Source of the DNA: Agrobacterium salinitolerans
GTDB lineage: Bacteria > Pseudomonadota > Alphaproteobacteria > Rhizobiales > Rhizobiaceae
Length of the DNA: 64,000 bases
Reading direction: 5' to 3'
Assembly: GCF_002008225.1 (NCBI RefSeq)
Contig: NZ_MRDH01000015.1
Coordinates: forward strand, 1 to 64,000
This document shows, in pieces, positions 1 through 64,000 of this stretch (its first letter is position 1; every line of letters starts with the position of its first letter). The notes under the pieces are model-generated. The model was not told the origin of the DNA and did no database searches. It was given only the letters and a program-made list of their open reading frames with translations. A program made the position numbers and the translations under genes.

Positions 1-2
1 TC

Positions 3-557
3 CTCACATCCAAAGAACTCGTATGCCCGAAATACCTTACTCAGCATCAGACCCGCCAGATGGGATCTCCTTGCCGCTTACAACAGAACGCAGACAGGCT
101 CAGGCAGATCGAGCGCCAGATCAAGGCAGTAGACGAAGCCATCATGGCCTTGATTGGAGAGGATGCATCCCTGAAGGCCAGGTTCGACATCCTCGTTTCG
201 ATCCCCGGTGTGTCGCAGATCACAGCCTTTACATTTCTCATCGAGATGCCCGAGCTTGGTGACCTCAATGAAAAGGCCGCAGCCGCACTCTCCGGTCTTG
301 CACCGATGAGCCGCCAGTCCGGACGATGGACCGGACGCGCCTTCATCGCCGGAGGAAGGGCCATCGTCCGGCAGGCACTCTACATGCCGGCCCTCGTCGC
401 AAGCCGCTTCAACCACGATCTCAAGACGAAGTATGACGTCCTCATCAAAGCCGGCAAACCACCCAAGGTCGCCATCACCGCAATCATGCGAAAGCTCATC
501 GTGCTGGCAAACGCGCTGCTGCGGAAAAATCGAAAATGGACGCCAAAATCCGCTTGA
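3..557 (+). CDS. IS110-family transposase, C-terminal part (cut by window edge)
   Basis: The frame is open from the first bases of the window, and a fragment of about 184 residues is visible. The C-terminal transposase domain of IS110-type enzymes is recognisable from the stretch IPGVSQITAFTFLIEMPELG, followed by AAALSGLAPMSRQSG (the region carrying the catalytic serine of this family) and GKPPKVAITAIMRKL near the end. The N-terminal RuvC-like DEDD domain must lie outside the window. An internal ATG at 60 is in frame but is probably not the true start. The right end of the element was not located in the 130 bases after the stop. Whether the complete gene is intact cannot be seen from here. 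Confidence 0.8.
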   Translation, partial: LTSKELVCPKYLTQHQTRQMGSPCRLQQNADRLRQIERQIKAVDEAIMALIGEDASLKARFDILVSIPGVSQITAFTFLIEMPELGDLNEKAAAALSGLAPMSRQSGRWTGRAFIAGGRAIVRQALYMPALVASRFNHDLKTKYDVLIKAGKPPKVAITAIMRKLIVLANALLRKNRKWTPKSA

Positions 558-686
558 TCAAAACGGATACTCTAGTATCTCGATTCACGCATACAGAATG
601 CCGACCTATTTCGGGGTAAAAGGATATGCCCCGGAATGAAGCGGCACTGCTCTATGTTGCCTGGCAATTTTACATGCCAACGAACA

Positions 687-2411
687 TCACTCTACCCCAT
701 CGCCCCTTGGCTTGGAAACGATATCAATCACTTCGCATCCCCAGACTACGCCGCGATTTGCGATAGCTCGTGCAATCTCTTCCACTTCCGGCCTCCGGGC
801 TTGGATGATTGTCGTCGCTCTCAACAGCTCCGCCTCCAGCAGCCGCTCGACCCGCCGTCGCAGAACAGGATCATCACGCCGCAGTTCTTCCAGTTCCCTG
901 GAACTCGAGACATCACAGTATTGGAGTGATTCCAGCCCCAGACTTGCGAGCATAACCGTAGCGATATCCGAAGCTCGCTGAAGATCGGATCCAGCGACGC
1001 CGCCGGAGCCATCGAAAATATCGCCGAGGATGACCTCTTCGGCCGCCATTCCGCCCAGCAGCATCGCAATCTCGTCCAGATAGGACTGGCGGCTTCGATT
1101 TGGTGTGTAACTCCGCCGCCATTGCACGTGCCCGATACTGGCATCTCGATGGCTAGCCTCCCTCGCTACGACAATCATCTCGATCTCCGCAACCGATAGA
1201 ACGGCACCGACGATCGCGTGACCGGCTTCATGGACAGATACTGACCAAAGTTCATCGTCGCCAATGCTTGCGATTGCTGGCACGATTGCGAGCACATCCG
1301 ACATTCGGACTTCCCTGCCCTGACGACGGGCCAACCGACGAGCATCCTTGGCGACCTGCGCAATGTCTGCGCCGGAATACCCACCTGTTGCCAGAGCAGC
1401 TTTGGTGAGGTCCTCCGGAGCGCTGGCGGTGCCCAGATGCATCGCAAGCATCTGCTCGCGAGCCGCTTGATCGGGCAGCTCGATCGCGATGTGGCGGTCA
1501 AGGCGGCCAGGTCGACGCAATGCCGGATCGATATTGTTCGGGAAATTCGATGCAGCGATGACGATCACCCCTTCCCCGCCTGCGGATCCATCGAGCAGTT
1601 CAAGCAAGGCGTTCACCACCTGAAGACTATAATTTGCGTTGTCTCCTCTGAATGTCCGCCTGTCGCCGATGCTGTCGAATTCATCAATGAGGAGCACCGA
1701 CGGAGCTGCGGCGGCTGCATCGCGTAAACTCTTCCGCATTGCGCCCAGCATGTCGCCGAGATGTCCCTTTGATTGCCATTGCGCGCTCGATGTGCCGATA
1801 AACGTCGCCCCGCAGGAACGCGCGAGCGCTGATGCGAAGAGCGTCTTGCCGGTACCGGGAGGACCGCTGAGAAGAAGCCCTGCGTCCACGTCACGCCAAG
1901 CAATCTTGCCAGTCTTCCAGTCAGCGAGATCAACGATTAGATTCTCTGCCCAGTCACGCGCCTCGCCGTACCCTTCGAGCTCCTCCACCAAAGGCTCCCA
2001 AGCCAAGGTCGCAGGAGCCTTCGATGCATCAACAAGCTTTTCCAAGACAACTTCGATCAGACGTCCTTTTCGCAACGCGCGGAACAACAGGCTCGAAGTA
2101 TGTTGGCAGAGTCGGCTGGCCGCCTCGCTCGCGATATCGATCTGCCATACATTTTTTGCGGCCGAAATCAGGTGGCTCGGCTTGATGGGTCCGACGTCAA
2201 TAACGCGATCCAAGCTGATTGCGATCTCAGGCACAAGCCTGGCTCCTTTCTCGATCAGGACGACAACGGCCGATTTTTGCCCCAAGACTTCCCCAGCGTC
2301 CTCGTGATATGTCTCCCCCCGCCTGCCCAATTTAACTGTCGTAACTGCGTAGCGGATCAAAATGCTGGTCTCTCGCAGAACCAATTTCGCCGCCTCCCGA
2401 TAGGCTTCCAT
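687..2411 (-). CDS. FtsH-like AAA+ ATPase / M41 zinc metalloprotease without membrane anchor
   Basis: A 574-residue protein. Residues 1-150 form a region with no recognised domain and no hydrophobic transmembrane stretch. The AAA+ module follows, with Walker A GPPGTGKT at 183-190, Walker B LLIDEFD at 240-246 and a second region of homology around 292-306 (NNIDPALRRPGRLDR). The C-terminal M41 peptidase has the zinc motif HEAGH at 394-398 and a candidate third ligand Asp476 in GSDLQRA. FtsH itself has two N-terminal membrane helices, so this is probably a soluble relative that unfolds and degrades cytoplasmic proteins; that is inference. No alternative in-frame start was found upstream of 2411, and the ribosome site is weak (GAGG). 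It lies beside an IS110 fragment. Confidence 0.85.
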   Translation of the reverse strand: MEAYREAAKLVLRETSILIRYAVTTVKLGRRGETYHEDAGEVLGQKSAVVVLIEKGARLVPEIAISLDRVIDVGPIKPSHLISAAKNVWQIDIASEAASRLCQHTSSLLFRALRKGRLIEVVLEKLVDASKAPATLAWEPLVEELEGYGEARDWAENLIVDLADWKTGKIAWRDVDAGLLLSGPPGTGKTLFASALARSCGATFIGTSSAQWQSKGHLGDMLGAMRKSLRDAAAAAPSVLLIDEFDSIGDRRTFRGDNANYSLQVVNALLELLDGSAGGEGVIVIAASNFPNNIDPALRRPGRLDRHIAIELPDQAAREQMLAMHLGTASAPEDLTKAALATGGYSGADIAQVAKDARRLARRQGREVRMSDVLAIVPAIASIGDDELWSVSVHEAGHAIVGAVLSVAEIEMIVVAREASHRDASIGHVQWRRSYTPNRSRQSYLDEIAMLLGGMAAEEVILGDIFDGSGGVAGSDLQRASDIATVMLASLGLESLQYCDVSSSRELEELRRDDPVLRRRVERLLEAELLRATTIIQARRPEVEEIARAIANRGVVWGCEVIDIVSKPRGDGVE

Positions 2412-2493
2412 GTTGGCCTCGGGTGTCTCGCCGCCATCATGATCTGGATGCGATGAATGTCGATTCCTCCTACATGCCGTAATGGGCCGGCAC

Positions 2494-3036
2494 CTAGAGC
2501 TTTACGCCGCTCTGACGTTTCTTTTTGCCCTTCGGGCGAAAATCGACCAGCAGTGATTTCAGCTCGATATCGCGAACGCGCCTTGCCGCCTCGTCCGGGC
2601 GCACCCATTCCAGCAGGCGTTCACCGCGTTCCTTGAAACTGGTTTCCGCTTCCGTCACCTCTATCTGGAACACATCGACCATGCAGGGAACGACATCGCC
2701 ATTATCGAGCATCTTGAGATAGGTATAGCGGCCGACCGCATTCTTTTTCACCCGGCCGCGCACGCCCGCCTCCTCCCACGCCTCGATTGCCGCCGCCTCG
2801 TGCGGCTTCTTTCGTTTCATCGGCCAGCCGCGCGGAATGATCCAGCGCCCGCTGGTACGGGACGTGACAAGGAGGATTTCGACCTCCTCGCCATTGCCGG
2901 CATAACGGAAGCAGAGCGCGGCATATTGCTGCCGGAAAGCGCCGGTGAAGAGCTTTTCCGGAACCGCAGCAAGCTGCTGTAGCAATGTCAGTGCACGAGC
3001 CGGGCGGGTTTTCCGGCTTTTCTTGGTGGGTTTCAT
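2494..3036 (-). CDS. NUDIX hydrolase (diphosphoinositol polyphosphate phosphohydrolase-like)
   Basis: A 180-residue protein that hydrolyses nucleoside diphosphates linked to another moiety. The NUDIX helix is visible as GWPMKRKKPHEAAAIEAWEEAGV, read here as its two key parts: the proline/glycine turn RGWPMKRKK and the EAWEEAGV segment with the metal-binding glutamates. The usual arginine of REUXEE is replaced by isoleucine, as is seen in some relatives. I chose the ATG at 3036 (MKPTKKS) because the frame further upstream runs into the PHO box and promoter of the divergent phosphate operon; the open frame itself reaches 3144. The N-terminus and C-terminus are lysine/arginine rich. The substrate is unknown. 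Confidence 0.82.
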   Translation of the reverse strand: MKPTKKSRKTRPARALTLLQQLAAVPEKLFTGAFRQQYAALCFRYAGNGEEVEILLVTSRTSGRWIIPRGWPMKRKKPHEAAAIEAWEEAGVRGRVKKNAVGRYTYLKMLDNGDVVPCMVDVFQIEVTEAETSFKERGERLLEWVRPDEAARRVRDIELKSLLVDFRPKGKKKRQSGVKL

Positions 3037-3088
3037 ATCCGTTGATAGTGCTGATTTTCCGGGTTGCATCAATGCCCCGCGTACATTT

Positions 3089-3106
3089 ATGACAGTTTTA
3101 TGACAA
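3089..3106 (-). promoter_or_regulatory. PHO box (PhoB binding site) ahead of the DUF47-pit operon
   Basis: The sequence ATGACAGTTTTATGACAA is, on the minus strand, TTGTCAT-N4-CTGTCAT. It matches the PhoB consensus CTGTCAT-N4-CTGTCAT at all but one of the fourteen defined bases. It lies 43-61 bases upstream of the DUF47 start at 3150 and 53 bases upstream of the NUDIX start at 3036. A possible -10 element TAATAT sits at 3121-3126, so the box covers the -35 position. In Sinorhizobium meliloti the orthologous orfA-pit pair is repressed by PhoB when phosphate is low, which fits a site that would block polymerase. Confidence 0.8.
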
Positions 3107-3149
3107 TCACCCCCCACAACTAATATAGCGCCATTGAGGGCCAATTCGC

Positions 3150-3794
3150 ATGATGAGTATTTTTCGCAAGCTGATGCCGCGCGAGGACCGTTTCTTCGAG
3201 ATGTTCAGCAAACATTCCGAAACCGTTATCAAAGCGGCCGAGGCCCTTGACCAACTTTTGAGCGGCGTCGACGTCGAGAAAAACTGCGACCTCATCGTCG
3301 CGCTGGAACACCAGGCGGATGACATCACCCGCGATGTGCTGCTTGCGGTCAGACGCAGCTTCATCACGCCATTCGATCGTGGCGACATCAAGGATCTCAT
3401 TCAGTCGATGGATGACGCCATCGACATGATGCACAAGACCGTCAAGACCATCCGTCTTTTCGAGCAAACGGAATTCGATCCGCTGATGAAGGAAATGGGT
3501 CATGAGATCGTGCGCGCAGCCGGCCTCATCGCAGAAGCCATTCCGCTTCTCAACAAGGTCGGCACGAATGCGCATCGCCTGTCATCCATCGCCGAAGAGG
3601 TGACCCGCGTTGAAGGCCGCTCCGACGAACTTCACGATCTAGGTCTCAAGGACCTCTTCCGCCGCCATGGCGCCAGCGGCGACGCCATGGCCTATATGAT
3701 CGGCAGCGAGATCTACGGCGAACTCGAAAAGGTCGTCGACCGCTTCGAGGATGTGGCCAACGAGATCAGCGGCATCGTGATCGAGAACGTCTGA
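3150..3794 (+). CDS. DUF47 (PhoU-like) Pit accessory protein
   Basis: A 214-residue protein opening with SIFRKLMPREDRFFEMF, the typical start of the DUF47 family, and continuing as predicted long helices like those of PhoU. Family members are encoded next to low-affinity phosphate transporters and are thought to modulate them. Start codons at 3150 and 3153 are consecutive; a GAGGG sequence about 10 bases upstream serves both. Its TGA overlaps the ATG of pit (TGATG at 3792-3796), so the two are translationally coupled. In rhizobia this gene is called orfA. Expression is expected to be controlled by the PHO box at 3089-3106. Confidence 0.9.
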   Translation: MMSIFRKLMPREDRFFEMFSKHSETVIKAAEALDQLLSGVDVEKNCDLIVALEHQADDITRDVLLAVRRSFITPFDRGDIKDLIQSMDDAIDMMHKTVKTIRLFEQTEFDPLMKEMGHEIVRAAGLIAEAIPLLNKVGTNAHRLSSIAEEVTRVEGRSDELHDLGLKDLFRRHGASGDAMAYMIGSEIYGELEKVVDRFEDVANEISGIVIENV

Positions 3795-4795
3795 TGGATG
3801 TCGCACTTGCCCTGCCGCTGCTTGTCGGCCTCATCGCCATTGCGCTGTTCTTCGATTTCCTGAACGGCCTGCACGACGCCGCCAATTCCATCGCCACCAT
3901 CGTTTCCACCCGCGTACTGCGCCCGCAATATGCGGTCGCCTGGGCGGCCTTCTTCAACTTTATCGCCTTCCTGTTTTTTGGCCTGCATGTGGCCGAAACG
4001 CTCGGCACCGGCATCATCGATCCAGCCATCGTGTCGCCGCAGGTGATCTTCGCGGCGCTGATCGGCGCCATTGTCTGGAACATCGTCACCTGGATTTTCG
4101 GCATTCCCTCCAGCTCGTCGCATGCGCTGATCGGCGGGCTCGTCGGTGCGGGATTTGCCAAGGTGGGTTTCAATTCCATCGTCTGGTCGGGCCTGCTGAA
4201 GACCGTGGGGGCCATTTTCATGTCGCCGGCCATCGGATTCTTCCTCGCCTTGCTTCTGGTGCTGACTGTCTCCTGGCTGTTCGTGCGGCAGACGCCCTTT
4301 GCCGTGGATCGCACCTTCCGCGTCATGCAGTTCATCTCCGCATCGCTTTATTCGCTGGGACACGGCGGCAACGACGCGCAGAAGACCATGGGCATCATTG
4401 CCGTGCTGCTCTTCAGCCAGGGCCATCTCGGCGAAAGCTTCTACGTGCCCTTCTGGGTGGTGATTTCCTGCCAGTCAGCCATGGCGCTTGGCACGCTGTT
4501 CGGCGGCTGGCGCATCGTTCATACGATGGGATCGAAAATCACCCGGCTGAACCCAATGCAGGGTTTCTGCGCCGAAACCGGCGGCGCGCTGACGCTGTTC
4601 GGTGCGACATGGCTCGGCATTCCGGTCTCCACCACCCACACGATCACCGGCGCCATCGTCGGCGTCGGCGCGGCCCGCCGTGTCTCGGCGGTGCGCTGGG
4701 GCCTTGCCGGCAATATCGTCATCGCGTGGATCGTGACCATGCCGGCGGCTGCGCTGATCTCCGCTGCGGTTTACGGGCTGACCTCGCTGTTCTGA
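3794..4795 (+). CDS. pit: Low-affinity inorganic phosphate transporter, PiT family
   Basis: A 333-residue polytopic inner-membrane protein of the PiT family that imports phosphate, usually as metal-phosphate with protons. The duplicated family signature is visible: FLNGLHDAANSIATIVSTR near residue 25, and in the second half GHGGNDAQKTMGIIA and GIPVSTTHTITGAIVG. About ten hydrophobic segments can be read. It is the second gene of a two-gene operon with the DUF47 protein and is probably used when phosphate is plentiful. The next gene (ku) begins 89 bases downstream, behind a perfect inverted repeat. Confidence 0.93.
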   Translation: MDVALALPLLVGLIAIALFFDFLNGLHDAANSIATIVSTRVLRPQYAVAWAAFFNFIAFLFFGLHVAETLGTGIIDPAIVSPQVIFAALIGAIVWNIVTWIFGIPSSSSHALIGGLVGAGFAKVGFNSIVWSGLLKTVGAIFMSPAIGFFLALLLVLTVSWLFVRQTPFAVDRTFRVMQFISASLYSLGHGGNDAQKTMGIIAVLLFSQGHLGESFYVPFWVVISCQSAMALGTLFGGWRIVHTMGSKITRLNPMQGFCAETGGALTLFGATWLGIPVSTTHTITGAIVGVGAARRVSAVRWGLAGNIVIAWIVTMPAAALISAAVYGLTSLF

Positions 4796-4824
4796 TAGCT
4801 GCATTACTGCCGCTACGGGCCGCT

Positions 4825-4866
4825 TCTCCCGGAACAAACGCCGCCCTTGGCTGTTGTTCCGGGAGA
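4825..4866. repeat. Perfect 13-bp inverted repeat between pit and ku
   Basis: The arms TCTCCCGGAACAA (4825-4837) and TTGTTCCGGGAGA (4854-4866) are exact reverse complements separated by 16 bases. There is no following T-tract, so a classic intrinsic terminator for pit is not obvious. The repeat overlaps a candidate EcfG-type promoter for ku (4831-4855), and its right arm contains the GGGAG that could act as a distant ribosome site. It could be a terminator, an operator, or a structure affecting ku expression. Confidence 0.6.
4831..4855 (+). promoter_or_regulatory. Candidate EcfG (general stress sigma) promoter for ku
   Basis: GGAAC at 4831-4835, 16 bases, then TGTT at 4852-4855. This fits the alphaproteobacterial EcfG/RpoE2 pattern GGAAC-N16/17-cGTT (GGAAC-N18-TT), except for T in place of the less conserved C. 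Transcription would begin near 4862, about 23 bases before the ku ATG. The same motif with the full CGTT lies upstream of the other ku/ligD unit at 10277-10301. Confidence 0.5.
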
Positions 4867-4884
4867 TCAACGTGGATCGCGGAC

Positions 4885-5676
4885 ATGGCACGGCAGGTTT
4901 TTTGGAAGGGTTATTTGAAGCTGTCGCTGGTGACGGCCTCCGTCTCGCTGACGCCCGCGACGACGGAAGGCAACAAATACAGTTTCCACATACTCAATCG
5001 CAAAACCGGCAACCGGGTCGAAAGCCGGTATGTCGACAGCATCACCCACCGACCGGTCGCCGCCAAAAACCAGGTGAAAGGTTTTCCACGCTCCGAGGAC
5101 GATTACGTTCTGCTGGAGGATGACGAAATCGATGCGGTGGCGCTGGAAAGCACCCGCACCATCGATATCAAGACTTTCGTGCCGAAAGGATCGATCGACT
5201 GGATCTGGTACGACCGTCCGCATTTCCTGCGCCCGGAAGACAAGATCGGCACCGAAGCCTTCAGCGTCATCCGCGAAGCCATGAAGGTGAACGATGTTTT
5301 CGGCATTGCGCGTCTGGTGATCTATCGCCGCGAAAGGGCTGTGCTCCTCGAACCTTCAGGCAAGGGCATCATTCTCTGGACACTGCATTACGGTGAGGAA
5401 GTGCGCGAAAGCATCGACGCCTTGGAGCCGAAGATGAAAATCGACCGGCCGCTGCTGGACGCCATGGAAAAACGCATCGGCAAACAGGTAACGGGTTGGA
5501 AGCCGGCTTTGGTGCAGGACCCCATTCAGAAAAAGATCAAGTCCCTGCTGAAGTCCAAGGGCGAGGAGGCCTCCTCCTCGAAAAAGAAAACCGGCACGAA
5601 GGCACGCAGCGGCGGCAATGTCATCAACATCATGGATGCCCTTAAGAAAAGCCTTGCTTCCGAAAAGAGAAGCTGA
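4885..5676 (+). CDS. ku: Ku protein, bacterial non-homologous end joining (first copy)
   Basis: A 263-residue homodimeric DNA-end-binding protein that forms a ring on broken ends and recruits LigD. The N-terminal Ku core starts at MARQVFWKGYLKLSLV. It continues through HILNRKTGNRVESRYVDS, RTIDIKTFVPKGSIDWIWYD and RRERAVLLEPSGKGIILWTL, all typical of bacterial Ku. The C-terminal tail is lysine/serine rich and ends in INIMDALKKSL. I chose the ATG at 4885 because residues before it in the open frame belong to the out-of-frame pit gene. It converges with ligD, whose stop is 13 bases away. The ribosome site is poor (GGGAG about 20 bases upstream). Confidence 0.92.
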   Translation: MARQVFWKGYLKLSLVTASVSLTPATTEGNKYSFHILNRKTGNRVESRYVDSITHRPVAAKNQVKGFPRSEDDYVLLEDDEIDAVALESTRTIDIKTFVPKGSIDWIWYDRPHFLRPEDKIGTEAFSVIREAMKVNDVFGIARLVIYRRERAVLLEPSGKGIILWTLHYGEEVRESIDALEPKMKIDRPLLDAMEKRIGKQVTGWKPALVQDPIQKKIKSLLKSKGEEASSSKKKTGTKARSGGNVINIMDALKKSLASEKRS

Positions 5677-5705
5677 GGCTCCATGCCTTCAGCCGGCCTT
5701 TTTCG
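5672..5705 (+). terminator. Possible terminator after ku, within the ku/ligD convergence
   Basis: GCTGAGGC (5672-5679), a loop TCCAT, then GCCTTCAGC (5685-5693) can pair with one bulged T. The plus strand then runs CGGCC followed by five T. The hairpin includes the stop codon of ligD on the other strand. It is short and imperfect, so the call is tentative. Confidence 0.35.
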
Positions 5706-8181
5706 GAAGCGGCTCGGCAGCAGCAAAAAAGCCGTCCCAAGGGTCTCTTTTCAGCGCGGAAAGGCGCGCGGCGATATTGTTGACGGTGAAATGGGCAGGA
5801 CCGATCTCGGCCGTCAGCTCCGACCATTCGAGCGGCGCTGAAATGGCCGCCCCTGGCCGGGCGCGCGTCGAATAGGCCGCAACCGCCGTATTGCCCCGGC
5901 CATTGCGCAGATAATCGATGAAGATACGGCCCTGCCGTTTCGCCTTGGTGGCGACGGAAAGATATTTCTCCGGTTCGGCCTTCGACATATCCGCCGCCAT
6001 GGCTTTCGCGAAGGCCTTGACCGGCGCCCAGCCCGCCTGCGGCTTTAACGGTGCGACGACATGCAACCCCTTGCCGCCGGACGTCTTAACGAAAGCAGCA
6101 AGCCCCGCCTCTTCGAAACGTCGCTTCAGTTCGTGCGCCGCCTCGATCACCGCGTCCCAGGCCACATCCTCGCCAGGGTCGATATCCATGGTGATCATAT
6201 CAGGCTTTTCCCAGTTGGCGGTGTTTGCCCCCCAGGGGTGGATTTCAAGCGCGGCGGACTGCACAAGCGCTATCAGGCCATCGAAATCGGTGATGCGGAT
6301 CAGCGGTTCGCCGCCCCGGTCCTTCGGATCCTTGATTTGCTCGATTGCCTTGTTGATGCCGCGCCAGGCGTGTTTCTGGAAAAAACGCTGGCCCTCTATG
6401 CCCTCCGGGCAACGCAGCAGCGCGAGCGGCCGGTTGACCACGAAGGGCGCCATGTGCCGCCAGACCTGCGCATAATAGTCGGCCAGTCCCTCCTTCGTCA
6501 CACCATCGTCCGGCCAGTAGAGCCGGTCGGGGTGAGTGAACTTGATCTTCGACTGCGGCGCCTTGCTATTCGACACGGCCTTCTCCTCGCGTTCGATCTC
6601 CCCAGCCGGCTTGTCTTCCCGTAGACCCCGGAAGGAGGCGTGACGAAGATTGCCATCTCCCGACCATGCGCGGAACTCCACTTCCGCCACCAGTTCCGGC
6701 TCCACGAAATGGAGATTGCGGCGGGCAAGCGCGGTGAGCTTGTCACCGAAGGGGCTGTCCTTGCGTTCCAGCGGCTTCAGCCGGCCAAGCAGCATTTCCG
6801 CCACGTCGCCCGTGTAACCCGTCCCGACACGGCCGACATGGCGCAGCTTGCCTTTTTCATAAACGCCGATTGCAAGCGAACCGATGGCTTGGTCCGATGT
6901 CGAGGAGACGGTATAACCGCCGATGACGAATTCCTGTCGCATCGAGCATTTAGATTTTACCCATTCGCCCATGCGGCCGGAAACATATTTGCTGTTCCTG
7001 ACCTTGGAAATGACGCCTTCGAGGCTCAGCCGGCAGGCATGGTCTAGGACAAGCGCGCCACTTTCTTCGAAATGCTGACTGTAGCGGAGATGGGGATCGC
7101 CTGCCGGCAACAGCTTTTCCAGCAGTGCCTTTCGCTCGCTCAATGCCGCAGCGCGCAGATCGCTGCCATCGAGATAAAGAAGGTCGAAGGCATAGAATAC
7201 GAAGCGGTCACTGCGCCCTTCGCTCAGATCCTTCTGCAAGGCGGAGAAATCTGATGCGCCGTTATCGCCTTCAACGACGATTTCGCCATCGATCAACGCC
7301 GTTTCTGCCGGTAGCGCCGTCAGCGCGGATGCTACGGCATCACCGAATTTTTCCGTCCAGTCGAGCCCGCTGCGGGTCAGCAGCTGAAGCTTGCCCTGAT
7401 CGACACGCGCCTGCAGACGGTAACCGTCGAATTTGATTTCATGCAGCCAGCGATCTCCGCTCGGCGGTTTAGGCTTGAGGGTGGCGAGCGCCGGAGGCAC
7501 GAAAGATGGCATAGCCAGTTTGCGCGCGCCTTTGGGCAGAGCATGCGCCTGTTTCCTGCCGGCGGCAGAAGCGACGGTCTTTTTCGATACGGGCTTGGAG
7601 TTCCAGGTATCCTTCGGTTTGGCTGCGACTTCCTCGACACTGCGCCCGGTTTTTACGGATTCCGGCCGTTCTTCGAGAATATCCCCGCCACCCTCATGCC
7701 TCGCCTCCTCGTCATCGCCCTTGATCAGCAGCCAGTTCTCCCGCTTTTCGCCGGGCTTTCCGTGCATTCGCACCAGATGCCAGCGGCCTCTCAGCTTTTC
7801 GCCGTCCAGTTCGAACTCCAGATGGCCTTTGCGATAACCCTTCCGAGCGTCCCCGGCCGGCTGCCAGGTACCGCGATCCCAGACGATCACCGCGCCACCG
7901 CCATATTGTCCTTTCGGGATGACGCCTTCGAAATCGCCATAGCTGAGCGGATGGTCTTCCACATGCACGGCAAGACGCTTGTCCTCGGGATCGAGGCTAG
8001 GGCCGCGCGTCACCGCCCAGCTTTTCAGCACGCCGTCCATTTCCAGCCGAAAATCATAGTGCAGTCGGCGGGCATCGTGCTTCTGGATAACGAAGCTCGA
8101 CCCTTGCTTTTCGGCCTTCGTGCCTTTGGGCTCCGGTGTCTTGTCGAAACTGCGCTTGGCGTTGTAGGTCTGCAATCCCAT
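5689..8181 (-). CDS. ligD: Multifunctional ATP-dependent DNA ligase LigD
   Basis: An 830-residue end-joining enzyme with three domains in the order phosphoesterase, ligase, polymerase. The 3'-phosphoesterase domain covers about 1-165 and has HDARRLHYDFRLE at 35-47. The ligase domain covers about 225-535, with the adenylated lysine at 250 in HEIKFDGYR and the motif DGE at 298-300. The primase-like polymerase covers about 545-825, with catalytic D666-I-D668 in MDIDPGE. The polymerase adds nucleotides at breaks, the phosphoesterase trims 3' ends and the ligase seals. It starts three bases after the stop of the second ku gene, so the two are one operon. The linker at 170-215 is low complexity. 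Confidence 0.95.
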   Translation of the reverse strand: MGLQTYNAKRSFDKTPEPKGTKAEKQGSSFVIQKHDARRLHYDFRLEMDGVLKSWAVTRGPSLDPEDKRLAVHVEDHPLSYGDFEGVIPKGQYGGGAVIVWDRGTWQPAGDARKGYRKGHLEFELDGEKLRGRWHLVRMHGKPGEKRENWLLIKGDDEEARHEGGGDILEERPESVKTGRSVEEVAAKPKDTWNSKPVSKKTVASAAGRKQAHALPKGARKLAMPSFVPPALATLKPKPPSGDRWLHEIKFDGYRLQARVDQGKLQLLTRSGLDWTEKFGDAVASALTALPAETALIDGEIVVEGDNGASDFSALQKDLSEGRSDRFVFYAFDLLYLDGSDLRAAALSERKALLEKLLPAGDPHLRYSQHFEESGALVLDHACRLSLEGVISKVRNSKYVSGRMGEWVKSKCSMRQEFVIGGYTVSSTSDQAIGSLAIGVYEKGKLRHVGRVGTGYTGDVAEMLLGRLKPLERKDSPFGDKLTALARRNLHFVEPELVAEVEFRAWSGDGNLRHASFRGLREDKPAGEIEREEKAVSNSKAPQSKIKFTHPDRLYWPDDGVTKEGLADYYAQVWRHMAPFVVNRPLALLRCPEGIEGQRFFQKHAWRGINKAIEQIKDPKDRGGEPLIRITDFDGLIALVQSAALEIHPWGANTANWEKPDMITMDIDPGEDVAWDAVIEAAHELKRRFEEAGLAAFVKTSGGKGLHVVAPLKPQAGWAPVKAFAKAMAADMSKAEPEKYLSVATKAKRQGRIFIDYLRNGRGNTAVAAYSTRARPGAAISAPLEWSELTAEIGPAHFTVNNIAARLSALKRDPWDGFFAAAEPLPKKAG

Positions 8182-8184
8182 AGA

Positions 8185-9018
8185 TCAGCTCGCTTTCCGC
8201 GGCGCCTTGCGGCCTTTTGCCGTCGCTCTTTTCTTGCTGTCCTTTTCGGCCCCGGCGCTGCGACGCAGGGCCTCCTTGAGATCGATGATATTGTCTTCCT
8301 TGCGTGGCGGCTGTTTCTCGATTTCCCGGCCCTCGATCTTGGCTTTCACAAGTTCTGCCAGCGCATCGTTGTAACGGTCGCTATAGTCGGCGGGATCGAA
8401 GGTGCCTGCGCGCTTTTCGATGATGTGCCCGGCGAGCTCGAGCATTTCTTCATCGAACTCGATGTCAGGGATCGACTTGAAGACGGATGTCTGCGAACGG
8501 ACCTCGTAGCTGAAATTCAGCGTCGTCGCGACGAGAGCCTTACCGCTCGGACGGATCAGCAGGACACGGTTGCGGCGGAAAAGCACCGCTTCGCCGAGAG
8601 CTGCGACATTCTCGTCGTTCATGGCTTTCGCCAGAAGCGTCAACGCCTCTTCACCACCCTCATCGCTTGGCGCGAGATAATAAGACTTGTCGAAATAAAG
8701 CTTGTCGATCTCGTCACAGGGCAGAAAGTGACTGATGCGGATAACCTTGTCGCTTTCCGGCATCAGCTTTGCGATCTCGTCTCCCTCGATGACGATATGG
8801 TCGCCATTGTCGAGTTCGTATCCCTTGACCTGATCTTCGCGAAGAACCGCCTCGCCGGTATCGCTATCGACATATTGCCGCTCGACGCGGTGGCCGGTCT
8901 TGCGGTTGACGATATTGAAGGAGATTTTCTCCGCCGAGGTCAGTGCGGAATAAAGACCAACTTCGCAGTTGAAATCGGCGAAGGTCAGCTTGCCTCTCCA
9001 GCTCGCTCTCCGGTTCAT
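8185..9018 (-). CDS. ku: Ku protein, bacterial non-homologous end joining (second copy)
   Basis: A 277-residue Ku paralogue that differs clearly from the copy at 4885. It begins MNRRASWRGKLTFADFNCEVGLY and contains the same core blocks (FNIVNRKTGHRVERQYVD, RPSGKALVATTLNFSYEVR). Its C-terminus is an extended basic tail of the kind that contacts DNA in some rhizobial Ku proteins, ending in KRATAKGRKAPRKAS. Its start overlaps the stop of the 72-aa ORF upstream (ATGA, 9015-9018), and ligD follows after three bases. Two Ku copies raise the possibility of heterodimers or condition-specific use. Confidence 0.93.
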   Translation of the reverse strand: MNRRASWRGKLTFADFNCEVGLYSALTSAEKISFNIVNRKTGHRVERQYVDSDTGEAVLREDQVKGYELDNGDHIVIEGDEIAKLMPESDKVIRISHFLPCDEIDKLYFDKSYYLAPSDEGGEEALTLLAKAMNDENVAALGEAVLFRRNRVLLIRPSGKALVATTLNFSYEVRSQTSVFKSIPDIEFDEEMLELAGHIIEKRAGTFDPADYSDRYNDALAELVKAKIEGREIEKQPPRKEDNIIDLKEALRRSAGAEKDSKKRATAKGRKAPRKAS

Positions 9019-9233
9019 GCTCGTCGTCCCTCGTTGGCCAGAATGCGCTCGATGGCGGGCACGTCCGCCTCTGCCAGAACCGGCACCGGGTCGGACGCCA
9101 TGGCTTCAAGCACCTCCGGCGACAGCCCGCCATTGCGGATGACCCATTCCATCGCCTCGCGGGTTTGCCGCTCGGCTTTCAACTGTGCATAAAGCGCCAG
9201 TATCAGCCGGTCGCGGACATCCAAGCTCTTCAA
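9015..9233 (-). CDS. Small hypothetical protein (72 aa) coupled to ku
   Basis: A 72-residue acidic protein of two parts. The N-terminal half is helical and charged (SLDVRDRLILALYAQLKAER, then QTREAMEWVIRNGG). The C-terminal half is rich in proline and alanine around the EVLEAMASDPVPVLAEADVP stretch. No family was recognised. Its stop overlaps the ku start in an ATGA, and it begins 41 bases after the stop of the SDR gene, so it probably belongs to an SDR-orf-ku-ligD operon. Conservation of the overlap would support a role linked to end joining; the function is unknown. Confidence 0.65.
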   Translation of the reverse strand: MKSLDVRDRLILALYAQLKAERQTREAMEWVIRNGGLSPEVLEAMASDPVPVLAEADVPAIERILANEGRRA

Positions 9234-9274
9234 ATTCCTTTCTGATGGGCTCGTCCGGCATGGCGGGCATCGCC

Positions 9275-10168
9275 TCAGGCAATGCCCCTGCCGCCAGTCA
9301 CACCATAAACCTCGCCATTGATGAAGCTCGCATCCTGCGACGCCAGCAGCACATAAACGGGCGCCAGTTCCACCGGTTGTCCCGGACGGCCGAAATCGCT
9401 GTCCTTGCCGAAATTCTTCACCTTCTCGTCCGGCTGGCCGCCGCTTGGCTGAAGCACCGTCCAGAACGGACCGGGAGCAACGGAATTGGCGCGCACACCT
9501 TTTTCGATGAGCTGTTTGGCCAGCGCTTTTGTGTAGGCGACGATACCGGCTTTGGTGGTTGCGTAATCCAGCAGGATTGCGGAGGGCTCATATGCCTGGA
9601 TCGAGGCGGTCGTGATCACCGACGACCCCGGCTTGAGATAGGGAACAGCCGCCTGGGCAATCCAGTGAAGCGCATAAAGATTGGTCTTCATGGTTTGGTC
9701 GAAGTCGGCTGTCGACAATTCCTCTATGTCGTCACGATACTGCTGTCTTGCGGCATTGATGACCAGAATATCCAGTCCGTCGAGATCGCCTGCTGCTTTC
9801 TCAACCAGTTCACGGCACCACGCCTCATCGGTAATATCGCCGGGCAGCGCCACGGCTGTTCGACCTTCCGCCTCAATCAGCGCCACAACTTCCTCGGCGT
9901 CGGCTTCTTCTTCCGGCAGGTAGGAGATCGCCACATCCGCGCCCTCCCGCGCAAAGGCGATAGCGACCGCGCGGCCGATGCCTGAATCGCCTCCGGTGAT
10001 CAGCGCCTTGCGCCCAGCAAGCTTGCCGGCGCCGCGATAGGTCTTCTCACCATGGTCCGGGAAAGGCGTCATATTCGTCACCAGACCAGGCATTTCCTGG
10101 GTCGGGGTGGAAAACGGCGGGCGCGGATACTGGCTGCGCGGGTCTTGCGGCTCGAGGCGGTCTGTCAT
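9275..10168 (-). CDS. SDR-family oxidoreductase, general-stress type (YghA/GSP39-like)
   Basis: A 297-residue short-chain dehydrogenase with an N-terminal extension of about 45 residues (SQYPRPPFSTPTQEMPGLVT), as in YghA and the Bacillus stress protein YdaD. The NAD(P) site is ALITGGDSGIGRAVAIAFAREGADVAI and the active site is TTASIQAYEPS with YATTK. Its natural substrate is unknown. I chose the ATG at 10168 because GGAGAG lies 6-11 bases upstream; the open frame runs further but overlaps the MHYT gene. It appears to be the first gene of a unit leading into the 72-aa ORF, ku and ligD, under an EcfG-type promoter. Confidence 0.88.
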   Translation of the reverse strand: MTDRLEPQDPRSQYPRPPFSTPTQEMPGLVTNMTPFPDHGEKTYRGAGKLAGRKALITGGDSGIGRAVAIAFAREGADVAISYLPEEEADAEEVVALIEAEGRTAVALPGDITDEAWCRELVEKAAGDLDGLDILVINAARQQYRDDIEELSTADFDQTMKTNLYALHWIAQAAVPYLKPGSSVITTASIQAYEPSAILLDYATTKAGIVAYTKALAKQLIEKGVRANSVAPGPFWTVLQPSGGQPDEKVKNFGKDSDFGRPGQPVELAPVYVLLASQDASFINGEVYGVTGGRGIA

Positions 10169-10276
10169 CGCGGTCTCTCCCATAGATAGGTTTATCCATC
10201 CGTGGCGCGTTCGCTGACAGGCAGGCATACCGCCCGGTCGGGCTGACAGCGGCATGGACGCGCCACACGCTAACCT

Positions 10277-10301
10277 AACGATCTGCCTTGGTTCTCGTTC
10301 C
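10277..10301 (-). promoter_or_regulatory. EcfG (general stress sigma) promoter ahead of SDR-orf-ku-ligD
   Basis: Read on the minus strand: GGAAC (10301-10297), 16 bases, then CGTT (10280-10277). This is an exact match to the alphaproteobacterial EcfG/RpoE2 consensus GGAAC-N16/17-CGTT. It lies about 110 bases upstream of the SDR start. Homologues of this SDR are stress-induced in other bacteria, which agrees with the motif. Confidence 0.7.
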
Positions 10302-10353
10302 ATCGGGCACGGGAAAGGAGGGCGGCGGCACCATTGTGCCGTCGCATGTTTTA

Positions 10354-12693
10354 TCAAACGGGGTGTCTCTTCCGTCTGGCAGGGTTTGCCGCCGGCGCGG
10401 GCGCGACATCCGGTTTTCCGAAAAGATAGCCCTGCGCTTGCGCGCAACCCTCATCGACCACCATGCGGTATTGCGCATCCGTTTCAATCCCCTCTGCCGT
10501 CACCGGCAGATCGAGGCTGCGGCCAAGCCCGATTACCGCGCGCACGATGGCGCGGGCATTGTCATCGTCGCTCATGGCGGCGATGAAGCTTCGGTCGATC
10601 TTGATCTTGTCGAAGGGGAAGCTCTGCAGGTTGCTAAGCGAGGAGTAACCGGTACCGAAATCGTCCATGACGATGGCAACGCCGAGCGCCTTCAACTGGT
10701 TGAGGATGATCAGCGTCGCCTTGCGGTCTTTCAAAAGCGCGGCTTCGGTGATTTCCAGCTCCAGCCGGTTCGGCGAAAGCCCGGTCTGCATCAGTGCGGT
10801 GCAGACGACATGGCCGAGATTGGCCAACGAGAATTGCAACGGCGAGACATTCACCGCGATCTTCAGATGTGGCGCCCAAGTGCTTGCCTGGCGGCAGGCC
10901 TCGCGCAGCACCCATTCGCCGAGCGAGATGATGATGCCGCTCTCCTCGGCAATCGGAATGAAGACATCCGGCGGCACGACGCCGCGCGTTGGGTGCTGCC
11001 AGCGCACCAGCGCCTCGTAACCGACCACCTGGCCGCATTCGACCGAAAGGACCGGCTGATAATTCAGCAGCAGTTCGTTGCGATTAATAGCGAGCCGCAA
11101 ATCCGTCTCGAGCTGGCGGCGTTCGCGCGCTTCCTGGTCCATCAGGGGGTCATAGAAGGCCAATATGCCGCGCCCGCCCATCTTGGCGCGGTAAAGCGCC
11201 AGATCGGCGGCATGCATGATGCTTTCGTGGTCCTTCCCGTCCCGCGGAAAGACGGCGATGCCGATGCTGACGCCAACGGAAGTCGGATCGTTGGCGACAT
11301 TCATCTTCAGCGCGAACATGCCAAGGATCGTCTCTGCCAGCAAACGGGCCTCTTCCGCCCTGGTTTGCCGTGCGGTCAGAATGACGAATTCATCGCCGCC
11401 GAGGCGGGCGACCACATCGCCTGCCCTTGCACATTCATCGAGAATAGCGGCGACCTTTTTCAAAACACGGTCCCCTTCGGCATGGCCGAATATGTCGTTG
11501 ACCGCCTTGAAGCGGTCGAGATCGAGCGCCAGAAGCGCGAATTGGTCCTCCTCGTCGCAGAGTTCGATCTGCTGGTGAAGACGGGTCTGGAACATGGTGC
11601 GGTTGGAAAGGCCTGTCAGGACGTCGTGGCGGGCGAGATATTCGATTTCCCGCTGCGCTTCGCGCTTTTCCGTCAGGTCGCGAATGGCCATCACCTCGCA
11701 AGGATGGCCGCGGAATTCGATCGTGCGCACACTAAGCTCGAATATTTGCGCCTGGCCGGCGCGCTCGCGAACCGCCTCCACAGGTGCGTGGCGCGGCAGA
11801 TAGGCGGGCTGTCCGTCGATGGCCTTGAAAAGATCGTCGGGATTTTGTCCGAGCAGCGACGCTTCCTCCCGACCCAGAAGGCCGGCAAAGCGGGTGTTAA
11901 GCTCCACAATCCGCCCATCGCGCACGACGGCGAGACCATCGAGCGTCGCATCCACAAGCCCCTTGAGATCGACAAGGTAACGATCCACAAGAGCAGCAGC
12001 GGCAGTGGTGGACAGGATCAGGAAGGTGACGCCGGAAATGGCGCAGATCATGATCAGCCGGGCGACATTGTCGGGATCAGGCCCGGATACGGATGGATCC
12101 GGCGAAAGCACCGTGGCCGACATGGCCGTGAAATGCAGTGCGCAGATCGCGAAGATCGCCGATCCGGCCGGCGCGGCGATGCGCTGCCAGGAGCCGAGGC
12201 GACGGAAAAGGAAAAACGCCAGAAGAAACGACACCCAGGCGACCGCAAAACCACCCACCACCGCGCTCCACCGGTAGCTGATCGTGGCGGCGACATCCAT
12301 TCCGGCCATTCCGACGAAATGCATGACGGCAACCGACAAGGTGATGAGCGTGCCGACGATCACCGGGCTGTGAGCGGCCCGCGAGCGTGTAATGAGCGCA
12401 AACCAGAAACCGAAAACGGCCAGAACCGCAGAAAGAGCCGTGAAGGCGAAATCATAACCGATCGGGACCGCACCCTTGTAGGCCAGCATGGCGACGAAAT
12501 GCGTCGCCCAGACGCTCAGTCCCCCGGCAAAGGCCGCAATCAGCACCCAGTAGGGTTTACGGCCAGCCGGACTTTCTTCCGCGCGCAATAAAAGATGAAA
12601 AAAAGCAAACATGCCAAGAAGGCAGATAACAGCCGCGAGAAGCACGACCGCGTGGTCGTGCTGTATGGCAACGCATTCCAGAACCGTGAACAT
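10354..12693 (-). CDS. Membrane MHYT sensor with GGDEF and EAL domains (cyclic-di-GMP synthesis/breakdown)
   Basis: A 779-residue inner-membrane protein. An MHYT-type sensor with about seven helices occupies residues 12-235 and shows repeats ATHFVAML (63-70), VMHFVGMAGM (123-132) and ALHFTAMSA (185-193). MHYT domains are proposed to bind copper and sense oxygen, CO or NO. A PAS-like region follows (245-345), then GGDEF with an intact GGDEF at 432-436, and EAL with an intact EAL at 560-562 in GYEALVRW. Both output domains therefore look potentially active. It is transcribed away from the membrane gene at 12881. AT-rich DNA upstream (12730-12800) probably holds the promoter. Confidence 0.93.
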   Translation of the reverse strand: MFTVLECVAIQHDHAVVLLAAVICLLGMFAFFHLLLRAEESPAGRKPYWVLIAAFAGGLSVWATHFVAMLAYKGAVPIGYDFAFTALSAVLAVFGFWFALITRSRAAHSPVIVGTLITLSVAVMHFVGMAGMDVAATISYRWSAVVGGFAVAWVSFLLAFFLFRRLGSWQRIAAPAGSAIFAICALHFTAMSATVLSPDPSVSGPDPDNVARLIMICAISGVTFLILSTTAAAALVDRYLVDLKGLVDATLDGLAVVRDGRIVELNTRFAGLLGREEASLLGQNPDDLFKAIDGQPAYLPRHAPVEAVRERAGQAQIFELSVRTIEFRGHPCEVMAIRDLTEKREAQREIEYLARHDVLTGLSNRTMFQTRLHQQIELCDEEDQFALLALDLDRFKAVNDIFGHAEGDRVLKKVAAILDECARAGDVVARLGGDEFVILTARQTRAEEARLLAETILGMFALKMNVANDPTSVGVSIGIAVFPRDGKDHESIMHAADLALYRAKMGGRGILAFYDPLMDQEARERRQLETDLRLAINRNELLLNYQPVLSVECGQVVGYEALVRWQHPTRGVVPPDVFIPIAEESGIIISLGEWVLREACRQASTWAPHLKIAVNVSPLQFSLANLGHVVCTALMQTGLSPNRLELEITEAALLKDRKATLIILNQLKALGVAIVMDDFGTGYSSLSNLQSFPFDKIKIDRSFIAAMSDDDNARAIVRAVIGLGRSLDLPVTAEGIETDAQYRMVVDEGCAQAQGYLFGKPDVAPAPAANPARRKRHPV

Positions 12694-12880
12694 GACGCAC
12701 TCTCCCAGCCTCTGAAGAACCGCTCAGGATGGCACTATGGGAATGGTTTATTTATAAATCTCTAATGCAACCAATGATAATTGTTTCAATATTTTTTCGC
12801 GCACGAAAAAGAAAGCGGGCCGGCGCGCCAGGCTGTCACGCTTATGGCAAACCGACCCGGGAAAATCATTGACCGAAACT

Positions 12881-13984
12881 TTATTTCCAGCTTCGGTAAT
12901 CTGCCGCGGCACATCCGAAAGGCGCCGCGCCATCGGCGAAACGCTCCTGCAACCGGGCGCAACCCCATTCGTTAAGCGCCGCCGGCAGCATGTTGTTGAT
13001 GTCCATTCCGGGCGAGTTGAACTGCGAGGGAGCGCTTGTGACATACCACAGCCAGTAACCGAACACCGCGACGACGATGACGGCGACGATCGCAGCGAAA
13101 ATGCCCAGTCTGCGCAGCAGGCCCGGTCCCTTCTTCATCGCCGCGGCCTGGGCCGTTGCAGCCTCCTGCGCCTCACTGGCGAGCATCGGGGCAATTGATG
13201 CAAGGGCTTCCGCCCTTTCCTGCTCGGTCAGGTCGATCCGCTCCAGCTGATCGTCAAGCAGAACCGGCAAGGCGCTGTCGCCATGCAGGACCGCCAGCGC
13301 CACATCCTGTTTTCCAGTGTGACCAATGACAACGGGAATGCGGCCCCGCTCCAGATGCGCAAAAGATTGCCGCTTGGTTTTATCGTCCCTCACCGTATCG
13401 GCATAGGTGACGAAGAGCCGGCTGCGTTTTTCGGCAACCGCCGTCAGCGCCACCGGAATAACGGACAAAGGCGCAGGCTTGCGCAGTTGCAGACGAACCC
13501 GCAGGATCCGCAGAAGCGTGAACAGCATCGCCAGACTGCCGAAACCGAGAAGAACAACAAACACGCCAAGCGTGATGATGCGGTTCCAGAGCATGTCAAG
13601 ACCCAGCGAAATCGTTGCGAGTTCCGGGTTCTTCGCGGAGATGACCAGTCCGGTTTCATAATCGCCGGAATGGAAATCGACGAACATGACCTCGACGTCT
13701 TTCTTGTAGCTTACGCCCGCATGGTCATAGGAAAGATCGGCCTTGCAGGTCGTGAAGATCGCCTTGCGCGTCTTGCAGCTGCCGCTGATATCGCCGTTTT
13801 CAATCTCCAGCGGATCTTTGCTGATCTGATAGTCGCGCAATATGCCCGGGCCTTCGGCGACAAGCATGACGACCGTTATGGCCAGAAGCACCGGAATGGA
13901 AAAATAATAGGCTGCAGGCGCCGAAATGACGCCGCGTTTGAGGCTCAGCGGCCGCGACGGAAGTTTTATCTGTGCAAGGTTCAT
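12881..13984 (-). CDS. Membrane protein of unknown function (three predicted helices)
   Basis: A 367-residue protein that I do not recognise. Three hydrophobic stretches are clear: YYFSIPVLLAITVVMLVAEG near the N-terminus, ITLGVFVVLLGFGSLAMLFTLL in the middle, and IFAAIVAVIVVAVFGYWLW near residue 310. Between helices one and two is a soluble segment with two cysteines (GSCKTRKAIFTTCKAD), probably periplasmic and perhaps disulphide bonded. Between helices two and three is a charged region of about 130 residues, probably cytoplasmic. The last 45 residues again carry two cysteines. I chose the start at 13984 (MNLAQIKLP); the open frame continues upstream through low-quality sequence. Confidence 0.75.
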   Translation of the reverse strand: MNLAQIKLPSRPLSLKRGVISAPAAYYFSIPVLLAITVVMLVAEGPGILRDYQISKDPLEIENGDISGSCKTRKAIFTTCKADLSYDHAGVSYKKDVEVMFVDFHSGDYETGLVISAKNPELATISLGLDMLWNRIITLGVFVVLLGFGSLAMLFTLLRILRVRLQLRKPAPLSVIPVALTAVAEKRSRLFVTYADTVRDDKTKRQSFAHLERGRIPVVIGHTGKQDVALAVLHGDSALPVLLDDQLERIDLTEQERAEALASIAPMLASEAQEAATAQAAAMKKGPGLLRRLGIFAAIVAVIVVAVFGYWLWYVTSAPSQFNSPGMDINNMLPAALNEWGCARLQERFADGAAPFGCAAADYRSWK

Positions 13985-14212
13985 TGTCGTCAACGCATTC
14001 TTCGGGAGGTGGGTGAGCGGAGTTCGCGACTCTCGCCCGACGGAAGGAACAGTTGCGGGACGGTCTAAACCGATGAAGTCCTTGAGAAAACCCCCTGAAA
14101 TTGTGGGATGCCGGCGGCAATCGCCTGTTGCCGCGTTGCTTCGTGAGCGCAAAGCGCCGGATGAACCTTGCGGCGGAAGCCTTCCGGGGCATGGGCCCAA
14201 AACCTCATAAAA

Positions 14213-14233
14213 ACGGGCGGTAAAACCGCCCGT
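14213..14233 (-). terminator. Intrinsic terminator after the substrate-binding protein gene
   Basis: A perfect 9-bp stem ACGGGCGGT/ACCGCCCGT with a three-base loop. On the minus strand it is followed by a run of T (TTTTTATG). It lies 29 bases beyond the stop of the gene ending at 14262, which is the last gene of the gntR-uxuA-SBP unit. Confidence 0.85.
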
Positions 14234-14261
14234 CACTTGTTGCAAAGGCTGTCGTTTGTCC

Positions 14262-15848
14262 TCAGTCCTTCGTTACGTTTTCAAGCCGCGTCGTCTGGCT
14301 GGGATGCCCCACATAATCCTTGACGCGCGCATTCAGCACGATCGGCTCGAACCTCTCAAACATCGGCAGCACCGCCGGTTTCTGGGCGACGAACATTTCC
14401 TGCATCTGCGTGTAGATTTCGCCGCGCTTCTTGGCATCGGGTTCCAGCGACGCCTTTGCCGTGAGCGCCGTCAGTTCCGGAATGTCCCAGGCCGAGCGCC
14501 AGACAAAATTACCGGCATTGTTGGCGGCCAGCGAATTATCGGGGTTGGACGAAAACTGCTCCATCGAGCCCAGCACATTCGGCATGTAGGCTCCGGTCTG
14601 CGGAATGAGCAGATCGAAATCCCGCGCGCGGTGGGCGGCAATAACCTCCGAACCATTCCCCTGCTGGATGTTGACCTTGATGCCGATCTGGCTGAGCGAG
14701 GCCTGGATGGCGGTGGCGAGATCGATGCGCGGCGTCTGCGCAATCGTTTTCAGAGTGAGCGTGAAGCCGTTCTCATAACCGGCCTCCTTGAGGAGAGCCT
14801 TCGCCTTCTCCACATCGAGCTTCCAGTCAGGGCTCGCAATGGCGTATTCGAAGTTTTGCGGCACCGGCACCGTGCGCGCCTTGCCATAAGGACCCATGAT
14901 GGTCTTTTCCATGCCCTTGTAGTCAATGCCATAGGCAATCGCTTCGCGGACCTTGGGGTTGGACAAAGGCTCCTTGCCGGCATTCATGGACAGGACGTAA
15001 AAGCCGCCCGTCGGCACGCGCTGGATCTGGAAACCCTGCTTGTTGTTGAAGGTTGCAAGGTCGGCAGCCGTCAGCGCACTGGCGATGTCGATATCGCCGC
15101 GCTCCAGCATCAGGCGCTCAACCTGGCTTTCCGGCACATGCCGCACGATGACGCGGCGCATTTTCGGGCTACCGGCCACGTAGTTCTTGTTGGCCTCGAG
15201 AATGATGATCTCATTGGGCGACCAGCGATTGAGCGTAAAGGGACCGGAACCGGCGGAATTGGTTCTCAGCCAGCCATTGCCCCAGTCGCCATTGCTTTCA
15301 TGCGACTTGAGTTCCTTGCTGTCGACGACGCTGGCGATGACCATGGCCAGACGATAGAGGAGCAGTTCGGAGGTCGTCTCGCCGGAAAGATCGAGGCGAA
15401 CCGTCTTTTCATCGGGTGCGCTGACCAGCTTGTCGATATTATCGGCGTTATAACCCACGCGCTTCAGATTGGCGGCCGCGGCCTGGTTCATCTTCAGCAG
15501 GCGAGTGAGCGAATAGACGACGTCGGCCGAGGTTACGGGATTGCCCGAAGCGAAATTGGCCTCGCGCAGATGAAAGGTGATGCCCTTGTCATCTGTCTCC
15601 CAACGCTCGGCAAGCTGCGGGGAAACCTTGCCCGAACCATCGACGGAAATCAGACGGTCATAGAGATTGGCCATGATTTCATTGGCCTTTGCCTCCGTCG
15701 CCTGGTGCGGATCAAGAGACAGGACCTGCGCCAGCGACGTTCCAATGACCAGCTGGTCGTTGGGGGTTTTGGCCGCGACGGGCGATCCCTGCACGAGCAT
15801 TGCGCCCAGAACGGTGGTGAATGCGAGACGGATTAGTGTTCTTTTCAT
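14262..15848 (-). CDS. ABC transporter substrate-binding protein, peptide/opine type (SBP_bac_5)
   Basis: A 528-residue periplasmic binding protein with a signal peptide (MKRTLIRLAFTTVLGAMLVQG, cleaved after about VAA). The family 5 fold is shown by LVIGTSLAQVLSLDPHQATEAKA, LAERWETDDKGITFHLREANFASG and FLVREAIAYGID-like sequence (NPKVREAIAYGIDYKGMEK). I chose the ATG at 15848 because AGGAGGAG precedes it by seven bases and the signal peptide begins there. It is the binding component for the permease and ATPase genes at 17893-21383, which are transcribed divergently. The neighbouring mannonate dehydratase suggests that the ligand is a sugar-acid oligomer rather than a peptide; this is inference. 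Confidence 0.92.
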   Translation of the reverse strand: MKRTLIRLAFTTVLGAMLVQGSPVAAKTPNDQLVIGTSLAQVLSLDPHQATEAKANEIMANLYDRLISVDGSGKVSPQLAERWETDDKGITFHLREANFASGNPVTSADVVYSLTRLLKMNQAAAANLKRVGYNADNIDKLVSAPDEKTVRLDLSGETTSELLLYRLAMVIASVVDSKELKSHESNGDWGNGWLRTNSAGSGPFTLNRWSPNEIIILEANKNYVAGSPKMRRVIVRHVPESQVERLMLERGDIDIASALTAADLATFNNKQGFQIQRVPTGGFYVLSMNAGKEPLSNPKVREAIAYGIDYKGMEKTIMGPYGKARTVPVPQNFEYAIASPDWKLDVEKAKALLKEAGYENGFTLTLKTIAQTPRIDLATAIQASLSQIGIKVNIQQGNGSEVIAAHRARDFDLLIPQTGAYMPNVLGSMEQFSSNPDNSLAANNAGNFVWRSAWDIPELTALTAKASLEPDAKKRGEIYTQMQEMFVAQKPAVLPMFERFEPIVLNARVKDYVGHPSQTTRLENVTKD

Positions 15849-15924
15849 ACCTGCTCCTCCTACAGATCGGTAATTCATGTTCAGGAAAAAGCCGCGACGC
15901 CGGATGCGCCGCGAGCCAGAACGG

Positions 15925-16905
15925 TCAAAGATGTTTGTTATCAAGCGCTTCGATCAGGGCAGCGATGTAGCCGTAACAGAAGGCGAAAGCCACGCCGACG
16001 GGATCGCGCCCGGCAATCGTCGGTACATGGTCCGGCATGATCATGTAGCGATAACCGAGCTCATGATAGAGTTTCAGCGACCGCACCATGTCCATGTCGC
16101 CCTCATCGGGGAATGTCTCCATGAAGGAGAGCTTTCCGCCGCTGATGTTGCGAAAATGGACGTTGAAAATCTTGTCGCGACTACCGAACCAGCGAATGAT
16201 GTCGTCGATCTCCTCGCGCGGATTATCAAGCATCTCGCCGATCGACCCCTGGCAGAAATTCAGGCCGTGATAGGGGCTCTCGCGCATCTGCACGAATTTC
16301 TTCAGCCCCTCGACCGTGCCGAGAACGCGTGTCACCCCCTTGTAACCCGGCGGGGTATAAGGATCGTGCGGATGGCAGGCGAGACGCACCTTGTTGCTTT
16401 CAGCCACCGGCACCACGCGCTCGAGGAAATAGTCGATGCGTTCCCAGTTCTCATCTTCGGAAAGGACGCCAGCGAGGCCCGGCGCGGCATCATGGTCCGC
16501 CTTGTCCCAACGCCAGGCTTCATTGAGCGAACCGCCACGTCCGCGCTCCATTTCCGTGCGTGGAATGCCGATAAGGTTGAGATTGTATTTCGCGGCAGGG
16601 ATTCCTGCCCTGGCGATATTTTCGATCATCGCGCAGACGGCATCGATCTGCCGGTCGCGATCCGGCCCGGCAAGCAGGATATCGGGATAGGACGCCTCTT
16701 CGATGGGCCGCGATGGCAGGGGCAATTGCACCATGTCGAGAACGAGGCCAAAGCTTTCGACCTTGTCACGGTGGCGCTCGAAGTCCTCGAAAGTCCAGCT
16801 CGCGGGCTTTCCGGGCGGATCCGCGTTGATATTTTTGACGCCAAGCTGCGCCCAAACCTTGAAATCCTCGTCATCGCGCGCAGCAACCTGGGTGCCGACA
16901 TACAT
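15925..16905 (-). CDS. uxuA: Mannonate dehydratase (UxuA family)
   Basis: A 326-residue TIM-barrel enzyme that converts D-mannonate to 2-keto-3-deoxygluconate in glucuronate catabolism. Family stretches include YNLNLIGIPRTEMERGRGGS, CHPHDPYTPPGYKGVTRVLGT, LNFCQGSIGEM, FNVHFRNISGG and MPDHVPTI, which include histidines and a cysteine used for metal binding in UxuA. It is shorter than the E. coli enzyme (about 394 residues). I chose the ATG at 16905, with GGAGAGA just upstream; the open frame extends into gntR out of phase. It lies between gntR and the binding-protein gene on the same strand. Confidence 0.88.
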   Translation of the reverse strand: MYVGTQVAARDDEDFKVWAQLGVKNINADPPGKPASWTFEDFERHRDKVESFGLVLDMVQLPLPSRPIEEASYPDILLAGPDRDRQIDAVCAMIENIARAGIPAAKYNLNLIGIPRTEMERGRGGSLNEAWRWDKADHDAAPGLAGVLSEDENWERIDYFLERVVPVAESNKVRLACHPHDPYTPPGYKGVTRVLGTVEGLKKFVQMRESPYHGLNFCQGSIGEMLDNPREEIDDIIRWFGSRDKIFNVHFRNISGGKLSFMETFPDEGDMDMVRSLKLYHELGYRYMIMPDHVPTIAGRDPVGVAFAFCYGYIAALIEALDNKHL

Positions 16906-16933
16906 CGATTCTCTCCTCTCTCCATGCAAGTCA

Positions 16934-16941
16934 TCATATGA
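16934..16941. promoter_or_regulatory. Candidate GntR operator upstream of uxuA
   Basis: The palindromic octamer TCATATGA lies within TCATCATATGACATCGCATG, 29 bases upstream of the uxuA start. The same octamer core occurs twice in the gntR/permease intergenic region (17727-17756). FadR-type GntR regulators bind short palindromes, so the shared octamer is a reasonable operator candidate. Confidence 0.45.
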
Positions 16942-16972
16942 CATCGCATGAAATAAGATGAGTGTCGAGATG

Positions 16973-17686
16973 CTATTGCGCTTCCGACAGCAACCTGTAT
17001 CGACGCTGGCTGGCAAGCATATGTTCGCGCATGGCTTTTCGCGCCGCATCCGGGTCCTGTTCGACGATGGCGCGCAGGATCGCCTCGTGCTCGGCCTGCA
17101 CTTTGCGAAGATAATTCGCATCACCAGTTTCCGGCAGCGTCGGGAATTGCCCACGCGGTATCGAGCGCGAGCCGAACTGACGCAGAGCCTCCAGATAAAA
17201 GCGGTTGTTGGTGGCGATCGCGATGGCCGTATGGAACTCATAATCGGCATCGACGGTGGTTTCACCCGCATCGATGGCGCGGGCCATTTTCCGGTGCGCC
17301 GCAGAGATTGCGGCCTCCTGCTGGGCGGTGCGGCGATAGGCGGCGATTGCGGCCGCCTCCCCTTCGGTCGCAAGCCTGAACTCCAGCATTTCCAGCGTTT
17401 CCGCGATGGTGCCGACTTCGGTTTGCGTCAGCTTCACGCCGGCCCACTCACTGGCGTTGCTGACAAAAACCCCCTTGCCCTGGATGGGAACGACATAGCC
17501 GGCGGAACGCAAATCCGCGATCGCCTCGCGAACCACGGTGCGGCTCACGCCATAGCTGCGCTCAAGCTCCGGCTCGGTGGGAAGCTGATCCCCATTCTTC
17601 AGTTTTCCACTGCGAATTTCTGCGCTGAGATTATCGATGATCTGTTGCGCCCGCCTCTCCCGCGGCCTCGCCTTGTCGCCCATCAT
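16973..17686 (-). CDS. GntR-family transcriptional regulator, FadR subfamily
   Basis: A 237-residue regulator. The winged helix at residues 12-80 has the GntR signature LSAEIRSGKLKNGDQLPTEPEL and YGVSRTVVREAIADLRSAGYV. The all-helical FCD effector domain covers about 90-230, with histidines and aspartates that bind a metal and usually a carboxylic or sugar acid. It lies upstream of uxuA on the same strand and divergent from the permease operon, so it probably represses both and is released by a uronate or mannonate-type ligand. Start codons at 17686 and 17683 are both possible. Confidence 0.9.
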   Translation of the reverse strand: MMGDKARPRERRAQQIIDNLSAEIRSGKLKNGDQLPTEPELERSYGVSRTVVREAIADLRSAGYVVPIQGKGVFVSNASEWAGVKLTQTEVGTIAETLEMLEFRLATEGEAAAIAAYRRTAQQEAAISAAHRKMARAIDAGETTVDADYEFHTAIAIATNNRFYLEALRQFGSRSIPRGQFPTLPETGDANYLRKVQAEHEAILRAIVEQDPDAARKAMREHMLASQRRYRLLSEAQ

Positions 17687-17726
17687 GCCACTCTTCCCTC
17701 TTGCAGAATACGAATCCCTTCGTTAC

Positions 17727-17756
17727 TCATATGATGACATGACCGCACATCATATG
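17727..17756. promoter_or_regulatory. Inverted-repeat operator candidate in the gntR/permease intergenic region
   Basis: CATATGATG (17728-17736) and CATCATATG (17748-17756) are exact reverse complements with 11 bases between them. Each contains the core of the TCATATGA octamer also found upstream of uxuA. The position, 41-70 bases upstream of gntR and 30-59 bases upstream of the leader ORF, suits a regulator controlling both directions. Confidence 0.55.
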
Positions 17757-17785
17757 TTTTCATGTTAACTCAGGGAGGAGTTGGG

Positions 17786-17896
17786 ATGAAGTACCATCGA
17801 GAGTTTTTGCAAAGGAGAATTGCGCGTCTGCGGCGAGCAGCGTGCAATACCCTGGCCGCTGACGGCTTTCTTACAGAGAAGTGCGGCCAGCAATGA
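17786..17896 (+). CDS. Possible 36-aa leader ORF coupled to the permease gene
   Basis: An ATG at 17786 follows a strong ribosome site (GGGAGGAG, 5-12 bases upstream). It opens a frame encoding MKYHREFLQRRIARLRRAAC and a further 16 residues. Its TGA overlaps the ATG of the permease (ATGA at 17893-17896), and the permease has no comparable ribosome site of its own. The peptide is basic in its first half and has no recognised family. It could be a translational leader or the remnant of a longer gene. The ribosome site and overlap support translation; a peptide function is not shown. Confidence 0.5.
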   Translation: MKYHREFLQRRIARLRRAACNTLAADGFLTEKCGQQ

Positions 17897-18921
17897 CGGA
17901 GATCTCACTGCGCGGGCTTGGACATCGTTTCCTGCAACTGATCGTCAGCCTCTTCATTCTTCTGTGCATCACCTTCATCATCGGCCGGGTCATGCCGACC
18001 GATCCGGTCGGTGCCATCGTCGGCGAACTTGCCGACCCCAAGGCCTACGAGGCCATGCGGGCGCGGCTGGGGCTCGACCTGCCGCTTTACCAGCAATTTT
18101 TCATCTACCTGCGCGGACTGCTGCATGGCGATTTCGGCATTGCTATCCTCACCGGCAACCCGGTTACCCGCGATCTGGCGCAGGCCTTTCCCGCAACCTT
18201 CGAACTTGCCACGCTAGCGATCATCATCTCGACGGTCATCGGCGTCCCACTCGGTCTTGCCGCCGCGCTCTTCCGCGACACCTTCATCGACAAGTTCGCG
18301 CGGGTCTTTGCGCTTGTGGGGCATTCGATACCGGTCTTCTGGTTCGGCATCGTCGGGCTGGTGATCTTTTATGCGAACCTCAACCTTGTCGCCGGACCCG
18401 GCCGGGTCGACGTCTTCTACGAAGGCATTGTCGAGCCGAAGACGGGGTTGATGCTCGTCGACAGCCTGCTTGCGGGCGAGACGGAAATCTTCTGGAACGC
18501 GCTTGGGCATATCATCCTGCCGGCCATCATCCTCGCCTATATGGCCATGGCCTACATCACCCGCATGACGAGGGCATTCACCCTTGAACAGCTCAGCCAG
18601 GACTATGTCATCGCAGCACGAGCGAAGGGCGTCAGCCCGGCACGCACCATAACCCGTCATGTACTGCCCAACATCGCCGTGCAGCTCATCACCGTTCTGG
18701 CTATCTCCTACGGCAACCTGCTGGAAGGCGCCGTGGTGACCGAGATCGTTTTTTCCTGGCCCGGCATCGGCCAGTACATGACGAATGCGCTGCTCATCGG
18801 CGATATGAATGCGATCCTCGCCGCCACAATCGTCATCGGCTTCATATTCATGTTGCTCAACTTCCTCGCCGATCTGGCCTACACCACGCTTGATCCCCGT
18901 ACACGGGAGGCTGCACGATGA
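17893..18921 (+). CDS. ABC transporter permease, DppB/OppB type
   Basis: A 342-residue inner-membrane permease with six predicted helices. The first helix is FLQLIVSLFILLCITFIIGRVMPTDPV, with the DppB-type loop that follows it. The family's EAA loop, which contacts the ATPase, is around DYVIAARAKGVSPARTITRHVLPN. The start at 17893 overlaps the end of the 36-aa leader. Its stop overlaps the start of the next permease (ATGA at 18918-18921). Together with the following three genes and the binding protein at 14262 it makes one Dpp/Opp-type importer. Confidence 0.93.
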   Translation: MTEISLRGLGHRFLQLIVSLFILLCITFIIGRVMPTDPVGAIVGELADPKAYEAMRARLGLDLPLYQQFFIYLRGLLHGDFGIAILTGNPVTRDLAQAFPATFELATLAIIISTVIGVPLGLAAALFRDTFIDKFARVFALVGHSIPVFWFGIVGLVIFYANLNLVAGPGRVDVFYEGIVEPKTGLMLVDSLLAGETEIFWNALGHIILPAIILAYMAMAYITRMTRAFTLEQLSQDYVIAARAKGVSPARTITRHVLPNIAVQLITVLAISYGNLLEGAVVTEIVFSWPGIGQYMTNALLIGDMNAILAATIVIGFIFMLLNFLADLAYTTLDPRTREAAR

Positions 18922-19817
18922 CTGATATCGCGCATAACAATACCGTTGATCGCCCCGGCGCCCTGTCGCGCCTCTCGACCACAACCATGCGGACGCTTCG
19001 TAAGCTCGCAGACGAACCGCTTGGCATGTTCGGCTTCGCCATTCTGGCCATTCTGGTCGTGGTTGCGATTTTCGCGCCACTCATTGCACCCTACGATCCT
19101 GCGCGCCAGGCGCTCGAAAACGCGCTCCAGCCTCCCAGCTGGGTGCATCTGGCCGGAACCGACGAATTCGGTCGCGACATTTTCAGCCGGCTCGTCTACG
19201 GCACCCGCATCACCATCCAGACGGTGCTGTCGGTCTCGGTTATCGTCGGTCCGATCGGCCTTGCCATCGGCGTCATGGCCGGCTTCTTTGGCGGGCGCAC
19301 CGACGCGATCTTGATGCGCGCGACCGATATCGTCCTGTCCTTCCCGTCACTCGTGCTGGCGCTTGCTTTTGCGGCCGCCATGGGCGCCGGTCTCGGCACG
19401 GCAATCATTGCGATCTCGCTCACCGCATGGCCGCCGATTGCGCGTCTTGCCCGCGCGGAAGCGCTTGTGGTGCGCAATACCGACTATGTCGCCGCCGCCC
19501 GTCTCTATGGCGCCTCGCCGATGCGCATCCTGTTTTTGTACATTGCGCCGATGTGCATTCCCTCGGTCATCGTTCGCCTGACGTTGAATATGGCCGGCAT
19601 CATCCTGACCGCCGCTTCACTGGGCTTCCTTGGCCTGGGAGCCCAGCCGCCGCTTCCGGAATGGGGCGCGATGATCTCCAGCGGCCGCAAATTCATGCTC
19701 GATTACTGGTGGGTCGCCGTCATGCCCGGCATCGCCATCCTGCTGACGAGCCTTGCCTTCAACATCGCCGGCGATACGCTGCGCGACCTTCTGGATCCGC
19801 GTCATGCCCGTTCCTGA
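18918..19817 (+). CDS. ABC transporter permease, DppC/OppC type
   Basis: A 299-residue permease. The N-terminal cytoplasmic stretch precedes a first helix GMFGFAILAILVVVAIFAPLIAPYDP. The typical DppC sequence HLAGTDEFGRDIFSRLVYGTR follows. The EAA loop is NTDYVAAARLYGASPMRILFLYIAP. The C-terminus is [20 protein letters not shown]. It overlaps both neighbours, by 4 bases upstream and 14 bases downstream, which indicates a tightly coupled operon. Confidence 0.93.
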   Translation: MTDIAHNNTVDRPGALSRLSTTTMRTLRKLADEPLGMFGFAILAILVVVAIFAPLIAPYDPARQALENALQPPSWVHLAGTDEFGRDIFSRLVYGTRITIQTVLSVSVIVGPIGLAIGVMAGFFGGRTDAILMRATDIVLSFPSLVLALAFAAAMGAGLGTAIIAISLTAWPPIARLARAEALVVRNTDYVAAARLYGASPMRILFLYIAPMCIPSVIVRLTLNMAGIILTAASLGFLGLGAQPPLPEWGAMISSGRKFMLDYWWVAVMPGIAILLTSLAFNIAGDTLRDLLDPRHARS

Positions 19818-20649
19818 TAGCTCCCCCATCCTTTCGGTCCGCGACCTCAATGTCCGTTTTGGCCGCAACACCATTCCTGCCGTGTCCAACGTCAATTTCG
19901 ATGTCGGGCGAGAAAGGGTCGGTATCGTCGGTGAGTCCGGCTCCGGCAAATCCACCACCGGCCGGGCCGCCATGCGGCTTTTGCCGAAAAGTGCAACGGT
20001 GACGGCAGAGAGAATGGATTTTCTCGGCGAACCGCTTCTTTCAAAATCCGAGCGGCAAATGGGCGCGATCCGCGGCAGCGAGATGGCGCTGATCATGCAG
20101 GACCCGCGTTATTCGCTCAACCCGGTGCTGCCCATCGGCAAACAGGTGGCGGAAGCCGCCGAACTGCATCTGGCGCTGACCGGAAAGGCGGCGAGAGATG
20201 CAGCCCGTGACATGTTGCTGCGTGTGCGCATCAACGATCCTGATCGTGTCATGGCACTTTATCCGCACCAGATATCGGGCGGCATGGGCCAGCGTGTGAT
20301 GATCGCCATGATGCTGCTCGCCAAGCCGAAACTCGTCATCGCCGATGAGCCGACCTCGGCCCTCGATGTCAGTGTGCGCAAGGATGTGCTCTTGCTCCTG
20401 GACGAGATGGTGCGCGAGAATAATTCCGGACTTATCCTTATCAGCCATGACATCCGCATGGTCGCGGCCTTCTGCGAGCGTGTGCTGGTCATGTATGGCG
20501 GGCGCGTCGTGGAAACGCTGACGAAGCTGGAGGATGCGCAACATCCCTATACGCGGGGCCTGATCGCGGCCATGCCCGATCCCCGCAATCCGGTTAGGCG
20601 TCTCAAGGTGCTGGATCGTCAGGCAATCGACGCGGAGGTGCTGCGATGA
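19804..20649 (+). CDS. ABC transporter ATP-binding protein, DppD/OppD type
   Basis: A 281-residue ATPase subunit. Walker A is GESGSGKST near residue 40, the signature is [10 protein letters not shown], and Walker B is [13 protein letters not shown]. The C-terminal [13 protein letters not shown] segment is typical of oligopeptide ATPases. The family's C-terminal iron-sulphur-type cysteines are not present. I chose the ATG at 19804, inside the end of the DppC-type gene, because the open frame further upstream is out-of-phase permease sequence. Confidence 0.9.
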
Positions 20650-21383
20650 TCACAGTAGACAAACTCGACGTCGTCTACGGCGTAAAGGAAAAGAGCAATC
20701 ACGTCGTGCGCGGCGTCAGCCTCACGGTCAACAAGGGGGAAACCCTTGGCATCGTCGGCGAAAGCGGCTGCGGCAAGTCCACCTTGTTGCGCTCGCTGGC
20801 TGGGCTGGAGGCCGGCTGGACCGGCTCCATAAGCTTTAATGGCAAACCGGTCGGGAAGACCCGCAGTCGCGACGAACTGAAACTGGCCCAGATGGTGTTT
20901 CAGGACCCCTACGGTTCGCTGCACCCGCGCCACCGCATCGGCCGGGCTCTCGCCGAACCGATCCGCGCCTTGGGGCTTGGCGACGGCTGGTCGAAGGTTC
21001 CGGCCGCGCTGCAACAGGTGGGCCTGCCCGCACATTTCGCCGAGCGTTTCCCGCATGAACTTTCCGGCGGCCAGCGCCAGCGCGTGGCGATCGCCCGCGC
21101 GCTGATCCTAGAACCGCCGATCCTGCTGCTCGACGAGCCGACATCTGCACTCGACGTCTCCATTCAGGCGGAAATCCTGAACCTGCTTGCCGACCAGCGC
21201 GAAGAACGCGACCTGACCTTTGTCCTCGTCAGCCACGACCTCGCGGTGATCGCCCATATGTGCGACCGCGTTCTGGTGATGCAGAACGGCGTGTTTGTCG
21301 ATGAGTTGACCAAGGCCGACCTTGAAGCGGGTATTACCCATGCCGCCTATTCAGGCGAGCTGTTCGAAAGCAGCTTTCTTTGA
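20646..21383 (+). CDS. ABC transporter ATP-binding protein, DppF/OppF type
   Basis: A 245-residue ATPase subunit, shorter than most OppF proteins (about 320) because the C-terminal extension is nearly absent. Walker A is GESGCGKST, the Q-loop is MVFQDPYGSLHPRH, the signature is ELSGGQRQRVAIARAL and Walker B is [12 protein letters not shown]. Its ATG overlaps the stop of the preceding gene (ATGA). It closes the permease operon and is followed by a possible terminator at 21409-21427. Confidence 0.92.
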   Translation: MITVDKLDVVYGVKEKSNHVVRGVSLTVNKGETLGIVGESGCGKSTLLRSLAGLEAGWTGSISFNGKPVGKTRSRDELKLAQMVFQDPYGSLHPRHRIGRALAEPIRALGLGDGWSKVPAALQQVGLPAHFAERFPHELSGGQRQRVAIARALILEPPILLLDEPTSALDVSIQAEILNLLADQREERDLTFVLVSHDLAVIAHMCDRVLVMQNGVFVDELTKADLEAGITHAAYSGELFESSFL

Positions 21384-21408
21384 AATGACCGGTCGCGATG
21401 ACGGCGAC

Positions 21409-21430
21409 GCCCGAAGCGCGGTCGGGCTTT
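21409..21430 (+). terminator. Possible terminator of the Dpp-type operon
   Basis: GCCCGA (21409-21414) and TCGGGC (21422-21427) can pair around a seven-base loop, followed by TTT. The stem is short. It sits between the convergent ends of the importer operon and the sugar ABC operon. Confidence 0.4.
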
Positions 21431-21479
21431 CCCGGACATGCCCGGCGTCTGCGGCTCGTAACCGCCGTAGATGCCAAAG

Positions 21480-22532
21480 TCAGTTCAGACGATTGCCGTT
21501 CTCATCCGAGAACAGATGAATTCCGTCCAGAGCCGGTGAAATTCTTATCTCCTCGCCGACCGCCTGTCCTATACGTTCGCGAAAGACGCCGAGCACCCGT
21601 GAACCACCGAGTGTCATGGTGACCTGCGTTTCCGATCCCAGCGGTTCGACGAGCAGGATTTCGGCCGGCACGCCGGAAGGGTCAAGCGCGAAGTGCTCCG
21701 GGCGGATGCCATAAGTGGCCCCTCTTCCCGCAAGAGCTGCGGCAGCGGCCGGCAGCGGCAGGACCACACCGCCGGTTTCAAAACCGGCTTGCGATATCAC
21801 GCCAGGCAGGAAATTCATGGAGGGGGAACCGATGAAGCCGGCAACGAACTGGTTTGCCGGACGGTCGTAAAGTTCAAGCGGTGTGCCGACCTGCTCGACC
21901 CTGCCGCCATTCAGAACGACGACCCTGTCCGCCATCGTCATCGCCTCCACCTGGTCATGCGTCACATAGATCGTGGTGGTTTTGAGCTTCTGGTGCAGCG
22001 CCTTGATCTCGCCGCGCATGACGACGCGCAGTTTCGCGTCGAGATTGGACAGGGGTTCGTCGAACAGGAACACCTGCGGATTGCGAACGATAGCCCGGCC
22101 CATGGCGACACGCTGACGCTGGCCGCCGGAAAGCTGGCGTGGATAACGGTCGAGTAAGGCGGTAAGGCCAAGGATTTCGGCAGCCCAGTTCACTTTCTCG
22201 GCGATGTCCTGCTTGCTCGAACCCCGATGCTCCAGCGAAAAACCCATATTGCTGGCGACCGTCATATGCGGATAAAGAGCGTATGACTGGAACACCATGG
22301 CGATATCGCGGTCCTTCGGGTCGAGATCGTTGACTATCCGCTCGCCGATCCTGAGTTCGCCACCGGTAATCGTTTCGAGACCGGCGACCATCCGCAGCAG
22401 GGTCGACTTGCCGCAGCCGGAGGGGCCGACAAGAACGACGAATTCGCCATCGTTGATGTCGAGATCGACGCCGTGAATGGTTTTTACCGCGCCATAGCTT
22501 TTGCGGATGTCGGACAGGGAAACATTAGCCAT
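21480..22532 (-). CDS. Sugar ABC transporter ATP-binding protein (UgpC/MalK family)
   Basis: A 350-residue ATPase subunit. The nucleotide-binding domain has Walker A GPSGCGKST, Q-loop VFQSYALYPHMTV, signature QLSGGQRQRVAMGRAI, and Walker B VFLFDEPLSNLDAKLR. The C-terminal TOBE/regulatory domain is recognisable from VGTPLELYDRPANQFVAGFIGSPSMNF and YGIRPEHF. It is the last gene of the LacI-controlled operon (28323 to 21480), 17 bases after the permease. Such ATPases often serve more than one sugar importer. Confidence 0.93.
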   Translation of the reverse strand: MANVSLSDIRKSYGAVKTIHGVDLDINDGEFVVLVGPSGCGKSTLLRMVAGLETITGGELRIGERIVNDLDPKDRDIAMVFQSYALYPHMTVASNMGFSLEHRGSSKQDIAEKVNWAAEILGLTALLDRYPRQLSGGQRQRVAMGRAIVRNPQVFLFDEPLSNLDAKLRVVMRGEIKALHQKLKTTTIYVTHDQVEAMTMADRVVVLNGGRVEQVGTPLELYDRPANQFVAGFIGSPSMNFLPGVISQAGFETGGVVLPLPAAAAALAGRGATYGIRPEHFALDPSGVPAEILLVEPLGSETQVTMTLGGSRVLGVFRERIGQAVGEEIRISPALDGIHLFSDENGNRLN

Positions 22533-22549
22533 CGATTAAATCCGGTTCT

Positions 22550-23392
22550 TCAGCCCTTGAGGCCGGTATGGGCGAGGCCTTCGACGAACTGCTTCTGGGC
22601 AATCACGAAGACGATGAGCACGGGCAGCGCCGTCAGCGTCGCTGCGGCAAGCTGGATATTCCACATCGGTCCGCCATAGGCGTCGGTATATTGGGTCAGC
22701 GCCTGCGGCAGCGTGAACATCTCGGCGCTGGAGAGAAAGACGATAGGCTCGAGGAACAGGTTCCAGGAGTGCAGGAAGGTGAAGATTGCGACCGAGGCCA
22801 GCGCCGGTTTGGCGAGCGGCAGTGCGATCTTGCGAAAAATCTTGAAGCGCCCGAGACCATCGACGCGCGCCGCCTCTTCCAACTCGCCTGGAAGCGTCAC
22901 GAAAAACTGCCGCATGACGAAGGTGGCAAAGACACTGGGCGCGCCGAAGATCGGCACGAGGATGAGCGGCCAATGCGTGTTGACCATGCCCGCCTTCAGA
23001 AACATCTGAAAAAGCGGCACGATCGTCACCTCCGACGGAATGAGCAGGCCAAGCAGCACGATCATGAAGATGGCGTTGGAACCCGGAAACCGGATCCGCG
23101 CAAAAGCATATCCCGCCATCGAGGAAATGATCATGGTTCCCACTGTCACCACAGCGGCAATATAGGCGGAATTCCAATATTGCCGCACGAAAGGCTGCAG
23201 CTCGAAGACCTTCGAATAGGTCGTCCAGTCATAGCTCTGCGGGATGAGCTGCGGCGGGAAGGCGAAGATGTCGCTGATGGGCTTGATGGACGAAGTCACC
23301 ATCCACCAGGTCGGAAAGACGAAGGGGATCAGCAGCACGCACAACAGCCCGTAGAGAGCCACCTGCATACGGGGGGAAAGGTCAGCTTTCAT
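22550..23392 (-). CDS. Sugar ABC transporter permease (MalG/UgpE type)
   Basis: A 280-residue permease with six predicted helices. It starts MKADLSPRMQVALYGLLCVLLIPFVFPTWWMVTSSIK. The EAA loop is LPGELEEAARVDGLGRFKIFRKIALPLAKPAL, typical of carbohydrate importers. Its start lies 11 bases inside the preceding permease gene. The substrate cannot be read from the sequence. Confidence 0.93.
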   Translation of the reverse strand: MKADLSPRMQVALYGLLCVLLIPFVFPTWWMVTSSIKPISDIFAFPPQLIPQSYDWTTYSKVFELQPFVRQYWNSAYIAAVVTVGTMIISSMAGYAFARIRFPGSNAIFMIVLLGLLIPSEVTIVPLFQMFLKAGMVNTHWPLILVPIFGAPSVFATFVMRQFFVTLPGELEEAARVDGLGRFKIFRKIALPLAKPALASVAIFTFLHSWNLFLEPIVFLSSAEMFTLPQALTQYTDAYGGPMWNIQLAAATLTALPVLIVFVIAQKQFVEGLAHTGLKG

Positions 23393-24314
23393 AAAAGACG
23401 ATCCTTTTGCGCATCTGCCATTGGGCGAAGGTCAATACCGCGACGATCAGGAACAGCAGGATGGAAAGCGTGGAGCCATAACCGAAGAAATGGAACTGGA
23501 AGGCCTGCTGGTAGAGGTAATAGACCAGCACCGTTGTCGACAGACCCGGACCGCCTTGGGTCAGGACAGCGATCTGCGCAAAGACCTGCAGCGAGCCGAC
23601 GATGGTGATGATCGAGGTCAACAGGATCGTCGGGCTGATCAGCGGCAGGGTAATGCGACGAAACTGCTTGAAGACGGGCGCACCATCGATGCGGGCCGCC
23701 TCATAGAGTTCCTTCGGCACGCCCTGAAGTGCCGCCAGAAACAGGATCATGTTAAGCCCGACATTCTTGAAGACCTGCACGACGATGACGGAAATCATCG
23801 CGGTCGTTTCCTCACGCAGCCAATTTGGGCCTTCGATGCCGATCATCAGCAACATGCCGTTGATGCCGCCGTTCTTCTGCAGCAGGAAACCCCAGACGAT
23901 CGTCCAGGCAACCAGCGACACGACGACCGGCGAGAAGAACAGGGTCCTGAAGATGGCAATGCCGGCCAGTTTTTGGTTCAGCAACACGGCCAGAAGCAGC
24001 GCCAGCGACAGGTTGAACACGACTAGCCCGGCGGAGAAGATCGCGGTCGCGCCCAGCACCTCACGAAGATTGCCGTCCTCCATCAACATCCGGTAGTTCT
24101 GGGCGCCCGTATAGGTGAAGGTGTTGGCCAGCACATTCCATTCATGCAGCGAATACCAGAACACCAGCCCGAGCGGGATCAGCACGAAAATGATAATCCC
24201 GATCAGTTGCGGGGCAATGAACAGGAAGCCTGCAAGGCTGTCGCGCCGCGCGATGGTCCAGAACGCCGACACCGGGCGATCTGGACGACGGGTAACTTCC
24301 TGCGCGACAGCCAT
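23382..24314 (-). CDS. Sugar ABC transporter permease (MalF/UgpA type)
   Basis: A 310-residue permease. After about 30 cytoplasmic residues the first helix is LAGFLFIAPQLIGIIIFVLIPLGLVFWYSLHEWN. The EAA loop is VPKELYEAARIDGAPVFKQFRRITLPLI. The gene starts 10 bases after the binding-protein stop. With the MalG-type partner it forms the membrane channel of the importer. Confidence 0.93.
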   Translation of the reverse strand: MAVAQEVTRRPDRPVSAFWTIARRDSLAGFLFIAPQLIGIIIFVLIPLGLVFWYSLHEWNVLANTFTYTGAQNYRMLMEDGNLREVLGATAIFSAGLVVFNLSLALLLAVLLNQKLAGIAIFRTLFFSPVVVSLVAWTIVWGFLLQKNGGINGMLLMIGIEGPNWLREETTAMISVIVVQVFKNVGLNMILFLAALQGVPKELYEAARIDGAPVFKQFRRITLPLISPTILLTSIITIVGSLQVFAQIAVLTQGGPGLSTTVLVYYLYQQAFQFHFFGYGSTLSILLFLIVAVLTFAQWQMRKRIVFYES

Positions 24315-24324
24315 CGTTTTCTCC

Positions 24325-25596
24325 TCAGCGCTTCAAGAGCGGCCCGATCTGGCCGCAGATTTTTTGAAGCGCACCGGCGACATCGGCCTGCGGCCGCCAG
24401 ACCGCGTCGAGGTTTGAGCGCACAATCTGCTGGATCTGGGCAAAACCGGTGTGGCCGGGCATGACCTTGCCGGTCGCGATGCCCGATATGACGACCTTTT
24501 CAATCTGCTCCTCGCTGAGCAGCGGATTGGTCTTTTTCAGCACCTGCGCATTCAGCAAAGACTTGCGCGCTGAAGGGAAGAACTGGCTGAGCTTGGCGGA
24601 ATTTTCCGGATTGGTCATGTAAGCGACGAACTCCGCCGCGGTCTGCGCATTCTTGCCGGACTGCATGACGCCGATGCCCGCCTGGCCGATCAGCGCATAC
24701 TCGCCGGCAGGGCCCTTCGGAAGAGGCACGAGGTCCCAACCGAACGGCTTGTCCTTCGGCAGAAGCGAGGCGCGGCTGATCTGTGTAATCGTCATTGCCG
24801 CATTGCCTGCAAAGAAATCGACCGTCTCGCCGGGACCAGGAATGGCCTTCTTGTCGAAGATGGCGTCGTGGATGAACGAAATGGCATCCGCCATCGGCTT
24901 TTCCGCCATGGTGCAGGTTGCGCCGTCAGCGCTCCAGGGGGAAGCACCCCAACCATTCCAGACCGAGGTGAGATATTGCCAGCTCTGGTAATTGAAATCG
25001 CGGACGACAAGGCCGCCCTTGCCGGTCTTGGCGACAGCCGAGGCCGTGGCGATGGCGTTTTCCCAGGTCCATTCGCCGGCAGCGATCATGTCGGCAGGGG
25101 TTTTGGCGCCGGCGGATTTGATGAGATCATTGTTGACGAAGACGGCAAAGGGTGACGTCGAGAACGGATAGGCGTAAAGCGTACCGTCCTGCGACCAGCG
25201 TTCCGTGGCCCCGGCGCTGACTTCCTCAAGATTATAGCCTGGCGCGGCCTTCAGCGTGTCGGTGAGCGGGTAGAGCGCGCCGGACTTGACGAAGTCATAG
25301 GCCGACGTCTCGAAAATCCAGGCCATGTCAGGCGGGTTGCCGCCCGCGATCTGGGTGGTGAGCGCCGTCGTGTAGGTATCAAATGGCAGGGACTCATAGG
25401 TAACGCTGACATTTGGATGATCCTTTTTAAAACCCGCTGCGATATCGTTGAAGAGCTTCAGATGCGCCTCATTGGCGCTCCAGATCGTCATGCGCAGATT
25501 GACTGCATCCTGCGCCTTGGCAGCACCGCCAAGCGTAAACGAGCCGATAAGCGCAAGCGCACAGGCCGTGGATTTCAGTTTAAAATGATTGTTCAT
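24325..25596 (-). CDS. Sugar ABC transporter substrate-binding protein (family 1)
   Basis: A 423-residue periplasmic binding protein with a signal peptide (LKSTACALALIGSFTLGGAAKAQ) cleaved after about residue 29. The family 1 fold is shown by VNLRMTIWSANEAHLKLFNDIAAGFKKDHPNVSVTYE and TTQIAGGNPPDMAWIFETSAYDFV. GGAGGA precedes the start. It lies between the FAD oxidoreductase and the permeases. Family members bind mono- and oligosaccharides or polyols; the ligand here is unknown. Confidence 0.93.
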   Translation of the reverse strand: MNNHFKLKSTACALALIGSFTLGGAAKAQDAVNLRMTIWSANEAHLKLFNDIAAGFKKDHPNVSVTYESLPFDTYTTALTTQIAGGNPPDMAWIFETSAYDFVKSGALYPLTDTLKAAPGYNLEEVSAGATERWSQDGTLYAYPFSTSPFAVFVNNDLIKSAGAKTPADMIAAGEWTWENAIATASAVAKTGKGGLVVRDFNYQSWQYLTSVWNGWGASPWSADGATCTMAEKPMADAISFIHDAIFDKKAIPGPGETVDFFAGNAAMTITQISRASLLPKDKPFGWDLVPLPKGPAGEYALIGQAGIGVMQSGKNAQTAAEFVAYMTNPENSAKLSQFFPSARKSLLNAQVLKKTNPLLSEEQIEKVVISGIATGKVMPGHTGFAQIQQIVRSNLDAVWRPQADVAGALQKICGQIGPLLKR

Positions 25597-25645
25597 TCCC
25601 GGTCCTCCTCCAAAGATGGGTTCGATCAGACGGCAAACCGCCGTC

Positions 25646-27256
25646 CTAGTATGCTGCGATATCCGGCCAGCGAATCTCGATGCCCTCGCGGGTCAGTTGC
25701 GCCTGGAAGGCGTGCAGGTGCTTGTCGTCTTCCTGCACCTGGTGCGGCGTGAGGCCATTCTCCAGGCAATGCGCCGCGAGCATTCCCGCCACTTCGCCAA
25801 TGTTCCATTCGACCGGATGCAGGCGGTAGCAACCGTTGGTGATATGCGTCGTGCCGATGTTCTTGCCGGCCGGGATGAGGTTTCTTACCCGCTCAGGGAT
25901 CAGCGCGCCGAGCGGGATCTCAAAGGGGCATGACGGCACGTCGATATAATTGTCGCCGCCGGTGGATGGATGCAGATCGATGCGATACATGCCGATGCCG
26001 ATGCTGTCGCGATAGTGGACAGCGCCTCTTTCACCGCGAACCGTGTAGGACAGGTCCTGCTCGACAATGCGCGTTACCGGCTTGATGCGGCGGCTTTCGC
26101 GAATATAGGGCGCCATGGCGAGCCCATGGTCGGTGCCGGTGATATCGCCGCGCAGCCGCAGCCCGCGGAACCCCTGCCCACCATCGAAACGCGGCGCTTC
26201 CGTCTGCAGCCAGTAGAAGACCGAATAGGAAAGGTCTGCCGCCGCCTTCAGATGGCGCGCTTTTTCCTCCTCGGTCACGTCGATGATCGTGCCGTCCATG
26301 TAATCGATCATCGGCCAGTTCACGAGGCAGATATCGGACTGGTAGAAGCCGGGCGTAAAGTTTTTCCGCGCCGCGATACGCCGGAAAATCCACAGGTTCT
26401 CATCGCCGCCGCCTTTGCGCTGGTCGGCGTCGACCAGAAGCGGATCGTCATCGGGATTGGGCGTGAAGGAGCGGGTGGTGTGCTCGAGCGTGCGTGGGTT
26501 TGGCGCGGTAAAACCAAGGAGCGGCCCGCCCCAGAAATGCGGCTGGTAAGAGCGCCAGTAATCGTAATTCTCAGGCTTGTCGATTGTCTGGTCGCCATCG
26601 ACATGGTCAATGGCAAAGCAGATCGAGACAGCCTGCACATTGTCGGCTTGGGCTTCAGCCGGCGCGCTGGGTTCGCCTGTATCTGACTGCGCCTCAAATC
26701 CCTTGGCATATTCCGTGCCGGTCATGGGCAACAGATCGCCAAGCTCGGTGGCGTCGAGAACGTAATCGGCGGAAATGACGATTTCCGCGCCGCTGTCGCG
26801 ATGGCGAACAGTCACCGAGCGAACCCTGTCGCCGTCGACGTCAGCCGCGACGGGACGCCAGGGTTTGAGCACCGTCAGGCGGCCAGCACCGATATAGGGC
26901 ATCAGCATGCTTTCCATGACCGCGAGGCTGACGCGCGGCTCGGCGCAGATGCGGCTCACCCATCCGCCACCCGGATTGAGATCGCCCCATGCCCGCGCAC
27001 CTTCCGTCAGCGGATAGTGGTCGCGATAAAATTGCCGCACACCGTTGCGCAGCGCGCGGTAGGACCGGGTGATGCCGAACTGTTCGACCCAAGTATGCTC
27101 GTCCGACGGAACGGCCTGACTGGTCAATTGCCCGCCGATCCAGTCATATTCTTCGGTCATGATCACGCGCTTGCCCGCCTTTGCAGCCGCCATTGCCGCC
27201 GCCACGCCGCCAAGGCCGCCACCGACCACGAGAATATCTGCTTTCATGTCTTTCAC
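25646..27256 (-). CDS. FAD-dependent oxidoreductase (PF12831-type)
   Basis: A 536-residue flavoprotein. The FAD-binding motif is DILVVGGGLGGVAAAMAAAK near the N-terminus, followed by RVIMTEEYDWIGGQLTSQAV, typical of the PF12831 group. DATELGDLLPMTGTEY and the C-terminal GKNIGTTHITNGCYRLHPVEWNIGEVAGMLA complete the FAD fold. The reaction is unknown; its place inside a LacI-controlled sugar import operon suggests oxidation of the imported compound. Starts at 27256 and 27247 are possible; the first overlaps the stop of lacI. Confidence 0.88.
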   Translation of the reverse strand: MKDMKADILVVGGGLGGVAAAMAAAKAGKRVIMTEEYDWIGGQLTSQAVPSDEHTWVEQFGITRSYRALRNGVRQFYRDHYPLTEGARAWGDLNPGGGWVSRICAEPRVSLAVMESMLMPYIGAGRLTVLKPWRPVAADVDGDRVRSVTVRHRDSGAEIVISADYVLDATELGDLLPMTGTEYAKGFEAQSDTGEPSAPAEAQADNVQAVSICFAIDHVDGDQTIDKPENYDYWRSYQPHFWGGPLLGFTAPNPRTLEHTTRSFTPNPDDDPLLVDADQRKGGGDENLWIFRRIAARKNFTPGFYQSDICLVNWPMIDYMDGTIIDVTEEEKARHLKAAADLSYSVFYWLQTEAPRFDGGQGFRGLRLRGDITGTDHGLAMAPYIRESRRIKPVTRIVEQDLSYTVRGERGAVHYRDSIGIGMYRIDLHPSTGGDNYIDVPSCPFEIPLGALIPERVRNLIPAGKNIGTTHITNGCYRLHPVEWNIGEVAGMLAAHCLENGLTPHQVQEDDKHLHAFQAQLTREGIEIRWPDIAAY

Positions 27257-28323
27257 GACGTCACATCCGTTTTCTTGACTGAGGACTTGTTTGCCGAACC
27301 GGTTGGGACCGGCCCCAGCGTTTCTCCCTTGACGGGTTCACATTTGAGAAGGATCTGCCCACCGGCGCTGCCGGTCTCGATGCGGTTGACCAGCATCGCG
27401 GTCGCCTGCCGCCCCATCTCCTCGCGGGGAATTTCATAGGAGGTGAAGCGCACCGGGCTGCGGGCGGCCCTGATATGGCTGCCGAGTACGATCATTGAAA
27501 AAGCGTCAGGCACCACAAGCCCCCTCGCCCGCGCCAGCGCCTCGACGCGCACGGCATCGGCCAATTCTATGAAGAAGGCCACTGTGGCCCCGCTCTCGAG
27601 GATCGCATCGAGTATTTTCTCAGCCGAGCGGTTGACCGCCTTGATATGCAGGGCGAGCGTGGCCGCGTCTCCCAGCGCCGCGCTGAAACCTTGCCAGCGA
27701 TCGGCAATCGATTCTGCCGGACCATGCGGGCCGATATAGGCAAGCTTGGTGTGTCCCAGCGCGATGGCATCTTCGACGAGCTGACGCGTGCCCGCGGCAT
27801 AGTCACCGCCGACATAGGGAACCGGCCCACCGGCATCTTCACGCCGGCCGATCGCGACGAAGGGATAGTCTTCCGAAACCAGTCTCGCGAGTTCCTTGCG
27901 ATCGAACTCGCGACCGAGAACCAGACAGCCGTCCGCAATCCGAAGCCTGTTGCCTTCCGAAAATATCTTGCGGTTATCGCCGACACCGGCGCTGGTCAGC
28001 AGCAGAAGATCGTAAGCCTGCTGCTGTGCCTCTTCTTCGATACCGAGCAGAAACGGCGTGAAGAAGTCAGCCTGCGCACTTGGGAATGCCGGCTCATAGG
28101 TGAACACGCCAAGGATGCGGTTCAGCCCTTTAGCCATTCGCCGCGCAATCGGATCGGCGACATAACCTGTCTGGCGAATGACGGCCTGCACCCTTTCCCG
28201 GGTCTCCTCCGGGATGCGGGCGATCGCTGCCGGCGCACCGTTCAAAACAAGCGACACGGTTGCCTGACTGACGCCGGCGAGCTTGGCGATATCGTTTTGG
28301 GTGAGACGTCTGTGAGTAGTCAA
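27253..28323 (-). CDS. LacI-family transcriptional regulator
   Basis: A 356-residue repressor. The N-terminal helix-turn-helix and hinge are LTQNDIAKLAGVSQATVSLVLNG and IPEETRERVQAVIRQTGYVADPIARRMAKG. The periplasmic-binding-protein-like effector domain follows, with LGVFTYEP and a late YEIPREEMGRQATAMLVNRIE. It is the first gene of its operon, its stop overlaps the FAD oxidoreductase start, and two perfect palindromes 29-61 bases upstream are its likely operators. It would respond to the sugar carried by the downstream importer. Confidence 0.93.
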   Translation of the reverse strand: MTTHRRLTQNDIAKLAGVSQATVSLVLNGAPAAIARIPEETRERVQAVIRQTGYVADPIARRMAKGLNRILGVFTYEPAFPSAQADFFTPFLLGIEEEAQQQAYDLLLLTSAGVGDNRKIFSEGNRLRIADGCLVLGREFDRKELARLVSEDYPFVAIGRREDAGGPVPYVGGDYAAGTRQLVEDAIALGHTKLAYIGPHGPAESIADRWQGFSAALGDAATLALHIKAVNRSAEKILDAILESGATVAFFIELADAVRVEALARARGLVVPDAFSMIVLGSHIRAARSPVRFTSYEIPREEMGRQATAMLVNRIETGSAGGQILLKCEPVKGETLGPVPTGSANKSSVKKTDVTS

Positions 28324-28351
28324 CCGATGCCCTCCCCGACATTCGATATTT

Positions 28352-28384
28352 GCTAATACGTATTAGCTGCTAATGCGCATTAGC
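28352..28384. promoter_or_regulatory. Two tandem perfect 16-bp palindromes, LacI-type operators
   Basis: GCTAATACGTATTAGC (28352-28367) and GCTAATGCGCATTAGC (28369-28384) are each perfect palindromes with the central CG step typical of LacI-family sites. They share the consensus GCTAATRCGYATTAGC, are separated by one base and have centres 17 bases apart. They lie 29-61 bases upstream of the lacI start, so autoregulation of the whole sugar operon is likely. Confidence 0.85.
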
Positions 28385-28599
28385 ATTATTTTGGGACGCC
28401 GAGTCAAGCGATAATCTGTATCTGACAGCCCCCTCACACCACGCAACGGCGCGTTCAGCATTTGTTCTGGATTGCTGTTTGAGTCTTTGCTAATCATTCC
28501 AACAACGAGCAGACAGTGGCCGGAGCTTCGCGACGACTGCCATCTCTGAACAGGGTTCTCATCCGTGGGGACAGGCAGGTTATCTAAAGGATTGCTGGC

Positions 28600-30666
28600 A
28601 TGGCGGTTGCCTATCTGGAAAAGCTCAACGAACAGCAACGCAGGGCGGTCGAGCATGGCGTTGGGCTCGCTGACGGGCATACGGCCGGGCCTTTGCTGAT
28701 CATCGCCGGCGCGGGTTCGGGCAAGACAAACACGCTCGCCCACCGTGTCGCCCATCTGATCGTGAACGGCGCCGATCCCCGCCGCATCCTGCTGATGACG
28801 TTTTCCAGACGCGCCGCCACGGAAATGTCGCGGCGGGTCGAGCGTATCTGCAAACACGTTATCGGGGCGAATTCTGCAATCATGACCGACGCGCTCGCCT
28901 GGTCCGGCACGTTTCACGGCATTGGCGCGCGCCTGTTGCGCATCTATGCCGAACAGATCGGGCTCAACATCGATTTCACCATCCACGACCGCGAAGATAG
29001 CGCCGACCTGATGAACCTTTCCCGGCACGAGTTGGGTTTTTCCAAAACGGAAAGCCGTTTTCCGACAAAGGGTACGTGTCTCGCGATCTATTCGCGTGTG
29101 GTGAATTCCCAGACCCCGCTCAAGGAGATATTGCGCCAGCACTATCCCTGGGTCGCCAACTGGGAGAGCGAACTCAAGGAACTGTTTGCAGCCTATGTGG
29201 AGGCAAAGCAGGTCCAGAACGTGCTCGATTACGACGATCTCCTGCTTTACTGGGCGCAGATGGTGAGCGATCCCGTTCTGGCGGACGATATCGGCAACCG
29301 CTTCGACCATGTGATGGTCGACGAATATCAGGATACCAACCGCCTGCAGGCCTCGGTGCTGATGGCGCTCAAACCCGGCGGTCGCGGGTTGACCGTGGTG
29401 GGTGACGATGCGCAGTCGATCTATTCCTTCCGGGCGGCGACGGTGCGAAACATCCTCGATTTTCCGGCTTCCTTCAGCCCGGCGGCCGACATCATCACGC
29501 TTGACCGCAACTATCGCTCGACGCAGCCGATCCTTGCGGCCGCCAACGGCGTCATCGATCTGGCGCGCGAGCGGTTCACCAAGAACCTCTGGACCGAGCG
29601 GCAGTCGCTGGAGCGTCCGAAACTCGTGACAGTGAAGGACGAAACCGAACAGGCGAATTTCATCATCGACCAGATTCTCGCCAACCGCGAAACCGGCATG
29701 ACGCTGAAACAGCAGGCCGTGCTGTTCCGCACCTCCAGCCATAGCGGGCCGCTTGAAGTGGAACTGACCCGCCGCAACATCCCCTTCGTCAAATTCGGCG
29801 GCCTTAAATTTCTCGACAGCGCCCATGTGAAGGACATGCTGGCCGTGCTGCGCTTTGCGCAGAACCCGCGCGACCGTGTCGCCGGTTTCCGGCTGCTGCA
29901 GATGCTGCCAGGCATCGGGCCGAAGAAGGCCGGCAATATTCTCGATACGATTGCGACAGACCCCGAGCCGCTGCTTGCCCTTGCCGAAATTCCGCCGCCG
30001 CCGAAGACCGGCGATGACTGGGTGGCCTTCACGCAAATGCTGGCGGGCCTGCGACAGGCGCCGAACGACTGGCCGGGCCAGATCGGGCAGGCGCGACTGT
30101 GGTACGAACCGCATCTGGAACGCATCCATGAGGATGCGGACACCCGCAAGACCGATTTGCTCCAGCTCGAGCAGATCGCCGGCGGCTACCCCTCACGCGA
30201 GCGCTTTCTGACCGAGCTGACGCTCGATCCACCGGACGCCACCAGCGATCAGGCCGGCGTGCCGCTGCTTGACGAGGATTATCTCAGCCTCTCGACCATC
30301 CATTCGGCCAAAGGCCAGGAGTGGCGCTCCGTCTTCATCCTGAATGTGGTTGACGGCTGCATCCCCTCCGATCTCGGGGTCGGCACCACGCAGGAACTGG
30401 AGGAAGAACGCCGGCTGCTTTATGTCGCCATGACGCGCGCCAAGGACAGCCTCGCGCTGATCACGCCGCAACGCTTCTTCACCGGCGGCCAGAGCCAGCA
30501 GGGAGACAGGCATGTTTACGCTGCAAGAACCCGCTTCATCCCGGCGACCTTGCTGCAATTTTTCGAAACGGCGACCTGGCCATTGGTGTCGGCTGCCGCT
30601 TCCGAGCGCAGCGCGCAGCAGATCCGCATCGATGTGGGTGCGCGGATGCGGGCCATGTGGAAGTAA
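28600..30666 (+). CDS. UvrD/Rep-type ATP-dependent DNA helicase (SF1)
   Basis: A 688-residue superfamily 1A helicase. Motif I is AGAGSGKT (36-43), motif Ia is LLMTFSRRAATEM, motif II is VMVDEYQDTN, motif III is VVGDDAQSIYSFRAA, motif IV is LDRNYRS, motif V is STIHSAKGQEW and motif VI is RRLLYVAMTRAKD. It probably unwinds DNA in repair or replication restart. It is shorter than classical UvrD and has a different C-terminus, so it is not called uvrD itself. The long open frame on the opposite strand is an antisense artefact. Confidence 0.92.
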   Translation: MAVAYLEKLNEQQRRAVEHGVGLADGHTAGPLLIIAGAGSGKTNTLAHRVAHLIVNGADPRRILLMTFSRRAATEMSRRVERICKHVIGANSAIMTDALAWSGTFHGIGARLLRIYAEQIGLNIDFTIHDREDSADLMNLSRHELGFSKTESRFPTKGTCLAIYSRVVNSQTPLKEILRQHYPWVANWESELKELFAAYVEAKQVQNVLDYDDLLLYWAQMVSDPVLADDIGNRFDHVMVDEYQDTNRLQASVLMALKPGGRGLTVVGDDAQSIYSFRAATVRNILDFPASFSPAADIITLDRNYRSTQPILAAANGVIDLARERFTKNLWTERQSLERPKLVTVKDETEQANFIIDQILANRETGMTLKQQAVLFRTSSHSGPLEVELTRRNIPFVKFGGLKFLDSAHVKDMLAVLRFAQNPRDRVAGFRLLQMLPGIGPKKAGNILDTIATDPEPLLALAEIPPPPKTGDDWVAFTQMLAGLRQAPNDWPGQIGQARLWYEPHLERIHEDADTRKTDLLQLEQIAGGYPSRERFLTELTLDPPDATSDQAGVPLLDEDYLSLSTIHSAKGQEWRSVFILNVVDGCIPSDLGVGTTQELEEERRLLYVAMTRAKDSLALITPQRFFTGGQSQQGDRHVYAARTRFIPATLLQFFETATWPLVSAAASERSAQQIRIDVGARMRAMWK

Positions 30667-30882
30667 GGCTACCGGTAATCACAACTTTCAAACCGCACGA
30701 CCGAACGAAACCGAAGGCCTGATCCATACTCGATCTCTCCCTCGTTTCGGCCCGCCGGACAATTTCGGCAGGCTCGGCTTCAGGGCGTTTCCCTGCCGTC
30801 GATCATTAAAGTATGAAAACTGGCATTGGCACACGCCTTTCGCCTGCTGTTCGGCCGAAATTCGATCTCTCTTGTGTGGGCG

Positions 30883-30902
30883 GTCAATAAAGCGTTATTG
30901 AC
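30883..30902. repeat. Inverted repeat in the rfbC upstream region
   Basis: GTCAATAAAGCGTTATTGAC has exact 8-bp arms GTCAATAA and TTATTGAC around AGCG. It lies 60-79 bases upstream of the rfbC start, in the 295-base gap after the helicase. It could be an operator or part of the promoter region of the rhamnose operon; nothing else is seen in that gap. Confidence 0.5.
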
Positions 30903-30961
30903 TGTCCCTGCCGATAAAGTCATATCACCTCAGAGTAGGCAGACCAGACAGGATCCGCATA

Positions 30962-31531
30962 GTGCAAGTAGAAGCATTCTCGATACCAGGCTTGAAAAAG
31001 ATAACTCCAGCTCGTTTCGGGGACAGCCGGGGTTACTTCAGCGAGGTTTTCAAGAAGGACTGGTTTCGCGAAAATGTATCGGATGTGGAGTTCGTACAGG
31101 ACAATGAATCCCTGTCTGCTCAAGCCGGCACTGTACGTGGGCTTCATTTCCAGACAGAGCCGTTTGCACAGGGCAAGCTCGTTCGCTGCATTCGTGGGCG
31201 GCTGCTGGATGTCGCTGTCGACATCAGAACAGGATCGCCCACTTTCGGGCAATGGGCCGCTGTCGAGCTGTCACCCGAAAATGGCGAACAGTTGTGGGTT
31301 CCGGCGGGGTTTGCCCACGGCTTCATGACGCTCGCGGACGATACGGTCATCGCATACAAGGTGACGGCCCCTTACAGCGCAGCCAGTGACCGCGGTGTTA
31401 AGTGGGATGATCCTGCCATAGGCATCAACTGGCCGAAGCAGGAAGGCTGCATCCTTTCCGACAAGGATACAAAGCAGCCTCTTCTGTCCGAATTGCCTGA
31501 ATATTTCACCTACCAAAAAACTGGAAACTGA
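30962..31531 (+). CDS. rfbC: dTDP-4-dehydrorhamnose 3,5-epimerase
   Basis: A 189-residue cupin enzyme, third step of dTDP-L-rhamnose synthesis. The family stretches are [19 protein letters not shown] (with the catalytic histidine), [26 protein letters not shown] and [12 protein letters not shown]. The start is the GTG at 30962. The stop overlaps the rfbB start (TGATG). First gene of rfbCBDA. Confidence 0.93.
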
Positions 31532-32589
31532 TGATGCGCGTTCTAGTTACCGGCGGCGCCGGATTTATCGGCTCAGCCCTCGTACGTTATCTCGTGAGCG
31601 AGGTTGGCGCGGATGTTCTCACCGTAGACAAGCTGACATATGCAGGGAACCTGGCTTCCCTCAAGCCCATTGAAAATGCGCCTAACCACCGCTTTCTCCA
31701 GGCCGACATATGCGACCGGGTGGCGATGAATGAGGCATTCGCGACATTCCAGCCGGATTACGTGATGCATCTGGCCGCCGAGAGCCATGTCGACCGCTCC
31801 ATAACCGGCGCTGCTGATTTTATTCAAACCAATATCAACGGCACTTTCACGATGCTGGAGGCGGCACGCCAATATTGGAGCGACCTTGCGGAAGACGCCA
31901 AGGCGAATTTCCGTATGCTGCATGTTTCAACCGATGAGGTTTACGGCTCTCTCGGCGATGACGGTTTGTTTGAAGAAACAACCCCTTACGATCCCTCATC
32001 GCCTTACTCCGCTTCGAAAGCCGCAAGCGATCATCTGGCCACGGCCTGGCAGCGCACCTACGGCCTTCCGGTCGTCATTTCCAACTGCTCCAACAATTAC
32101 GGCCCCTTCCACTTTCCGGAAAAGCTCATTCCGCTGATCATTCTCAACGCGCTGGAAGGCAAACCGCTGCCGGTCTATGGCAACGGCGCGAACATCCGCG
32201 ACTGGCTTTATGTGGAGGATCATGCCCGCGCCCTGTGGCTTATCGTCCAGAAAGGTCTTGCCGGCGAGAAGTACAACGTCGGCGGCAGAAACGAACAGAA
32301 GAATATCGATGTGGTGAACTGCATCTGCTCCATTCTCGATGAGCTGCGCCCGCAATCCAAACCCTATGCCGAGCTCATCAAATATGTGACGGATCGCCCT
32401 GGTCACGATGCGCGCTACGCCATTGACGCGACGAAGCTCGAAACCGAACTCGGCTGGAAAGCCCAGGAAAACTTCGCCACCGGTATCCGCAAGACGGTGG
32501 AATGGTATCTCGACAATGCGTGGTGGTGGCAGCCGCTTCGCGAGGGAGTTTACGCCGGAGAACGCCTTGGCGTTCTGACGAAGGGCTGA
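31531..32589 (+). CDS. rfbB: dTDP-glucose 4,6-dehydratase
   Basis: A 352-residue extended SDR, second step of the rhamnose pathway. The NAD site is [18 protein letters not shown]. The substrate and catalytic motifs include [25 protein letters not shown] and the YSASK motif (Tyr-Lys pair). The C-terminus has [22 protein letters not shown]. It starts at the overlap with rfbC. A second in-frame Met follows directly. Confidence 0.95.
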
Positions 32590-32593
32590 GTTA

Positions 32594-33487
32594 ATGCGGC
32601 TGGCAGTTACAGGCAAAAATGGTCAGGTCGTCAGCGCCCTTCTAGCACTGGCGAGCGCCGAGCTGGAGATCGTGGCTCTCGGTCGGCCGGAACTCGACCT
32701 TGCGCAGCCTGAAACTGTTCTGAAGGCGCTACGCGAGGTAAAACCCGATGCCGTGGTATCGGCTGCGGCCTATACTGCCGTCGACAAGGCAGAAAGCGAG
32801 CCTGACATCGCTTTTGCCGTTAACCGGGATGGAGCAAGGGCTGTCGCGCAAGCGGCAAGTGACCTCGGCATTCCCGTCATTCATCTTTCTACGGATTATG
32901 TTTTCGACGGCGCCAAGGACACCGCTTATGTCGAAAGCGATCCGACAGGCCCTACTTCCGTCTACGGCCGCTCGAAGCTCGAAGGCGAACGAGCCGTTTC
33001 GGAGGCTACCGACAATTACGTGGTTCTGCGGACCGCATGGGTCTATTCGGAATATGGCAACAACTTCGTGAAGACCATGCTGAGGCTGAGCGAGAACCGC
33101 GACGAGATCAATGTGGTTGCGGACCAGTTCGGATGCCCTACTTCGGCCAACGATATCGCTGCCGCGGTGGTAACAATCGCAAGAAAGCTCGTGGAAGATG
33201 CCTCGGCCCCTCTTCGTGGGGTGTTTCATCTGTCTGGATCAGGTGAAACGAACTGGGCGAATTTCGCGAAACAAATATTCGCATTCGCGGAAGAACACGG
33301 TGGAAAGTCGATGATCGTCAACGACATCACGACTGCACAATACCCTACCCCGGCCCGGCGTCCGGCAAACTCGCGGCTTGATTGCAGCAAGCTTGAAGAG
33401 GTTTACGGTATAAAGCTGCCGAGCTGGCAAACATCAACGCGCGCGGTGGTCACCGCTCTTGCGCAGAGCAAAAAGGAAAAGCCATGA
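32594..33487 (+). CDS. rfbD: dTDP-4-dehydrorhamnose reductase
   Basis: A 297-residue SDR that completes dTDP-L-rhamnose. The nucleotide-binding region is [19 protein letters not shown], and family motifs are [26 protein letters not shown] and [10 protein letters not shown] (Tyr-Lys pair). The stop overlaps the rfbA start (ATGA). It starts four bases after rfbB. Confidence 0.94.
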
Positions 33488-34350
33488 AGGGCATCATTCT
33501 GGCCGGTGGCAGCGGCACACGCCTGCATCCGATGACATTGGCGGTCTCGAAGCAGATCCTGCCGGTCTACGACAAGCCGATGATCTATTATCCACTGACC
33601 ACGCTGATGTTGGCCGGCATTCGCGAGATTTTGATTATCTCGACCCCCCATGACATGCCGCTTTTCCAGTCCCTTTTGGGTGATGGTTCAAAATGGGGTC
33701 TTTCCATTGAATATGCGGTCCAGCCAAGCCCGGATGGGCTGGCGCAGGCGTATATGATCGGCGCCGATTTCGTGGCGGGTTCACCATCCTGCCTCATCCT
33801 GGGTGACAACATCTATTACGGCCACGGATTACCGGAACTTTTGCAGGCCGGTACGAGCGTTAGCGACGGTGCTACCGTCTTCGCCTATCATGTGAACGAT
33901 CCCGAACGTTATGGCGTGGTCGATTTCGATAGCGAAATGCGCGCGCTCTCCATCGAGGAAAAGCCGGCAAAACCCAAATCCAACTGGGCGGTCACGGGTC
34001 TTTATTTTTACGATGCCGATGTTGTCGACATCGCCGCCAATCTCAAACCATCGCCACGCGGCGAATACGAGATTACGGACGTCAATCGGACCTATCTCGA
34101 GCGCGGCAAGCTGAAAGTATCCATCATGGGACGCGGTTACGCCTGGCTTGATACCGGCACACCGGACAGTCTTCTCGAGGCGGGCGAGTTTGTGCGGACG
34201 CTTGAAAAGCGGCAGGGCTTCAAGATTGCATGCCCGGAAGAGATTGCTCTGAGCAAAGGCTTCATCACGAGATCCGAATTCTCAGCACTCGCAGAAAATG
34301 CCGGTAAAGGTGATTATGGCGTATATCTAAGGAGACTCGCTTCCTCGTAA
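33484..34350 (+). CDS. rfbA: Glucose-1-phosphate thymidylyltransferase
   Basis: A 288-residue nucleotidyltransferase, first step of the rhamnose pathway. The signature [14 protein letters not shown], the stretch [16 protein letters not shown], and the sugar-phosphate region [13 protein letters not shown] and [10 protein letters not shown] are all typical. The last gene of rfbCBDA, followed after 121 bases by a glycosyltransferase gene with its own ribosome site. Confidence 0.95.
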
Positions 34351-34471
34351 GTGCGCTGTCATATGCCTCCGCTTCGAGTTGAACAAAACCGCATTAACAC
34401 CTTCCGCTACAGCAACTCATCAAAGGTTGCCAAGTTGAGGCAGGATCGTGCGCCTGGTCTCTGGAGTCAAA

Positions 34472-35317
34472 ATGCCTAGTTTGTCACTCTCGGACGTAAC
34501 GGTGATCTCTGTTTGCTACAAGAGTGATGCGCTCATAGCGGAGATGATCGCGACGGTGCCTGAGGAAACACCAATAGTACTCGTCGACAACGGAAAAACG
34601 AATAGTTTTGCGAACCTCCCTGCCGGCAGAAAAATCAGGATTGTTCAGTTGGAGGACAATCAGGGCTTCGGTCGCGGCTGCAATGCAGGCGCGGCGGTGG
34701 CGCAGACACCTTGGATCCTGTTTTTAAACCCTGACGCCCGATTGACCGCAGGCGCGATTGAAGCCTTGCTGGAGGCCATTGATCGTCACCCGTCGGGCGT
34801 TGCATTTAATCCAAGAATTTCCAACTCGGACGGAAGTGAATATTTCAAGCGGCGGTCCTGGTTATTGCCACGCCGCCGCTACATGAAAAAGGGCTGGCCC
34901 GCAGTCGATACCGTCGTTCCCGTTTTGAGCGGGGCCGCTTTTTTTGTTTCAAGACAAAAATTCGACGCGGTTGATGGCTTTGACCCAGCTATCTTTCTTT
35001 ATCACGAAGATGATGACCTATCGTTGCGCCTTGCAAAATTAGGGCAACTCGTATTTGCACGCGATGCCCTTGTTTCCCATGCGGCTGGGCATTCGTCAGG
35101 CCGTTCTCCCGAAATCGCTCGGCTCAAGGCGTTTCATATGGCGCAATCGAGAATTTATACCGGTATCAAGCACCGGCGGCCGCTTCCAAGACTTTCGACT
35201 TTCGTTCAAGCCTTCGCGCTGATCATGTCGCCCAGCGCTTTATTCTCAGCGCGCCGGCGGGCCAAGGCCGCCGGCTTTCTCAAGGGCGCAGTCGAATCTA
35301 TCAAACGTCAACCATGA
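34472..35317 (+). CDS. Family 2 glycosyltransferase, WbbL/rhamnosyltransferase-like
   Basis: A 281-residue GT-A glycosyltransferase. The nucleotide site is VTVISVCYKSDALIAEMI, and the stretches NQGFGRGCNAGA and FLNPDARLTAG (Asp-X-Asp-like NPDA) are typical of the WbbL group. The acceptor region has FFVSRQKFDAVDGFDPAIFLYHEDDDLSLRL. I chose the ATG at 34472 because GGAG lies six bases upstream; a GTG at 34448 is also in frame. Its place right after rfbCBDA suggests transfer of rhamnose. Confidence 0.85.
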   Translation: MPSLSLSDVTVISVCYKSDALIAEMIATVPEETPIVLVDNGKTNSFANLPAGRKIRIVQLEDNQGFGRGCNAGAAVAQTPWILFLNPDARLTAGAIEALLEAIDRHPSGVAFNPRISNSDGSEYFKRRSWLLPRRRYMKKGWPAVDTVVPVLSGAAFFVSRQKFDAVDGFDPAIFLYHEDDDLSLRLAKLGQLVFARDALVSHAAGHSSGRSPEIARLKAFHMAQSRIYTGIKHRRPLPRLSTFVQAFALIMSPSALFSARRRAKAAGFLKGAVESIKRQP

Positions 35318-35343
35318 AGCGAACGAGTGCGTAATAGCAATCG

Positions 35344-36258
35344 CTATTCATGTTCCTTCAGCCATGACCAGACGCCGGCAATCCCCTCTCTCAAACCTAT
35401 CTTTGGCTCCCAGTCAAAATCCATCTTTGCCCGCTCTATGTCGAGAACGGATACTGGAACGTCGAGGCTTCGATGAGGCTTATAGACTATTGGAATGGGA
35501 TTACCCGTAATCTCCTGTACGATTTCCGCGATGTGGAGGACGGAAGTCCCAGTTCCGCTACCCCCGTTGTAGACGCCGACCCTGTCACTGAGAAGCGCGG
35601 TGACGCATAGGCTGCTAAGGTCTTTGACGTGAATATAGTCGCGAATCGTGGAGCCATCTCCCCATATTTCGATGGGCTGGTGCTTCAGGGCAAGGTTGAG
35701 ATATGTGCCTATTATGCCTTGGACGCCCAGGTTACCCTGATAGAGACCGTAAGGATTGGAGGCTCGGATCACAACAGGCCGTATACCGGCCTTGATCTCA
35801 TAGAGTTTAAGATAGGACTCTATCGCAACCTTCACTACGCCATACGAACATATCGGATCGAGTATATGCCCCTCCGGAATTGGGACCTCCTGCGGCTTGC
35901 CGTAGACAGTTCCACCCGACGATAGGTAGAGAATGCGGGTTACATTGCATGCTGCCATATCCTCGAGGAGGCTCAGGGTTCCGAGAAGATTAAGCTCAAC
36001 ATCCTTGCCGGGGTCCTTATCTCCCGTGGACGGCACCGTCCCGCTGACAAGATGCGCCACGGCGCCGACATCCACCAGAAGCTCGCGCATCAGCTGGCTA
36101 TCAGCCAACTCTCCCGAAACATACTGCACACCTGCCGGCAGCGGACGAACAGGAAGACGGCTTCTTCCCAGCACCTTCACCTCGTGTCCCGCGACCACCA
36201 AATCTTCGACAAGATGGTAGCCGATGAACCCACCGCCGCCGAGAACCAATATCTTCAT
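35344..36258 (-). CDS. NAD-dependent epimerase/dehydratase (GalE-like)
   Basis: A 304-residue extended SDR. The NAD site is KILVLGGGGFIGYHLVEDLV, with the active-site stretch LYLSSGGTVYG and the pair Tyr-Lys in SYGVVK. RASNPYGLYQGN and IWGDGSTIRDYIHVKDLS are typical of nucleotide-sugar epimerases. It ends the minus-strand polysaccharide block and follows the 1022-aa gene by 10 bases. The substrate, perhaps a UDP-sugar, is unknown. Its end converges on the WbbL-like gene. Confidence 0.88.
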   Translation of the reverse strand: MKILVLGGGGFIGYHLVEDLVVAGHEVKVLGRSRLPVRPLPAGVQYVSGELADSQLMRELLVDVGAVAHLVSGTVPSTGDKDPGKDVELNLLGTLSLLEDMAACNVTRILYLSSGGTVYGKPQEVPIPEGHILDPICSYGVVKVAIESYLKLYEIKAGIRPVVIRASNPYGLYQGNLGVQGIIGTYLNLALKHQPIEIWGDGSTIRDYIHVKDLSSLCVTALLSDRVGVYNGGSGTGTSVLHIAEIVQEITGNPIPIVYKPHRSLDVPVSVLDIERAKMDFDWEPKIGLREGIAGVWSWLKEHE

Positions 36259-36268
36259 AAAAAGCCTA

Positions 36269-39200
36269 TCACCTCATTTCGGCTGCGGAACGGCGGCGAC
36301 TTATAATCGAGTTATACTCATCTAGATACTCACTCGCCAACACATCTATATCATACGACTTTCCCAATATCCCGGCATTTTCCCGAAGTACTTCACGGAC
36401 CGCGCCATCGAGAATATTCTCCATTGCAACCGTTAGGTGGGCTATGAACCGATCATCATCACTTTCATTAGCGATGATGATCCCAGCCTGTTTGTCACCC
36501 ACCCGGGACATGGCTTTAATCTCGCCGATGTCGGTAGCGACGCATGGCACACCAACCTGCAGCGCCTGTATTAGGCAAAGAGGATAAGATTCTCCTGGAA
36601 AGCGCGTTGGGATTAGAGCAACATCGCTCATCCGGTACAGTCCGTGAATCTCCTTCACAAAGCCAAGAAAATGGATCGTTGGATCCGAAAGCGCCAATTG
36701 CTTTGCTGCCTCCGTTTCGGGACCGTCTCCAACCATAAGCAGGGCCATAGGTATATCAGGCCGTTTTTGCCGTAGAAGCAGATAGGCTTTCACCGCTTCA
36801 GACCAGCCCTTCCCTTCACGTCCTCTTGCAACTAGCGAAAAGACAACTGCATCTTCGCCTACACCTAATTGTGCACGAGTACTTGGAAATGCCGCCATAT
36901 CGATAGGCATAGCATTTTTTATTTTCAGAAATTTGTTTTTTGGGACCTGTATATTATTAAATGGCTCCAGATTCCGATCGGCAGTATACGCAAATCTGTC
37001 GATCTTTTTGCTCCATCGCGCGATCCTCTTTGTTCCAACATCCATCGCTTCGTACGAGCCGTGCAAAGTCGTTATATATGGAACGGAAATATCATCGCGC
37101 CTCAACAAAAATCCTTCAACATTCGCAACATGTGAATGCACGATCGATATGCCTGCATTTTCGATGAAGTTATCGACTCCCACATCACGTACCGCGTTTA
37201 CAGTATACACTGGAATGCCTGCATTCAGCATTCCCCGGACTTCCGGATGGTCGTCGGCATCATGTATCTGGAGTATCGAAACCATAGCGCCTTTACGGCG
37301 AAGCGCATTTGCGAGGTGTATCGGGAATATCTCCCCACCCCCGAAAGAAAAACCTAAAATCCCAATAAGAACATGAATGTTCTTTCGCTGCACGGCGCGT
37401 AGAGCAGGTTCATTTAGCATCGCATCGAAGTGCACCCCGACAATTCCCGCCCCCCTCGCAACCCTACGGCAAACTTCGATAAAGCGATCGAGGGTGTCGT
37501 CGGCAATATCCCAACGTTCCTTTAAGCTCGTCATCAGGCGGCTATATTCTCTATAATATTCCGGTTTAGATTGCGCGCTCTTACCTGAGGTATTGCTCCG
37601 ATGAATACGGAAATAGCTCACTGCGCTCGGCTCGTAAGCTATTTGACCACCGGCGGCTATAACGGAATAAAGATACCAATCTCCCATGATTTTAAAACTT
37701 CGCGCTTTTTCCCAAACTTCATTCGGAATATCGGAACGACGCCATAAACTACCGCCAACGTTTGCAATCACATTCTTCACACCGAAGCCGCCGCGAAACC
37801 ATTGCGCGGCCGGACGGACCGTACGACCATCCCAAATGCCAGGCTCGCTTTCTTCTCGGTATTGGTCCAGCCCCGCAAAGTAGTCGCCCTCCTCATTTAC
37901 AAACTGAGTCCGACCGAAGGCCAACATTACGCTGGGATCTCTAAATGTATTTATCGTCCGCTCGATAAATGTCGGCTCGCAGAAATCGTCACTTTCGCAG
38001 ATCCAAATGAGGTCACCCTTTGCCTGAGAATGCCCTTTTTGCCATTGGTGAAAAACATTTGCGGAGTTTACAGTATTATAGATGGCTTTAATTCGCTCTG
38101 GAAATCGCTTGACGTAGGAGTCGATGATCAGCCTGCTATCGTCGCTGGAACAGTCATCGAGCACAAGAATATCGATTAGCGGATATGTCTGAGCCAAGAT
38201 ACTATCTAGACGCTGCGGGAGATATCGTGCATGGTTGAAATTCGGCACAATCGCAGTTACCGTTACTCCACTACGCGCTTTGATATTCGATCGGCTGTCA
38301 GCGATTATTTTATTCGCCGTTATCTTCCGATAATATTCGACGCAAAATTGATCTACCTTGCGGGATAACAACATGGGATCACGTTTCTCGGCAGACTTCA
38401 AAAATCTTTTTCGCCGACGCGCATCAAAGACTTTAAAATTTGATAACGCATAAAGAATTCTAGCATAAATAAGTCGCTTCAATAGTTTTCCCAACGAAGC
38501 GTTGCTCATCCAATTACTTCGCTGAAGTGCGTCCACCTGTCCCGAAATATGATCGATGTCCCTCATCAGAGCATCAGACCACTGGGCCTTTTCCAACTCT
38601 AAATGCCTCAGAACCGTTTCAGTCGATTTGACACCTTGCGAGACAACCTCGCTCGCGCTGGTGTTCTCATCTGGAAGATCCCAAGTTGTGGTTGGCAAAT
38701 CAATAGGCGCCATGACTCCATTGTTAGTTGCGGCATTCTGGGCTATCGAATCAAATGAAGGTGGAACGTGGCTTTCCGACGTCAGGATCGAGTCAAAACT
38801 GACTCTTTGGCGGTAAATTGACATGTGATCGAAATCGCCTTCCAACACTTCGCGGAAATGTCGATTGAATAGTTCATTCGATAGGAGAGAACTAACCGGT
38901 CCAGCCGTTGCGCCACCTTTCTCCTCGGGCTTGAAGACAAGCAATACCCCGTCAGAACGCAAAACACGCTTTACCTCCTGTATAAAACGTTCATGATCCT
39001 TGACATTTTCTAACGTTCTAAAACAGACAATAACATCCACAGACGTGGGAGACGCGGGAATATCAATCCACGATCCGACTCTGAAGGAAATGTTTTCAGC
39101 GTTATACTTTGTGCGAGCATGAAGCACTGCTTCGTTTGAAGCTTCCACACCAACCGCCGACCGGCAAATTTCCGCTAAAAGTGCGGTTCCAGCCCCATCA

Positions 39201-39337
39201 CCGCTTCCCAAATCCAAAATATCTTTGCCTCTGACAGCATGTTTCGCCAGATGATATCGATGTAGACGCTCAATGCGGAAATCTCCATCGTTAGCCTGTA
39301 AATAACGTTCGCCGTCATAGTCAAGGTCTTTAGTCAT
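36269..39337 (-). CDS. Three-domain fusion: SAM methyltransferase, GT2 and GT4 glycosyltransferases
   Basis: A 1022-residue protein. Residues 35-180 form a SAM-dependent methyltransferase with motif DLGSGDG (42-48). Residues 190-350 are a linker with charged helices. Residues 358-580 are a family 2 glycosyltransferase (VTAIVPNFNHARYLPQRLDS; catalytic ESDD at 448-451). Residues 655-1000 are a GT-B family 4 glycosyltransferase (GILGFSFGGGEIFPIHLA, and VGDGPETEAAKQL with late EXGXPXE-like sequence FPGESYPLCLIQALQVGVP). No signal peptide or membrane helix is seen. It probably adds and modifies two sugars of the polymer; chain-terminating methylation is possible. The DNA is visibly AT-rich. Confidence 0.88.
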   Translation of the reverse strand: MTKDLDYDGERYLQANDGDFRIERLHRYHLAKHAVRGKDILDLGSGDGAGTALLAEICRSAVGVEASNEAVLHARTKYNAENISFRVGSWIDIPASPTSVDVIVCFRTLENVKDHERFIQEVKRVLRSDGVLLVFKPEEKGGATAGPVSSLLSNELFNRHFREVLEGDFDHMSIYRQRVSFDSILTSESHVPPSFDSIAQNAATNNGVMAPIDLPTTTWDLPDENTSASEVVSQGVKSTETVLRHLELEKAQWSDALMRDIDHISGQVDALQRSNWMSNASLGKLLKRLIYARILYALSNFKVFDARRRKRFLKSAEKRDPMLLSRKVDQFCVEYYRKITANKIIADSRSNIKARSGVTVTAIVPNFNHARYLPQRLDSILAQTYPLIDILVLDDCSSDDSRLIIDSYVKRFPERIKAIYNTVNSANVFHQWQKGHSQAKGDLIWICESDDFCEPTFIERTINTFRDPSVMLAFGRTQFVNEEGDYFAGLDQYREESEPGIWDGRTVRPAAQWFRGGFGVKNVIANVGGSLWRRSDIPNEVWEKARSFKIMGDWYLYSVIAAGGQIAYEPSAVSYFRIHRSNTSGKSAQSKPEYYREYSRLMTSLKERWDIADDTLDRFIEVCRRVARGAGIVGVHFDAMLNEPALRAVQRKNIHVLIGILGFSFGGGEIFPIHLANALRRKGAMVSILQIHDADDHPEVRGMLNAGIPVYTVNAVRDVGVDNFIENAGISIVHSHVANVEGFLLRRDDISVPYITTLHGSYEAMDVGTKRIARWSKKIDRFAYTADRNLEPFNNIQVPKNKFLKIKNAMPIDMAAFPSTRAQLGVGEDAVVFSLVARGREGKGWSEAVKAYLLLRQKRPDIPMALLMVGDGPETEAAKQLALSDPTIHFLGFVKEIHGLYRMSDVALIPTRFPGESYPLCLIQALQVGVPCVATDIGEIKAMSRVGDKQAGIIIANESDDDRFIAHLTVAMENILDGAVREVLRENAGILGKSYDIDVLASEYLDEYNSIISRRRSAAEMR

Positions 39338-39514
39338 TGTTTTCCTCGGCGGATACGCTGCCCTAGCCTGAAGGCGGATATCCTATTCCCCGAGTTAAGT
39401 CGAGAGATTGATCCAATATTCAAATATGAACTATTTGCTAGTCAACACTCGAATTCGCTATACGCTAAGCAGATGCCGCCCCAAGTCGCAGAAAACGTAT
39501 CGCCATACCAACCC

Positions 39515-40519
39515 CTAATAGGGCCGCGCTGCCAAGCCAACCAATTTCCCTTCATTTCCAGTGGGAGATAAGCCTATGATAGATCGCCAACTCAAAGCTG
39601 CTTCACAACTACTAATCAACCGGTCAGGTAGAATGACACTAAGAGGTTCGCGCGCTGAATCTGGCAGCGCAACGCACGCGCCATACTGCCACATTGCATA
39701 TGCGATTTTGCCTGCCTCTATCAGAGAGGAGTCTAGTGCATTCGCAAACATCTGCAGCGCCTGAGGTAAATCGTTTGTCAGTTGAAGTGACGCAAATCTC
39801 TGCCGGACCAAACGGGATGCCGTCAGTTGTGCGGACTCGTGCTGTGATGACACTGAACTTCCACTCACGCGATACTGGTAAAGAGGCTTCTCAACCATTG
39901 CAGGCTTGAAAAAACGTAGCCATGTACCCCATAGAGCGTAATCTTCACAATGCTGTACATCTGCCGCGTGAGAATATCCTCCCAGCAACTGATAAATCTC
40001 TCGTCGCGCTACGACGCTGCCGTGGGGAAACGGGCAGCCGCCTTCCACAAAAAAACTCAATATGCCCTTCCAGTCGCCTGGACGAATGTGATTGTCGATG
40101 AAGCCGCCCGTGGCATCAACGCGACTCATACCTGTAGCGACTATCGAGAGATCGCTATCTTCGGCAAATAGCTTCATTTGGTCTCGCAGCTTGCCGGGTA
40201 GCCAGCAATCGTCTGCGTCCATTCGACCAATGAACTCATATCGAGCATGCTTTATCCCGTGATTAAGAGCGAAAACAATACCACGATTGTGCGGCAATCG
40301 GATCCAACGCACCAAGTTTGCGGCAGAACCGACTTCATCCTTGAAATTTTCAACGGCTACAGGGCTACCATCATCAATCAGCAGTATCTCCAGCGGACCA
40401 GCATACTCCTGATCAGCAATTGATTGAATTGCGACCTTCAGCAAACCGATACTTTCTACTGATACATCCCTCATAAACACTGGCAGCAGGACGCTAATGC
40501 CGGGAAAGCGATCGTTCAT
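39515..40519 (-). CDS. Family 2 glycosyltransferase
   Basis: A 334-residue GT-A enzyme. The start ISVLLPVFMRDVSVESIGLL, the nucleotide-binding ILLIDDGSP, the RMDADD motif and GGYSHAADVQHCEDYALW are typical of O-antigen transferases. Its start overlaps the stop of the 728-aa gene (ATGA at 40516-40519). A 177-base AT-rich gap without an ORF separates it from the 1022-aa gene. Confidence 0.88.
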   Translation of the reverse strand: MNDRFPGISVLLPVFMRDVSVESIGLLKVAIQSIADQEYAGPLEILLIDDGSPVAVENFKDEVGSAANLVRWIRLPHNRGIVFALNHGIKHARYEFIGRMDADDCWLPGKLRDQMKLFAEDSDLSIVATGMSRVDATGGFIDNHIRPGDWKGILSFFVEGGCPFPHGSVVARREIYQLLGGYSHAADVQHCEDYALWGTWLRFFKPAMVEKPLYQYRVSGSSVSSQHESAQLTASRLVRQRFASLQLTNDLPQALQMFANALDSSLIEAGKIAYAMWQYGACVALPDSAREPLSVILPDRLISSCEAALSWRSIIGLSPTGNEGKLVGLAARPY

Positions 40520-42702
40520 TTTATCTCCAAGGGCCGGAAGAGATTTCGTGTCGCGTCAAGATGGGCAATCTCGTGAACATTCAGCGCTTTGCGTCTGTCT
40601 GTGGGGAAGTCTAAGACTTCCGCCCAAAACTGCGAAGCTCCAATTTTTTTTGCTTGGGACTTTCCACGTAAAACCACTTTGTTCGTACATTCTTCAAAAT
40701 GAGCGGGATCATTCCTTTGGGTGGTATTGCCATCTCCTAACAGCCTGTACTCCGAAACGACCTCAAACAGAGGGACACCTTTCCCTCCAGCCCCAACAAT
40801 CTGCACCAAGAAGTCCCAATCCTCAAGGTAATCGAGATCTTCGTCAAAACTGAGGTTCGATCCCAACACCAATTCAGTCCGCAGGAGATAGCTATGTATG
40901 GGTATAAAGTTGCCAACAAGAAGTGCAGTTGCTGGCAAGAGATTGTGCTGGATAAATGGCGCACCGAGCTGTGGCAAAGCGTTTGTCATACCATAGGCGA
41001 AATCAGCATCGTTCATTCTCACTGCGTCCGACAGTTGTTCACCAAACCGCGGAAGTAAATGATCGTCGTCGTCGAGAAAGCAAAGAAAATCATATGCGTC
41101 GGCGTGGTCTTTAAGATATTGCAGACCAACATTACAGGGATAACCCCGACGCCTGCCTAGGTCAGGCGCCGAAAGAACTACGGGTGAATTGTCCGCACCC
41201 TGGAAAAAATTAGCGGGCAGATTTCTCGCTACAAAATCGCGGGCAGCAACGCTCCCGTGAACAACGATGCAAGGCGTCATTGCGATAGATTGATCTCGTA
41301 CCGACTCGACCGCCGAGGCCAAAAGTTCCATGCGTTTCCCCTGTGTGCGAATAATGCACAGGGCGGTCGGCGTTTCTCTCAGTTTTGTTTTTGAGAACGC
41401 ACACGGGCGCTCGATTTTAAATTCATTGCGGAAAAATTCCATGCGCACTTTATCTGTCAGACGTGCCTGACGCTGTCGACGGCTAACGGAAACAGATCCG
41501 CCATGCCATCGATATCTATAAAGGTGATCTGAAATGCGCCCCAATTTTTCTTTAGCTGAAACCCTTAAAGCAAGATCGTAATCCTGAACTCCGGAGAAAC
41601 TCTCATCGAATCCGCCATATTCTTCAAACATGTCGACTGAGAAAGCGACAAGGTGACCCATCACCATTCCCGCACTGAAAATTTCCGTAGGCGCGTTATC
41701 CTGTTTTCTACGACGCAGTTCTGTCCCGGCATCGTCGATGTCGATCATAGCCGAACTGAAATATCGAACTCCGGGATTTGCCTTTATGGCTTGAGTTACC
41801 ACATCGACCGCGTTCGCTTCAATCATATCGTCGCAATCGAGCAACATCACCCAGGCGTTTCGTGCCGAACGAATCCCTTTATTCAAAGCAGCTGCAATGC
41901 CTATATTTTCGCCATCCGAAATTATCTGCACATGCCGGCGCAGGTCATCGGGAATAAAACTTAACAGATCTTCTTTCGAAAAACTCGGATCATCGTTCAC
42001 GACTACCCATTCAGGAAGGTCAGCAACGTTTTTGGCCGCCTCAAAACGAAAGAGCGCGGAGACGCTTTCTACGCATTTACGAAAGAAAACATCATGCTTG
42101 AAAAAGGGAGTGACTATGCTGAAGGTTGGCGCAACATTGGTCGGAATACTCGCCCGTACGGGTGCCCGTTCGAGAACATTGCGCACGACAGCTTCGCTGC
42201 CAGCAAGTATATGAAGGGGCTTTATGGAAAAATCCAGCTCCGAAGATCCAAATCGCTGACATATGTCCTGCGTCGCGAGGTCGTAAGCCGACGCGCCGCT
42301 GTACCCATTAAGACTGGAACCTGAAACCGAGGAGTTTCGAATAGACCTGAGTATACGTCTATATTTTTTTTTAACACGGAAATAAATTGAGAAGGGAAAT
42401 CTACCGGCCCGGCGAGCCAATATTTGACTCAGACGGTGCAGCTCACTCAGAATATGGTTATCTGCCCTCAGCGACGCAATTTTGATGGTTAGACTATTTA
42501 TTTCTGAGTTCTGATCGTCGATTTTCTTCTTAAGATCTTGAATTTTACGACTATTTTCAGCCTCAGTATACTCTAACAACCGATACTGAATATCAAAGTC
42601 TTTGTTGCCAAGTTGACCAGAATGGGCATTTATTCTTTCGGCGGCAACAAGTAATAGATCTTTATATTTATCAGTAACTCTGTTTTCTCTCGAATTTTCC
42701 AT
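40516..42702 (-). CDS. Large glycosyltransferase with tandem GT2 domains and N-terminal coiled coil
   Basis: A 728-residue protein. The N-terminal 130 residues contain a coiled-coil-like heptad region (RKIQDLKKKIDDQNSEINSL) and a basic segment. Two GT2 domains follow, one around VAPTFSIVTPFFKHDVFFRKCVESV with DCDD, and a second around PTALCIIRTQGKRMELLASAVESV with LDDDDH. I chose the ATG at 42702 because GGAGAG lies just upstream; the open frame begins at 42747 and overlaps the fkbM-type gene. The coiled coil may measure or anchor the enzyme; that is inference. Confidence 0.82.
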   Translation of the reverse strand: MENSRENRVTDKYKDLLLVAAERINAHSGQLGNKDFDIQYRLLEYTEAENSRKIQDLKKKIDDQNSEINSLTIKIASLRADNHILSELHRLSQILARRAGRFPFSIYFRVKKKYRRILRSIRNSSVSGSSLNGYSGASAYDLATQDICQRFGSSELDFSIKPLHILAGSEAVVRNVLERAPVRASIPTNVAPTFSIVTPFFKHDVFFRKCVESVSALFRFEAAKNVADLPEWVVVNDDPSFSKEDLLSFIPDDLRRHVQIISDGENIGIAAALNKGIRSARNAWVMLLDCDDMIEANAVDVVTQAIKANPGVRYFSSAMIDIDDAGTELRRRKQDNAPTEIFSAGMVMGHLVAFSVDMFEEYGGFDESFSGVQDYDLALRVSAKEKLGRISDHLYRYRWHGGSVSVSRRQRQARLTDKVRMEFFRNEFKIERPCAFSKTKLRETPTALCIIRTQGKRMELLASAVESVRDQSIAMTPCIVVHGSVAARDFVARNLPANFFQGADNSPVVLSAPDLGRRRGYPCNVGLQYLKDHADAYDFLCFLDDDDHLLPRFGEQLSDAVRMNDADFAYGMTNALPQLGAPFIQHNLLPATALLVGNFIPIHSYLLRTELVLGSNLSFDEDLDYLEDWDFLVQIVGAGGKGVPLFEVVSEYRLLGDGNTTQRNDPAHFEECTNKVVLRGKSQAKKIGASQFWAEVLDFPTDRRKALNVHEIAHLDATRNLFRPLEIK

Positions 42703-42731
42703 AAATCTCTCTCCATCTCCACCGCGAAGAA

Positions 42732-43487
42732 CTAAGTCATCAAACAAGTGGAGAAAATATTCTCACCGCGGATCACGAAATCTCTGTTGGAAAATGCAAT
42801 CGCTCGAAGAAAAGGGGCAAATGAAAGCTCCCCAGGCAACATCCAATCGTGCGGCTCGACGATTATAAGCGGCACCTTGTCAATCCAGCCAGTGTCATAG
42901 CTGAAGACATCTTTCTCCGCACCCTCAATATCAAGCTTGACAATGAAGGGTGTAAAAGCGCCGGAAAATTCGTTCAAGATATCCCCCACTGTTATTGAAG
43001 GGATTGCGTCGACGCCGGCCTGCTCTTTATCCAATGCGTGTGTGCGATAGCCCCATTCACCTTCAGATGGATTCGTAACCTCCACTAAGCCAAAACGGCC
43101 GCCGAGCGCGAAAGGGAGGGGCAGAATCGGTAAACCTTCCGTGTTGGCGACCAGAATTCGAAAATTGCCCAGTTCTGGTTCAATCGCAACAACCAATGAA
43201 TCAGGCACCTGTGCCACGAAGCTAATTGCGGAAAGTCCAATATTTGCACCCGCGTCTACTATTAGCGGCCTCTTCCCTGATTGGCGTATATCGCTTAACT
43301 TCGACAGTAATTTACCTTCACAGGGCAGGCCGGAAAGACTAAATGCGTTGTCCACAAAAATCTGGCCAACGATCTGAGAGTCCGTTGTCCCTCGCCGGAT
43401 AAACAAGCTGCGCTGCACTTGATTAACTTCAACGACGAGCCGGTCTATGTATAAGCCTTCCCCGAATTCCATATCGTTCATTTCCAA
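42732..43487 (-). CDS. FkbM-family SAM-dependent methyltransferase
   Basis: A 251-residue methyltransferase. The SAM motif is LIVDAGANIGLSAISF, followed by VVAIEPELGNFRIL, and the FkbM-typical late block is IVKLDIEGAEKDVF. FkbM enzymes O-methylate sugars or polyketides. Its place beside glycosyltransferases suggests methylation of a polymer residue. A 222-base AT-rich gap without a gene (43488-43709) precedes it and probably holds its promoter. Confidence 0.88.
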   Translation of the reverse strand: MEMNDMEFGEGLYIDRLVVEVNQVQRSLFIRRGTTDSQIVGQIFVDNAFSLSGLPCEGKLLSKLSDIRQSGKRPLIVDAGANIGLSAISFVAQVPDSLVVAIEPELGNFRILVANTEGLPILPLPFALGGRFGLVEVTNPSEGEWGYRTHALDKEQAGVDAIPSITVGDILNEFSGAFTPFIVKLDIEGAEKDVFSYDTGWIDKVPLIIVEPHDWMLPGELSFAPFLRAIAFSNRDFVIRGENIFSTCLMT

Positions 43488-43709
43488 ATTTTAGCCCTCA
43501 GGAAACCTAATATCTAGTCCATACGATTTTAGTCCTACGCAGTTCCGACGGCGAACTTATGCAGCAACTAAAAAGTACGTCGCACTTACAAAGCTCTCCA
43601 GAATAGAAGTCACACCGTCCAACTCAAGTTTTCCCACGACTATAATCGTAACATCTTTGCATCGTCTCTATAGAACAGATTCCCGCCGTTTTTGAGAACG
43701 AGATGGCTC

Positions 43710-44699
43710 TCAGCCATTTGATGCTTTGGCTGTATCTTCATTCTTAGATGTAAAAAGCCATAGAACCGCACCTGGAAGACTCGCTATGAGATACGCTACC
43801 CCTAGCAAAATCGAAGCAAGCGCTGCATGCCCGCCATCGACGCCATAAGCCGAAAAAAGTCCAACTGACGCCATCTCACGCAGGCCCCATCCACCAATTG
43901 AGACTGGTATCATTTGAACGAAGGTAAGAGCAAGCGCCACAGTGACTATGGTGAAGGTCGATTGATCTATAACAATCGCGCGCGCTACGATGACGAAGGC
44001 CAAAACCGAAAGGAGATGAACACCTACAGCATTAACAAGCACAATAAGGCAATTAGTCCGGCTGTTGAGTATAGTAAGCATGAAACGCAGGCCAGTCGCG
44101 ATTTTCACCATGAGCGGCCGCTCGCTAAATTTTTGCGGAAGCGGCTGCTCAAGCCGGCGAGCAAGCAGGTAGACGATGACAAGACCCGACGAAAGCGCCA
44201 AGGCAAGCGAGATAGTTATATATCTGTCAACTAGGCCATTTATATAAAAGACGGAGCCAACCAAAAGGATGGTGAGCGCAACGAGCGCGACCAAACGATC
44301 CACAACAACGCTGGCGATCGAGACATTGATGGGTACGCCACTACGCTGTGCATAAAATATTCGAATGGCATCGCCACCTACACCGGCGGGCAGAAACTGG
44401 TTCGCGAATACGGATACCCAAGTGATATTAATCAACCCACCAGTTGGCGGGCGCATGTTGTATGCAATCAGCACATGACGCCAGCGGATGCCGATCAACA
44501 CCGGTTGAAGAAGCAAGACCGCCGAGGCGCAAACGATCGCGGCGACATCCACGGATGTGATAGCTGGCAGCTGTGAACTGAACTTCAAATAGAGCACCAC
44601 CAAAATCGAGACGGACACCACGGTTTTGAGCGCAGCCGGCAGTGGCAGTAAAACGCGCGAGCGATTTTCTCCTATGATCCCACTCCTAGAACCAGTCAT
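43710..44699 (-). CDS. Lysylphosphatidylglycerol synthase TM/AglD-type membrane protein (flippase-like)
   Basis: A 329-residue polytopic protein of the PF03706 group, with about eight helices. Signature stretches are VSVFANQFLPAGVGGDAIRIFYAQR and LTFVQMIPVSIGGWGLREMASVGLFSAYGV. In LPS and teichoic-acid loci, members are thought to be involved in membrane lipid or glycan handling, perhaps flipping. I chose the ATG at 44699 because it overlaps the stop of the upstream gene (ATGA); the open frame starts at 44732. Confidence 0.82.
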   Translation of the reverse strand: MTGSRSGIIGENRSRVLLPLPAALKTVVSVSILVVLYLKFSSQLPAITSVDVAAIVCASAVLLLQPVLIGIRWRHVLIAYNMRPPTGGLINITWVSVFANQFLPAGVGGDAIRIFYAQRSGVPINVSIASVVVDRLVALVALTILLVGSVFYINGLVDRYITISLALALSSGLVIVYLLARRLEQPLPQKFSERPLMVKIATGLRFMLTILNSRTNCLIVLVNAVGVHLLSVLAFVIVARAIVIDQSTFTIVTVALALTFVQMIPVSIGGWGLREMASVGLFSAYGVDGGHAALASILLGVAYLIASLPGAVLWLFTSKNEDTAKASNG

Positions 44700-45403
44700 G
44701 ACGCAGTCGCTCTTATAAACAGTTCTCGCCAAAACGCCTTGATAAAGCGGAGCCCAGTAGGGATACTATGCGCCTGTGTGCCGCCAGCCACTCGCTGATG
44801 CTCAATGGTTGGAAACTCAGCGATCTTAAGACGGCTTTTAAATGACCTCATTGTCATCTGATATTCGATTGTATAGTCGGATGCGTCCAACGCCAAGCGA
44901 CTTGCCGCAGAAGCAGTAATCGCTCGATAGCCGTTGATGGAATCAGTTACGAACTTCCCTTGCCTGCGGAATGCAATATTGGCCAGGATGTTAAATACAT
45001 TGTTAGCCCACTTTCTGGGCTTGAGGAAATTGACGTCCTCTTCATTTACCGCGCCCTTCATCATTCGTGACGCAATTACTAGATCAGCGCCACTTTCAAG
45101 CAGCGGCCGAAATCTAGCCAAATCATCGACATCTTCGTTACCATCCGGAGAAAAGAACAAAAAAGCATCTGTATCTAGCCGTTCGAACGCAATAAGAAAG
45201 GCTTCCCCCCTGCCTCGCTTACTCTGGCCAAGAACGTTCACCCCACGCTCGATAAAATATTCGACTGTCCCATCCGTGGAACCACCGTCAATAACGACAA
45301 CCTCATCGAAACCGGACTCGGGCCCTGGCGCTGGCAGCCGCGGGTAGATCACCTCCACACATTCTCGTTCATTTCGGGTAAGAATGCACAACGTAATCTT
45401 CAT
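44696..45403 (-). CDS. Family 2 glycosyltransferase, dolichyl-phosphate mannose synthase-like
   Basis: A 235-residue GT-A enzyme, with MKITLCILTRNERECVEVIYP, VVVIDGGSTDGTVEYF and FFSPDGNEDVDDLARF (Asp-rich) as in DPM1-like enzymes. No membrane helices are seen. Such enzymes attach a sugar to a polyprenyl phosphate. The start at 45403 overlaps the upstream stop (ATGA) and was preferred to 45415. Its neighbour on the 3' side is the AglD-like membrane protein, a common pairing. Confidence 0.85.
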   Translation of the reverse strand: MKITLCILTRNERECVEVIYPRLPAPGPESGFDEVVVIDGGSTDGTVEYFIERGVNVLGQSKRGRGEAFLIAFERLDTDAFLFFSPDGNEDVDDLARFRPLLESGADLVIASRMMKGAVNEEDVNFLKPRKWANNVFNILANIAFRRQGKFVTDSINGYRAITASAASRLALDASDYTIEYQMTMRSFKSRLKIAEFPTIEHQRVAGGTQAHSIPTGLRFIKAFWRELFIRATAS

Positions 45404-46416
45404 GCCAGATACCACTCTATCGTTTTACGAATGCCGTCTTCAAAGCTCACACGCGATCTGTAACCTATCAATTCCTCTGCTAGACGAGTGTCGCTGGCGC
45501 GACGTGGCTGACCGGTTAATCCCTGAGGATCGAAAACTGGCACAATTTCCGTCTGCCGAATTTCACTTACAACATTTGCTATAAGGCTCGCCGCTTCTAA
45601 TACTGTGGTTTCCTTCGAAGACCCAATATTAATTGCAACCCCATCAGGCGCACGCGCGGCCACCTCAAGCAGACCACGGGCGAAGTCGTCAACATAGAGG
45701 AAACTACGAGAATGAGAACCGTCTCCCCAAACCTTAAACCTTCCATCAGGGCTCTCAATTGCCTTGCGAATGAGTGCCGGAAGAACGTGGGATGTTTTCA
45801 GGTCAAAATCGTCGCGAGGCCCATAGGCGTTGTAAGGACGAGCGATAGCAACGGAAAGACCGTATTCGACTATTGCCGATTGCCCTACAAATTCTTCCAT
45901 ACGCTTCGCCCAGCCATAGCCTGAATTAGTCGGTTCGGGTTGATCCAAAAAACCTTCACTTTCCGGCGTTGGTACCGAGCAATGCCGTGGATAAACGCAC
46001 GCTGAGCTAGTCGCTAGGAAACGGTCAACACCTGCTTCTGCAGAAGCGCGTATGACATTGAAGAAGAGTTCCATATTGGTCATGAACATGGACGCCGGGT
46101 GCGCCGCGTTCCATTCGATGCCCGCAACAGCCGCCGCAAGATTTAGAACGACAGACGCCTTTTTTGCAACTAAAACGGTACAGGAATAATCGCTGATATC
46201 GCCTTGAATGATCTCAACGTCGGCGCCGGCGGCCTGAAGAAAGGTCGGCTGAGCCTGTCGGCTTAGAACAATTGGCGACGCACCCAGCGCAATCAGATGT
46301 TCAACGACGTGACTACCAATGAAGCCCGAACCGCCAAACAACGCGACGCGTCGCCCCTTGAAAAACGACCGTGTCTCTGGATGAAAGTCCTCGGCGGTAA
46401 GCGGGCTACGATACAT
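45400..46416 (-). CDS. GDP-sugar epimerase/reductase, Fcl/ColC-like
   Basis: A 338-residue extended SDR. The NAD(P) site is RRVALFGGSGFIGSHVVEHL. Features of GDP-fucose synthase (Fcl/WcaG) are the catalytic TSSACVYP (with the conserved Cys), PTNSGYGWAK (Tyr-Lys) and NAYGPRDDFD followed by SHVLPALIRKA, whose His corresponds to the Fcl acid/base histidine. Fcl-type enzymes epimerise C3/C5 and reduce C4; ColC epimerises C5 and reduces C4. With gmd and the ColD-like gene next to it, ColC activity giving GDP-L-colitose is the likeliest reading. It starts at the overlap with gmd. Confidence 0.8.
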   Translation of the reverse strand: MYRSPLTAEDFHPETRSFFKGRRVALFGGSGFIGSHVVEHLIALGASPIVLSRQAQPTFLQAAGADVEIIQGDISDYSCTVLVAKKASVVLNLAAAVAGIEWNAAHPASMFMTNMELFFNVIRASAEAGVDRFLATSSACVYPRHCSVPTPESEGFLDQPEPTNSGYGWAKRMEEFVGQSAIVEYGLSVAIARPYNAYGPRDDFDLKTSHVLPALIRKAIESPDGRFKVWGDGSHSRSFLYVDDFARGLLEVAARAPDGVAINIGSSKETTVLEAASLIANVVSEIRQTEIVPVFDPQGLTGQPRRASDTRLAEELIGYRSRVSFEDGIRKTIEWYLA

Positions 46417-47420
46417 TAGGCGGCCATCCGATGAGCTTGATTTTCCAACTCAAGGTCAGCGAATACCATCATGCGAACAAGTTCGTCGAAGGAAGTCCTT
46501 GGCTCCCACCCAAGCTTCGCCTTTGCTTTGGAGGCGTCACCGATAAGTAGATCGACTTCGGACGGGCGCAGATAGCGCGAGTCAAATTCTACGAAATCGC
46601 GCCAATCAAGATCAACGAGCTTGAAAGCGCGGTCCAGAAAATCTTTCACAGTCCAAGTTTGGCCGGTAGCTATTACGTAATCGTCAGCATTATCCTGCTG
46701 TAACATTAGCCACATTGCCTCAACGTAGTCGCCAGCAAAGCCCCAATCACGCTTTGCGTCGAGATTGCCCATATAGAGTTTTTTGTCCTTGCCAGACAAA
46801 ATTCTTGCCAAGCCTCGCGTGATCTTGCGTGTCACAAATGTTTCACCACGACGCGGGCTTTCGTGATTGAAAAGAATCCCGTTCGAAGCGTGTAGATCGT
46901 AAGCCTCACGGTAATTGACCACCTGCCAATGAGCATAGACCTTCGCGCAAGCATAGGGCGAACGCGGATGAAATGGTGTCGTTTCGCTCTGCGGAACCGC
47001 CTGAACCAGGCCGTACATCTCCGATGATGAAGCCTGATAAAATCGCACCGTTTGAACCGCGCCAACATTCCGAATAGCTTCCAACATCCTCAGCGTGCCA
47101 AGCCCAACTGCATCCGAGGTGTAAACCGGCTCATCGAAGGATACGCGCACATGACTCTGGGCCCCCAGATTGTAGACCTCATGCGGCTCAATGATTTCGA
47201 TAAGCTTTTCTAGCCGGCTACTATCGGTTAAATCTCCATAATGGAGTTTAAGACGCGCGTCACTCTCATGAATGTCTTTGAAAAGATGAATGATACGGCC
47301 GCTATTGAAGGATGATGAGCGTCGAATGATGCCATGCACTTCGTAGCCTTTATTCAGGAGAAATTCCGCCAGATAAGACCCGTCTTGCCCAGTTATCCCG
47401 CTAATCAACGCACGCTTCAT
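46416..47420 (-). CDS. gmd: GDP-mannose 4,6-dehydratase
   Basis: A 334-residue SDR that makes GDP-4-keto-6-deoxy-D-mannose. The NADP site is [19 protein letters not shown], followed by [15 protein letters not shown], and the substrate region is [19 protein letters not shown]. The catalytic motifs are QASSSEMYG and YACAK, and the C-terminus has [21 protein letters not shown]. All are hallmarks of Gmd. I chose the ATG at 47420 (MKRALISG), overlapping the colD-like stop by four bases; the open frame upstream is out-of-phase sequence. It supplies the substrate for the ColD-like enzyme. Confidence 0.95.
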
Positions 47421-48631
47421 TTGAAATAATCCATCACAGCTTTGGTTATGTATGTTATGTCGTTGGTGGTCATCAGCGGATGCGTGCCCCAATAAAGCCC
47501 CGTATCCATCACACGATTTGCACCATCAAGTGGTGCCGGTACCACATGATCTACAACATTCATAGCCGGTTGGCGGGCGAGATTGCCACAGATGATCGGT
47601 CGCGTTTCAATACCCTGCTCTTCGAGATGTGCTAGTAGCGCATTGCGTGTCTCCGTGCTCTCGCAGAGAACAGGGTAACCAAAAGGCGCGGCATCACAAC
47701 GCTCGCTGAAACTCATCGTTACAAGCTTGCCCGACTCACACAATGGCTTCAGGGCAGTGTCGAGAGCCGCCCCGATCTCGCGCCGACGTTCATTAAAGCG
47801 GTCAAGCTTGCCCAATTGAACAAGGCCAATCGCGCCATTGATTTCGGTCGGACGTACATTAAATCCGGTCGTAACAAAATGAAAACGGGGATCAATATGG
47901 GGATTGGCTTCAAGATATTTATTCGGATTGCGCATATGCCGCGTCCAGCCATGCGATCGGACCGCCGTCAAAAGATCCGCAAGATCATCGTCATCGGTTA
48001 CCACCATACCACCTTCAATGGTTGTGATATGATGAGCAAAGTAAAAGCTGTAGGTTCCGATATCGCCAAATGAGCCGACCTGCTTACCGTCCCAGCGCAC
48101 GCCCAGCGACTCACAGGTATCTTCAATGAGCCATATATTGCGGCGATCCGCGATCTCGCGCACCGCACTTGCATCAACCGCACCGCCAAGCACGTGAACA
48201 ATTGCGATTGCCCGTGTTTTATCCGTAATTGCTGCCTCAATGGCTGCCGGATGAACCTGAAGCGTCGCGGGATCGCAGTCAACGAATACAGGAACGGCCC
48301 CCGCCTGGACAAATGGCCAGACCGTGGTGGACCATGTTAGCGCGGGAACAATGACCTCGCTGCCCGGTTCAATGCGACGACGCCCCTTTGGATCATTAAG
48401 CAATTTGTTTGCAAGGGCAAACGTCGCGATCAAATTTGCGGAAGAGCCGGAATTGACCATAAGCGCATGTTTGGAGCCAACATAACGCGCGAATTCAGAC
48501 TCAAATTCGGCGCATTTCTTCCCCATCGTAAAAAAGCCGGAGTCCAGAACGGCTTTGGCCGCAAGAATCTCCTCGCTGTCCATAACATTCACATTCAGCG
48601 GTATCGCTGGATCACGCGTGCCAATCTTCAT
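47417..48631 (-). CDS. colD: GDP-4-keto-6-deoxymannose 3-dehydratase, ColD-like
   Basis: A 404-residue PLP enzyme of the DegT/DnrJ/EryC1 fold. The position of the PLP-binding lysine holds a histidine (His200 in [14 protein letters not shown]). That change turns the fold from aminotransferase to 3-dehydratase in ColD and RfbH. Other blocks ([57 protein letters not shown]) resemble ColD more than RfbH, which carries iron-sulphur cysteines. With gmd it would yield GDP-4-keto-3,6-dideoxymannose. It is the first gene of a tight five-gene unit down to 43710. The start is the ATG at 48631, without a strong ribosome site. Confidence 0.85.
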
Positions 48632-48823
48632 CGTAAATCAAATCCGCAGGTTATCTGTTTCCAAAAGTCCGTCACCCTCTAACGAAAAAGGCCCTCCCCT
48701 GCAACAAGAAGCTGCCGCTGAACCCGAACTGGGGACGGACGCTATTAGAGTTATGCAACCAAGATTAGCGGATTGGCCTATCCTTCCTCTTCGGAACGCC
48801 TAAACGCAAAACTGCGACGTATC

Positions 48824-50371
48824 TCAAGGCCCTCGCTTGGAAAAAATGTGGATAGACGGATCAGCCGGGAGTTCCTTAGTCACTTTGTCGGAAATCCTCA
48901 AGCTCTGCTCGAAAACGGACGCATACCTGTTGGCCCAATCTGGCGCATCACCGGGGACTGGAAACTGACCTAGTACATAATCGGCACTTGCCAACCTCTC
49001 GAGGGACTTCTGCGGCGATTTTTCGGAAACAACGTCATAAACAACTGTTCTGATTTGCAACTGGGAATATTGCCTCCATTCCAACTGCTGAGCTAGCAAC
49101 AACGTCTCGATGTTGAAGTGGGCACTGTCAGTTGCAACGTATAGTGTCGCATTTGCATGTGCAGGCAAGGTTGCAATGGCAGCCACACTTGTCCGGAATT
49201 TTTCAAGATCGAGACGCCCCACTGCGGGGACAGCAATGAGCAAAGCGCATAAGAATTTCATCGTCGGCGAAGGACCAATAGACAACGAACCGTTCCGCTG
49301 CGGTGCGATCGAACAAGCAGCACAAAAGGGCAAGGTTAGCCAAACGAGCCAAAAGAAACGGGGATCCTTGTTCGGGCTTGTCGATGAGATGACAAAGTAG
49401 ACCAAAATCACCAACGCAACTAAGAGACCTGCGATAGCTCGTTCGCGCTCTAATCCGCGCGCTACGGCAAATACCACGAGAAGCAAAATCCCGACCCATA
49501 AACTCCAATTTTGAGCGCAGCTGTCCAGTATAAATCTGAACGGGGATAGTCCATCGTTATAAAAAGACGAAAGCGGGCCGAACGACGAATTTTTAGCATG
49601 AGCCAGGTAAATGTCACCGTAACGAATGAGAATGATCGCTAACGGAATTAAGAAAACGAGAAGGGAAAGCAATTTCATAAGCGTCATATTAATACCGCTG
49701 CGCAAAATCGACATCCATATTGCTATCGGCGCTATTAGTATTGCAATGACGGCATAGGTCGTTTTGGAAAGCATGCCTATCGTAATCAGAAGAGCCCAAA
49801 TCATGCCGCGCTTCACCGATTCAGTAGGCGACAATGTCGAATTCTCATACTCAACGAAAACAAACGCGATACTACAGGCTACAACGATAGCCAGGAGCCC
49901 ATCAACCATAAAAGGAGCTCCGCTTGACCACATAGACGGAGTGGTAATCGCGAAACAAGCAGCCAAGAGAATGGCTATGTAAGGGACCTTTGCAAGTCGA
50001 AGAAAATAATGCAGAACCAATATCATAGTGGCTATGGCCAACGATAACATGAATGGCGCAACGCTCAAACTTTCTAACCGCAATTCACTTGGTCCGGCAG
50101 GTATCAACAGCATCGCCATGATAGGAGATTTGGCAATCTGCCCCATGCAGCCTTCCATCCCTTGAAGATTGGCATTCCAAAAAGATCTCGCCAGACATAT
50201 CCCGTTATGCAGAAAAAACGTGTCGTCCCAACTGGGACTAATGCGTTGCCAAGAATTTGCCAATGGGGACAAAATAATGAGGAAAATTATGGCCTCAACG
50301 CGCTGCACTCCACATGACAGCGTCTTTATTATTTCCCGCTCCACAGCATTTCCTTTGTGTGTTTTGTACAT
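48824..50371 (-). CDS. Polytopic membrane protein, GT39/ArnT-like glycosyltransferase candidate
   Basis: A 515-residue protein with about ten hydrophobic segments. It has a loop after the first helix containing acidic residues (SPSWDDTFFLHNG), as in GT-C enzymes that use a polyprenyl-linked sugar. The C-terminal 120 residues are hydrophilic and probably periplasmic. I do not recognise a close family, so the function is inferred only from topology and the neighbouring polysaccharide genes. A 192-base gap follows it before the colD-like gene. Confidence 0.7.
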   Translation of the reverse strand: MYKTHKGNAVEREIIKTLSCGVQRVEAIIFLIILSPLANSWQRISPSWDDTFFLHNGICLARSFWNANLQGMEGCMGQIAKSPIMAMLLIPAGPSELRLESLSVAPFMLSLAIATMILVLHYFLRLAKVPYIAILLAACFAITTPSMWSSGAPFMVDGLLAIVVACSIAFVFVEYENSTLSPTESVKRGMIWALLITIGMLSKTTYAVIAILIAPIAIWMSILRSGINMTLMKLLSLLVFLIPLAIILIRYGDIYLAHAKNSSFGPLSSFYNDGLSPFRFILDSCAQNWSLWVGILLLVVFAVARGLERERAIAGLLVALVILVYFVISSTSPNKDPRFFWLVWLTLPFCAACSIAPQRNGSLSIGPSPTMKFLCALLIAVPAVGRLDLEKFRTSVAAIATLPAHANATLYVATDSAHFNIETLLLAQQLEWRQYSQLQIRTVVYDVVSEKSPQKSLERLASADYVLGQFPVPGDAPDWANRYASVFEQSLRISDKVTKELPADPSIHIFSKRGP

Positions 50372-50500
50372 TCCGCAGCGTCAATGAGTGTGGCTTTCTA
50401 GTCTTATGGCCCGGCCGTAGCAATGGGGAACTAGTTGAATTTCACGCCAGCGTCTTTTCCGCCTCTGGCATCCGATTTCAAGACTATTCTGGCACTTCTT

Positions 50501-51013
50501 TTACCCGAGAAAGTTTTTGCGAATTGCGCGCCCCGAAACGCGACAGCTCACCTCGCCTTCATAGCCACGCGGGATACCTCAGATGCTGAGCTCGACGTCG
50601 AGTAGCTTGGATTGCAGAAGCTTGCGACCAACAAGAAGGGCTCGAGTTTCTTGGGCCACTGCCGATTCTGCGAGGACCGGACAATACCACCCCGTTCGAA
50701 GGAGTTGCGCTATCCCTCATGCGCCTCTGCCGTCGGTCTTCACCGTCATCACTGAGAACGCCGCCTTCACCTGCCGGTTCTCCAACAAAACCATATCATG
50801 ACCCGCAGCAACAAGAGCTGTATGCAGCCATCGGGACAACGGGCCCGCTTCAAGGCCGATGCGCTCTACCCGAATATCCAGTTGAGCAAAATACCCAACC
50901 AGCCATTCTGGCTCCCTGCCCACCTTAACCTCGCGAACCAGCTTGCCTGTCGTGTCCACCACCCAGACGTTGCTCTCTTTCAGCGAGACGTCGATTCCTG
51001 CACACTATTCCAT
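50501..51013 (-). pseudogene. Decayed IS110-family transposase, N-terminal half
   Basis: Read from the ATG at 51013 the frame gives M-E-stop-C-A-G-I-D-V-S-L-K-E-S-N-V, then VVDTTGKLVREVKVGREPEW and GLEAGPLSRWLH, VKTD and GIAQLLRTGWY. This is the N-terminal DEDD domain of IS110 transposases. Three in-frame stops interrupt it: codon 3 (TAG), codon 99 (TGA at 50717-50719) and codon 145 (TGA at 50579-50581). The frame then ends at codon 171 (TAA). The two TGA codons look like changes from CGA (arginine), as in the intact family. There is no frameshift. Homology becomes weak beyond about codon 150, and the C-terminal half is missing. Confidence 0.85.
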
Positions 51014-51536
51014 GGCTGCTCCTCTCGTGATGCCTGAGGACGATCGCTCGGACCTCGTTCAAAACATCATCATTCTTAGCCACAGCCACCCAACTGGCTA
51101 CTCATGAGGTGCCGGTCCACTACGGCATCTAGGACGCGCAACTTGGGCTTTCGTTGTGAAGTAGTGAATTGGCTCAACCGGAATTTCTATATCACTATGG
51201 AGGAAGACTTGAGGACGAAACAGGGGAAGATCAGCTTCACCCATTCACTGCCTGCCAGTCGACCCCTGACATATTGACAGACAGAATGAGGGAGACTATC
51301 TGCTAGCGACCAATGTACGTCATCGAGTTGGAGCTATTAATCCTAGCAGAGGCAGTTTTCCGGATTACTTTTCGCACTCGCGATCTGCACATCGCCGCGC
51401 GGCGCGGATTGATGGCCTAACGAGGTGAATTCGAGTGACACACTGACTATGTGACAAAATGATTAACTTTGCCATAGGACGGTGAGCAAATCTTGCTATG
51501 CAACGCTATTTATCTTGAACTCGCAAGGATATTGCA
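51014..51536. other. Intergenic region without a recognised gene
   Basis: This stretch of 523 bases lies upstream of the decayed IS110 ORF and of the ABC exporter. No convincing ORF, hairpin or RNA was seen. The first part may be the left end of the IS110 element, where intact relatives encode a bridge RNA. The last 120 bases are AT-rich and probably contain the promoter of the exporter gene. The shorter stretch 50372-50500 likewise holds nothing recognisable. Confidence 0.5.
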
Positions 51537-53300
51537 GTGATCGGATCATTTTTGTCGCCAGACGACAAAAAGCTGCTAACGCGGCTGTTTAAGGAAAATT
51601 TCAAAAAACACGTTGGCTGGTATTCTGCGGCAATTGCTGCGATGCTCGTTGTCGCTGGCATGACTTCTCTCAGCGCATGGATAATGCGTGATATCGTCAA
51701 CAGCGTTTATTTAAAGCAGGGTTTCGATGTAGTTCTCGAGATTGCGTTTGCAGTGGCAGCCATTTTCATAGTGAAGGGCCTGGCCACCTTTGTGCAGAGC
51801 TATTATCTAAGCAAGGCTGGCAACAGCATCGTTGCCGAGCAGCAACGTAAGATTTATGATCGGCTGTTGAAACAAGGAGTGTCCTTTTTTCAGAACCTGC
51901 CGTCTTCCGAACTGCTAGTGCGTGTAACCTACAACGCGCAAGCTGCCCGCAGCGTCATAGACACGATCGTCACCTCTTTTGTCCGGGACCTTTTTTCGCT
52001 CCTGGGACTGATCATCGTGATGTTCGCCCAGAATTTCCTTCTGAGTGCGATTTCCATGATTATTGGTCCGTTGGCGATCTTCAGCGTTCGTCTCGTCCTG
52101 CGTCGTGTTCGCAAGATCATGGAGGCCGAACTCGCCTCGCTGGGTGAAATTGTCAATGTCGTTCAGGAAACGAGTATTGGCGTTCGCGTCATCAAGGCAT
52201 TTTCGCTCGAGAAACTGATGCGCCAGCGCATGAACAAGGCGGTGTCAGATGTTGAGCACCGTGCCAATGGGATTGCCAAGCTCGAGGCAGCTACGAGCCC
52301 GATCATGGAAACCCTGTCTGGCCTTGCCATCGCAGTGGTAATTGCTGTCTCTGGATACACCGTGCTCGAAAAAGGCGGCTCCCCCGGCGATCTGATGGCA
52401 TTCATTACCGCTCTTCTCCTAGCCTACGAACCGGCTAAGCGACTTGCTAGAATGCGCGTACAGATCGAAGGCGGGATGATCGGCGTGCGTATGATGTTCG
52501 AGGTGCTGGATGCGCCGCTAACACTAACGGAAAAGAAAGACGCAGTAGCGCTCCCGAAGGCAAGCGGCGATGTCGAACTCAAGAACGTCAGCTTCGAGTA
52601 CGTGTCCGGTCAGCCGGTTCTCAGGGACGTCAGCGTCCTTTTCGAAGGCGGCAAAATGACGGCGCTGGTCGGCCCCTCTGGCAGTGGCAAGTCGACTATC
52701 ATCAACCTCATGATGCGTCTTTACGACCCACAGAACGGCTCTGTTGAAATCAACGGCACGGATCTGCGCGATGTTTCCTTTGCCAGCCTGCGTGAACACG
52801 TTTCTTATGTAGGCCAGGAAACCTTCCTGTTCTCCGGAACGGTCAAGCACAACATCTCCGTCGGTCGCGACAATGCGACAGAGGAAGAGATCATCGCTGC
52901 AGCCAAGGCCGCAAATGCGCATGATTTCATCATGAAGATGCAGGACGGATACGATACCAGGCTCGGTGAGAACGGCTCGGGTCTGTCGGGCGGTCAGCGC
53001 CAGCGCGTGGCCATTGCTCGCGCAATGCTTCGAGACGCGGATATTCTGATCCTCGATGAAGCGACGAGTGCGCTGGATTCCGAATCCGAATCCCTCGTGC
53101 GCGATGCGCTGGAGCGTCTGACGCTCAACAAAACATCCATCGTCATCGCCCACCGCCTTTCCACCATCAACCGCGCCGACAAGATTGTCGTCATGGACAA
53201 TGGTGAAGTGGTCGAACAGGGCAGCCGGCGTGAATTGTTGGCGAATGACGGTCTTTACAAGCGGCTCCACAGCATCCAGTTCGACGCCGACGTCGCTTGA
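51537..53300 (+). CDS. ABC exporter, fused membrane and ATPase domains (MsbA type)
   Basis: A 587-residue half-transporter. Six helices occupy about 25-310, beginning WYSAAIAAMLVVAGMTSLSAWIMRDIV. The ATPase domain has Walker A GPSGSGKST, Q-loop YVGQETFLFSGTV, signature LSGGQRQRVAIARAML and Walker B ILILDEATSALD, then the H-loop IVIAHRLST. It starts at a GTG (51537) with AAGGA upstream. MsbA-type proteins flip lipid A, lipids or glycolipids; the position beside the polysaccharide locus may or may not be functional. A strong terminator follows. Confidence 0.93.
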   Translation: MIGSFLSPDDKKLLTRLFKENFKKHVGWYSAAIAAMLVVAGMTSLSAWIMRDIVNSVYLKQGFDVVLEIAFAVAAIFIVKGLATFVQSYYLSKAGNSIVAEQQRKIYDRLLKQGVSFFQNLPSSELLVRVTYNAQAARSVIDTIVTSFVRDLFSLLGLIIVMFAQNFLLSAISMIIGPLAIFSVRLVLRRVRKIMEAELASLGEIVNVVQETSIGVRVIKAFSLEKLMRQRMNKAVSDVEHRANGIAKLEAATSPIMETLSGLAIAVVIAVSGYTVLEKGGSPGDLMAFITALLLAYEPAKRLARMRVQIEGGMIGVRMMFEVLDAPLTLTEKKDAVALPKASGDVELKNVSFEYVSGQPVLRDVSVLFEGGKMTALVGPSGSGKSTIINLMMRLYDPQNGSVEINGTDLRDVSFASLREHVSYVGQETFLFSGTVKHNISVGRDNATEEEIIAAAKAANAHDFIMKMQDGYDTRLGENGSGLSGGQRQRVAIARAMLRDADILILDEATSALDSESESLVRDALERLTLNKTSIVIAHRLSTINRADKIVVMDNGEVVEQGSRRELLANDGLYKRLHSIQFDADVA

Positions 53301-53313
53301 CACCAAAATGAAA

Positions 53314-53334
53314 TCGGGCGGCTCTGCCGCCCGA
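53314..53334 (+). terminator. Intrinsic terminator after the ABC exporter
   Basis: A perfect 9-bp GC-rich stem TCGGGCGGC/GCCGCCCGA with loop TCT, followed by AATTTGCTTTT. It lies 14 bases after the exporter stop and also separates it from the convergent iclR gene. Confidence 0.75.
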
Positions 53335-53383
53335 ATTTGCTTTTCGGCTATCTTAAGCTTGAGCCCCAAAATAGCCAGATTAG

Positions 53384-54184
53384 CTACCAGGCGATTTCCA
53401 TGTCACTCGCAGCCCTTGCCAGAAGCGGCAATATCTCCGCCACACGCTCATCCGTAAGACGAGTTAACGGCGCCGCCACGCTCATGGTGCCGACAACCTC
53501 ATTCCCTTGGCGGATGGCGACAGCAATTGCTCCCACTCCCTCCTCGGCCTCGCCAACTGCACGGCCGTAACCGAGACCTGCAACGGCGTCGAGTTCCCTG
53601 TTGAGCGCCTCGATTGTGGTGATGGCGTTGGCGGCCTGATGGCCAGGCTGGCCCAATCCAGCTTCGAGGGCGATCCTGAGCGCCCTCTCCCGCTCCAGGC
53701 TCGCCAGCCATATTTTACCGTTCGCCGTCGCATAGGGTACGATGCTGGCGCTCATATCGGGTTCAAACACCAGGCCTGAGCGGCGACCGCGGGCGGAGCC
53801 GACCCAGACAAGTCTATTATTCTGCACAGCCGTCAAACGAACGAGTTCGCGGGTGCGTTCGGCGAGCGCATTGAGGATCGGCTGGCGCAAATCCGAGACC
53901 TGTAGCCGCGCCAACTGCTTCTGTCCCACCAGCGCCATACGCATGGTCAGCGCGTAACAATCGCTCTCAGGGCTCTGCCAAGCCCAGCCATTGTCAATAA
54001 GCGAGGTCAGGATGCGGTGACATGCACTTTTCGGTATGTCGAGCTGATGAGCGACATCGGATAGCTTGAGCGGCTCCTCGGCCAAGGCGAGGAGCTCCAG
54101 CATGGCGATCGTCCGCTCGACGCCGCCGCTTGGCACATTGGTCGTCCTGTCCATTTCATTCTCCGGTCGCATCTGCGTCACCAA
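53384..54184 (-). CDS. IclR-family transcriptional regulator
   Basis: A 266-residue regulator. The N-terminal winged helix is GGVERTIAMLELLALAEEPLKLSDVAHQLDIPKSACHRIL. The C-terminal effector domain contains NNRLVWVGSARGRRSG and YATANGKIWLASL, and the IclR signature block is VAGLGYGRAVGEAEEGVGAIAVAI. It lies 84 bases downstream of the ATPase gene on the same strand, so it is probably cotranscribed with it. It probably acts at the divergent promoter region at 55142-55162. Starts at 54184, 54172 and 54154 are possible. Confidence 0.92.
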   Translation of the reverse strand: MVTQMRPENEMDRTTNVPSGGVERTIAMLELLALAEEPLKLSDVAHQLDIPKSACHRILTSLIDNGWAWQSPESDCYALTMRMALVGQKQLARLQVSDLRQPILNALAERTRELVRLTAVQNNRLVWVGSARGRRSGLVFEPDMSASIVPYATANGKIWLASLERERALRIALEAGLGQPGHQAANAITTIEALNRELDAVAGLGYGRAVGEAEEGVGAIAVAIRQGNEVVGTMSVAAPLTRLTDERVAEILPLLARAASDMEIAW

Positions 54185-54268
54185 TTTTCAGCAAAGGGCA
54201 ACGCATCATTAAGAGGATATAGGGCCCTTCTGGCACCGCTTAACAGCTGGACAAATGGCCCCATCTTT

Positions 54269-55078
54269 TCAGGCATGCCGTTGCAAAATTCCGCGAGACA
54301 GAAAAATTTCGGTAATTTCCTCGGATTTTTCGATGAATTCCGGTTCTCGACGTGCCGCCAGACCACGCGGCCGAGGCATGTCAATCTCCAATATCCTTTC
54401 GATCCGTCCGGGCCTTGGGGTCATGACAATGACGCGGTCCGCAAGAAGAACTGCTTCGTCGATGGAATGGGTGATGAAGACAACCGTCATCCGGTTCTTC
54501 AGCCACAGCGCCTCCAAATCGATACGCATCTGTTCGCGCGTCAGCGCGTCCAGCGCACCGAAAGGCTCATCCATCAACAGCAATCGCGGCTGAAGCAACA
54601 GAGCGCGGGCAATTGATGCGCGCTGCTTCATGCCGCCTGAAAGTTCGTGCGGATACCTGTCGGCGAAATCCTTCAAACCGACGGATTCGAGAAGCACAAG
54701 CGCGTGCGGCCGCAACTCCTCGCGGTTTCGCCCGGTCATTTCGGCAGGGAACAGCACGTTATCGATAATCGTCCGCCAGGCGAGGAGCACATGATTCTGA
54801 AAAACGATACTCATTCCAGGCGGCGGCTCGTTGGATACGTCGCCGAAAACGGAAATCTCGCCTGTGCTGGTGTGAGAAAGTCGCGAGATCAGCCGCATCA
54901 TCGTTGACTTGCCGCACCCCGACGGACCGACAATTGCAACGAACTCCCCGTCACCAATCGTCAGGTCGAGTTTTTCCAAGGCGACAACAGGCGCGTCCGC
55001 ATGCCCGAAATATTTGCTGACGCCCTTCAGTAGGACGCCGGGCTCATAACCGGTCCTGTCGTTCTTCTTCTGCAACAT
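54269..55078 (-). CDS. ABC transporter ATP-binding protein (SsuB/TauB/NrtD type)
   Basis: A 269-residue ATPase. Walker A is GPSGCGKST, the Q-loop is IVFQNHVLLAWRTII, the signature is ELSGGMKQRASIARAL and Walker B is LLLMDEPFGALDALTR. These mark the nitrate/sulfonate/taurine/thiamine-precursor group. I chose the ATG at 55078 because GGGAGGAA lies six bases upstream; the open frame begins at 55138 inside the promoter region. The permease and binding protein are encoded on the opposite strand from 55209. Confidence 0.92.
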   Translation of the reverse strand: MLQKKNDRTGYEPGVLLKGVSKYFGHADAPVVALEKLDLTIGDGEFVAIVGPSGCGKSTMMRLISRLSHTSTGEISVFGDVSNEPPPGMSIVFQNHVLLAWRTIIDNVLFPAEMTGRNREELRPHALVLLESVGLKDFADRYPHELSGGMKQRASIARALLLQPRLLLMDEPFGALDALTREQMRIDLEALWLKNRMTVVFITHSIDEAVLLADRVIVMTPRPGRIERILEIDMPRPRGLAARREPEFIEKSEEITEIFLSRGILQRHA

Positions 55079-55141
55079 GCGTTCCTCCCGCTGCGTTTCA
55101 TTCTTCTGCTGCCTCCGAAATAGCACTTGACGAAACATTAG

Positions 55142-55162
55142 TCCATATGGAACATTGTTCCA
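55142..55162. promoter_or_regulatory. IclR-type operator between the divergent importer genes
   Basis: TGGAACATTGTTCCA (55148-55162) is a perfect palindrome with a single central base. It resembles the TGGAA-N-TTCCA pattern of IclR sites. An overlapping palindrome TCCATATGGA (55142-55151) adds a third half-site. The cluster lies 64 bases upstream of the ATPase start and 46 bases upstream of the permease start, as expected for control of both directions. Confidence 0.7.
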
Positions 55163-55208
55163 ACATTATACAATTGTCCGGTAATGAGCGGGCAATTCGG
55201 GAGGAAGC

Positions 55209-56012
55209 ATGTTTTCGAAAGTAATCGGTGCCATCAAAGGACAGGCCCACACCGTAGGCAGCCTCGTGGGCGCAGGCATTGTCTGGGAGATCGCGGTGCG
55301 TCTCCTCAATGTTCCGGAATATATCCTGCCGGCGCCGAGCAAGGTCTTTGCGGACCTTTATTACAATGTACCTATTGTCTTCACCGCATCACTCTACACG
55401 CTACAGCCCATGGTGCTCGGCTTCCTCGTGGCCGTCGTCATGGGAACGTTGCTCGCCCTGCTGGTCGTCTATTCGCGCGCATTCGAGGCGATCTTCTATC
55501 CGCTGCTGGTGATCCTGCAGATCATCCCCAAGATCGCCATCGCACCTCTTTTCATTATTTGGGTCGGCTTCGGCCTGCCGTCGAAAATCCTGCTGGTCTT
55601 CCTGCTTTCTTTTTTTCCGATCGTGGTCAATTCTATCGTAGCGTTCAAGTCCATCGAACCTGACGTCTACGATCTCGCGAAGAGCTATCGCGCCGGACGA
55701 CTGAAGATTTTCTGGAAGGTGGAACTGCCAGGCGCCCTGCCCTCGCTTTTTGCCGGCTTCAAGGTGGCCGCGGCACTGTCCGCGACGGCCGCCGTGGTGG
55801 CGGAATTCGTCGCCTCCGACAACGGACTTGGATACCTGCTGCTGAACTATAACGGCAACATGAATACCAGCATGACCTTCGCCGTCATCATCGTGCTCAG
55901 CCTTCTCGGCCTTCTTCTCTACGGCATCGTGGAAATGATCGAACGCTTCGCGATCCCCTGGCACGTTTCACAGCGCCGTGACGACTTCGCTGTCGGGAAA
56001 AGCGCGACCTGA
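55209..56012 (+). CDS. ABC transporter permease (SsuC/TauC type)
   Basis: A 267-residue permease with six predicted helices. The EAA loop is PDVYDLAKSYRAGRLKIFWKVELPGALPSLFAG, and the pattern ILPAPSKVFADLYY near the start is typical of sulfonate/taurine/nitrate-type permeases. GGGAGGA precedes the ATG by six bases. First gene of a plus-strand operon running to 60205. Confidence 0.92.
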   Translation: MFSKVIGAIKGQAHTVGSLVGAGIVWEIAVRLLNVPEYILPAPSKVFADLYYNVPIVFTASLYTLQPMVLGFLVAVVMGTLLALLVVYSRAFEAIFYPLLVILQIIPKIAIAPLFIIWVGFGLPSKILLVFLLSFFPIVVNSIVAFKSIEPDVYDLAKSYRAGRLKIFWKVELPGALPSLFAGFKVAAALSATAAVVAEFVASDNGLGYLLLNYNGNMNTSMTFAVIIVLSLLGLLLYGIVEMIERFAIPWHVSQRRDDFAVGKSAT

Positions 56013-56044
56013 ATTCGAACTTCAATTAAAAACGGGAGGATAAA

Positions 56045-57034
56045 ATGTTCAACACAATGAAGAAAACGCTTGCGGGCGGTGCGATCGCGTTCGCCGTTGG
56101 TCTGGCAGGAATTCAGTCAGCTGCGGCTGAAGACAAGGTCACACTCCGTCTCAATTTCCTTTTGAGTGGTGTCCACACAATCTTTTATTACGGTGCAGAA
56201 AAGGGTTTCTACAAGGAGGCTGGCATCGATCTGCAGATTGGCGAAGGCCAGGGCTCGGCGCGCACGGTCCAGTCAGTCGCGACCGGCGGCGACATGTTCG
56301 GCATCGCGGATGGCGGCAGCGTCATTGCCGGCGCTTCGAAAGGCGCGCCGGTCAAATCCGTGCTCGGTCTGCTCAACACTTCACCATACGCGATGACGTT
56401 TCGCGCTGATTCCGGTGTGAAGTCCATCAAGGATGTGGAGGGCAAAACGGTAGCAGCCAGCGCCGGCGAAGCTTCTCTCGCTCTTCTGCCCGCCATCTGG
56501 AAGAAAAACGGCGTCGATGCATCCAAGGTCAACATTCTGAATGTGGATGGCCCTGGAAAGATCATCGCCATCATGCAGGATCGTGCGGCAGGTATTCTCG
56601 GCGGACTTGAAAACCAGGTCGTCGTTCTAAAGTCCAAAGGCCTGGAGCAGACGGTGTTTTCTTTTGCAGAGCTCGGCGTCAACACGCAGGGCCTGACGAT
56701 CATCACCAACACCAAGCTGGTCGACAGCAACCAGGATCTGGTGAAGCGCTTCGTTACCGCATCGCTAAAATCGATTGAGGCAGCCAAAGCGGATCCGGAC
56801 GCCGCCGTTGCGGCAGCGGTGAAGGAAAAGCCGACAGGCGATCCAAAGCTTCTGAAGGAGCAGCTCGAAATCTCACTCAAGCTTCTTCCATCACCTTCTG
56901 CCCCATCCGCACCACTCGGCGAAATGGCCGCGGCAGACTGGCAGCAAACGCTTGATCTGATGAAAGAATATCAGGACATCAAGACCGATATGCCGGCGGA
57001 CGCCTTCTTTACCAACAGCCTGATCGCGAAATAG
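56045..57034 (+). CDS. ABC transporter substrate-binding protein (NMT1/SsuA family)
   Basis: A 329-residue periplasmic binding protein with a signal peptide (TLAGGAIAFAVGLAGIQSAA cleaved near AAA-ED). Core stretches are VTLRLNFLLSGVHTIFYYGAEKGFYKEAGIDLQI and GGDMFGIADGGSVIAG, typical of NMT1/THI5-like proteins, which bind small aromatic, sulfonate or pyrimidine-type ligands. GGGAGGA precedes the ATG. A hairpin follows the gene, often used to stabilise messenger for an abundant binding protein. Confidence 0.92.
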   Translation: MFNTMKKTLAGGAIAFAVGLAGIQSAAAEDKVTLRLNFLLSGVHTIFYYGAEKGFYKEAGIDLQIGEGQGSARTVQSVATGGDMFGIADGGSVIAGASKGAPVKSVLGLLNTSPYAMTFRADSGVKSIKDVEGKTVAASAGEASLALLPAIWKKNGVDASKVNILNVDGPGKIIAIMQDRAAGILGGLENQVVVLKSKGLEQTVFSFAELGVNTQGLTIITNTKLVDSNQDLVKRFVTASLKSIEAAKADPDAAVAAAVKEKPTGDPKLLKEQLEISLKLLPSPSAPSAPLGEMAAADWQQTLDLMKEYQDIKTDMPADAFFTNSLIAK

Positions 57035-57046
57035 TCGCAACGCCAG

Positions 57047-57071
57047 GAGCCCGGCCAGCTCTGCCGGGCTC
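57047..57071 (+). other. Intercistronic hairpin after the binding-protein gene
   Basis: GAGCCCGGC (57047-57055) and GCCGGGCTC (57063-57071) form a perfect 9-bp stem around a seven-base loop. No T-run follows, so it is more likely an mRNA-stabilising or partial-attenuation structure between the binding-protein gene and the SDR gene 12 bases downstream. Confidence 0.6.
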
Positions 57072-57082
57072 ACTGCGGAACA

Positions 57083-57844
57083 ATGGTTTCAAACATGTCC
57101 ACACATTATGATCTCGACGGCCGGGTGGCGGTCGTCACTGGCGCTACCGGCGGCTTCGGTGTCGCCATCAGTCAACGACTACGCGACTGCGGGGCAACGG
57201 TAATTCACTGGGACTTGCCGGCTGCCGTGAAAGATGGTGCCCTTGGCGATTTCCCAAATGCCGGTGTTGATATCAGCAATGCAAAAAGCATCGAAACGGC
57301 TGCCATCGATCTGAAGCAGCGGTTCGGCAGGCTGGATATTCTCGTCAACAATGCAGGTATTGTCGGCAATGTCGCTCCTTTGTGGGAAATTCCCATCGAG
57401 GAGTTTCGCAGGATCATCGACATCAATCTCATCGGCTCTTTTCTGGTTTGCCGCGCGCTGGTGCCATTAATGATCGAAACGGCTAGAACGAGCCGTTACG
57501 GCCGCATCGTTAATGTCGCTTCCATTCAGGCCAAGGAAGGGATGCATCAGGCAGCCGCCTATAGCGCCTCCAAGGCAGGACTTGTGGCCATGACCAAAAG
57601 TCTCGGCAAGGAACTGGCGACGGCGGGCATTCTCGTCAACGCCATCACTCCCGCCGCTTCCATGACGGCGATGAGCATCAATGCACCGAAGGAACGGCTG
57701 GACGATATTCTGTCCCGCATCCCCATGCGTCGTTTTCTCGAACCTGCCGAGGTCGCCAACATGGTGGCCTGGCTATCTTCTTCCGAATGCAGCTTTTCGA
57801 CCGGCGCGGTTTTCGACCTCTCCGGCGGTCGTGCAACATATTGA
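57083..57844 (+). CDS. SDR-family oxidoreductase in a catabolic operon
   Basis: A 253-residue classical SDR. The NAD(P) motif is VAVVTGATGGFGVAI, the structural NNAG is in LVNNAGIVG, and the active site is VASIQAKEGMHQAAAYSASKAG (Ser, Tyr-X3-Lys). It probably oxidises a hydroxyl group of the imported compound. Related enzymes act on 2-keto-3-deoxy acids or sugar alcohols; the substrate here is unknown. It is followed by the EthD-like gene after 8 bases. A second Met at 57095 is a possible start. Confidence 0.85.
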   Translation: MVSNMSTHYDLDGRVAVVTGATGGFGVAISQRLRDCGATVIHWDLPAAVKDGALGDFPNAGVDISNAKSIETAAIDLKQRFGRLDILVNNAGIVGNVAPLWEIPIEEFRRIIDINLIGSFLVCRALVPLMIETARTSRYGRIVNVASIQAKEGMHQAAAYSASKAGLVAMTKSLGKELATAGILVNAITPAASMTAMSINAPKERLDDILSRIPMRRFLEPAEVANMVAWLSSSECSFSTGAVFDLSGGRATY

Positions 57845-57852
57845 GGTAACCA

Positions 57853-58539
57853 ATGTCTCTCCTGGGAAAAGCCGTCGTCGCCATCTGGAACGACATCCTG
57901 CCGGAAGGTCGCGATAATTTCATCGAGTGGCACAATCGCGAACATATTCCCGAGCGGGTATCGATACCCGGTTTCCTGCGCGGGCGCCGTTACATCGCCG
58001 AGCAGGCAACGCCTGAATATTTCACGCTCTATGAGGCGGCGGATGCGCAAGTGCTCGTCGGCCAGCCTTATCTTGAGCGACTGAACAATCCCACGCCCTG
58101 GACGAAGCGTTCAACTGCCGACTTCCGCAACACGACACGCGGTGTCTGCAATACCGACTATTCTTATGGGTGCGGTGACGGCGGATTCATCGCCACGTTT
58201 CGTTTCGATGCGGCCGAGACCGACAGGGCGACAATACGGTCGATGCTGGTAGAAGCTCTCTGCGAAACCGGCAAGCTGAACGGTATCAGCGGCGCCCATC
58301 TATGCATTGCAGACAACCGCGCAAGCAGTCTGGAAACCGCCGAACGCAAAGGACGCGAGGTTGGCGTGCCCAACTGGATCATCATGATCGAAGGCGGCTC
58401 GGCCTCTTCCGTCTCGGCTGCCTCAGACAGCTTGGCACAACTCCTCTCCCGAACAGAGCCCGTCGGCCCTACGGAGCTCGGACTTTATCGCCTTGAATTC
58501 GCGCTCAGCGACATTGCCGTTCAGCAATCAGCTGCATAG
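57853..58539 (+). CDS. EthD-like ferredoxin-fold protein (hypothetical)
   Basis: A 228-residue protein. The first half has WNDILPEGRDNFIEWHNREHIPERVSIPGFLRGRRY, a pattern seen in EthD/dimeric alpha-beta barrel proteins, and the second half may be a related repeat. EthD-like proteins occur in catabolic clusters and act as small isomerases or heme-free monooxygenase relatives. No assignment to a specific enzyme is possible. It is enclosed between the SDR and FAH genes at operon spacing (8 and 9 bases). Confidence 0.75.
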   Translation: MSLLGKAVVAIWNDILPEGRDNFIEWHNREHIPERVSIPGFLRGRRYIAEQATPEYFTLYEAADAQVLVGQPYLERLNNPTPWTKRSTADFRNTTRGVCNTDYSYGCGDGGFIATFRFDAAETDRATIRSMLVEALCETGKLNGISGAHLCIADNRASSLETAERKGREVGVPNWIIMIEGGSASSVSAASDSLAQLLSRTEPVGPTELGLYRLEFALSDIAVQQSAA

Positions 58540-58548
58540 GAAAACACA

Positions 58549-59397
58549 ATGAGACTTCTTCGTTATGGTCCGATCGGCCAGGAAAAGCCCGCAGCACTCG
58601 ATGCAGAGGGTAACATCCGCGATCTTTCTTCCGTCGTCACCGACATTGCCGGGCAGACCCTGTCGCGCAGTTCCCTTAAAAAGCTGGCGAAAATTGATCT
58701 TTCGGCGCTCCCGGCCATATCATCCGATGTACGGATCGGCCCCTGCGTTGGTGCTGTCGGCAATTTTGTGGCGGTCGGCCTCAATTACATCGACCACGCG
58801 CTGGAAACGAACACGCCTATCCCTGAAGAGCCTGTGCTTTTCAACAAACACACGTCCTGCATTTCCGGCGCGAATGATCCAATCTGCCTGCTAAAGGATT
58901 CGGAGAAGACTGACTGGGAGGTGGAGATCGCCTTCGTTATCGGTGAACCCGCCTATAATGTGCGGGAAGAAGATGCGCTCTCCGTCATTGCGGGCTTCTG
59001 CATCTGCCATGATGTCTCCGAGCGCGCTTTCCAGATCGAACGCGGCGGCCAATGGACTAAAGGCAAAAGCGGACCGACGTTCGGTCCTCTCGGACCATGG
59101 CTGGTCACGCCGGACGAAATCGGTGACGTCCAAAATCTGGGCCTGTGGCTAGACGTCAACGGCCAACGCAGGCAGAGCGGTTCGACATCCAAGATGATTT
59201 TCCCGATCGCACTGCTGGTGTCTTACATCAGCCGCTTCATGCGCCTCATGCCGGGCGACGTTATCACCACGGGCACGCCGCCAGGGGTCGGCCTTGGAAT
59301 GAACCCGCCCGTGTTCCTAAAAGCCGGCGATGTGGTCGAACTCGGCATTGATGGCCTCGGCGCACAACGTCAAATCGTGAAAGCATTCGGCACGTGA
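58549..59397 (+). CDS. Fumarylacetoacetate hydrolase-family protein
   Basis: A 282-residue FAH-fold enzyme. Diagnostic stretches are FVAVGLNYIDHALETNTPIPEEPVLFNK, DWEVEIAFVIGEPAY (metal-binding acidic residues), GFCICHDVSERAFQ and VITTGTPPGVGLGMNPPVFLKAGDVV. Family members cleave or hydrate 2,4-diketo acids, as in aromatic or L-fucose/L-rhamnose catabolism. Together with the SDR a diketo-acid cleavage is plausible, which is inference. Confidence 0.88.
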   Translation: MRLLRYGPIGQEKPAALDAEGNIRDLSSVVTDIAGQTLSRSSLKKLAKIDLSALPAISSDVRIGPCVGAVGNFVAVGLNYIDHALETNTPIPEEPVLFNKHTSCISGANDPICLLKDSEKTDWEVEIAFVIGEPAYNVREEDALSVIAGFCICHDVSERAFQIERGGQWTKGKSGPTFGPLGPWLVTPDEIGDVQNLGLWLDVNGQRRQSGSTSKMIFPIALLVSYISRFMRLMPGDVITTGTPPGVGLGMNPPVFLKAGDVVELGIDGLGAQRQIVKAFGT

Positions 59398-59419
59398 GAT
59401 CATCGGGAGACATGAGTGA

Positions 59420-60205
59420 ATGACGGCAATCGAGAAACTGGTTGAACGCTTCACCACCGTGAGCCGAGGCGGGGCGAAAATTTCCCTGGCGGCGGTGCAA
59501 GCGGAGGGTCTCATCCCGGGTACGCTTGCAGAGGCTATGGCGGTCCAGCGGGCTTTTGCTGAGAGCTGGGCAGAACCGGTTGCCGGCTGGAAACTGGCGA
59601 TACGCCCGGATGGCGAGGCCGTCGGGGCGCCGATGTTCGATTGCGTGCGGGTCGATAAAGCCAATGCCGTTTCTTTTCCCCATGGCGGCACCGAAGGCAT
59701 CGAGGTCGAGATCTGCTTTACGCTTTCGGCGGATATTCCTGCTGCGGCGGCAGGGCCGCTGACAAGAGCCGACCTGATGGGATTTATCGACAAGATCCAT
59801 CTTGGCGCTGAACTTCTCCGCTACAGGCTGGCGGAGGAGAACCAGGTGCCGTTTCCGCTTTTTCTCGCGGACCGTCTCGCCAACCACGGCTTCGTCATAG
59901 GCCCTGAAATCGATAGAGGTATACTGGACGTCTTTGCTGGAAATGGCGAAAATCTGCCGCAGCTCACCGTTACCGAAGGGTCGATATCGCTGTTCGATGC
60001 TACGGCAAAACATCCCAATGGCGATCCGCTTGCGCCGCTGGTCGCCTTTGCCAACTCGGCGTTCAACAGGGGCAATATGCTCAAGGCCGGTAACGTCGTA
60101 ACCACAGGCAGTCTCTGCGGTGCGATACCAAGCACGATTTCCAGTGAGACGCAGATCATACTGAAATCAGCTGGCGCCTTCACGCTGTCCGGTCCGAGAT
60201 CATAG
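59420..60205 (+). CDS. 2-keto-4-pentenoate hydratase-like protein (MhpD family)
   Basis: A 261-residue protein of the hydratase/decarboxylase branch of the FAH fold. AVQRAFAESWAEPVAGWKLAIR and the acidic metal-site block EGIEVEICFTLSADIP are typical, as is NRGNMLKAGNVVTTGSLCGAI near the C-terminus. It probably hydrates or decarboxylates a 2-keto acid. It ends the operon that began at 55209. A possible weak terminator with a six-T run lies at 60208-60232. Confidence 0.85.
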   Translation: MTAIEKLVERFTTVSRGGAKISLAAVQAEGLIPGTLAEAMAVQRAFAESWAEPVAGWKLAIRPDGEAVGAPMFDCVRVDKANAVSFPHGGTEGIEVEICFTLSADIPAAAAGPLTRADLMGFIDKIHLGAELLRYRLAEENQVPFPLFLADRLANHGFVIGPEIDRGILDVFAGNGENLPQLTVTEGSISLFDATAKHPNGDPLAPLVAFANSAFNRGNMLKAGNVVTTGSLCGAIPSTISSETQIILKSAGAFTLSGPRS

Positions 60206-60284
60206 GCGGCCGGTCAGCCGGACACTCTTTTTTCAGCCTCCTGCCGTCCCCATCCTCACCGCGACTTCCGATGCTATCGAAATG

Positions 60285-61190
60285 TCATTTCACTCGCCCA
60301 TATTCGCCGAGAAAATCGAGCAAGGCTCGGATGCGGGCGGGAAGCGGCCCGCGCTGGCCGACATAAACGGCATGAAACATCTCCGTCTCACCCGTATCAA
60401 GATGATCGAGGACCGGCATGAGACGGCCGGCGGCGATATCCTCTCGCACGGTGAAGGCAGCAAGGCGGACCAGACCGACACCGGCAAGGGCAAGACGGCG
60501 AAGGCCCTCGCCGTCGCTGACCTGCACGCGCCCCGTCGCCGGAATGACAACAGTCTTTCCGGCATCCCGCAACGGCCACCCGTCGACTGATCGGGCATAA
60601 CCAAATCCGAGCCGATTGTGATCTTCGAGATCGGCGATTGTTTGTGGCACGCCATAACGCTCCAGATAATCCGGAGCGGCCGCGATCATCATCCTCGTCT
60701 CACCGAGCTTCCGGGCAACGAGGCTTGAGCTTTTGAGCGGCCCGGCGCGGACCGCGACATCCATGCGCTCTGCGAGAAGGTCGACCACCAGATCCGTCTG
60801 GACGATATCAAGCGTGATGCCTGGATGAAGCGACAGAAACCGCGGCAATATCGGCGCAAGAATATGCGTTGCATAAGAAGCGCTGGTATTGATCCGAACG
60901 CGGCCGACAGGCTGTTCGCCCTCACCGGCGGCGCGTTCGGCCTCTTCGAGATCGGCGAGAATGCGGGTGGCCCTTTCATAGAAGGCGCAGCCTTCCGGCG
61001 TTATCTGAAGCTGGCGGGTGGAACGGTTGAGCAGACGGGCGCCCAAGCGACCTTCCAGCCGTGCGATCAGCTTGCTCACCGCTGAAGGCGTCATGTTTGC
61101 CGCCGCGGCCGCGCGGGAAAAACCGCCGAGCTCGACGACCCGCACGAAGATTTCCATCTCCCCTGCCCGGTTGATTTCCAGTCGCGCCAT
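60285..61190 (-). CDS. LysR-family transcriptional regulator
   Basis: A 301-residue regulator. The helix-turn-helix is EMEIFVRVVELGGFSRAAAAANMTPSAVSKLIARLEGRLGARLL and is followed by the linker NRSTRQLQITPEG. The effector domain has VRINTSASYATHILAPILPRFLSLHPGI. It is of the CrgA-like subgroup. It is divergent from the aldo-keto reductase at 61376 across 185 bases, so it probably controls that gene. The ATG at 61190 precedes a second possible start at MEIFV. Confidence 0.92.
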   Translation of the reverse strand: MARLEINRAGEMEIFVRVVELGGFSRAAAAANMTPSAVSKLIARLEGRLGARLLNRSTRQLQITPEGCAFYERATRILADLEEAERAAGEGEQPVGRVRINTSASYATHILAPILPRFLSLHPGITLDIVQTDLVVDLLAERMDVAVRAGPLKSSSLVARKLGETRMMIAAAPDYLERYGVPQTIADLEDHNRLGFGYARSVDGWPLRDAGKTVVIPATGRVQVSDGEGLRRLALAGVGLVRLAAFTVREDIAAGRLMPVLDHLDTGETEMFHAVYVGQRGPLPARIRALLDFLGEYGRVK

Positions 61191-61375
61191 GATGACTTCA
61201 TCTCACAAGTGATAGTATTTTCGGCATTCTATTTCATTGAAGAGCGAGCGTCTATCTTCAGGCGGCGATTGAAACGCATCGCAATCTTCATCTCCCAGAT
61301 CATGACGGGATGGACAAAGCGCGGTGATGCCAGAACCCCGCCCGCAACCATTTCGAAGCAAAAAAGGAACGCCCC

Positions 61376-62419
61376 ATGGAATATCGCTATCTCGGCAAAT
61401 CCGGCCTGAAAGTACCGGTCTTAAGTTTCGGAACCGGAACCTTCGGCGGCTCCGGCCCGCTCTTCAGCAACTGGGGCAATTCAGACGCCACGGAAGCCCG
61501 GCGTCTGATCGATACTTGTCTGGAAGCCGGCGTCAACCTCTTCGATACCGCCGACGTCTATTCCAATGGCGCATCGGAGGAAGTGCTCGGCGAGGCCATC
61601 AAAGGCAGGCGCGACAGCGTTTTGATCTCGACCAAGACCAGCCTGCCGATGGGCGACGGGCCGAACGAGGCGGGCTCGTCCCGCTTCCGATTGCTGCGGG
61701 CCGTGGATGACGCCCTGCACCGTCTCCAGACCGACTATATCGACATCCTTCAACTCCACGCCTCCGACGCCTTCACGCCGGTTGAGGAAGTGCTCTCGAC
61801 GCTCGATGCGCTCGTCCGGTCGGGCAAGGTGCGATATACCGGTGTCTCGAATTTTTCCGGCTGGCAGATCATGAAATCGCTCGCCGTCGCGGATCGATAC
61901 GGCTGGCCGCGTTATGTGGTCAACCAAGTCTATTACTCCCTGATCGGCCGGGATTACGAGTGGGATCTGATGCCGCTCGGCGCGGATCAGGGTCTGGGGG
62001 CAATGGTCTGGAGCCCGCTTGGCTGGGGGCGATTGACAGGAAAAATCCGCCGCGGCACGCCGCTGCCCGAAGGTAGCCGCCTCCACGAGACCGCCAGCTT
62101 TGGCCCGCCGGTGGATGATGAAGATCTCTACCGCGTGATCGATGCGCTTGACGCTGTTGCAGAAGAGACCGGCAGGACGGTACCGCAGGTCGCCCTCAAC
62201 TGGCTGCTCAGACGCCCCACAGTTTCCACAGTGATCATCGGTGCGCGCAATGAGGAACAGCTTCGCCAGAACCTCGATGCCGTGGGATGGGAACTGACGC
62301 CCGCGCAGGTGGCGCGGCTGGACGAGGCCAGCGAGAGGGCCGCTCCCTATCCGCATTTCCCTTATCAGCGGCAAGCGGGCTTCGCCCGGCTAAATCCACC
62401 GGCCGTCACTATGCCGTAA
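61376..62419 (+). CDS. Aldo-keto reductase
   Basis: A 347-residue (beta/alpha)8-barrel NADPH oxidoreductase. The AKR block is EAGVNLFDTADVYSNGASEEVLGEAIKGRRD (catalytic Asp, Tyr). The catalytic lysine is in VLISTKT and the histidine in IDILQLHASD. NADPH-binding residues are in VIIGARNEEQLRQNLDAV. The start follows the GGAACGCCCC sequence. The substrate is unknown; the gene is probably regulated by the divergent LysR protein. Confidence 0.92.
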   Translation: MEYRYLGKSGLKVPVLSFGTGTFGGSGPLFSNWGNSDATEARRLIDTCLEAGVNLFDTADVYSNGASEEVLGEAIKGRRDSVLISTKTSLPMGDGPNEAGSSRFRLLRAVDDALHRLQTDYIDILQLHASDAFTPVEEVLSTLDALVRSGKVRYTGVSNFSGWQIMKSLAVADRYGWPRYVVNQVYYSLIGRDYEWDLMPLGADQGLGAMVWSPLGWGRLTGKIRRGTPLPEGSRLHETASFGPPVDDEDLYRVIDALDAVAEETGRTVPQVALNWLLRRPTVSTVIIGARNEEQLRQNLDAVGWELTPAQVARLDEASERAAPYPHFPYQRQAGFARLNPPAVTMP

Positions 62420-62430
62420 CAGGGCTGGTC

Positions 62431-62455
62431 GGGCCGCCTGACCGGCAGGCGGCCC
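62431..62455. terminator. Perfect hairpin between the convergent AKR and BASS genes
   Basis: GGGCCGCCTG (62431-62440) and CAGGCGGCCC (62446-62455) form an exact 10-bp stem around ACCGG. There is no T-run on either strand, so it may terminate inefficiently or act as a bidirectional mRNA end. It lies 11 bases after the AKR stop and 15 bases from the BASS-gene stop. Confidence 0.6.
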
Positions 62456-62470
62456 AGCAGATGTGGAGCT

Positions 62471-63421
62471 TCAGGCGGCTTTGTTGTCGGAGCCAGCTTC
62501 CACACGACCCGAGAACCAGTTCGCGAGGATTGCACCGGAAATATTGTGCCAGACGCTGAAGATCGCGCTCGGCACCGCAGCGACAGGCGAGAAGTAAGCC
62601 GTGGCAAGCGCCGCGCCAAGGCCTGAATTCTGCATGCCCACCTCGATCGCGATGGCCTTGCGCTTGGCAAGCGACAGGCCCGTTGCCTTTGCCGCGAGAT
62701 AACCGATGAAATAACCAAGACCGTTATGCAGGATTACGACCGCAAGAATCATCAGCCCGGACTGGGCGATAGCCGCCTTGGATCCTCCCACCACCGCCGA
62801 GACGATCAAGACGATGCCGATGACGCTCACGAGCGGCAATGCCGGAACGGCGGCCTTGACGAGACCGGGCAGCAGCTTCTGCAGAGCGGCGCCGAGAGCG
62901 AGCGGAACCAGAACGACCTTGACGATGCTGAGGAACATGGCCCAGCCGTCAACCGGCAGGTACTGGCTCGCAAACAACCAGACGAGGAACGGGGTCACCA
63001 GCGGCGCAGCAAGCGTGGTGACCGAGGTGCAGGCGACCGACAGCGCGACATCGCCCTTGGAGAGATACGTCATGACGTTGGAAGATGTGCCGCCCGGGCA
63101 GCAGCCGACCAGAATGACGCCAGCGGCGACTTCCGGCGGCATGGGAATGATCCGGGTGAGCAGCACCGCCAGAAGCGGCATGACCAGAAACTGGCCAAGG
63201 ACACCGATCGTCACATCGAACGGCCTTTTGACGACCTCCCTGAAGTCATCGACCGACAGTGTGAGCCCCATGCCGAACATGATGATCGACAGAAGCGTGA
63301 CGATCCACGGCGCTATCTGCTTGAAGGTATCTGGAAAAAAGAAGCCGAGCACGGCAAACAGGATGACCCAGACGGCAAAGGTCTTGCCCACGAAAGCCGA
63401 AACGGCTGCCAGCGTTTTCAT
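62471..63421 (-). CDS. Bile acid:sodium symporter (BASS) family transporter
   Basis: A 316-residue membrane protein with nine or ten predicted helices. The BASS signature is seen in MFGMGLTLSVDDFREVVKRP and VGCCPGGTSSNVMTYLSKGDVALSV, and in AIAIEVGMQNSGLGAALATAYF. Bacterial family members move pantothenate precursors, pyruvate-like acids or other organic anions with sodium. GGGAG lies 8-12 bases upstream of the ATG at 63421. The direct repeat GTCTATACTCC/GTCTAGACTCC lies in its leader and upstream region. Confidence 0.9.
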   Translation of the reverse strand: MKTLAAVSAFVGKTFAVWVILFAVLGFFFPDTFKQIAPWIVTLLSIIMFGMGLTLSVDDFREVVKRPFDVTIGVLGQFLVMPLLAVLLTRIIPMPPEVAAGVILVGCCPGGTSSNVMTYLSKGDVALSVACTSVTTLAAPLVTPFLVWLFASQYLPVDGWAMFLSIVKVVLVPLALGAALQKLLPGLVKAAVPALPLVSVIGIVLIVSAVVGGSKAAIAQSGLMILAVVILHNGLGYFIGYLAAKATGLSLAKRKAIAIEVGMQNSGLGAALATAYFSPVAAVPSAIFSVWHNISGAILANWFSGRVEAGSDNKAA

Positions 63422-63667
63422 GTCTATACTCCCAATATAATCATGGGACCCCGTCTAGACTCCTACGGTGCCCTGTCAAGGTCATTACTCCGTTGCTAGA
63501 CTTCGCGGTCGAAAAACGATCCCTCGGCCGCGATGCCGCCGTAGCCGCAGGACTGCAATTGGACAAAAGCTCATCTGTCCGCGTCCGGTTGCGGCGAACA
63601 AAGCCCGAAGGACCTCACATGCAAAGTCCGATGTAGATACCGGACTGCCTTTTCGTTGTGGATCCCG

Positions 63668-64000
63668 TTAGACTGGATCAAACATCTCCCTGAACTCTCG
63701 ATCAGCAAAATAGGCAAGTTTCTCTGCAAAAATTGGTCGTTGTCTGGCCAGGAATAGCAATTGTCCTTTCGCCGGCAGGTTGCGCACCTCATCAGGGGTG
63801 AGTAGCGGCCGGCCGGTATGCTGTTGGCTGTAGGAGATCCCGGTCTTATCGGAATCGAGCGCTCTCGCAATCGTCTGGAACACGACTGTCTCCTGTCCAA
63901 GCAAATCAGAGATGAGGCGGGCGCTGTCATGATCGTTGACGCCAAAAACCTGCAGCACGCCGGCGTTTGACAGGAATGTTCCGGCGCGGTGACCGTATGT
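63668..64000 (-). CDS. TraG/VirD4-type conjugation coupling protein, C-terminal part (cut by window edge)
   Basis: The frame is open to the window edge and codes for at least 110 residues. The C-terminal stretch has GVNDHDSARLISDLLGQETVVFQ, ISYSQQHTGRPLLTPDEVRNLP, and ERPIFAEKLAYFADREFREMF-like sequence, all typical of the C-terminus of TraG/VirD4 type IV coupling ATPases. The Walker motifs must lie outside the window. It marks the start of a possible conjugative or mobilisable region to the right. Confidence 0.85.
   Translation of the reverse strand, partial: TYGHRAGTFLSNAGVLQVFGVNDHDSARLISDLLGQETVVFQTIARALDSDKTGISYSQQHTGRPLLTPDEVRNLPAKGQLLFLARQRPIFAEKLAYFADREFREMFDPV

Follow-up and report, generated by a model that had tools for sequence, protein, structure and literature searches.

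The two ku genes and the ligD gene of the Agrobacterium salinitolerans window (the whole stretch of DNA analysed, 64,000 nucleotides) very probably form a unit of the general stress response. KuB-LigD and KuA face one another, EcfG would drive both arms, and an SDR gene is carried as a passenger behind the ku promoter.

Layout of the facing ku arms

The locus and its boundaries hold the following features.

10354-12693, minus strand: boundary gene for an MHYT-PAS-GGDEF-EAL protein (domain match)
10277-10301, minus strand: putative left-arm EcfG-type promoter GGAAC-N16-CGTT, GGAACGAGAACCAAGGCAGATCGTT (pattern match, N16 exact)
9275-10168, minus strand: SDR family oxidoreductase PRK06128.1, ATG start preceded by GGGAGAG
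9015-9233, minus strand: ORF72, the 72-aa ORF, TTG start with AGAAAGGA immediately 5' of it
8185-9018, minus strand: KuB, the second ku of the earlier note (TIGR02772 Ku_bact, E 4.1e-79)
5689-8181, minus strand: LigD, with 3'-phosphoesterase (PE), ligase (LIG) and primase-polymerase (POL) domains
about 4885-5676, plus strand: KuA, convergent with ligD (TIGR02772, E 6.4e-73)
4831-4855, plus strand: right-arm EcfG-type site GGAAC-N16-TGTT, GGAACAAACGCCGCCCTTGGCTGTT, 5' of KuA
4826-4865, strand-neutral: inverted repeat CTCCCGGAACAA / TTGTTCCGGGAG, overlapping the KuA site (read by eye)
3794-4795, plus strand: boundary gene for a PiT-type transporter 5' of KuA (match below the curated family cut-off)

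The motif upstream of the SDR gene, as well as the succession of SDR, 72-aa ORF, ku and ligD on one strand, had been described in the earlier note and both were recovered here: SDR and ORF72 are 41 nt apart, ORF72 overlaps ku by 4 nt, and ku and ligD are separated by 3 nt. The single promoter proposed there is supported for the left arm; the second EcfG-type site, before the convergent ku, had been missed. The whole genome has no Ku match besides KuA and KuB, both of which lie over the Ku_bact cut-off, and LigD carries the PE, LIG and POL domains together. An upstream site of the type expected for EcfG-regulon promoters (GGAAC-N16/17-CGTT) was found, with CGTT in the left arm and TGTT in the right. 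Searching positions 3500-13000 against Rfam gave no match.

By eye, L011-L014 and L226-L228 have versions of the inverted repeat with altered letters at the corresponding position. A hairpin-like stretch persists there in G011, a genome that lacks ku, and hence the repeat may be the terminator of the transporter gene.

Conservation of the left-arm motif and the place of SDR

Counting alone does not set the motif apart. The bare GGAAC-N16-CGTT was found once in the window against 0.88 expected (at least once in 57 of 100 shuffles), and the genome scan proposed in the earlier note returned 117 occurrences against 102 for the backwards pattern, which is not above chance. Motif counting was therefore dropped as evidence in its own right, and the significance of the motif comes only from position and conservation. 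These equal-to-chance numbers in window and genome are what would be seen if the motif were a functionless chance match; that reading is contradicted by position and conservation on both arms and is regarded as extremely improbable.

The extended motif TGGAACGAG-N10/12-ATCGTTA occurs once in 19 of the 39 genus genomes and nowhere in the other 20, and the reversed control gave 0. Each of the 19 places is a ku-ligD cluster beside the window's neighbour gene, and TGGAACGAG...ATCGTTA is kept in 19/19 genus genomes which have ku-ligD beside that same gene; the spacer and flanks of the left promoter have diverged among 16 aligned loci. The 19 genomes are made up of 16 loci with ORF72 and three more (L226-L228). 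Among the 16 loci beside the shared neighbour, 11 have intact SDR with ORF72, four have ORF72 and no SDR, and one (L117) retains an SDR remnant. The three further genomes, G017, G037 and G001, have the cluster beside the neighbour gene and the motif, with no usable ORF72 and no intact SDR. At L226 the first SDR codons are fused into the ku leader and the motif lies 192 nt before ku, at L227 ORF72 is decayed and the distance is 276 nt, and at L228 both SDR and ORF72 are absent and it is 169 nt. Across the 19 genomes the stretch from motif to ku thus ranges from 169 to 1375 nt, its content being SDR with ORF72, ORF72 alone, remnants or none.

In G011 and G016, two genomes that gave no Ku match, the neighbour gene is retained (95% and 90%, respectively) and the extended motif is absent. 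At 60 and 90 nt past that gene, respectively, their sequence rejoins the transporter side of the window (94% and 90%, each over about 1.4 kb); in G011 a short match to the start of KuA is left, preceded by the hairpin-like stretch, in which GGAAC now stands 20 nt from TT (by eye). Set against the 19 cluster genomes, these two indicate that the left promoter and ku-ligD were gained or lost together, with SDR and ORF72 varying in between. The comparison supports the left motif as a selected promoter that would belong to ku-ligD.

The promoter could instead serve SDR as a common stress gene, with ku-ligD having its own promoter and read-through being incidental. SDR relatives elsewhere in part agree with this: GGAAC-N18/19-TT was found within 250 nt upstream in 14 of 16 distant paralogues (L151-L164 of rows L150-L165) and in one of the four closer homologues not beside ku. 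It was these sites that prompted the motif to be considered as SDR's own promoter, a reading rejected on account of the SDR-free loci. In 8 of the 19 genomes SDR is absent, shortened or decayed and the promoter is nevertheless retained, and a GGAAC site stands directly before ORF72 in every SDR-free locus of the wider set described below. Moreover, the SDR-ORF72 junction showed neither a sigma-70-like promoter nor a minus-strand terminator in a scan built on the E. coli consensus; a separate promoter at this point was what the earlier note had named as counting against its operon. An assignment of the promoter to SDR is accordingly considered unlikely. With the promoter taken as that of ku-ligD, we infer from the sequence that EcfG would drive both arms and that transcription would run through SDR and ORF72 into ku-ligD. 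One weak terminator-like hairpin lies on the minus strand inside kuB (8956-8979), and additional housekeeping promoters may be present.

Among the ORF72 matches listed, SDR precedes ORF72 only in L011, L012 and L014, and there the motif stands before SDR. In a tree of 27 ku sequences (L226-L228 left out) the 16 loci form one clade, within which SDR is missing at two places and a remnant at a third; L120 and L110/L112/L115 have a common spacer type, yet are not grouped. One gain of SDR followed by several losses and the spread of an SDR-free allele by recombination would both be possible histories.

Sites before ORF72 and KuA in the Rhizobiaceae

The scan for ORF72 gave at least 85 relatives, of which 80 Rhizobiaceae loci were kept, and upstream sites were analysed in 77 of them after leaving out the SDR-bearing L011, L012 and L014. 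Each of the 77 SDR-free loci among the matches listed has a single GGAAC-N18/19-TT in the 200 nt before ORF72, 72-165 nt (mostly about 97 nt) away from the conserved part of that ORF; owing to the relatedness of the loci, these counts are non-independent trials. As background, the site was found in 266 of 9068 strand segments of 200 nt (2.9%), and on the opposite strand at this position it is present in 2/77 of the listed loci. GGAAC was found to be the commonest pentamer upstream of ORF72 (77/77 against 46 for the next, and 12/77 in a control segment, among the matches listed), and a spacing of 18 is prominent, in about 70 (70-71) of the 77. Among the 71 listed loci with N18 the spacer and the flanks have diverged (mean pairwise identity 0.42 in the spacer, 0.30 and 0.34 in the flanks), while identity reaches 0.87 at the G before TT, a letter that is no part of the search pattern; conservation of the GGAAC and TT columns follows from how the loci were searched and is no proof on its own. 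The site is conserved beyond chance at the orthologous position. The strict form GGAAC-N16/17-CGTT within 500 nt was present in 9 of the 80 listed loci against 97 of 2704 control segments, and it was rejected as too narrow a pattern for the wider set. By this comparison (19/19 genus genomes and 77/77 listed loci) the end-joining operon behind an EcfG promoter, as the earlier note had it, is supported, with the amendment that the promoter goes with ku and not with SDR.

For KuA, 55 loci had their best match on the expected strand, and 52 remained after L075, L078 and L082 were dropped where the locus ends early; five further loci with weak plus-strand matches were left uncounted. Between -300 and +20 of KuA, 47 of these 52 listed loci have a GGAAC-N18/19-TT site and 5/52 have none; it falls wholly inside the 200 nt upstream in 37/52, against 4/52 on the opposite strand. 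As a site stands before KuA too, both arms are covered, the KuA arm appearing the weaker of the two. In L029 and L043, GGAAC-N16-CGTT ends 8 nt before the KuA ATG, at which distance the mRNA would be nearly leaderless; eight more loci show the same distance.

Six genomes with ORF72 apart carry a distant ku-ligD cluster with facing ku elsewhere, having the site upstream of both arms (6/6 and 6/6), although such sites are common nearby (7-9 in 8 kb, both strands). The tandem ku genes of S. meliloti LMB1 and of A. fabrum C58 pAt have it before the first ku. Class-wide, 33 ku rows from 29 loci were compared, with L174 entering twice; 19 of these rows have the site and 5 have it on the opposite strand, so the rule is not universal.

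In A. pusense-type loci (L012 at 7141-8064, L103 and L113) the LigD match runs from residue 522 on, which is the polymerase part, and the ligase and phosphoesterase parts are absent behind KuB; the L113 stretch ends within the gene. Both ku types occur with no LigD match of at least 50% identity in 13 loci (L039, L041, L042, L050, L054, L059, L064, L067, L070, L072, L073, L077 and L083). KuB and KuA face each other without LigD in 12 of them; the exception is L039, where the two stand in tandem and a LigD match of 40% is found close by. In L100, on plasmid pNCHU2750c (typed as conjugative), ORF72-ku-ligD with the facing ku lies beside imuA, imuB, dinP and a DNA polymerase III epsilon gene, and this cluster is perhaps a mobile repair island.

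By sequence comparison, ORF72 is coding and under strong purifying selection, with 0 second-position against 10-25 third-position codon differences in 60 codons (four comparisons). In the window its usual N-terminus is lost, and the start codon is TTG. No family was found for it in Pfam or NCBIfam, an LRV match was weak and below cut-off, and PADLOC gave no match. Among PDB sequences it has no relative except one designed protein (E 0.29). Its predicted structure has three helices (mean pLDDT 85, pTM 0.51) and found no match in the PDB with Foldseek. Of 57 loci among the matches listed, 9 have ORF72 overlapping ku by 4 nt, and in 27 the two are no more than 20 nt apart. In the other 30/57 (for example L029, L041 and L052) ku follows 241-431 nt behind, so that in these loci ku may have a promoter of its own of a different kind; an EcfG-type site between the conserved ORF72 start and KuB was found in 0 of these 57 listed loci, the full stretch being searched.

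ORF72 occurs in 30 of the 39 genus genomes and ku in 37 of the 39. The set with ORF72 away from ku comprises 18 loci, and leaving L026 out of the ku search, ku was found elsewhere in 17/17 genomes; since ku is common in the genus and family, this co-presence is statistically weak. The cluster occurs without intact ORF72 in four genomes (L226-L229), hence ORF72 is not essential to ku-ligD. It is a tentative suggestion that ORF72, at the head of the putative kuB-ligD operon, may be an accessory factor, so far undescribed, which takes part in stress-induced end joining in the Rhizobiaceae. Where ORF72 stands alone (L019, L033, L086 and others), a GGAAC-N18/19-TT site still precedes it. In 10 of 21 loci compared an ORF of about 700 aa stands behind it, and in L019 and L086, the two cases tested, this ORF was of GH13 type; L019 and L033 have a cytochrome c gene upstream.

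Proposed stress regulation and comparison with known systems

In the genome, phyR, nepR and an ecfG-type sigma gene stand next to one another. NepR is above the Pfam cut-off and below the narrower NCBIfam one, the label ecfG-type is based on PRK12547 and on the place beside nepR and phyR, and GGAAC-N17-CGTT stands about 50 nt before the likely phyR start. In the proposed mechanism, PhyR would free EcfG from NepR, and RNA polymerase with EcfG would start at the two facing promoters. From 10277-10301 (minus) it would read SDR, ORF72, kuB and ligD in turn, and from 4831-4855 (plus) it would read kuA. SDR is interposed ahead of ORF72 only in some members of the A. tumefaciens complex, where it would have been lost or exchanged several times. 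The effect would be more end joining under stress or in the absence of growth, when a cell may have no second chromosome copy to recombine with, and KuA and KuB would presumably act together.

GGAAC is the -35 element common to several ECF sigma factors and does not alone specify one of them. The -10 letters differ among loci, the loose form nGTT being present in 71 of the 77 loci among the matches listed. A different ECF sigma factor could thus act at the site, in place of EcfG or alongside it. Against this, the -10 CGTT and N16 of the left arm equal the R. etli EcfG1 motif, printed as GGAAC-N16-CGTT in the available part of PMC3892343, which agrees with the EcfG-type assignment made in the earlier note. 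Ku genes are moreover EcfG targets in two sphingomonads: as far as the available text goes, ku-ligD belongs to the direct GSR regulon of Sphingopyxis granuli (PMC7083833), and a Ku gene with a GGAAC site is among the top EcfG-dependent genes of Sphingomonas melonis (PMC6599016). Use by a different ECF factor is slightly less probable still than a promoter belonging to SDR, and EcfG is retained as the probable sigma factor.

Work of Dupuy from 2019 reportedly placed S. meliloti end joining (Ku2-LigD2, Ku3/Ku4-LigD4) under RpoE2. The earlier note had mentioned such control by the general stress sigma, and a review states, in the part available, that RpoE2 induces two NHEJ pathways in S. meliloti (PMC12844678). 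The R. etli ku and ligD genes are described in PMC10932983, in the available part of which RpoE2 is not mentioned. The words ligase and end-joining are absent from the main texts of PMC3892343, PMC3616915, PMC6180224, PMC3188799 and PMC4167512, which do not name ku or ligD as a stress-sigma target. A literature search aimed at the genus, a wider one and one with C58 locus tags gave no Agrobacterium expression study of these genes among the matches listed.

These outcomes would add the A. tumefaciens complex, which serves for DNA transfer into plants, to the bacteria in which error-prone break repair is under general-stress control. The loci form a natural series in which the passenger genes vary and promoter and ku are constant, and a conserved small protein, ORF72, heads the putative operon. 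It is predicted that joining of ends, deletions and capture of foreign DNA would occur in stress and starvation.

The S. meliloti end joining under RpoE2 resembles the present system in the family Rhizobiaceae, in Ku with LigD, in two Ku types and in control by the general stress sigma, which is predicted here. In S. meliloti locus L195 a relative of KuB and one of KuA follow each other in tandem, and the first match is preceded at 69 nt by a GGAAC site; the pair is 51% identical to KuB and 51% to KuA, and 35% crosswise, so that two diverged Ku are present. KuA and KuB may by analogy be likened to a heterodimer of the Ku3/Ku4 type, L195 being a candidate ku3/ku4 locus only. Unlike the tandem, KuB-LigD and KuA of the window face each other with a site of their own each, and the left arm includes SDR and ORF72. 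The ku-ligD genes of S. granuli TFA (SGRAN_4136/4135) and Ku gene #1102 of S. melonis Fr1 are similar in belonging to the EcfG regulon, as is predicted for the genes of the window, whereas ORF72, SDR and a convergent second ku are unmentioned in the available parts of these reports (PMC7083833, PMC6599016). Sinorhizobium fredii NGR234 (pNGR234b, L104) has the same facing order of KuB-LigD and KuA, and an EcfG-type site precedes each arm, at 97 nt from the match to KuB and at 65 nt from that to KuA; ORF72 and SDR are unmatched in that stretch. EcfG control of ku/ligD has already been reported for sphingomonads and S. meliloti. What appears to be new here is the genus concerned, the arrangement with a site on either side, the range of loci that have or lack the passengers, and ORF72 as a conserved leading protein.
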